Shown here piece by piece: positions 1 through 28,687 of a stretch of DNA of 28,687 nt. The position numbers and the translations under genes were made by a program. The notes beneath the pieces were generated by a model. It did no database searches and was not told where the DNA came from. It worked only from the letters and a program-made list of their open reading frames with translations. Numbering within the stretch: the stretch's first letter is position 1; each line of letters starts with the position of its first letter. Source of the DNA: a virus; IMG/VR virus record IMGVR_UViG_3300029998_000098, positions 1-28,687 of that record; one strand, written 5' to 3'.

Positions 1-2
1 GA

Positions 3-1838
3 GCCGCACGGTATACTCAATTCACGGATAGTGAACTGGTTGCCACTGTGGGAACCCCCTTATATTTTGATATTGAGTGCTATAAAAACTATTTTCTTAT
101 TGCCTTCAGTGAACCCAATTCCGGCAAATGCTTATTATTTGAAATACTGGACAACGAGGTATTGGATAGTGCTAAATTAAAGTGGGTTATGGAAAACTTT
201 CAGCTTATTGGATTTAACTCTAATAACTATGATATTCCTTTAGCCACTTTAGCTTGTTACCCGCACCATGCCAATCCTACTACTTTTAAGAAAGCCAGTG
301 ATTTAATCATCTTGCAAAACTTTAGACCTAATGACATTTATCATGAATTTAAAATCATTCCTTTTAATGTTAATAGCGTGGATGTCATTAACGTCCTCCC
401 TCTGGACGGATCCCTAAAAGTTTATAGCGGACGTATCCACGCCCCAAAACTACAAGACCTTCCTTTTCCTCCTGATAATGAACTCACCTATGAGCAGAAG
501 TTAATTACTCGCCATTACTGCATGAACGATTTATTGGATACGGTGCTATTAACGCATGCTATAAGCCCACAGTTAGATTTACGCTGCGCTATGAGTAAGC
601 GGTACAGAATGGATTTAAGGTCGCGTAGTGACGCGCAAATTGCGGAAATCGTTATACGTGACGCGGTTGAAAAGCGCAAAGGGTATAGAATAGGCAAGGA
701 ACCAGTAGAAGTAGGTAGGGTTTATAAATACAAGGTTCCCTCCTTCCTAAAGTATCAAACTTCCTTAATGTCCACGGTGTTAAGCGTGGTTAAAGATAGT
801 CCATTCGTTGTTGCTGAGAACGGTCGCATAAGTTTACCACCGGCATTATCAAGCCTTAACATTGTTATCAATAATAGCACCTATCAACTGGGAATTGGTG
901 GTCTGCATTCCAAGGAAAAAAGTCAAGGGTATATTGAAACGGACTCTATGATTATTCGGGATCGAGATGTGACGTCTTATTATCCCATGATTATACTCAA
1001 TCAAAAGTTGGCACCTAAATCGATGGGTACGGACTTTCTAAAAGTCTATGGACTGATTGTAGATGAACGGATTAAAGCTAAACATACGGGGGATAAAGTT
1101 ACGGCGGATTGCCAGAAAATTATTATTAATAGTTCCTTTGGAAAAATGGGCAATCAATACTCATCCTTATACTCACCTCAGTTAGTCATTCAGATTACAT
1201 TAACGGGTCAGCTTGCCTTACTTATGCTTATTGAAATGCTGGAGCTTGCTGGAATAGAAGTTGTATCAGGGAATACTGATGGAATTGTTATTTACACTAA
1301 CAAGCTAAACGAACCTAAGTTAAATGCTATTGTACATCATTGGGAAACAATAACTAACTTTGAGACAGAAGAAACTATTTATAAAGCAATCTATTCAAGG
1401 GATATTAATAACTATATCGCTATTAAAGAAAATAATAGCGTTAAGTTGAAAGGAGCCTATCGATTAAAAGATATCTCAAAGAATCCTGTTAATGAGGTAT
1501 GCATTAATGCTGTGGTTAACAAGTTAACGCATGCTATTGACATCGAAGAAACCGTCACTAATTGCACGGATATAAAGGACTTCCTAACCTTGCGAGTTGT
1601 TAAAGGAGGAGCATTTAAAGATGGTATTTTCTTAGGTAAGACAATTCGCTGGTATAAGTCAACCGATTGTCCTGGAACAATTATATATGCTAAGAGCGGT
1701 AATGACGTCCCCTTAACGGAAGGATGTAGGCCGCTACAGGAGTTACCCACAGTGTTTCCGGAGGATGTGGATAAACAATGGTATATTGATAACTGCTACA
1801 AGATACTTGAGGAGATCGGGTTTATTTCTTCTTCTTAG
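3..1838 (+). CDS. family B DNA polymerase with 3'-5' exonuclease, 5' end outside window
   Basis: Replicative DNA polymerase of the phage. Counting from the GTG at 48, the exonuclease motifs are visible: YFDIE (D8, E10), FNSNNYDI (D62) and YCMND (Y157, D161). The polymerase motifs follow: motif A DVTSYYP (D307), motif B KIIINSSFG (K357, N361) and motif C NTDGI (D411). About 600 residues is short for family B but normal for compact phage enzymes. The GTG at 48 has no ribosome binding site, and the frame stays open from base 3 (…SELVATVGTPLYFDIE), so I infer the gene begins left of the window. It is the only replication gene here. It converges on the minus-strand lysozyme gene and overlaps its last 17 bp. 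Motif C has G where many enzymes have S (DTDS), a variant also known in phage polymerases. Function is confident; the start is unknown. Confidence 0.92.
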   Translation, partial: AARYTQFTDSELVATVGTPLYFDIECYKNYFLIAFSEPNSGKCLLFEILDNEVLDSAKLKWVMENFQLIGFNSNNYDIPLATLACYPHHANPTTFKKASDLIILQNFRPNDIYHEFKIIPFNVNSVDVINVLPLDGSLKVYSGRIHAPKLQDLPFPPDNELTYEQKLITRHYCMNDLLDTVLLTHAISPQLDLRCAMSKRYRMDLRSRSDAQIAEIVIRDAVEKRKGYRIGKEPVEVGRVYKYKVPSFLKYQTSLMSTVLSVVKDSPFVVAENGRISLPPALSSLNIVINNSTYQLGIGGLHSKEKSQGYIETDSMIIRDRDVTSYYPMIILNQKLAPKSMGTDFLKVYGLIVDERIKAKHTGDKVTADCQKIIINSSFGKMGNQYSSLYSPQLVIQITLTGQLALLMLIEMLELAGIEVVSGNTDGIVIYTNKLNEPKLNAIVHHWETITNFETEETIYKAIYSRDINNYIAIKENNSVKLKGAYRLKDISKNPVNEVCINAVVNKLTHAIDIEETVTNCTDIKDFLTLRVVKGGAFKDGIFLGKTIRWYKSTDCPGTIIYAKSGNDVPLTEGCRPLQELPTVFPEDVDKQWYIDNCYKILEEIGFISSS

Positions 1839-3897
1839 TGGCTTGTCTATCTTGTATAGCGCCTGCAATACCACTAGCCACATAGCCTTTTAACGTGGGG
1901 GTTACTTTTCGTTCCAACGTTCCCAAGCTCTGAGAAACCTCGCCCATCAAACGGGGGCTTGTACTTAACAAAGAAGCTGCTAACAAAGGGTTATGCCCAT
2001 AAAGTGACAATCCGCCTAATCCCGTTGCACCTGCAGCTTGTAGTCCCCTAGGCGTCCAGCTGCTCAACGACTGCCCTGCAATACTGTTGAGCATCTGGGG
2101 GGCCCCCGCATTTTGCATATCCTCAACAAGTTTAGTTCTATTCCCAAAGTTTGTATTGGCATTATTTCGGCCTATGCTCTGTAATTTCCTTAACGCCGTA
2201 TCGGTTGTAGCCTTTTCACCCAATGAAAAAGTCTTGGTAAGCTCCGTTAATTGTTTAGAAGCATCTGCATAATTCTTCATAGTTTCGGCATATCCAGGGG
2301 CTTGCTGCTCAATTGCACCCCGTACCGCATTATATGATCTATTCGCTACAGCACGTTGAGGCGTTCCAAAATTAGTTCCATCTTTAATATTTCCAATATA
2401 TTTTTTTAATGAGTCCAACCCTTCAATGGTATGGAATTGTGCGGGGTCTTGCTCAGACCAATCTGCAACCGCTTTTGTTATTTTATCCTGTACCTTTAAA
2501 GTTTTTGGATTTATAGAAACACCATTAAACGTATCTATCTTATTTGCATCTTGTACGGCTTGGGAAATGGGTTGAAAGTTTAGAGGGGTTTTGTCTTGAA
2601 AAATATCGCCAATACCCGATCTATAATTACTTCCCCTAACATTCGCTAAATTACCCAAAGCCGATTTCATCGTATTTATAGTATCCGACATAGGGATTGC
2701 TCCGCGCATATTTCCCTTTAAAGCTGCTGCTGCATCGCCACCCGCTTTCCCCGCTTGATATGCCCGCCCAATTGTATCTGTACCTGTACCTGTGGTTAAT
2801 CCTAATAAAGGGGCGGCTATTTTACTAGTACCTTTTAAAAGCCCTTTAGTTAATGCCCCTATGGGGGCAGCGATGGAACTGACATCAAATGCTAACCCTG
2901 CGGGGTCAGTGATAGCGGTTTGTTCTATATTATGCAACGAACCATATCTATCTTTATAGAATTTTCCAATTGAATCTGCTGTCTCCATAGCTTCAGGGGT
3001 TATCTTGTCTTCTTGCCCTGTTAAATGGGCAACCCCGCCTACAGCACCTTGCGTTAATGCCTTTATCGTATCAGAAGGGTGCAATAAAGAGCTGGCGGCT
3101 CCGATTACCGTATTTCCAATAGATGGGAGTATGAATTTCCCTATGTCACCTATACTATAATCTGTAGGTTCCGGACTATTAAGGCCTTCTTGCCCAGTGG
3201 ATTGCACAGGGTTTCCCACAAGTGTAGTGGGTTGTCCTAAAGCCGCCTGCAGTTGGGCATCAGACATTTTAGTGTAATCTTCTTGGGTAGAAGCGGGTTG
3301 TTGAGTTTGTGAAGTTTGTTGCCCAAGAGCGGCTTTAATCTCAGCATCGGACATTTTACTGTAATCTGCGGTATCCACAGGTACTTGTGAGGGGCTATCT
3401 CCTAAAGCGGCTTGTAAATCCGCATCTGACATTTTAGAAAAATCTTCTTGAGAAGCTTTATAAGGATCCTCACTAGCCGAAGCTGTGGGTATCATAAAAT
3501 CCAAGGCTTTTTGAGCTAGAGAAACCCTTCGAGTATTATTTTTTTCGTTAGCACCTGCGCGTTCAAAATGATTACTAAATGCATTGGTAGCGTCTTCAAG
3601 ATTGGATGTTGCCATTAGCTTCTGTTTAGCGCGGCTCTCCGTAGTATTTAACTCATGATTAATAAAGTCTAGTTGTGTTCCTGGGTCAGTGGCATAACTA
3701 CCTTGTCTTTGAGCAAAGGCATCCAGAGCTTTTTTACGGGGGCCTACCCATTGAGCTAATCCAAAAGCACCTGATTTTTTATTAATAATTTCAGGATTAA
3801 GACTAGACTCTTGAGTAAGATTCCCAGCAATAGCTGCCGCCTGATGGGGCTGATAACCCTTGTCCATAAAGTATTGAACAACATCTACTGATTTCAT
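1822..3897 (-). CDS. virion-associated tail lysozyme / ejection protein
   Basis: 691-aa structural protein whose first ~135 residues look like the phage tail lysozyme domain: GNLTQESSLNP carries the likely catalytic Glu30, followed by GAFGLAQW (43-50) and a helical remainder. Residues ~152-221 hold three copies of a short repeat, (D/E)(D/Y)(F/Y)(S/T)KMSDA(D/E/Q)(L/I)(Q/K)AALG, separated by Gln/Ser/Thr-rich linkers. The long C-terminal part has Gly/Ala-rich stretches and no domain I recognise. The inferred role is local peptidoglycan digestion during DNA ejection, as in internal or tail proteins of other podoviruses. The start overlaps the upstream gene by ATGA (3894-3897), indicating translational coupling. 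It is the last gene of the minus-strand operon in this window. Confidence 0.75.
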   Translation of the reverse strand: MKSVDVVQYFMDKGYQPHQAAAIAGNLTQESSLNPEIINKKSGAFGLAQWVGPRKKALDAFAQRQGSYATDPGTQLDFINHELNTTESRAKQKLMATSNLEDATNAFSNHFERAGANEKNNTRRVSLAQKALDFMIPTASASEDPYKASQEDFSKMSDADLQAALGDSPSQVPVDTADYSKMSDAEIKAALGQQTSQTQQPASTQEDYTKMSDAQLQAALGQPTTLVGNPVQSTGQEGLNSPEPTDYSIGDIGKFILPSIGNTVIGAASSLLHPSDTIKALTQGAVGGVAHLTGQEDKITPEAMETADSIGKFYKDRYGSLHNIEQTAITDPAGLAFDVSSIAAPIGALTKGLLKGTSKIAAPLLGLTTGTGTDTIGRAYQAGKAGGDAAAALKGNMRGAIPMSDTINTMKSALGNLANVRGSNYRSGIGDIFQDKTPLNFQPISQAVQDANKIDTFNGVSINPKTLKVQDKITKAVADWSEQDPAQFHTIEGLDSLKKYIGNIKDGTNFGTPQRAVANRSYNAVRGAIEQQAPGYAETMKNYADASKQLTELTKTFSLGEKATTDTALRKLQSIGRNNANTNFGNRTKLVEDMQNAGAPQMLNSIAGQSLSSWTPRGLQAAGATGLGGLSLYGHNPLLAASLLSTSPRLMGEVSQSLGTLERKVTPTLKGYVASGIAGAIQDRQATKKKK

Positions 3898-5165
3898 TTT
3901 ATTAATCCACGACGTTTAGCTTCTTCTAATAGAGCGGGGTTTACTCCGTTAGGTTGAGGTTGTGTTGGAGTGGTTTGCTTACTTAGTTGCCTCTTGTCTA
4001 ACTCAGCCTGTATTGCCGCTTTTCTTTCATTTTGCATTGTTATAGGGTCTTTGGGTATATCAGGTAAAGCGTTTCGATATCCTTTTTTGTATATGCTACC
4101 AATTTCATTATTGGTATTTACATATTGCTCGCGTAAAGCCAATAGTTTCTTCTGAATGGCTTCTGCCGTATCGGTCTCATTTGGCAGGAATGGTTGTAAG
4201 TATTTGTCCTCAGTAGGACTAACCGCCGCACCCGATATATCATGACGCTTGGCACTGGATATTTGTGATACGTCCGCTCTATATTTTGTCCCTTCAGGGT
4301 CAAGTCTTTGATTAATCTTGTCACCGCCCATCATCTGTAATCCAAATGATTTTGGCCGTTCTTGAACCGCTTTAAGAGCGGTATCTATTTGATTAATAGC
4401 CGACAAATTACCCGTATAGGCCGCTCTATGAGTTGGATTTATGTCCTTTATTAATGATTGCTGATACCTTTGCTCATCCCTTGTGTCTCTTGCATCCGCA
4501 CGTTGTTGGGCTTGGTTAGCTAAATCCAATTGCTTTTGTTGTACTGGAGTAACCGCCATGCGTTGATCAAGTGCGCGTTGTGCTATAACATCGCCATAAT
4601 TACCGCCGTTAGCCATTCCAGCATAGCTTAGATTGCCTTGCGCGTCTCTAGTCATCCCCGTTGGGATTGAACCCACATTATCTTTACGTTGTTGAAATGC
4701 CATAACGGTAGGGTCTTGAATATTTTTTTGTTCGGCGGTAGTTTGCAAATTATTAGCCATTGACGAATTAAAATTATCGTAAGCTTTAAGCCCTGACTTA
4801 ACCAATTCAGGATTGCTTGAACTAACCATGCGGCGGTTATTTGTTAAAAAAGCATGAATTGGATTATCTTTAGGGATGACTTTTAGCTGCTCATCGATGA
4901 CTCCGCCTATTTGTGCTCCTTGCTCTTTAGCGGCGGTATTTTCTAAATGCGTATTTAATTTATTACTTAAATAATTTGACAATAGACTGCCAATAACCCC
5001 TTTTAATACCCCGCTTCCACCAGGTTGAGGAGCTTGCACTTGTTGAGGTTGCTGAAAGAAACCGGCGGGAGGTGATTGATCAGGAAGCGGATCGGCACTG
5101 TCGGCATTAGAACCCTGCCCCAAGAACGATAGCATCGTTCCTAATCCTTCCATATTGTCAGCCAT
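3894..5165 (-). CDS. putative internal virion / ejection protein
   Basis: 423 aa, no family recognised with certainty. Residues 15-50 are Pro/Gln-rich, a hydrophobic stretch follows (VLKGVIGSLLSNYLSNKL), and the rest is mainly polar helix rich in Gln, Asn and Arg (around AQQRADARDTRDEQRYQQ). The C-terminus ends in a basic EEAKRRGLIK-like tail. Composition, size and its place just before the tail lysozyme fit the internal or ejection proteins that follow the tail genes in podoviruses; this is inference from context. The ATG at 5165 lies inside a 20-bp direct repeat. In the repeat sequence this ATG overlaps a TAA (TAATG), which suggests that before the plus-strand gene arrived this gene directly followed the 182-aa gene now at 6051-6599. 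Confidence 0.5.
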   Translation of the reverse strand: MADNMEGLGTMLSFLGQGSNADSADPLPDQSPPAGFFQQPQQVQAPQPGGSGVLKGVIGSLLSNYLSNKLNTHLENTAAKEQGAQIGGVIDEQLKVIPKDNPIHAFLTNNRRMVSSSNPELVKSGLKAYDNFNSSMANNLQTTAEQKNIQDPTVMAFQQRKDNVGSIPTGMTRDAQGNLSYAGMANGGNYGDVIAQRALDQRMAVTPVQQKQLDLANQAQQRADARDTRDEQRYQQSLIKDINPTHRAAYTGNLSAINQIDTALKAVQERPKSFGLQMMGGDKINQRLDPEGTKYRADVSQISSAKRHDISGAAVSPTEDKYLQPFLPNETDTAEAIQKKLLALREQYVNTNNEIGSIYKKGYRNALPDIPKDPITMQNERKAAIQAELDKRQLSKQTTPTQPQPNGVNPALLEEAKRRGLIK

Positions 5166-5179
5166 TACCGTTTCTCCAT
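5160..5179. repeat. left 20-bp direct repeat flanking the P63C cassette
   Basis: AGCCATTACCGTTTC followed by TCCAT. The copy at 6046-6065 is identical except for one base (C at position 16). On the minus strand this copy reads ATGGAGAAACGG-TAATGGCT, an ancestral-looking gene end (…KR stop) overlapping the start of the 423-aa gene. Confidence 0.85.
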
Positions 5180-5266
5180 TGTAATTAATAGTTAAATAAT
5201 ATTTTATTTTTTATTAAAATTATGTAATAATAAGTCTCACATAATATCCTTTGACGAGAATTAGCC
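5180..5266 (+). promoter_or_regulatory. AT-rich divergent leader, likely carries the P63C gene promoter
   Basis: Very AT-rich intergenic stretch between the divergent starts at 5165 and 5267. CATAAT near 5239 and the TATGTAAT region near 5220 are possible -10 elements, but I see no convincing -35 partner. A promoter is expected because the plus-strand gene has no other obvious source of transcription. The exact site is not resolved. Confidence 0.3.
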
Positions 5267-6031
5267 ATGCAAGACTTAGTATTTTTACAAAACAAAGAAG
5301 CCAGAATATCAACGCTGGAACTGTACAAACTTTTTGGGTATGTCAACCATTCAAGCTTAAAACAATTAATAAAGGAACAAGAATCCTTATTTTTAAGCCG
5401 AGGAACAATGCCTTTTGAGATTGTACGTGGACTATCTGAAACTAAGCGCGAAAACGAAGAATTAGGAAACACGCGGGGTGCAGGGCGTCCAACTAAGGGT
5501 TTTTTACTAAACAGACGACAATTTAATCTATTAGTAATGCTTTCCAGAACAACCGAAAAATCCTTACCCATAAAATTGGCGCTCGATGACCAGTTCCATA
5601 GAATGGAGCAGGCGCTCCAAAATGTTGTCGTCGTTTCTCCGCACATGGAAGCTATTCGCAAGTTACTCATGCTCGATGCTCCAAGCGAGTGGATTAAATT
5701 GTTTCCCGATGAGTTCTATATAGCATTGATGAGACTTTATGGCGACGAATTCAAAGGCAATAAAAGCACCCCGCCGTACTGCGCTCAGATAACAAGGCGC
5801 TGGATTTACGATGTGGTGCTCCCCAAAGAACTCAGCAATGAAATAAGCAAAGGAAAAGGCGAGGAAAAGAAGCATCAATGGTTCACCGAAAGCAATGGCA
5901 GGGAAGTTCTGCTACGACAAATATACCAAGTAACCGGCATAGCGAGGTCATCATATAGCCGAAAAGACTTTGAAGCGCGGTGCGCTACGCTATATGAGAA
6001 TGCGCCCTTGCAATTAGCGTTATTCGTCTGA
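5267..6031 (+). CDS. Rha-like / P63C-domain phage regulatory protein
   Basis: 254-aa protein. The N-terminal ~110 residues look like a Rha/antirepressor DNA-binding region (helix around STLELYKLFGYVNHSSLKQL, then a basic RGAGRPTKGFLLNRRQFNLL segment). The C-terminal half matches the P63C domain pattern: EWIKLFPDEFY, then RRWIYDVVLP, then EKKHQWFTE, then a RQIYQVTGIARSS segment. P63C proteins are phage and prophage antirepressor-like factors; their biochemical role is not settled. This gene points against the late operon and is bracketed by 20-bp direct repeats at 5160 and 6046, so it reads as an inserted cassette (moron) with its own transcription. The ATG at 5267 has only a weak GAG-type ribosome site. 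Confidence 0.72.
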   Translation: MQDLVFLQNKEARISTLELYKLFGYVNHSSLKQLIKEQESLFLSRGTMPFEIVRGLSETKRENEELGNTRGAGRPTKGFLLNRRQFNLLVMLSRTTEKSLPIKLALDDQFHRMEQALQNVVVVSPHMEAIRKLLMLDAPSEWIKLFPDEFYIALMRLYGDEFKGNKSTPPYCAQITRRWIYDVVLPKELSNEISKGKGEEKKHQWFTESNGREVLLRQIYQVTGIARSSYSRKDFEARCATLYENAPLQLALFV

Positions 6032-6045
6032 ATATTGAATGGGGA

Positions 6046-6065
6046 AGCCATTACCGTTTCCCCAT
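6046..6065. repeat. right 20-bp direct repeat flanking the P63C cassette
   Basis: AGCCATTACCGTTTC followed by CCCAT, 19/20 identical to 5160-5179. On the minus strand it encodes the last codons (M-G-K-R, stop TAA) of the 182-aa gene. It is also half of a short inverted repeat (6039-6046 with 6058-6065). Confidence 0.85.
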
Positions 6066-6599
6066 AATCTGTGAAATGAACCCATTAATATCCATCGGCT
6101 CTTGTTCGGCTTGTCCTGGATCACCTGCATTAACATAACCTTGCATTCCTTGTTGCATATTTAGCGGTTGCGGCGTACTTTGTCCCATGCCGGAATGTTT
6201 GGATTTAGATAGAAGTTGACCAAGCATTTGCAGATCACCACCTCCTTGTCCACCCATCTTACCCATTACTGAATCCATAATGCCGGAACCTGCGCCCGCT
6301 CCACCTGCACTTGCCGCTGGTGCAGCCGCCGCGCTTGTCGCCGGACTTCCAAACCCAGCTGCGCTACCCGCCGCACCTATTCCTTCAGCCGCCGGTGCCG
6401 CACTTGCCGCAGTTCCTAATGATGACATAGCGGGAGTTATTGCCGACCCCACAGCGGAGCCAATACCAGTAGCGGCTCCACCAGCAGCCGTGCCACCAAG
6501 TGCTGCTCCAGTACCCGCTCCAGCGGCAGTTCCACCAGCCGCACCACCCATTGCTCCACCAATAGAACTTAATGCCGCTCCAATAGAATCTATAAACAT
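6051..6599 (-). CDS. Ala/Gly-rich virion protein
   Basis: 182 aa, more than half Ala, Gly and Ser over residues ~8-105, with hydrophobic glycine-zipper-like runs (GGAAGGTAAGAGTGAALGG). A Gln/Met-rich C-terminus follows, ending NGFISQIMGKR. No domain is recognised. Similar low-complexity proteins occur next to ejection proteins in podovirus late operons and may insert in membranes during infection; here that is inference. The gene starts inside the end of the cupin-like gene (10-bp overlap). Its stop lies inside the right direct repeat, so its original downstream neighbour was probably the 423-aa gene. Confidence 0.55.
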   Translation of the reverse strand: MFIDSIGAALSSIGGAMGGAAGGTAAGAGTGAALGGTAAGGAATGIGSAVGSAITPAMSSLGTAASAAPAAEGIGAAGSAAGFGSPATSAAAAPAASAGGAGAGSGIMDSVMGKMGGQGGGDLQMLGQLLSKSKHSGMGQSTPQPLNMQQGMQGYVNAGDPGQAEQEPMDINGFISQIMGKR

Positions 6600-7009
6600 G
6601 TTAGTCCCCGCATTTTAAGTAGATAATCTTCATAAGTATCACTACTTAGATAATTTTCTACTTCCTCAATATTCGTTTTGTCGCAACCATGAACCGTTAT
6701 AAACACGGTATCCTCAATAACATAACCAGCTTTCTTTGTTCCTGCTGGAGTATTAAAGATAGCTCCTGCTTCTAACTGAGTAAAACCTTCCTTGGTGGCT
6801 ACTGAAATCTTGCCTTTAGCAACTATATTAATACACTCATAATTATGTATTTTACCTGTTAATATAGAATCGGCAGGAAGGAAGCCCACACGAACATAAA
6901 CGCCAGGTATAAAGAAATGATCTATTTGAATAATAGGTTCTTGTAGGTTCTCAGTGATCCAATCACCTAATTTATCAATTTTTTCTATATAAGCGAGTTC
7001 AGTGTTCAT
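6590..7009 (-). CDS. cupin-like protein
   Basis: 139 aa. The middle has the rhythm of a single cupin barrel: a start near IDHFFIPGVYVRVGFLPADSILTGKIHNYECINIVAKGK split over two strands, then a glycine turn, GFTQLEAGAIFNTPAGTKK and a final VIEDTVFITVHG strand. The metal ligands of enzymatic cupins are only partly present (H in KIHNYE, H in TVHG), so a structural or sugar-binding role is as likely as catalysis. The TAATG overlap at 7009 couples it to the upstream gene. Small cupin-like proteins of this length are found in podovirus structural clusters; the exact role is unknown. Confidence 0.55.
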   Translation of the reverse strand: MNTELAYIEKIDKLGDWITENLQEPIIQIDHFFIPGVYVRVGFLPADSILTGKIHNYECINIVAKGKISVATKEGFTQLEAGAIFNTPAGTKKAGYVIEDTVFITVHGCDKTNIEEVENYLSSDTYEDYLLKMRGLTCL

Positions 7010-7905
7010 TACAGCAGTCCTGAACCTTTACCTGAACCGGAGTTCTGTCCATATCCCCAACCCGTTGAAGTACCCTGGCCCTGATTAAAACTATTACCAG
7101 AGTTAAGAACCGTTGGCGCGCCAATAACGCCTTGATAACTCTGCGCTTGTTGCCAAGGGGCGTTAGCGGCATTGAATTGCCCCATTCCATAACCTTGAAC
7201 GGCACCAGTATTGTTAATCCCTTGGTTAACCGTATTCTGTTGCTGTCCTAGCATCCCTGACATTAAGTTTTGACGGTTAAAATTGTTAGTATCCGCTTGC
7301 TGTGCTATATTTAATTTATTCTGTAAATCCTTATCAAAGGTATTGTAACCAGTCTGAGCTAGATTACTTTGTAGAGCATCATTAATACCACGCTCCGCTA
7401 TTCCTTGCGATACACCCTGTCTTGAACTTCCGGTCATCCCAGTACCTGCGGCTCTTGCATCCAGATTAGACATCATATTTTGCTGGGTTCTATTAGCATC
7501 CTTGATATATTGTTGCTTCATGGCATCGGCATAATTATTACCTTGGCCACCCATGACATCACCATAAATTTGCTGTGTAGCAGACGGCGTATTTTGGGAT
7601 TGCTGTAATGAGCTCATTAGTTGATTACCAATGCCCAGTCCTCCGTAGACGCCACCTTGCTGCATACCTTGATTGGCATTAGCCGCGCCTTGGGCTTGCT
7701 GATTCTGATAATTAATAGCTCCTGGCACCATGCCCTGGCTAGTACCCACACCTTGATTAAATAAGCCTTGCGCTCCACTATATAGGTTATTTAATGCGCC
7801 GCCATTAAATACATTTTGCCCAAATGTGCTACCACCTGAGCGTGAGTTTTGGGAATTGTTGCCATAAATGTTGAGCCCTTGATTTTGACTTGAACTTCCG
7901 CTCAT
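7009..7905 (-). CDS. Asn/Gln/Gly-rich virion protein
   Basis: 298 aa, strongly enriched in Asn, Gln, Gly and Ser throughout. A more ordered core (~130-190) contains YIKDANRTQQNMMSNLDARA and SQGIAERGINDALQ-type amphipathic helices; the C-terminus is glycine/serine-rich. No enzymatic motif. Proteins with this composition sit between tail and ejection genes in several phages and are usually annotated as structural. The start overlaps the end of the broken HNH/AP2 endonuclease by ATGA (7902-7905), so the endonuclease was inserted without disturbing this gene's start. Confidence 0.5.
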   Translation of the reverse strand: MSGSSSQNQGLNIYGNNSQNSRSGGSTFGQNVFNGGALNNLYSGAQGLFNQGVGTSQGMVPGAINYQNQQAQGAANANQGMQQGGVYGGLGIGNQLMSSLQQSQNTPSATQQIYGDVMGGQGNNYADAMKQQYIKDANRTQQNMMSNLDARAAGTGMTGSSRQGVSQGIAERGINDALQSNLAQTGYNTFDKDLQNKLNIAQQADTNNFNRQNLMSGMLGQQQNTVNQGINNTGAVQGYGMGQFNAANAPWQQAQSYQGVIGAPTVLNSGNSFNQGQGTSTGWGYGQNSGSGKGSGLL

Positions 7906-8417
7906 GATGGCTCTCCTATATTTAAGCCGTGGTTTTCGTGAAAGCCATATTTAATATTGGCTTGTTTCCTACATTTGATAGCATCTGCTAGATTATAAAA
8001 ACGGCCTAAATGTATTTCTTTATTGTTAAAATGGATTGATGACTTCCATTTATTTTTAGACTTATCAAAACAAACGCCATTAAATCCAGATTTATTGTTT
8101 TTCCTCAATGAGGTATTTTGTAAATTTCCAATAACAATCGTATCGCGTAAATTTTTCCATTAATTATTACAACCATTATGATCAAGATGATCTACGCATC
8201 CAGATGGAAACTTTCCTATCATATATAAAAATGCCAATCTATGTGCATAATAGCGTTCATAATCAATAGTAATTTCTATATATCCAGCCTTAGTATAACT
8301 ACCCATAATATCCCCAGCGCGGCTTCCTTTGCACCCAAATAGCCTTATAAAAATTCCTTTTTCAGGTATATAGTGAGCTACTTCAAATAATCGTTGTTGG
8401 GTTAATTCTTTTTTCAT
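7902..8417 (-). pseudogene. HNH/AP2 homing endonuclease interrupted by an in-frame TAA
   Basis: One continuous reading frame of 172 codons broken by a TAA at 8162-8160. The upstream part has the start of an HNH nuclease (YYAHRLAFLYMIG, then VDHLDHNGCNN). Reading through the stop gives WKNLRDT…NLQNTSLRKNNKSG, exactly the normal continuation of HNH_3 enzymes, followed by a C-terminal AP2-type DNA-binding segment (GFNGVCFDKSKNKWKSSI, then LGRF, then KYGFHENHG). A basic residue is usual at the stop position, so a single substitution such as AAA to TAA would explain it. The gene is fitted between two virion genes with ATGA overlaps at both ends (8414-8417 and 7902-7905). It probably makes only an inactive 85-aa fragment; the second half has an ATG at about 8108 but no nuclease core. 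Confidence 0.8.
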
Positions 8418-8851
8418 AATTCATCATCCAAAGGCAATTTAATTACTGAATACGTTTCAATCCATCCTTTTGATTTTAACGCCCTCATCCATCCGTCTCT
8501 AACTGCCATTCCTCTTAATTCAGTGCAATTAAATTGTTTAGCTAACATCTTTAAGAAAACTATAAAGTCTTCTCCCCAACTAAACATCTTATCCCCGCCG
8601 AATATAGGAATAAGAAGACTCTTTAAACCGCTATCGTAAGTCACTATTTCTATCGTAGTTACCGCTATAATATCGCTACCCATGTTAACCGTAACGATTA
8701 CCGATCCTCCACTCATAGCGCGGTTATAAAGCGTTTCTTCGGTAAACTCCCCGTTACTAACCTTAATTACCCGTTCTAGATGAACCATTAATTGAGGCCA
8801 AAGGGAATCTAGCATTATAGGATTTAGCATGTGGAAACTGTATAAACTCAT
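8414..8851 (-). CDS. GNAT-like phage structural-cluster protein
   Basis: 145 aa from the ATG at 8851, which overlaps the previous stop (ATGA); a GTG five codons earlier is an alternative start. The pattern of a central strand pair (SVIVTVNMGSDIIAVTTIEIV), a helix (EDFIVFLKMLAKQFNC), then ELRGMAVRDGWMRALKSKGW and a final strand resembles a degenerate acetyltransferase (GNAT) fold. Proteins of this type are found beside tail genes in podoviruses. The acetyl-CoA loop (Q/RxxGxG/A) is not clear, so catalysis is doubtful. It directly precedes the broken endonuclease. Confidence 0.5.
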   Translation of the reverse strand: MSLYSFHMLNPIMLDSLWPQLMVHLERVIKVSNGEFTEETLYNRAMSGGSVIVTVNMGSDIIAVTTIEIVTYDSGLKSLLIPIFGGDKMFSWGEDFIVFLKMLAKQFNCTELRGMAVRDGWMRALKSKGWIETYSVIKLPLDDEL

Positions 8852-9072
8852 GCTATATGTACCCACCCAGTATTTTTATAAATCCACAATCCTTCAGCGG
8901 TTATCGGACCAATTATATGTTTAAAGTAATATAATCTACCGATAACGGGTCTTGTAGGTACGGATGTTCTGTGTTCTGGAACTAAATTAGATTGTAGATC
9001 ATCTATAGATTGTGCCATCCTAGTAAAATAATTCTCTAAGTCAGGCGATAACCCTTTAGGTACGGTTTCCAT
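8848..9072 (-). CDS. small hypothetical protein
   Basis: 74 aa. A helical N-terminus (LENYFTRMAQSIDDLQSNL) is followed by a short beta-like C-terminus ending EGLWIYKNTGWVHIA. Not assigned to a family. Its ATG overlaps the upstream stop (TAATG at 9072) and its stop overlaps the next start (ATGA), so it is a genuine operon member. The C-terminal pattern (…GRLYYFKHIIG…GLWIYKNTGW) resembles short phage proteins that attach to fibres, but I cannot assign a role. Confidence 0.6.
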   Translation of the reverse strand: METVPKGLSPDLENYFTRMAQSIDDLQSNLVPEHRTSVPTRPVIGRLYYFKHIIGPITAEGLWIYKNTGWVHIA

Positions 9073-10709
9073 TATCTTTGACCATTGTTAGCATAATATA
9101 GCGTAAATCCAGATAGCCCAAAGGGGGTATTACCTATACTTGAAAATTTCCAAGAATGATAAACTCCAGTAGACCGTATATCTACTTTCTTATTTTTTGA
9201 TGGGTCATAGATCACCGCTGGTTTCCACAGTGTTTCAGCGCCTAGATTGTACTTTGAACCTATCTGTATGGACATATTGCCTGTGCATTGAATCATGGGA
9301 TACATACTTACCACTGTGGATACTGACAATTGATTATCGAATGTAAAGTCTTCGTGAATCAACGTTGAATTAAGATCCGCGCTACCATCATCAACCGTTA
9401 ATGCGCTTACAATGCTAGTCGCTGGATTGACGCCTATGATTGCGCCTAGAATGGGTATGTCATTTACATAGTTCCAGCTAAAAGGGGACAAATCCCATTG
9501 CCCAGATTGGTCATCCCATGCCGGATCTTGCCCAGCCGAGTTTCCAATTAAGTTAGCCCAGGAACCTAACGCATTATCATATTGAGCGGTGATTGTATCC
9601 CAACCAATGGCAAGGGTTGTGGCTATTAGTGGCGCATACGTCATACTGGAAAACTTTGAATCAAGATCACGTATTGAAAAGGTATCGTCTTCCCAATTAT
9701 AAATTATCGCTATGTTTGGCAATGTAAAAGTTGCTTCCACAATACAGAACCATATTTCCTTCTTGGAATAGTCCGCTACTACGAAAGAATTTTTAGCATG
9801 TACGGAGCCCAATGCAGCCCTTACTTTTAACCTCAATCTATTATGCAATAATGATATGACATTGGTTCCATCATGAACCATTACATCATCTTGAGTAATA
9901 AAATAATGTCTTTGATTCGCATAGACAACACAGTTCTTAGCAAGTATTCCATAAGTATTAGATAGCTCTACTACATTCCATATAAACTCTCCACCGATAT
10001 AGTGAAGTATGCTTATTCCAGATTCAGAATAAATTACAAACGTATCCCTAAGCGTTAGTCCATCTACGATTCGGCCATAGTTTCCTTGAAGAACCGATAC
10101 GCCCGCTATGGTGGATAGATCGGTTTCATCCCAAGTAAAAGGTATGCTCCCATTATCGGCGGGAGCTGACCATCTAAAAGTCGTTGGTTTTTCAACCGCG
10201 CCTTCAACGGTTCCCAGTGCGAATAAGAAATTCTTATGTGACCGAATTAAGTTCGCATGTTTTGAAGCGGCTTGCCAAGTTTGCGTTGCTGAGAATGGCA
10301 ATGGTTGTAAAAGTTGACTTCCGCTTATTGGATCCCAATATTCAGGATACCAATCTGGATTATTGAATATGGGAACTTGATTATCATTACAGAAATCCCA
10401 ATTGTCGGCAACTACTGAATATGGAGCGGAAGATATATTAAAGAAACTGGTACCATTGCCAGCTACGATAGATGTGGTTCCCATTACTACATAGAAAGCA
10501 ATATCACTAGATACGACACAAGCGATTTTACTTGGTGTAATAGGATCGGCAAAAAACATTAAATCGGTTTTGCCATTAAATGAAACAACGGCTTTTCTAA
10601 CGCAGCGGAAATTACTACCACCCGTGAACGTATCAGGTGATAAATTAACGGGGACTATATCCGTATTAAGTCCTTTTGTTTCAGCAACCGTAATACTTTT
10701 AATTTCCAT
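9072..10709 (-). CDS. tail nozzle / hub-like beta-propeller protein
   Basis: 545 aa, almost entirely beta-rich. The N-terminus (ETKGLNTDIVPVNLSPDTF, then a SNFRCVRKAVVSFNGK segment) has the GLNTD…LP…TxxxNxR pattern of podovirus tail-tube/nozzle and stabilisation proteins (P22 gp10-like or T7 gp12-like). Blade-like repeats follow, such as FRWSAPADNG and GRIVDGLTLRDTFVIYSESGI. The C-terminal IGSKYNLGAETLWKPA and WKFSSIG segments are also typical of this family. The expected role is to close the portal vestibule and extend the short tail. It sits after the fibre genes, four bases downstream of the collar gene stop. The family assignment is by pattern only. Confidence 0.55.
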   Translation of the reverse strand: MEIKSITVAETKGLNTDIVPVNLSPDTFTGGSNFRCVRKAVVSFNGKTDLMFFADPITPSKIACVVSSDIAFYVVMGTTSIVAGNGTSFFNISSAPYSVVADNWDFCNDNQVPIFNNPDWYPEYWDPISGSQLLQPLPFSATQTWQAASKHANLIRSHKNFLFALGTVEGAVEKPTTFRWSAPADNGSIPFTWDETDLSTIAGVSVLQGNYGRIVDGLTLRDTFVIYSESGISILHYIGGEFIWNVVELSNTYGILAKNCVVYANQRHYFITQDDVMVHDGTNVISLLHNRLRLKVRAALGSVHAKNSFVVADYSKKEIWFCIVEATFTLPNIAIIYNWEDDTFSIRDLDSKFSSMTYAPLIATTLAIGWDTITAQYDNALGSWANLIGNSAGQDPAWDDQSGQWDLSPFSWNYVNDIPILGAIIGVNPATSIVSALTVDDGSADLNSTLIHEDFTFDNQLSVSTVVSMYPMIQCTGNMSIQIGSKYNLGAETLWKPAVIYDPSKNKKVDIRSTGVYHSWKFSSIGNTPFGLSGFTLYYANNGQR

Positions 10710-10713
10710 ATTA

Positions 10714-11487
10714 TTAAGACATTAACATAATGTAGGCAAGAACATACCAAGGTGGCAGATTCTGATTCGTAGCGGATACGCCAGTGCTTGCTATTGTGGT
10801 CACCGCTGATACAGTTCCACTTATAGTATGACTATGAGCTTGATTCTCAGTATCGGTTGTTCCGCTATGGGCATGCAATGCGCTAACTCCGCTAGATGTA
10901 GTATTGCCAAGAGCTAACCCAGCGCCGCCTTGAATAGTTCCGCCTCCTATAATAGTTGGAACGGTATGCGTATGATCCGAACTCTCTAAACCCGTTATAA
11001 ACGTATGAGCGTGTAAGTCATTTTCCGTACTCGCGTTTAACGCTACCGTATTAACGGTACCAGCGGTATGCGTATGCTGCACAATAACTGAATCAGCCGT
11101 GCCGCCAATGGAATTAAGCGTATTAGATGGACTTTTGCCCCAAATAAACCGGCCTCTTAAATCAGGTGTTCCATTAGTACCATCGCATATCTGCCAGTTT
11201 GTAGGAACAACCGTACCAGACCACATGACAATCATACCAATGGGATTAGCATTGCTAAGTCTATCAAGCTGTGGCTGTATCGGGCTTGTCACTCCATCAA
11301 CATAGTTTAATTCATCTTCCGTAGCCGTTATAGCCTTGGCAAAGCCAGTGCCGGATATGCCAGGAAATTGAATTTGCAATACTGATTTAAGCAACCTTAA
11401 ATGGTCATCGCCCTGATTAATTGGGTCTTGCCTTGTTGGATTCGCTATTTGTAATTGACCAATAAAGGACGCTGTTTCTAAAGACAT
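10714..11487 (-). CDS. tail collar / short fibre protein with HxH metal sites
   Basis: 257 aa. Residues ~1-75 form an N-terminal anchor shared with the 500-aa spike (QGDDHLRLLK, then ATEDELNYVDGVTS). The middle is a phage tail collar domain (NPIGMIVMWSGTVVPTNWQICDG, given here in parts: GMIVMWSG, PTNWQICDG, then PDLRGRFIWG). The C-terminal domain carries five HxH motifs (HTH, HAH, HTH, HAH, HSH) and the canonical end NLPPWYVLAYIM. In T4 gp37, HxH motifs bind iron along the trimer axis; the same is inferred here. It probably trimerises and makes initial host contact. The start overlaps the end of the 56-aa gene by 10 bp. Confidence 0.82.
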   Translation of the reverse strand: MSLETASFIGQLQIANPTRQDPINQGDDHLRLLKSVLQIQFPGISGTGFAKAITATEDELNYVDGVTSPIQPQLDRLSNANPIGMIVMWSGTVVPTNWQICDGTNGTPDLRGRFIWGKSPSNTLNSIGGTADSVIVQHTHTAGTVNTVALNASTENDLHAHTFITGLESSDHTHTVPTIIGGGTIQGGAGLALGNTTSSGVSALHAHSGTTDTENQAHSHTISGTVSAVTTIASTGVSATNQNLPPWYVLAYIMLMS

Positions 11488-11648
11488 GATTCTTCCTTAA
11501 TACAATTAGGCTCTTTCAAATTATTGGAAGATAATTGTTGATTAATATTACTTATCAAAGGAGCGGCAATAATATATGGCAATTGCTGCAACGCTCTATC
11601 AATTAGCATCAATTGATCTTGATTAAATGATAGTGTAATGAGTTCCAT
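11478..11648 (-). CDS. 56-aa conserved-looking fibre-cluster protein
   Basis: A short frame starting ATG at 11648, only 3 nt after the spike stop, and ending TAG at 11478 inside the collar gene start. The product begins MELITLSFNQDQLMLIDRAL and continues QQLPYIIAAPLISNINQQL. One amphipathic helix-turn-helix-like hairpin pattern (LIDRALQQLPY, APLISNINQQL) looks like the small proteins often encoded between podovirus fibre genes. Spacing and overlap fit translational coupling to the spike. There is no strong ribosome site of its own. Function unknown. Confidence 0.6.
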   Translation of the reverse strand: MELITLSFNQDQLMLIDRALQQLPYIIAAPLISNINQQLSSNNLKEPNCIKEESCL

Positions 11649-11651
11649 GGA

Positions 11652-13154
11652 TTAAGCCGTTGTCATTAGTTTACGAAGGGCTCCTGACGCGTCTTTTATA
11701 GTAATGTAACCATTACATACGACATCGGCGGTTGCTCCAAAAGTACCAAAGCGCATATATCCAGTTCCCTTTGGATTAAACCTTATATCAATATTAGCAT
11801 CGTCGCCTAAAGCTGACAGTTGGACGGGAAAACCCGTCGCATTGTTGCTTATATAAGCATAATTAACCGCGCTTGCGACATGTCCAAACTGAGCTATTTT
11901 TAACCCAGTGGCTCCTCTCACATAGACGTTATTGTTTGCTAGTAGCATTGATACTTCACTAGCCGATGTTGTTATGGAGCTCCGCAGGAACCCACAGCTT
12001 CCGCCTGAGGCATCCTCCCAGCCTAGCTGCATGGCATTTCTTAAAACAATAGCCTTGTAATGAGTAAGACTTTCACTATCCGTAAACGGTCTTAGTGAAC
12101 TACTGCCAAATGCGATACCACGCCCCCAATTAGCTCCATTATTCGTTATTTGCAAGCCAATGGTACAAGAATCCGTAGTGCCATTAACGGCGGGGTCTCC
12201 ACCTGCGGAAAGCGATATCCCTATTGTTTTAGTAGTAGCAACTGAATATAAATCCGTATAAGAACCCATTTCAGTTAATTCTATCTCCGTTCCAAAAGCC
12301 GCTCCCAATGAACCCACAGCGCGTTTTGAATCAAGATATAATGCCCATGCATTAACTGAATTAACAGTATTATCATTGTATGCAATTGAAGAAACGCCAA
12401 TGGCGGCTCCTCCTGTTAGTTGAGATGTCCTTGTTCCTCCGGCTATACCAATTCCCTTGGATGCGTAAGAAACAGTAAGCGAATTTTTTTCAATCCAACC
12501 ATAGTTAGGTTGTAGTTTAGCTCCAGCGGTAGCACCAGCCCAAGTTTTTACGGTTGATGTGGAATCGCCTGACATAACATTGGCATCGCCCAAAAATAAG
12601 CGGTCGCCTAGTCGATTGATAACCGCTCCAGTATCCGAAAACAAAAGTCCAGTAGTTGGCTGTATAAGTCCTAATACATGGAATTTATCAGTCCCCGTAT
12701 AGATTAAGGCGGTAGTCGTAGATTGATAAAAATTACCAGTTACCACACCATTAATTTTATAAGAAGTTCCAGTAAGCAATACCGCTCTACCCGATGCTCC
12801 AGCTAGATTCAACGCAGCGGTATCATCAGCAACACCATCACCTATGACACCAAAGTCTTTATCACTTACATAATCTCTTAATTTATTTTGGGTTGTTCTA
12901 GTGACCGCACCTGTCCCCGCTTGTAGAAAATTAAATTGTGATTGTATATTGCTAGTGACACCATGCACATAGTTTAATTCCGCTTCCGTGGCAATGATGG
13001 GGATAGCAAAACCTGCGGAGGCCGCTCCTGGAAACGTATCTTTTAATACGGTTTTTATCAATCGTAAATGGTCATCGCCTTGTCCAACTGGATCAGAAGG
13101 AACTGGATTGTTTGGATCAAGACCTGCAATAGTTGATGCCGTTTCTAAAGCCAT
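11652..13154 (-). CDS. tail spike / fibre protein
   Basis: 500 aa. The N-terminal ~85 residues match the anchor of the collar protein (MALETASTIAG, QGDDHLRLIK, ATEAELNYVHGVTS), so both probably bind the same site on the tail. After a linker comes the signature KLRDYVSDKDFG-VIGDGVADDTAAL, which begins many phage beta-helix spikes. The remainder is Ser/Thr/Gly-rich beta sequence, ending in a short C-terminal segment (ITIKDASGALRKLMTTA). No catalytic residues of a polysaccharide lyase or hydrolase can be named from the sequence alone. It probably determines host binding. The gene starts 5 nt after the adaptor stop, with an AGGAT ribosome site. Confidence 0.8.
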   Translation of the reverse strand: MALETASTIAGLDPNNPVPSDPVGQGDDHLRLIKTVLKDTFPGAASAGFAIPIIATEAELNYVHGVTSNIQSQFNFLQAGTGAVTRTTQNKLRDYVSDKDFGVIGDGVADDTAALNLAGASGRAVLLTGTSYKINGVVTGNFYQSTTTALIYTGTDKFHVLGLIQPTTGLLFSDTGAVINRLGDRLFLGDANVMSGDSTSTVKTWAGATAGAKLQPNYGWIEKNSLTVSYASKGIGIAGGTRTSQLTGGAAIGVSSIAYNDNTVNSVNAWALYLDSKRAVGSLGAAFGTEIELTEMGSYTDLYSVATTKTIGISLSAGGDPAVNGTTDSCTIGLQITNNGANWGRGIAFGSSSLRPFTDSESLTHYKAIVLRNAMQLGWEDASGGSCGFLRSSITTSASEVSMLLANNNVYVRGATGLKIAQFGHVASAVNYAYISNNATGFPVQLSALGDDANIDIRFNPKGTGYMRFGTFGATADVVCNGYITIKDASGALRKLMTTA

Positions 13155-13159
13155 TTTAT

Positions 13160-13795
13160 TTATCCTATTCTAGTCTGGAGCGGGGTACCACTATATACTA
13201 ATACGTTATCAGCATCTTCCAGCTCAATAATAACTTGTTTAAATCTAGCGTCCCATAAGGATGCGGCATTGGCATCCTTAACAAAAGAATTTATTTCCAC
13301 CAATATCCCGTTGATGTATAAATCAGGATGGTTTAGTGAAATCCAATTAGTAGGTACGGCAGGCGTCAATGGAACGATATTTCCATAATATACAATCTCC
13401 AATGAACTAGTGCCATCTATAACAATAGGCTGAACAATCAGTTTACTAGCTAATATATTATAAAAATGCTTTAAACTATTATCCACATTGACGGTATTTG
13501 TAGCCGTATTCATTTGTTCAGGATTGACAAGGGACAACGTATTGCGGCTTGTTGGCGTAGTTAAATTGACAATGGCGATATCCTGAAGCGCACTGAAATC
13601 GCTAGGTAAAACGTAACGACCATCCGTAGGGTTTGGCTCAGGAAAAGTATATCGAATACTCATGTCCTCAATAACCAATAATCTATTGATACGTGACTCA
13701 ACCATTCGCATAAAAAAATCAATACGACTTGTGACATCGACATCCTGTCTGTCAGCATAAGCTAATGAAGTATTGACGATGTCATCGTATGTCAT
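13160..13795 (-). CDS. head-tail adaptor, SU10 adaptor type
   Basis: 211 aa. The start MTYDDIVNTSLAYADRQD and the following FFMRMVESRINRLLVIEDM match the helical start of podovirus adaptor proteins (the tail tubular protein A / SU10 adaptor type). The next segment, GRYVLPSDFSALQDIAI, is the usual beta insertion, and YINGILVEINSFVKDANAASLWDARF is the closing helical part (quoted in two pieces: YINGILVEINSFV and DANAASLWDARF). It forms the ring between portal and nozzle. It lies one base after the stop of the small secreted protein and is followed by the spike, so head-tail joining genes and adhesins share one transcript. Confidence 0.78.
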   Translation of the reverse strand: MTYDDIVNTSLAYADRQDVDVTSRIDFFMRMVESRINRLLVIEDMSIRYTFPEPNPTDGRYVLPSDFSALQDIAIVNLTTPTSRNTLSLVNPEQMNTATNTVNVDNSLKHFYNILASKLIVQPIVIDGTSSLEIVYYGNIVPLTPAVPTNWISLNHPDLYINGILVEINSFVKDANAASLWDARFKQVIIELEDADNVLVYSGTPLQTRIG

Positions 13796-13796
13796 T

Positions 13797-14120
13797 TTAA
13801 GGAACCAATAATAAATTAAGGGGAGCCGAAAGAACTGCCGCAGAGGGTCTTGTGAATGCTAAAGGGACGCTGAATACGCTTTCACTCCTCCCCCAAATAG
13901 GATCAACATTGTAGAATGTAGCTTTAATACTGTGGGAACCAACTGCCACGTTAGATACGTCAATATGGCATGCCTTATTAACCGCTGGGCTATCGAATGT
14001 AGCGGCGGTATCTATTTGCACCTTACAACCAGTAATAGTTTGCGTAGTAGCATCCGAATCAACAAATGGCGCGGCATTAACAACACCAATGCCTAGTAAA
14101 AACAATAATAAATATTTCAT
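13797..14120 (-). CDS. small secreted Ig/Fn3-like protein
   Basis: 107 aa with a clear Sec signal peptide: MKYLLLFLLGIGVVNA with likely cleavage before APF. The mature part is a single beta-sandwich-like segment containing two Cys (CKVQID and ACHIDV) that could form a disulphide in the periplasm. The turn VAVGSHSIKATFYNVDP resembles fibronectin III or Ig-like strands. A signal peptide on a protein from a phage late operon suggests action in the host envelope, for example superinfection exclusion or lysis; this is inference. The first codons are nearly identical to those of the upstream lipoprotein gene. It starts by ATGA overlap at 14117-14120. Confidence 0.6.
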   Translation of the reverse strand: MKYLLLFLLGIGVVNAAPFVDSDATTQTITGCKVQIDTAATFDSPAVNKACHIDVSNVAVGSHSIKATFYNVDPIWGRSESVFSVPLAFTRPSAAVLSAPLNLLLVP

Positions 14121-14356
14121 TGCGTAAGTTCCTTAACATCGTTATAGGGTACTGACCTTCTAATACATTCCGAAGCTCCAGTTCCTAAATGATTACAAAT
14201 TATAATAATAGGCATTTCACGACTAGAATCTTTATGTGAAGTGCCTTGTGATTGCGCGGATGCTTGTGAAGATTCCTGGTCTGATGATTGACTACTCTTC
14301 ATAGCGGAAGTCATTGGCGTACATGCCGTTAATAACAATATTAATAAATATTTCAC
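14117..14356 (-). CDS. small lipoprotein
   Basis: 79 aa. The lipobox is plain: MKYLLILLLTAC, with LTAC giving Cys12 as the lipidated residue. A long Ser/Gln-rich linker follows (SSDQESSQASAQSQG), then a short C-terminal piece with two Cys (IIICNHLGTGASECIRR). It could be an outer-membrane lipoprotein such as an o-spanin or an exclusion factor; typical Rz1 proteins are Pro-rich, so spanin is uncertain. The start is GTG at 14356, sharing one base with the stop of the preceding 27-aa gene, and the end overlaps the next gene by ATGA. Confidence 0.65.
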   Translation of the reverse strand: MKYLLILLLTACTPMTSAMKSSQSSDQESSQASAQSQGTSHKDSSREMPIIIICNHLGTGASECIRRSVPYNDVKELTQ

Positions 14357-14439
14357 TAGCCCTCGTCATTACTAAATAATGCCCATATTATTGATATTGC
14401 TAGTACCCACAATAAGAAGAAAGTTTGCCAATCACTCAT
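14356..14439 (-). CDS. 27-aa single-span membrane peptide
   Basis: Short frame starting with an ATGA overlap at 14439-14436 and ending TAG at 14356, which shares its G with the GTG of the next gene. The product is MSDWQTFFLLWVLAISII followed by WALFSNDEG: one hydrophobic helix of about 19 residues with an acidic C-terminus. Perfect couplings on both sides argue that it is translated. With the lipoprotein and the secreted protein downstream it forms a trio aimed at the host envelope. It could be a small holin-like or exclusion peptide; nothing in the sequence decides this. Confidence 0.6.
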   Translation of the reverse strand: MSDWQTFFLLWVLAISIIWALFSNDEG

Positions 14440-14804
14440 TTTGTTTTTGCCAATTGCGTGATTGAAAATTGGTCTGGCCATCCTATCCAACCATGCGGTA
14501 TTGCATAAGCTGGTGTAACAATGGCATTGACATCAGGTGATAATCCATCCCAGTTCCAATCACCAAGTATGGAAAAATCAAATCCTAGTTTGGATAATTG
14601 ATCAGTTGCTAGTTTGTCATTACCTAAACTATCATACGTATTAGAAGATATTTTTGGATTCTTGGTGCTGGTTGGGTCAACCTTAGATTTCTGCGCTGGA
14701 GTATAGTCATCCAGTTTAACGGTTTGCATCTCGACTAAATCAAGATAGTTCTGTTGTTCTTTACTAAACTCAGTCATATTGGAAGTGTAAACAATTCGTT
14801 TCAT
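14436..14804 (-). CDS. hypothetical virion-cluster protein
   Basis: 122 aa, not recognised. The N-terminal half is polar and helical (SKEQQNYLDLVEMQTVKLDDY); the C-terminal half is rich in Trp, Gly, Pro and aromatic residues (GDWNWDG, HGWIGWPDQF) and looks compact. No signal peptide or membrane segment. It overlaps the adhesin gene upstream by ATGA (14801-14804) and the 27-aa gene downstream by ATGA. Its position directly after the adhesin suggests a chaperone or accessory of that protein, but this is only context. Confidence 0.55.
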   Translation of the reverse strand: MKRIVYTSNMTEFSKEQQNYLDLVEMQTVKLDDYTPAQKSKVDPTSTKNPKISSNTYDSLGNDKLATDQLSKLGFDFSILGDWNWDGLSPDVNAIVTPAYAIPHGWIGWPDQFSITQLAKTK

Positions 14805-16300
14805 GGCGTATAAACATCCGCTGCTCTAGTGACTGAGGTTGCTACTGTAGGAATATGTGAACTAAGCGTACCGTCTTCAAGATCAGAGCCCCAAACATAA
14901 ACACCTGCATTTGCAGTACCAATAAATACAGGTTGTCTTGCATTTTGGTCGGTATCTATAAGACAAATAAGGAATCTTGCTGCTGCTGATGTAGCCGTTG
15001 CTATTGCTGTTAAACTAATGTAATACCAGCCATTAACACAGGGGATAATGCTATAAGTTGTTGCTGTGGACCCCTTATTACCCACAGTGCCATTTGACAA
15101 ATTGAAGTTAACCCATAAATTAACAGAATCGAAACCCGTGCTTCCAGCAAACTGTATAAAGCTATATTCCCCTGCCTTAACAAATAATGATTGCGTGTAA
15201 GTATTGCCAATAGTAACGCTACTATCATTTGATATGCGGTGAAAAGCATTGGTAGCTAAGGTATTAACTTTTTCAGCAGTTAGCCTTCCATCGGGTGCAA
15301 CGGCAGCAGAAGCTACAACCACAGTCCCATTAGGCACCCAGATTACATTTGTTAGGTCATCTGAATAAGTTTGATAATTTGTAGTTGTTCCTTCATTAAG
15401 CATAGTAATAGGCGTACCTATTAAAGTTCCATTACCGAATACAATATGATTAGCAACTATGATATTTCCATTCGTATTCTTATAGTATTTAACGGCATCA
15501 ACACCCGCTCCATACCATGGCGTAGAAAGAACACCGGAGGATATATACGTATCTGGGTTTTGATTTGACTGTGATGATAGATTAGTTACTATAAATCCCC
15601 ATACATAGATGCCAGCAACATTATCTCCCGTGAACGTAGTTGCTATGCCATCGGCTGACATTAGATAATAAGCGGTAGCATCGGCGGCACAATTAGCCGT
15701 AACTTGGCATAAATACCAGCCATTGGCATATGGAGTCATGGAGTAATTGATAACGGTACCACTAACCGTACCAATCGTTCCAGCGCCAACGTTAAACATG
15801 ACGCCATTGGCGCCACCTATTCGTATTTGAATGTAGTTTAGTCCAGCTGCTTTAACCCATACTTGTGCGCAATATACTTGCGTGATAACGGATAAAGCTA
15901 CTCGCTTTGGTTCATGAGTATTTGTTACGGTTGAATCAGCGGCGGCTTTATCCGCTGTAATGGCTCCATCAACGGGATTGGCAATAGCGTTTGAAGTTAC
16001 GACTATTCTAGCCCCGCCGGATGTTATGCTTTCACTTAAAGGTACTAAATTTTCCACGCGTCTAGCGCCTTGGAATCTAGCCTCATTAACTTTGGCATAA
16101 CGTAAAATACCCTCAAAATCGAATAATGTTCCCGTAGTTGATCTCGTTAATGTGGAACCTGCGCCTAATCCTATTCCAGGATCTTGATTAGCCTTGCCGA
16201 TACCCACAGTGTTAAGGATATGAGGCCAGCGTGTCTCAGGGTTGCCATCCGTAAAGTAATTTACGTTACGCTTATAATTTAATGAGAATAGCTTGGCCAT
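14801..16300 (-). CDS. tail adhesin with two carbohydrate-binding-like modules
   Basis: 499 aa. Two beta-sandwich modules follow an N-terminal ~75-residue attachment region. Module 1 begins near ENLVPLSESI and ends near AGIYVWGFIV; module 2 begins near TTNYQTYSDDL and ends near AGVYVWGSDLEDG. Each module contains the same landmarks: DGxxTAEK/TADK, a strand pair with YxQSLFVKAG or YCAQVWVKAAG, YxxIQ, and NGWYYIS or NGWYLCQ. These landmarks are typical of carbohydrate-binding-like modules in phage tail proteins. The final HIPTVATSVTRAADVYT is also characteristic. The likely role is receptor or glycan binding. It is preceded by the 168-aa gene with a 2-nt gap. Confidence 0.65.
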   Translation of the reverse strand: MAKLFSLNYKRNVNYFTDGNPETRWPHILNTVGIGKANQDPGIGLGAGSTLTRSTTGTLFDFEGILRYAKVNEARFQGARRVENLVPLSESITSGGARIVVTSNAIANPVDGAITADKAAADSTVTNTHEPKRVALSVITQVYCAQVWVKAAGLNYIQIRIGGANGVMFNVGAGTIGTVSGTVINYSMTPYANGWYLCQVTANCAADATAYYLMSADGIATTFTGDNVAGIYVWGFIVTNLSSQSNQNPDTYISSGVLSTPWYGAGVDAVKYYKNTNGNIIVANHIVFGNGTLIGTPITMLNEGTTTNYQTYSDDLTNVIWVPNGTVVVASAAVAPDGRLTAEKVNTLATNAFHRISNDSSVTIGNTYTQSLFVKAGEYSFIQFAGSTGFDSVNLWVNFNLSNGTVGNKGSTATTYSIIPCVNGWYYISLTAIATATSAAARFLICLIDTDQNARQPVFIGTANAGVYVWGSDLEDGTLSSHIPTVATSVTRAADVYTP

Positions 16301-16302
16301 CT

Positions 16303-16809
16303 CTATGCCTTGTTTAGCTGCATAATAATAGGTGCATTATTCGTGAATAATGATCCAGCACTAGAGCCATAAGTAACTGTGAGCGTAGCGAATGTCAATA
16401 TCGTAACAATTGACACCGTATATATGGCAAAATTAGTTGCATCAGCGGCATTGTACAATTTTATAACATCGCCAGCTTTTAAGTTGATCAATCCAGGTGA
16501 TGTTATTGAGCCACTTGCGTTAGTAAAACTCGCATAGATAATAGTCGCGGTGGCAAACGCTGCGGTATTGAATTTTAAATTACCTAATCCAGGATCAGCG
16601 TTTGTTGTTGAGGTAAGAAAGTTCCAATTAGTAATAATAGAGTTATTATCATTTGCTATTTTATTCCAACCATCATTCCATGAGAACCAATCCTCGGATA
16701 AGGACGGAAATGGATTCGTTGTTATGGCGGCTCCTAAGTCTTTGGCTCTTGAACCATCTTTGTACTCAAGATTTTCTCTTGGGTGTCTTTTGTATAAATC
16801 ACCGGCCAT
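16303..16809 (-). CDS. putative tail / fibre accessory protein
   Basis: 168 aa from the ATG at 16809. I prefer this start to an upstream ATG at 16833 because it forms a TGATG overlap with the previous stop and has AGGAG about 8 nt upstream. The N-terminus is charged (YKRHPRENLEYKDGS); the middle has Trp-rich SEDWFSWNDGWNKIA; the C-terminal half is Thr/Ala/Ile-rich beta sequence with one hydrophobic VSIVTILTFATLTVTYG stretch that is probably strands rather than a membrane span. Not assigned to a family. It lies directly before the adhesin gene, so an accessory or attachment role is plausible. Confidence 0.5.
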   Translation of the reverse strand: MAGDLYKRHPRENLEYKDGSRAKDLGAAITTNPFPSLSEDWFSWNDGWNKIANDNNSIITNWNFLTSTTNADPGLGNLKFNTAAFATATIIYASFTNASGSITSPGLINLKAGDVIKLYNAADATNFAIYTVSIVTILTFATLTVTYGSSAGSLFTNNAPIIMQLNKA

Positions 16810-17123
16810 CAGTTTTTCTCCTGAATTAGGCATAGCTTGCCTTCTGTGGATTGTAGATACCGAGCCATTTCTTTTGCGGATACATCGGAGTCTTTATGAT
16901 TTAATTTATATCCGTCCCTAATGGCCTTCTCAAACATATTCATAGGAATACTGGCAACCATTCTGCCCCATTCCAAATCCTTTATAGCGCCAGGATTTTT
17001 TCTTAATTCTGCGTTCCTTGCTAATATTAAAGCTTCCGATGGTTGAGTTTGCTTATGAGCAATTTCATCTATATGAGTTAAAAACTCTGACTTAATAACA
17101 CCATCAAACGTAGGTTGAAACAT
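16809..17123 (-). CDS. hypothetical conserved-type phage protein
   Basis: 104 aa, mainly helical and charged: HIDEIAHKQTQPSEALILAR, then DLEWGRMVASIPMNMFEKAI and SAKEMARYLQSTEG. The LEWGRxVAxIP pattern is one I associate with small proteins of podovirus structural clusters, but no function is known to me. It starts 2 nt after the 76-aa gene stop and ends in a TGATG overlap with the next gene, so it belongs to the late operon. Confidence 0.55.
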   Translation of the reverse strand: MFQPTFDGVIKSEFLTHIDEIAHKQTQPSEALILARNAELRKNPGAIKDLEWGRMVASIPMNMFEKAIRDGYKLNHKDSDVSAKEMARYLQSTEGKLCLIQEKN

Positions 17124-17125
17124 TG

Positions 17126-17356
17126 TTAAAACCTACTGAATTTTAATGCGACATTAGTTCCGATATCCACAGTAACACCCGCAGCTGGGTCTTGAGATGT
17201 GCATAGTAAGGTTGAAGTAATACCGCTATCAAGGGCTCCTCCTGCGGCATTGGAAGCCATCATTCCAGAGTTTCCCAATTGAGCGGTTCTTAAAGCGGTT
17301 AGAATTGCGGCATTAGCAATTCCGGTACATGTGGGTACTGATACGGTAGTTGGCAT
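17126..17356 (-). CDS. 76-aa protein with PASTA-like C-terminal half
   Basis: The N-terminal half is Ala/Leu-rich (TGIANAAILTALRTAQLGNS). The C-terminal half, SQDPAAGVTVDIGTNVALKF, follows the PASTA-domain pattern (sxdPaaGtxVxxGtxVxlxvs). PASTA domains bind muropeptides or act as spacer modules. Here the fold may decorate the capsid or bind cell wall; this is inference. The ATG shares its A with the preceding TAA (TAATG at 17356). Confidence 0.55.
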   Translation of the reverse strand: MPTTVSVPTCTGIANAAILTALRTAQLGNSGMMASNAAGGALDSGITSTLLCTSQDPAAGVTVDIGTNVALKFSRF

Positions 17357-17544
17357 TATACTAACTCCAAATATTTATTTAGGAAATTTGAAATTTCCGA
17401 TTGCGTGGCAAGGCCGTTTTCACCTGGCTTAATCATACCATTTTCAAGACATAAGGTATTCGTATGAATGTTTTTAACATTCATGGGGTACTTTACTTTT
17501 TTAGATTCATCCTTAGATGCTATTGGTTTTGCTATTTCAGGCAT
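17356..17544 (-). CDS. 62-aa hypothetical protein, first gene after the terminator region
   Basis: 62 aa from the ATG at 17544, chosen because GGAG lies about 6 nt upstream; an in-frame ATG at 17571 lies within a hairpin arm and has no ribosome site. The protein is Lys-rich at the start (ASKDESKKVKYPMNVKN) and has a compact second half (GENGLATQSEISNFLNKYLELV, in parts GENGLATQ and ISNFLNKYLEL). Lys-rich small proteins after the capsid gene are sometimes head-fibre or decoration proteins; not assigned. It opens the tail/adhesin transcript downstream of a hairpin at 17568-17599. Confidence 0.5.
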   Translation of the reverse strand: MPEIAKPIASKDESKKVKYPMNVKNIHTNTLCLENGMIKPGENGLATQSEISNFLNKYLELV

Positions 17545-17567
17545 TTTTGACTCCAAAGTGGATAAAA

Positions 17568-17599
17568 CCAACCTTGGGAAGGTGAGTAACCAAGGTTGG
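17568..17599. terminator. perfect 10-bp hairpin, terminator-like on the minus strand
   Basis: CCAACCTTGG (17568-17577) and CCAAGGTTGG (17590-17599) are perfect inverted repeats around a 12-nt loop. On the minus strand the hairpin is followed by TTTTATCC, so it could be a weak intrinsic terminator. Because it lies in the leader of the 62-aa gene, it could instead be an RNA processing or stability element. Confidence 0.5.
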
Positions 17600-17611
17600 G
17601 AAACCTAAGTT

Positions 17612-17619
17612 TATTTATA
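17612..17619 (-). promoter_or_regulatory. TATAAATA box, candidate promoter for the tail genes
   Basis: The minus strand reads TATAAATA between a strong terminator upstream and the first tail gene downstream, where a new promoter would be expected. This octamer equals the T4 late promoter consensus, but no T4-type sigma factor is visible here and no -35 element is convincing. Low confidence. Confidence 0.3.
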
Positions 17620-17721
17620 GGATTGCACTACGGAGAGGGGGTGTAGTGTTGAAGCGTATAAAATCTGCTAGCAGTTTGCACTATTTTGATGAAAAGTCAA
17701 GTTGTGTGGAATGTTTAGCAT

Positions 17722-17746
17722 AAAAAAGCCCCGGTTAAGGGGCTTT
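17722..17746 (-). terminator. strong intrinsic terminator after the Vsr-like endonuclease
   Basis: AAAGCCCC (17725-17732) pairs with GGGGCTTT (17739-17746) around a 6-nt loop, and the minus-strand RNA ends in a U run. It lies just downstream of the endonuclease stop at 17750. It would end transcription from the capsid/endonuclease region. The 5' A-rich flank lets it work poorly, if at all, on the plus strand. Confidence 0.85.
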
Positions 17747-17749
17747 CTA

Positions 17750-19276
17750 TTAATTATTATAAATCATCCTATTCATTCCAGAGTTGTATATTTTAGGTAG
17801 CCCATTAAGCTCTGCTAACTTCTTCTCTGTTAGTCCATCTTCCCATAATAAATCAGGATCATTTTTAAACCTCTTCAGTCTATAACTGAACTTATGTACT
17901 CTATTACCTCTGACTAAGTATTTGTAGTCAGGTTTAAGGTATTTATCAAATACAAATCCAGCCTTAGCATAACTTCCACCACTGAAAGTATCTAAGTCAA
18001 CAAAGCTAACGATCTCACCATTAATACCACAGTTTTTAAGAAGCTTTGAGAACCCACCAATCACCTTTATAGATGTAGCATAACGCGAAAGAACATTACC
18101 ATTGAATGCCATTACAGCAACCAAATCACCATTATTTCTCAAGCTAATTAACTTATTCTGATTACATGAACCTTGTATATGCCATGTATTTAAAAAATTC
18201 TTACACTCCTCAACAGAAGGATTAAAATCAATTGTACATTTCCTTGCAAATACTCTTTTATCATCACACTTCCCAACAGCATTAAGTATTATCCTTTCAA
18301 TAATAGGCCATCTGTTATTTATATCATCTTCATACAATGATATAAGTCTTATTCCCATTGATTCACAAGCTAACCTTTTAGATTCGTGATATTTTGCATC
18401 TACTTTTAAATTAGAGTGCCAATACACACCATTAACTTCTATCGCTATATTGCATTGAGGTATTACTATATCAAGTTCCATTGGAGATATAGTTGTTCTA
18501 CAATTTGCAATATACTCAATATTATTATTAATCAGGAAAGTTCTTATTTTTCTTTCAATAAAAGATGTGGTATGGTTAATTATTTCTATACCATATGATT
18601 TAACAGCCATCCTAACCGTCCACTCTACACATCCAAGCATCCTTGCTATTTCATATAATGATAGTTTCTCATTAACATATTTATCAATTAACCAATCCTT
18701 GTCTTTTAATAAAATATAATCTTCTGGATTCTTACCATTAACAGCAAATATAGCTTCTGAGTTACTTCTAATATCAACACCAGCTTCCTTTAGCCTATTG
18801 ATAATAACACCTTGTGAACAACCTTCTTTTTTAGCTATTACGGCAGTTGAAGTTAAGCTTAAATAACTATCGATAATTGATGGAACATCTATCTTTATCC
18901 TTGGTGTGTAGCTAGCTGTTATACTTACCTTCCTTGCATCACGCAATGACCTTATAGGTATATCGAATGACATCAAAGCTAGCCTTACAGTTCTTGGTGT
19001 AGTCTTTATCTTATCAGCAATCTCAAAAGTTGAAAGCTGTTTTTTGATATAAGCATTCTCAAGCCATTTTTTATTCTTGAGTAATGCAGTATTGCAGCCC
19101 AAAGTCTGTTTTGACTCGCCTGCTGTTCTTTTAGGTATATTGAATAATTTTAACTTATTCAATACTGTGACATTACTACATCCTAGTAATGTAGACAATT
19201 CATAAGAATTTTTTCGATTTACAATGTATTGCTCAATTAGCCAATCTTTGTCTATTTTAACTCTTTCTTTACTCAC
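17750..19276 (-). CDS. Vsr-like (EDxHD) free-standing homing endonuclease
   Basis: 508 aa. Four helix-turn-helix repeats occupy residues ~1-230 (KDWLIEQYIVN, KKWLENAYIKK, VPSIIDSYLS and KDWLIDKYVNE each begin one), giving modular DNA recognition. The nuclease core follows: ISPMELDIVIP (E267, D269), AIEVNGVYWHS (E280, H287), KYHESKRLACESMGIRLISL and YEDD. This is the EDxHD pattern of Vsr-related homing endonucleases such as I-Bth0305I. The last ~165 residues are a conserved-looking accessory domain ending in GLPKIYNSGMNRMIY. It starts at GTG 19276, with an AGGAG ribosome site partly buried in a 15-bp hairpin (19285-19325). It sits between the capsid gene and a terminator, so it is an insertion at the end of the capsid transcript. 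No intron is attached. Confidence 0.85.
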   Translation of the reverse strand: MSKERVKIDKDWLIEQYIVNRKNSYELSTLLGCSNVTVLNKLKLFNIPKRTAGESKQTLGCNTALLKNKKWLENAYIKKQLSTFEIADKIKTTPRTVRLALMSFDIPIRSLRDARKVSITASYTPRIKIDVPSIIDSYLSLTSTAVIAKKEGCSQGVIINRLKEAGVDIRSNSEAIFAVNGKNPEDYILLKDKDWLIDKYVNEKLSLYEIARMLGCVEWTVRMAVKSYGIEIINHTTSFIERKIRTFLINNNIEYIANCRTTISPMELDIVIPQCNIAIEVNGVYWHSNLKVDAKYHESKRLACESMGIRLISLYEDDINNRWPIIERIILNAVGKCDDKRVFARKCTIDFNPSVEECKNFLNTWHIQGSCNQNKLISLRNNGDLVAVMAFNGNVLSRYATSIKVIGGFSKLLKNCGINGEIVSFVDLDTFSGGSYAKAGFVFDKYLKPDYKYLVRGNRVHKFSYRLKRFKNDPDLLWEDGLTEKKLAELNGLPKIYNSGMNRMIYNN

Positions 19277-19284
19277 CTTATTCT

Positions 19285-19325
19285 CCTAACAGATACTATG
19301 TGAACTTATTATAGTACCTGTTAGG
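19285..19325 (-). promoter_or_regulatory. RBS-occluding hairpin with internal TATAAT, leader of the Vsr-like gene
   Basis: In the minus-strand RNA a 15-nt arm (19325-19311, starting CCUAACAGG) pairs completely, with one G.U, with the arm 19299-19285 (ending CUGUUAGG). The AGG of the AGGAG ribosome site is in the stem. TATAAT (19313-19308) spans the arm/loop border. A transcript started from it would begin near 19301 and lack the first arm, freeing the ribosome site. An extended -10 (TGTTATAAT, 19345-19337) lies further upstream and would give the full hairpin. Confidence 0.65.
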
Positions 19326-19391
19326 AAAAAGTAAAGATTATAACATATAAATACTATGAAAAGTTATATAATTATTTAATTCTCATAATAA

Positions 19392-19659
19392 TCAAGCAGT
19401 TACGGCGGCGGCTGGGTTAATATCACCGATTATGGCATGAGACTTCTCAGTTAATACTTTCAAAGTCCAATCAACTGACATTTGCTTATTTTCAGCAAGC
19501 CCAGTCTTAGCCAAGTCTTCCGTTCTATACCCCTTAAGATAAGAAATGGATAGATAGGAAGGGTCAACGATAAATACATCAGCAACCTGGGCTGCACCAG
19601 AATCAGTGTGTGTTTTTTGGAGCCGATTAGGCACCAGTTTCAATGTACCAAAATCTGTA
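19392..19659 (-). CDS. major capsid protein exon 5
   Basis: Starts T|ACAGATTTTGG (completing the Val codon), encodes TDFGTLKLVPNR to the C-terminus and ends TGA. The open frame continues upstream to 19853, but that part is intron and is not capsid sequence. Confidence 0.88.
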
Positions 19660-22600
19660 CGATTTGTTAACACAGCTTTTTTAATTACTGTTTCTATATG
19701 TCTCCATATAGGCCGGACTATATCATCAAATAATTTTTGCACCCTTGCTTTGATTTTCAAAAGCTGTAAGTATTTGTAAGTTAGTTGCACAATGTTTGCC
19801 GCCTTTAGATATTGGTACGATATGGTCAACATTATGTTTAATACCCGTTTCAATATTCTTCAACTGACATTGTTTATAAATCTCTTTTATGGCGGTTATA
19901 TCAGCATATTCAGGCATTAGTTCCTTAAGTTTCCGCTGTCTTTCTGCACATAATCTAGCGCGTTCTGCCTTTATTTCCGGTCTATGCTTATTTGAATGAT
20001 ACCAAGCCGTTACGCTTGCTCTAATTCTTTCTGCCTAACCGTTGGCATACTTTATTCGTCTAGCTTCATTCACTTCAATTTTTCTATTCGAGTGATAGGC
20101 TCTAATAGTTTCTCTATTGCGTGAATCGTAAGAGCTTACAATTTCCTTACGTTTATCAGGATTACTCTTAGCCCATTTACTAGCATTATGCTTATAGGCT
20201 TCTGAATTATCTTGATAATGTTTTCTATTTTTTTCATGTTTACATTCTAAACAATACTTTTGAACATAACCATTACGAATATAAAAAACACTTACTTCTT
20301 TTTCAATATTACAAATGTTACAAACTTTACTTGTGGAGCACTCTTGGGTTTTCATCATCTTTCACCTTATTTATATCTAACTTATGTATATTATAGTACA
20401 TAATGCACTAAAGTCAGTTACAAATAATAAAAAAGATTGTATAACCTAGTCTCTGAACCTTCGACTTGTCACCAAGCCGCTTGGCTGCTGATTTTCTCTA
20501 TTTAACTGTTTTCAAGCGTTCACGCTCATTCTTACGAATCACGTTGTAGCCAGTTAATCTAACAAGACATTCCAGCAATTCACTCCATTTTTTATCGTCT
20601 ATGCTACACAATTAACAAAGACGTTCACACTACCCAGCGCAGTCGCTTGCTCTGCACTCTTGCCCTGATCACTCATCAACGTGGCGACACGGGCTGATGA
20701 AGTAAATAGGTATTCACTGAACTTTCTAATTCTTTTTGCATTATTAGCCACTTTTTAATTACTGGCTACTTAAGCTCTCGCCTAAGAATAGACTATATCA
20801 TCAACTATTTTATTTCCTTTGTAACGATTTTCAGAAGCTGGAATAACTCTTAAATTAGACTCAACATGCAACCCACTAACTGTTTTACCCCTTAAAGGCC
20901 AGTAATGATCGACATGATGTTCAACACCTGTTTCTATAGTTTTTAATTGGCAATCTTTATAAATTGCTTCAATCTTCTTACTATCAGAATAAACTACGGT
21001 TCTTACAAATTTTGCAGCGCGTCTTGCTGCATTTTTTGCGTTAGCCCTTTCAGGATGTTTTTTAAAGTACATACGATTATATTCGTTCCGCTTATCTCGA
21101 CATCTAATACACGAACCTTTACTTAATATAGCTATCTTGTCTTTATTTTTGAGTCTCCACAAATAATTGCGATTATCTGCATATTCTCTATTTTCACTAT
21201 ACCATTTAGCATCACATTCTTTCTTATACTCAGCATTCTCAGTACGCCATTTGATGCTATATAATCTATATTCTTCTCTATGAGCTTTCCTATATAAAGA
21301 TGTTTTCATCAAAATAAAATCTTTATTTTCTTCATAATATCTTTTGCTGTTTTCTTTTACCCTTTCTTGATTTAATTTAGTCCATTTATTTCGGGCTTCA
21401 TTAGCTCTTTCAGGATTAGCCAATCTATATGCGGATGTAACTTTAGCCTTGCAAGCCTTGCATTGATTAGTATTTTTTCCAAACAACAAAAAATCTTTTC
21501 TTTCGTTACATTTAGAACATATCTTAGTTGCAGTGTGTTCGTGGGTATTCATCATCTTCACCTTTTAATTAATTCAAGTAACATTATATTTGATACTCTC
21601 AGAATTACAAATAAAGATTGTATTACCTAGTCGTTGAACCTTATTCCAATCACTTGGAATCTTGGCTGCTGATTGTCCAATTTCCTATATTTTCAAACAT
21701 TCACGTTTACCGTTACCAGTTGCGTTGTAGTTATAGGAACTCTAAGGAGTTTCCAGCAATTTACACTGTTTTTACTTGTCACTCACGCGGCAAGGGCGCA
21801 TTCAAAGTTTACGCCAGGTATGCTCATCATTACCGTGGGATCACCACCATCTTGATAAACAGCCTGTACTGCATCACGAACCAATGTTTCAGTAAGAGCG
21901 CGAGTAGCAGTAGGCACGCGAGCGACAGTGAGCCCAGTAGAACCACTGAAGCCGCCAGCAGTACCACCATAGTTGTGACTAGCAAGCCAGCTTGGTAAGC
22001 CGCCGATTTTACCTGCAACCGCTGCGCCATCGTCTGCAACTGAAGCTTGGTTTTGCAAGCAGATTGCATCGACATCACGTCTTAACTCCTGTTGGCGCCT
22101 CATAACCTGATAAGACGTTTCTTTGGTTCTGCCAATGACATCAGAAGCATCTGCTCTAAAAGATACTCTGACAACTTTTTGTGATATTTGACTCTTTTCA
22201 TTATGAATCCTTTTTTAATTTTGGATTCCTGCGCTCTCTCGAGGCAGAATAGACTATATCACCATCTGAAAAACTATTACTTTTAGCCCTGTTTTCGGCT
22301 GCTGTTAATATTTGTAAATTTGCTGCGACATGTAATCCACAAACCAACTCATGTACTAGTGGGTAATAATGATCAACTTGGTACTCAATACCCTCATCTT
22401 CTGACATCATTCTTGCTTGTATGTAAACTAACTTTATTTCTTCAAAGTCAGCCCATTCAGGGGTAGCTTTTTCATTAATAACATTTCTATTATTACGATA
22501 CATTGAGAACTTTTCAGGATTAGCTTTTCGATAAGCTTGCATTCTTTTTGCAATCTTATCTTTATCTGCTGTCTTGTGCCATTCTCTGCTAACTTTAGCT

Positions 22601-24357
22601 AGCCTTTCTCTATGGTTTTCTCTAAATGCAATCTGTCTAGCCTTAGTTGCTATTGGATCGCGTTCCCGATATTCCCTAGCTGCTTGCCTTGTTTTATCCC
22701 TGTTTGCTTCACGATATTTTTTAGCTGATTCTATTTTAGCCGTCGAATCCCTTAAATACTTTTCATTATCTCTTTCTTTTATACAAATTTTGCATAAAGT
22801 CTGATGCTTGTATTCACTTGTAGGATTTTTCCTTCTTAAATAAAAATCATCTAATGGTTTTAAAATATTACATCTTGTACAAACTTTTTCAAATGTTCCG
22901 CGCTCTTGTGTTTTCATAAACTCACCTTTTTGTGTATGAAACCATTATAAATGATTTCCTACACAATTCAAGAGAGTCAGTATAACTTAGTCGTTGAACC
23001 TTTATCCTGTCACCAGGACACTTGGCTGCTGATTGCCATATAAGCCGATATTTTCAAGCATTCACGCTTATCTTTACAGATTACGTTGTAGCTATCGACC
23101 CTTAAAGGTATCCCAGCAATTCACGGAATTTTACAACCACTAGTTAATCCAATGGTTGCCCACTCTATTGCCTATTGCAGTGTTATTTCCTGAGGCGTCT
23201 GAGCCGTCAACCACTGCATTAGTGACATCAGGTGTTGCTAATACATCTAAAGTCCACTCAGCATATTCGTTTGTATGGCTATCAGTTCCTACCATATCAG
23301 TGAATGGGAGAGGGATACGTGATATATCAAAAATTCGATTCATCACGTCTTCACGGATTACATAATGTTACGCTATCTTGCGATAGGGTGGCGGCTTTTT
23401 ATCCACCACTCTTATAGTTTCCTATAAGTTCAGCATATATCATCAGTTAATAAACGATTGCGTTTAGATACATTTTCAAAAGCGGTTAATATTTGTAAAT
23501 TACCTTCCCAATGAAGCCCACTTACAAACTCACCTTGCAATGGTATTATATGGTCAACGTGAAACTCTATCCACATTAACTTACTAAGCCTTTTTGCTTC
23601 TTTATAAATTGCATCAATTTTACCGTTATCCTTCCAAGAAACGCTTGCATTGATTTTCTTGGCTCTATAGTTCGCATTACAATATCTTTTTATGTCCAAT
23701 GCCTTTTCTGGGTTTCTTAACTTCCACGCTTTTGTACGTTTAGAAGCAATTCCAGGATTAGCAAGTCTCAAGTCCCTTTGATGCTGTTTAATATATTCAG
23801 CATTTTCTTTGTAATGTTCATCTCGGTATTTTTTAACATGTTCGGCATTTTTTATATCCCAATTTGTTTTGGATGCTTTTAAATGCTCTTTTCCAAGTCT
23901 TGCTTTGGTGGCTCTAGCTGTCGCTTTTGCCAATTCGTAAGCTTCTGGATTTGTGATATTAAGATTCCTTCTTTTTTCCTTTAGACATTCTTTGCACTGA
24001 GATAAGTACCCATCAGCACTCGGTTTGTTTTTAGAAAATAACGAATAATCTTTTTCTACAAAACATGTCACACATCGTTTTTTATCTGCACTGCGCTCTT
24101 GGTTTTTCATTGTCTTTCTATCTCACCTTATTAACGTTATATTGTAATTATAGCGTAAGAGAAGATGTAATGATAGGGTAAGACTGTATAAACTATGCGT
24201 TGAACCTTACAATCATTTCTGATTGTCTTGGCTGCTGATTACCTTCAACTTAATGGTTAGGCTTCCCAGCAATTCACAGTGTTTTAAAAGGGCTAATCTA
24301 TAACCCTTTGTATGTTGCCGCTTTCAAATCGGCGCTATCTAAATTTGCTGAACTCAA
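19392..24357 (-). CDS. major capsid protein, SU10/DUF5309 type, five exons split by four group I introns
   Basis: Spliced gene: exons 24357-24303, 23360-23152, 22193-21811, 20731-20615 and 19659-19392. They sum to 1032 nt and encode 343 aa. The start is TTG with TAAGGA 5 nt upstream; an in-frame TGA just upstream excludes a longer start. The joined protein has all landmarks of DUF5309 capsid proteins: GLIREDVMNRIFDISRIPLP, EYAEWTLDVL, AIGNRVGNHSQIS, QQELRRDVDAI, GGDPTVMMSIPGVIRKFSEY, VTDFGTLKLVPNR, DVFIVDPSYLSISYL, GYRTEDLAKTG and a final VLTEKSHAIIGDINP. It builds the icosahedral shell. Every unspliced reading hits a stop within 3-10 codons of the 5' splice site, so splicing is required. Exon borders were placed from P1 and P10 pairing and agree with the reading frame at all four joints. 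Confidence 0.92.
19726..20358 (-). pseudogene. intron 4 HNH homing endonuclease interrupted by in-frame TAG
   Basis: A 211-codon frame broken by TAG at 20037-20035. Before it: a zinc-finger-like N-terminus (VCNICN, then YCLECK) and basic helical repeats. After it, in the same frame (ATG 19917 is exactly 40 codons on): more basic helix, then the HNH core IYKQCQLKNIETGIKHNVDH, then IVPISKGG and NLQILTAFENQSKG. Reading through the stop gives a protein of the same layout as the other three intron enzymes, so one substitution probably killed it. The start has AAGGTGA 3-9 nt upstream and a TATAAT hairpin leader. The C-terminal fragment could be made alone from ATG 19917, but would lack the DNA-binding half. 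The gene ends just before the P7 3' strand. Confidence 0.8.
20382..20403 (-). promoter_or_regulatory. hairpin with TATAAT, leader of intron 4 HNH gene
   Basis: TTATGTA (20382-20388) and TACATAA (20397-20403) pair perfectly. TATAAT is in the loop region (20395-20390), 21 nt before the AAGGTGA ribosome site (20368-20362). Confidence 0.5.
20615..20731 (-). CDS. major capsid protein exon 4
   Basis: 117 nt, starting A|ATTAGAAAG (finishing the Val codon begun in exon 3) and ending GTCTTTGT. Encodes IRKFSEYLFTSSARVATLM to GSVNVFV. The 3' site of intron 3 is the least certain of the four; AATTAG or the next A (three codons later) both keep frame. Confidence 0.85.
20782..21555 (-). CDS. intron 3 HNH homing endonuclease
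   Basis: 257 aa from ATG 21555; an upstream in-frame GTG overlaps the ribosome site and is not used. Zinc-finger-like Cys pairs begin the protein (ICSKC, then CKAC), and a second pair (CIRC) lies mid-protein. A long basic repeat region follows (RxxYxxNRE patterns), likely lying along DNA. The C-terminal HNH core reads IYKDCQLKTIETGVEHHVDH, then YWPLRG, GLHVESNLRV and SENRYKGNK. It would cut intron-less capsid alleles so that the intron is copied in by repair. Its last codons (DDIVYS) are also the S strand of the intron core, so protein and ribozyme share bases. Confidence 0.88.
   Translation of the reverse strand: MMNTHEHTATKICSKCNERKDFLLFGKNTNQCKACKAKVTSAYRLANPERANEARNKWTKLNQERVKENSKRYYEENKDFILMKTSLYRKAHREEYRLYSIKWRTENAEYKKECDAKWYSENREYADNRNYLWRLKNKDKIAILSKGSCIRCRDKRNEYNRMYFKKHPERANAKNAARRAAKFVRTVVYSDSKKIEAIYKDCQLKTIETGVEHHVDHYWPLRGKTVSGLHVESNLRVIPASENRYKGNKIVDDIVYS
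21571..21606 (-). promoter_or_regulatory. hairpin with TATAAT, leader of intron 3 HNH gene
   Basis: AATTC/GAATT plus AAGTA/TACTC (one wobble) form an imperfect stem with a bulge. TATAAT (21588-21583) lies in the loop, 18 nt before the AAGGTGA ribosome site (21564-21558). Confidence 0.45.
21811..22193 (-). CDS. major capsid protein exon 3
   Basis: 383 nt, starting AGTCAAATATC (Ser-Gln-Ile-Ser) and ending CCTGGCGT. Encodes the SQISQKVVRVSFRADASDVI, QQELRRDVDAI, GGLPSWLASHNYGG and GGDPTVMMSIPGV parts of the capsid protein. Confidence 0.88.
22201..22917 (-). CDS. intron 2 HNH homing endonuclease
   Basis: 238 aa. Same plan as its relatives in introns 1, 3 and 4: Cys pairs (VCTRC, CKIC) at the N-terminus, a long basic region with REAN/REYRERD/RENHRERL repeats, and a C-terminal HNH core (EIKLVYIQARMMSEDEGIEY, then QVDHYYPL, GLHVAANLQILTAAENRAKS). 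The start has AAGGTGA and a hairpin leader with TATAAT. The frame runs through the P7 3' strand (GDIVYS codons) and on for 14 more residues to a stop only 7 nt from the 3' splice site, so almost the whole 3' part of the intron is also coding. Expected to promote homing of intron 2. Confidence 0.88.
   Translation of the reverse strand: MKTQERGTFEKVCTRCNILKPLDDFYLRRKNPTSEYKHQTLCKICIKERDNEKYLRDSTAKIESAKKYREANRDKTRQAAREYRERDPIATKARQIAFRENHRERLAKVSREWHKTADKDKIAKRMQAYRKANPEKFSMYRNNRNVINEKATPEWADFEEIKLVYIQARMMSEDEGIEYQVDHYYPLVHELVCGLHVAANLQILTAAENRAKSNSFSDGDIVYSASRERRNPKLKKDS
22930..22966 (-). promoter_or_regulatory. hairpin with TATAAT, leader of intron 2 HNH gene
   Basis: Two stacked stems: TTGTGTA/TACACAA (7 bp) and GAAACCATT/AATGATTTC (8 of 9, plus a G.U). 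TATAAT (22949-22944) is at the loop. The AAGGTGA ribosome site (22928-22922) follows immediately. The best formed of the four intron leader hairpins. Confidence 0.6.
23152..23360 (-). CDS. major capsid protein exon 2
   Basis: 209 nt, starting TA|ATCCGTGAAGAC (finishing the Leu codon) and ending GGCAACCAT. Encodes IREDVMNRIFDISRIPLPF to NRVGNH. The second base of the exon and the four following match P10 of intron 1 exactly. Confidence 0.9.
23430..24110 (-). CDS. intron 1 HNH homing endonuclease
   Basis: 226 aa. N-terminal Cys pairs (RCVTC, then CKECLKEKRR), a basic helical middle with RDEHYKENAEYIKQHQRDL-like repeats, and the C-terminal HNH core: AIYKEAKRLSKLMWIEFHVD, then HIIPLQGEFVSGLHWEGNL and TAFENVSKRN. 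The start at 24110 has AAGGTGAG 13 nt upstream and the TATAAT leader element. It ends TGA inside the S strand of the intron (GATATATGCTGA), so the last codons double as ribozyme core. It should promote homing of intron 1 into the start of capsid genes. Confidence 0.88.
   Translation of the reverse strand: MKNQERSADKKRCVTCFVEKDYSLFSKNKPSADGYLSQCKECLKEKRRNLNITNPEAYELAKATARATKARLGKEHLKASKTNWDIKNAEHVKKYRDEHYKENAEYIKQHQRDLRLANPGIASKRTKAWKLRNPEKALDIKRYCNANYRAKKINASVSWKDNGKIDAIYKEAKRLSKLMWIEFHVDHIIPLQGEFVSGLHWEGNLQILTAFENVSKRNRLLTDDIC
24131..24158 (-). promoter_or_regulatory. imperfect hairpin with TATAAT, leader of intron 1 HNH gene
   Basis: TTAACG…/…CGTAA with TATA/TATA inside gives a weak AT-rich stem. 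TATAAT (24152-24147) lies 17 nt before the AAGGTGA ribosome site (24129-24123). The weakest of the five leader hairpins, but the spacing matches. Confidence 0.4.
24303..24357 (-). CDS. major capsid protein exon 1
   Basis: 55 nt: TTG start, 18 codons (MSSANLDSADLKAATYKG) and the T of the next codon. TAAGGA lies 5 nt upstream. Without splicing, translation stops two codons later at TAG. Confidence 0.85.
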
Positions 24358-24409
24358 AATAATCCTTACGAATCAATCACTTATTAGGTGTGATTCCCTT
24401 ATGAAAAAA

Positions 24410-25120
24410 TTAATGTTTCACAGGTGTGTTAGTCACCTGAGTAATTTTATCTCTTCCGTGATTAGCATGATAACCATATTCTACTTCAGCGGCGCGCCTT
24501 GCGTTAGCAGCTTCTTCGATTATATAGTATTGCCCTAAAAATATATCTTTTCCATTATACCTTATACCAGCACGCCATTTACCCACTTTAGAACAAAAAT
24601 GTACGCCAGTAATACCGCTTTTATTGTTTACAGCGAGTTCGTGATTGCGTGCATTGTCTATTGAGTTGACATTCCTAATATTGCATAAACGGTTATCTGA
24701 ACGTACACCATTAATATGGTCTACTTCATCTGGCAATGAACCATTAAGCCATAGCATTATTAGTCTGTGTAATCGATACTGTTTTCCGTAGAAAGAGGCG
24801 ATTACATAACCATAATAATCTATTCGTCCAATAATATCGCCAGCCTTTCGGCTGTTTTTCTTATGAAAAGCACGATAATCTTTTGCATAGGTACATAGTC
24901 CTGTAAGGGCATCATAATTCATAAAGTCTTTGATGCTTGCTTGTGTCAGTTCTATGTCAAGTTTGTCATCGGTATAAGTTGGATTATCAAGCTCGAACTT
25001 ATCACGAGCATCTATAGTCTGATCAAGTTCACTAAACACGCCAATATATACTTTCTTGCAATCAAGCCTACAAGTAACTTCCCACTTATTAAGTTTATTA
25101 TTTCTATGTATGGCTCTCAT
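24410..25120 (-). CDS. free-standing HNH endonuclease with two AP2-type domains
   Basis: 236 aa from the ATG at 25120, one base after the scaffold stop (TAAGATG); an earlier in-frame ATG lies inside the scaffold gene and is unlikely. The N-terminus is an AP2-like segment (MRAIHRNNKLNKWEVTCRLD, then KKVYIGVFSELDQ). The central HNH_3 nuclease has YRLHRLIMLWLNG, EVDHINGVRSDNRLCNIRN and SIDNARN. The C-terminal AP2 segment is GITGVHFCSKVGKWRAGI, then IFLGQYYIIEEAANARRAAE and YGYHANHG. It lies between scaffold and capsid genes, so it is placed to cut near the same capsid locus as the introns. It is not in an intron and ends 52 nt before the capsid TTG. Confidence 0.85.
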   Translation of the reverse strand: MRAIHRNNKLNKWEVTCRLDCKKVYIGVFSELDQTIDARDKFELDNPTYTDDKLDIELTQASIKDFMNYDALTGLCTYAKDYRAFHKKNSRKAGDIIGRIDYYGYVIASFYGKQYRLHRLIMLWLNGSLPDEVDHINGVRSDNRLCNIRNVNSIDNARNHELAVNNKSGITGVHFCSKVGKWRAGIRYNGKDIFLGQYYIIEEAANARRAAEVEYGYHANHGRDKITQVTNTPVKH

Positions 25121-25121
25121 C

Positions 25122-26252
25122 TTAAAAACCTTGATTTTTAAGCAACTCTGCAACGGCATCTGTCTCAGCGGCATGTTTTGCATAACCGCTTGAAGCCTTT
25201 GCCTTACTGGTCAATTGCTCAAGTTTAGTTTTTGTTGCTTTCGTTACGCTTGTAGTTTTTTGAAACTTCCCTACAGGCTTCGCGATCTTCTTATCAGCGA
25301 TGGTTTTACCAGCACGATATTTCTGAGCATCTTTAATGAGTTCTAAAATACGGGCATCTTTTACATCGGCAAACTCTTGAGCGGTAAATCCGTAGTTGTC
25401 AGATACAAAGGTTTGCATAGCGCTTAATGCGGTCTTAAACTTGTTTGTATCCGTCCACTCAGGATTATTTTCAATCGCTTTCTGAACTTGTTCTTGTATA
25501 TATGCTTGCGTTTTTTGTCCAAACTCTTCTTGATACTTGGATTGCTCTTGCTGTTTAACAGTATCCGTAGCGGATTTAATCTTACTTATTTCATCAACAC
25601 GGATGTTGTAGTCTTGTACCAGTGCGGCATACTCACCAGGATTTTGAAAACGTAAAGCGTTCCAATCTATGCCTTGATATTCTTTAACCAAAGAATTTTC
25701 AAGATAGGTTGTCAGTGTTTCAGCATCTTTAATCTTGGTGGCATACTCTTGAAGAACCTCATTTCTTTTGGCTTCAAGTTGTTTTCTTTCTTCAGCCAGT
25801 GCTTTGCTCTTCTGTGTATTCGACTTGTTATTTTGGTATCCAGCTATTAAATCATTAGTTGGAACCACCTCAACCTTGCCATCTACTTTAATCTTGAAGC
25901 CCGCAAAGTCTCCCTCATCATCAAGAACAACCTTATCTTCCGGTACGCCTAATACTTTTGACCAAGTTGTATCTTCGTCATTAGCATTGTCTTCATCGTC
26001 TTCATCGTCTTCATCGATATCCACAGTGTGGGTATCTTCATTACCTTCTTCATCCTCATCACTATCCATTGAATCTTCACTTGGGGGTAATTCCGGTTCG
26101 GATTCTGGAGCTTTAGACTTAGATTGTTTAGGTTCTTTCTTTTCAGCTTGCGGAGCTTGATCTTCCATCAACAACGCTGAAATTTGGTCAGTTACACTTC
26201 CAGTCGCCTGTGATGGGTTAGACTCGGTTGTGACAATTGTTTCATTATTCAT
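25122..26252 (-). CDS. scaffolding protein
   Basis: 376 aa, Ala/Lys/Glu-rich and largely helical. The first ~100 residues are low complexity: Lys/Pro/Ser/Glu then a very acidic run (DEDEEGNEDT to DEDDEDDEDNANDED). An ordered segment follows (KVLGVPEDKVVLDDEGDFAG), then coiled-coil regions around SKALAEERKQLEAKRNEVLQ and VKQQEQSKYQEEFGQ. The basic C-terminus (KKIAKPVGKFQKTTSVTKAT) is the usual capsid-binding end of scaffolds. Its position between portal and capsid is classic for scaffolding proteins. The ribosome site AAGGTGA lies 6 nt upstream. The acidic run is coded by three perfect copies of a 9-bp unit. Confidence 0.78.
   Translation of the reverse strand: MNNETIVTTESNPSQATGSVTDQISALLMEDQAPQAEKKEPKQSKSKAPESEPELPPSEDSMDSDEDEEGNEDTHTVDIDEDDEDDEDNANDEDTTWSKVLGVPEDKVVLDDEGDFAGFKIKVDGKVEVVPTNDLIAGYQNNKSNTQKSKALAEERKQLEAKRNEVLQEYATKIKDAETLTTYLENSLVKEYQGIDWNALRFQNPGEYAALVQDYNIRVDEISKIKSATDTVKQQEQSKYQEEFGQKTQAYIQEQVQKAIENNPEWTDTNKFKTALSAMQTFVSDNYGFTAQEFADVKDARILELIKDAQKYRAGKTIADKKIAKPVGKFQKTTSVTKATKTKLEQLTSKAKASSGYAKHAAETDAVAELLKNQGF
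25989..26015. repeat. three tandem copies of a 9-bp unit in the scaffold gene
   Basis: GTCTTCATC three times without change (25989, 25998, 26007), coding Asp-Glu-Asp on the minus strand. Such in-frame repeats can gain or lose units by slippage, changing the length of the acidic run. Confidence 0.8.
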
Positions 26253-26267
26253 TTTAATTCACCTTTA

Positions 26268-26528
26268 TTAAGTATTTCTATTAACTTTTTCAAATTGATC
26301 ACGCGCTATTTTGCCAGTCTCAATGTCAGTTTTTATAGCTTGCTCTATCGCTATTATGGCCGCGATACGGGCTTGTATGTTTCCGTAAGTATTAATATTT
26401 GATTGTTTAAATTCTTCAAATAACGCATCTTGCTGAACTCTTATATAATCCATTAACCATAATGCATATGCCTTACTAGCTCTTTCGCCAATATGCATTT
26501 CCTTTTCATATTGATCACTTAATTCCAT
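26268..26528 (-). CDS. 86-aa hypothetical protein between portal and scaffold
   Basis: 86 aa from the ATG at 26528 (one base after the portal stop, TAGAATG), with AAGGTGA 6 nt upstream inside the portal gene end; an ATG 18 nt earlier lacks such a site. Helical: SDQYEKEMHIGERASKAYAL, then LMDYIRVQQDALFEEFKQ and ARIAAIIAIEQAIKTDIE. Small helical proteins at this position are common in phage with P22-type portals, but I do not recognise a defined family. It is co-transcribed with portal and scaffold. Confidence 0.6.
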   Translation of the reverse strand: MELSDQYEKEMHIGERASKAYALWLMDYIRVQQDALFEEFKQSNINTYGNIQARIAAIIAIEQAIKTDIETGKIARDQFEKVNRNT

Positions 26529-26529
26529 T

Positions 26530-28668
26530 CTATTCACCTTCATCACCTTCTTCTATGTCAATGGCTTCTTCAGCCGTTTGGATCAATTGCTGATTTGCAA
26601 TAAAATTAGCATCTTGATCCGCATTAGCATTGGCTTCTATCTCCGTTAATTTAAGAGTAGCATCCAATAGCATTTTTTCCTTATCATTCTCATCCTTATG
26701 TTTTGTTTTAATCGCATCAAGCAACATGGCTTGTTGATCCATTTTAGCTTGCATTGCCGCAATCTGTGTAACCACAGTGGCTTTGTCCATCTCCCTCTGA
26801 TGCTTGGCAAGTTCGATCTGTCCTTTAAGAGAAACATTGTCCATCTGCGCCTGTGCGGCGGTAGTAGCTGATTTTGCCAGCTCCGCTTGCTGTCTGATTT
26901 GCTCTTGCGCCATTGCATCCTGTTTTTGTCCCTCAGCTTGCTGTGCTTGTGCGGATTGTTGCGTGGCTTGTTGTCCTTCTAGACTAATAGGGTCAATAAA
27001 GTAGCGGGTAGCCCCTTGTAAGCCTGAGAACTTGCACAAATCGTCCAAGGCGCTGTAAACTTTTCCAGGGTTACATAATGCTTGTCCTGGCATCTGCATA
27101 ATTTCCTTCTGCATCATGACAATCTGAGTTACCGCCGCTAACTGCGCTTTATGATCACCACTCCCCGTACCAACTCGAACGGTGGATTTTTGCCTTGGCT
27201 TCCAAGATGAAGGATTGATCTGTACCCATTCCCCTTTGAACTTAAAATCCTGTACGATATCCAAGTGTTTTACTGCTAAATCACGTATTTTAGTACAGAG
27301 TGGTTTGATTCCGGTTTCCGCAATAACACGAATAATTAACCCTACCAATTCTTCCTTGGCATTCATTAAGCGTTCCACGCCTTCCGACCCAATGGAACTT
27401 CCCCCAATATCCTGTGGCGAAGCATTACCATCAGCGGATACGCCTACGCGACCAGCTCGTACACCGTCCAGATAGTTCATCATATTAAATCCGGCATCAC
27501 CTATCTGTGGAGTTTGTAATGGAGTAATGGCATCTATTCGCTTTGCGCGAATAATACCACCAGGACGACTAACAAGCATGTCATCAATATTTACCTGGCC
27601 TTCCACAACAACATTGCGTTGATTGTTTTGCAAATATAAATTGTCCATTATATTGCGAAGCAGCGCCGTCTTATTATCTTGAATCTGTTTCAGTCGATCA
27701 TAGATTGATAGTCCTTTAAATTTATGGGACATGATGATTGCGGTACATGCCGTCCAAGGATTGCTATCAACTTCTTCCTTTGATAGAACAACCGTAGGCG
27801 GCATGGAGTTACCCACAGTGATTTTCATCAACGTGGCAATCCCATCTCCATCCATGTCAAGTTTAAGGAAGCACTCGCATACATCAACCAGCTTTGAAGA
27901 TTGATCATCAACAAATGTCGCCGGTATGAGCGTGTTCTCATGTTGCGCACCAAACCTATATGATGATCTGAGTAAGTCGGCTTGTGCCAAGTTTTGCACG
28001 ATCTCTGGATCATAACCTTCTTCTATAAGATCGGAAACTGATTTAGTAACAATATGAGATGAAAAACGCGCGTTGGTTAAATCTATGGAATTATGCTGAT
28101 TGCTAACGCGAAACTGTTCAGGAGGAACAGGATCAATGCAAATTTTACCGATATGGGTAGTAATTTTAATTTTGACGTTATAAGATGAATAGGGTTGACC
28201 ATCTGGAGTAGATTCTTGTATTTCCGATAATTTAACAATTTCCACTGATTTATCGGCCACTAACATTTGCAGTTGTTCTTGTGATAAACCCGTATATGAT
28301 TCCGTTGTTACCGTTTCTTGTTCTTCATAATACGTTTTAAGTATGCCATTGCGCTGCATCAGGGCGTCTTTAACAAATTGATGTATTAAGATAAACCCAT
28401 CATTCTGCTTCATTAAAATGTCATAGACGAACTCCGATTCAAGTTCCGCTTGACGTTCGTCATCCGGTGATACGGGATCAAAAATCACCACCTCATTATT
28501 TTGAGTAAATGACTTCATTACTTGAGGTATTATCCATTCAATGGCGTCCGCCACATCCGTGGATATTAACGCGCTTCGCCCTTCTTGCTCCGTACCCGTT
28601 GGATTGCCAAGATAATAATTCAAAGGATCAATCAAATCCTGAGGCGTTTGCACGGTGATGTTAGCCAT
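26530..28668 (-). CDS. portal protein
   Basis: 712 aa. N-terminal region TDVADAIEWIIPQVMKSFTQ and QNDGFILIHQFVKDALMQRN, then GKICIDPVPPEQFRVSN, are the usual markers of large podovirus portal proteins. The middle has IYDRLKQIQDNKTALLRNIM and RPGGIIRAKRIDAITPL, typical of the clip and stem. The C-terminal ~150 residues are a Gln/Ala-rich helical barrel region (QSAQAQQAEGQKQDAMAQEQ) ending in an acidic tail. It forms the DNA entry ring at one capsid vertex. About 700 residues is right for a P22-like portal. No strong ribosome site is visible before ATG 28668; the upstream gene lies outside the window. Confidence 0.85.
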   Translation of the reverse strand: MANITVQTPQDLIDPLNYYLGNPTGTEQEGRSALISTDVADAIEWIIPQVMKSFTQNNEVVIFDPVSPDDERQAELESEFVYDILMKQNDGFILIHQFVKDALMQRNGILKTYYEEQETVTTESYTGLSQEQLQMLVADKSVEIVKLSEIQESTPDGQPYSSYNVKIKITTHIGKICIDPVPPEQFRVSNQHNSIDLTNARFSSHIVTKSVSDLIEEGYDPEIVQNLAQADLLRSSYRFGAQHENTLIPATFVDDQSSKLVDVCECFLKLDMDGDGIATLMKITVGNSMPPTVVLSKEEVDSNPWTACTAIIMSHKFKGLSIYDRLKQIQDNKTALLRNIMDNLYLQNNQRNVVVEGQVNIDDMLVSRPGGIIRAKRIDAITPLQTPQIGDAGFNMMNYLDGVRAGRVGVSADGNASPQDIGGSSIGSEGVERLMNAKEELVGLIIRVIAETGIKPLCTKIRDLAVKHLDIVQDFKFKGEWVQINPSSWKPRQKSTVRVGTGSGDHKAQLAAVTQIVMMQKEIMQMPGQALCNPGKVYSALDDLCKFSGLQGATRYFIDPISLEGQQATQQSAQAQQAEGQKQDAMAQEQIRQQAELAKSATTAAQAQMDNVSLKGQIELAKHQREMDKATVVTQIAAMQAKMDQQAMLLDAIKTKHKDENDKEKMLLDATLKLTEIEANANADQDANFIANQQLIQTAEEAIDIEEGDEGE

Positions 28669-28687
28669 TGAAAGTTCATTGGTTACA

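Follow-up and report, generated by a model that had tools for sequence, protein, structure and literature searches.

The window, by which we mean the whole 28,687-bp stretch of an IMG/VR virus record analysed here, comes from an uncultured tailed phage that is podovirus-like, encodes an SU10-type portal protein and carries its late genes on the minus strand. Its virion genes are related to those of Cronobacter phage Ss1 and Vibrio phage VA-RY-3 and, more distantly, to those of many Pseudomonas podoviruses. A single plus-strand gene sits between the minus-strand genes for a 182-aa and a 423-aa protein, and around it we observe two copies of a 20-bp direct repeat, AGCCATTACCGTTTCTCCAT on the left and AGCCATTACCGTTTCCCCAT on the right, which are 19/20 identical and spaced 886 bp apart (Table 1). 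The unique insert between them measures 866 bp (5180-6045), and insert plus one repeat 886 bp. Further along, the window holds an unusually intron-rich major capsid gene, which appears to be split into several pieces (19392-25183, minus strand), of which those at 19428-19655, 21843-22193 and 23152-23355 match the Ss1 capsid protein. Between the pieces lies group I intron sequence containing HNH-type ORFs, and Rfam gives four Intron_gpI matches (best 6.1e-11). A 508-aa ORF at 17750-19276, in which helix-turn-helix-like segments recur and which weakly matches a Vsr-like nuclease, probably encodes a homing endonuclease.

Table 1. Features of the insert and its flanks, in window coordinates (L004 is the related record IMGVR_UViG_3300031902_000051).
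Feature	Position	Strand	Remarks
423-aa gene, virion region, downstream neighbour of insert	3894..5165	-	homologue in L004 with 74% protein identity
Left repeat copy	5160..5179		on the minus strand, likely RBS (GGAG) and TAATG start for the 423-aa product; L004 has its only copy at 5987-6006
AT-rich 87-bp leader of inserted gene, presumed promoter	5180..5266	+	no good sigma-70 match
254-aa gene, inserted cargo, Rha-like N-terminal and P63C C-terminal domain	5267..6031	+	from Pfam, PHROG 1136 and model
14-bp tail of insert, ATATTGAATGGGGA	6032..6045	+	
Hairpin from insert end and right repeat, just past P63C stop codon, without U tract	6039..6065	+	z -2.7 for 71-nt region
Right repeat copy	6046..6065		on the minus strand, last codons and stop of the 182-aa gene
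182-aa gene, Gly/Ala-rich, virion region, upstream neighbour of insert	6051..6599	-	homologue in L004 with 88% protein identity

Read on the minus strand (ATGGRGAAACGGTAATGGCT), the right copy encodes the residues M G K R and the stop of the 182-aa protein, whose gene ends at 6051, and the left copy supplies a likely ribosome-binding site (CTCC on the plus strand, 5174-5177) together with the ATG of the TAATG junction at which the 423-aa protein starts (5165); the frames are as the first-pass annotation had read them. Since the repeat also contains the likely ribosome-binding site, this site, the stop and the start have been duplicated together, all three packed into about 13 bp. The repeat has only two copies in the window, with no third copy found at up to three mismatches across its whole length (0 expected in shuffles). 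Four pairs of 20-mers with at most one mismatch occur in the window, the other three all lying within the intron/HNH region, and first-order Markov versions of the window contained no such pair in 28 of 30 trials. When random windows of the same geometry were drawn from 98 related loci, the score of the repeat was reached in 12 of 5,880 draws, among which five were the window repeat itself or that of another P63C locus (L007, see below) and five came from one repeat-rich locus.

The cargo is predicted to be a Rha-like/P63C regulator. Its 254-aa product matches Pfam P63C (PF10546) at 9.7e-15, with 55.4 bits against a gathering cut-off of 26.1, and Phage_pRha (PF09669) at 1.7e-6, just below the cut-off (28.9 versus 29.9 bits); PHROGs 518 and 2657 likewise indicate a Rha-like protein, and PHROG 1136 is matched as well. 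The structure predicted by AlphaFold (mean pLDDT 76) is similar to that of Myxococcus phage Mx8 p63 in BFVD (E = 1e-6); a fold search in the PDB gave nothing significant, and the defence-system library no match. Proteins related to it are scattered through numerous phages and prophages. From the opposite strand, the gene is probably expressed independently, and its product would act on the transcription of competing or resident phages in an antirepressor or superinfection-type role, a putative function read from the domain family. No sigma-70-type promoter match was found on the plus strand upstream of the gene, and no terminator was called in the insert despite the strong hairpin after the P63C stop codon. 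The insert holds one ORF with no transposase match, no terminal inverted repeats were reported at its ends, no recombinase was found within or beside it, and no nucleotide relative of it was found in the phage collection. In codon usage it falls slightly beyond every one of 18 slices of equal size taken from the late genes of the phage itself (distance 0.182 versus 0.123-0.176; GC3 0.44 versus 0.33), a modest effect.

The first-pass annotation had predicted that removing the 886 bp would restore a normal overlapping junction and had proposed searching relatives for it. Such a junction is found in L004, where a single repeat copy is present and the homologous genes overlap exactly as predicted, base 6001 being where the upstream one ends and the downstream one begins. 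In blastn, L004 5986-6006 is used twice, one time for each flank of the cassette, and the L004 flanks are collinear with the window on both sides of the junction. The L004 record contains no P63C gene and no trace of one. The sole mismatch between the two repeat copies is a change in the left copy, the right copy matching L004; a reading of this change (GGGG to GGAG) as an improved Shine-Dalgarno sequence was rejected, the computed pairing being no stronger (-6.4 vs -7.1 kcal/mol). Two small HNH-like ORFs between the genes for a 150-aa and a 298-aa protein (7902-8417) are likewise missing from L004; entry of this HNH insertion by the mechanism of the P63C insert was rejected, as no duplication was found there.

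Two further contigs, 3300030943_000159 and 3300030294_000201, carry the P63C gene with both repeats and differ from the window at a single base in more than 11 kb, so that an assembly accident is unlikely; at this site, the gene has thus not been seen without its repeats, which the annotation had named as evidence against its reading. P63C genes without repeats do occur, at other sites in other phages. No cassette-free contig was found in the near-identical lineage, all three known contigs keeping the cassette, and no loss was observed at the present day; that the cassette can be lost cleanly when the two repeats recombine, as had been suggested, is plausible. A search for further empty junctions with a protein profile and a degenerate DNA pattern returned only L004.

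With one known empty-junction relative of clear DNA homology, the direction of change has to be judged from distant outgroups by gene order. In Ss1, the positional equivalents of the two genes lie after a homologue of the 298-aa gene (E = 4e-27) and are uninterrupted, with a TAATG junction (GGAGGCAAGTAATGGCCGG) and an GGAGGCAAGTAATGGCC overlap; in VA-RY-3, they are uninterrupted and 1 bp apart. The sequence homology of the small gene is weak (E = 2e-6, low complexity), and positional equivalence therefore rests mainly on gene order. On this comparison, gain in the window lineage is likely rather than loss, given the uninterrupted TAATG junction at the equivalent position in Ss1.

The cassette is, in our view, likely to be a moron: a foreign unit of 866 bp with one gene, which joined the late operon through recombination whose end points overlapped, once the window and L004 lineages had separated. 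Behind this reading stand the single-copy overlapping junction of a relative, its presence in duplicate around the insert and the movement of P63C cassettes in other phages. The entry with junction duplication proposed in the first-pass annotation is supported by the collinear junction in L004 and the uninterrupted outgroup equivalents. The duplication can be read directly from the two junctions, and it would have arisen through illegitimate recombination, or repair of a staggered break, with a 20-bp overlap between the two end points in the phage genome: either a staggered break would have been filled in, or two illegitimate crossovers would have taken place on different genome copies, duplicating the bases between the end points. 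Stop, start and ribosome-binding site lie within a stretch of about 13 bp, so that one of the virion genes would be damaged by an insertion duplicating fewer bases than these, and twenty would suffice. Because only an insertion that duplicates at least this stretch leaves both structural genes whole, selection would presumably have kept this one.

Sequence comparison shows that P63C genes also travel as single-gene cassettes in other phages. In the regions compared between Pseudomonas phages D14C and YMC11/02/R656, the only shared DNA is a 974-bp block (99.3% identical), which comprises the P63C gene, a leader and a terminator-like hairpin between dissimilar flanks, and the D3-like phage phi1 is without this block at that place. 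Upstream of the gene in D14C (locus L020), a 68-bp stretch (3818-3885) recurs at 97% identity elsewhere in many Pseudomonas phages (F10, CF24b and others), and in D3-like phages different genes stand behind this same leader; it looks like a shared moron promoter. Three more loci (L007, L033 and L034) share a block of about 845 bp, which starts with the -10 box and ends with the stop codon of the P63C gene, and no other DNA similarity. The leader of about 105 nt that precedes the gene in these loci (L007 about 4760-4889, L033 725-855, L034 4546-4676) is better conserved (95-100% identical) than the block in its entirety (85-88%). It folds well, has a U run at its end and no match in Rfam, and is possibly an attenuator or regulatory RNA.

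In L007, the block lies between two exact 22-bp copies of TTTCAACAAGCGGTCTGCCCTT, which occur nowhere else in that locus, are part of a small array of 27-bp units and share no sequence with the 20-bp repeat of the window. This has the appearance of another P63C insertion, independent of that in the window and with a duplication of comparable length. No close empty site was found for it, and no full-length match to the L007-type cassette was found in Moraxellaceae genomes, tested as its source. A rule that P63C genes carry flanking repeats was rejected, since L007 and the window lineage are the only ones conspicuous among about 44 loci, and the majority of P63C genes at other sites have no flanking repeat above chance. 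A 13-bp repeat in L036 was rejected as a further case, its left and right sites resembling two copies of a longer intergenic element (hairpin plus GCCCTGTGCTTT). This element recurs in L036 at 4690-4800 and 5563-5640 as AAGAGTAAAGAGT, a hairpin whose stem is changed but whose loop retains TGACA, and then GCCCTGTGCTTT. It is distinctly unlikely that P63C regulator genes form a mobile single-gene family that enters phage late operons by a dedicated mechanism, with 20-22-bp target duplications (the window and L007) and, in some lineages, a conserved leader RNA of their own.

Recombination between the 20-bp repeats of an old cassette would yield the exact junction of L004, and the two states could in principle reflect a clean loss in that phage. 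We regard this as unlikely: both Ss1, which has the same TAATG overlap, and VA-RY-3 have uninterrupted equivalents, L004 retains nothing of the P63C gene, and the two copies would still need an earlier duplication. The repeats themselves could alternatively have no connection with the insertion, being functional sites (ribosome-binding site or operator), as the ribosome-binding site inside them might suggest, or an assembly artefact. With no third copy in the window, a single copy in the empty relative and the same arrangement in three assembled contigs, we give this next to no credence.

Site-specific recombination, with the 20-bp repeat as attachment core and a cassette or circle integrated by a tyrosine-type recombinase acting in trans, would be in keeping with the length of the repeat, with the palindromic nature of the inferred circle junction (AATGGGGAA-11 bp-TTCYCCATT) and with the 22-bp repeat of L007. 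However, the palindrome is equally explained as a 3' hairpin, the cassette has no recombinase in or beside it, the L007 repeat is of unrelated sequence, and the 20-mer is absent from every fetched locus that does not belong to this phage group, which makes this origin very unlikely. Transposition of a non-autonomous element with target-site duplication is highly improbable, even though direct repeats are seen at the insert ends against a single-copy empty site and P63C cassettes occur at several unrelated sites, since these cassettes have no conserved ends, no transposase and duplications that are variable or absent.

The preferred reading, a moron acquired with overlapping end points, can be set against known systems. 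Morons are described as segments that one phage has and a related genome lacks, and they typically consist of an ORF together with a promoter and a terminator (PMC3029335); a position antisense to lytic genes has been called characteristic of them (PMC7067206). The cassette resembles them as an extra gene on the opposite strand of a late operon, located between two genes that are contiguous in relatives (L004, and the positional equivalents in Ss1 and VA-RY-3), with a composition unlike that of its host phage; the duplicated junction, in contrast, is outside the usual description of morons. The cassettes of D14C and YMC11/02/R656 have the same Rha-like plus P63C architecture (about 36-38% identical) as single-gene units, in D14C between structural genes, but lie on the same strand as their neighbours, have a terminator-like hairpin after the gene and lack a flanking repeat. 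HK97 gp73 and the KilA-N-P63C protein of mEp234 share the P63C C-terminal domain and are encoded beside lysis and terminase genes; they differ in having KilA-N instead of a Rha-like N-terminal domain and in lying on the same strand as their neighbours. The mycobacteriophage mobile elements MPME1 and MPME2 are likewise small inserts recognised against an empty relative, but have inverted repeats and 6 bp added at the target (PMC3029335), neither of which is seen in the window insert.

The occupied and the empty junction being both known, the window offers a clean example of moron acquisition and shows how an insertion into tightly overlapping phage genes can succeed, namely with the junction duplication that it needs; the L007 cassette with its 22-bp repeat raises the question of whether recombination with overlapping end points is a common moron route. 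A close precedent has been described in mycobacteriophage LRRHood, where a 1.35-kb segment with a Cluster A1 repressor is bounded by 29-bp direct repeats of which relatives have one copy (PMC3029335, Fig. 7). Both inserts carry a phage regulatory gene and are flanked by direct repeats that are located at the end of a gene and found once in close relatives; the LRRHood segment has four genes versus one here, and its repressor family has experimental support. The window case is a further member of this LRRHood/moron kind, to which it adds a repeat made up of the overlap between two virion genes.
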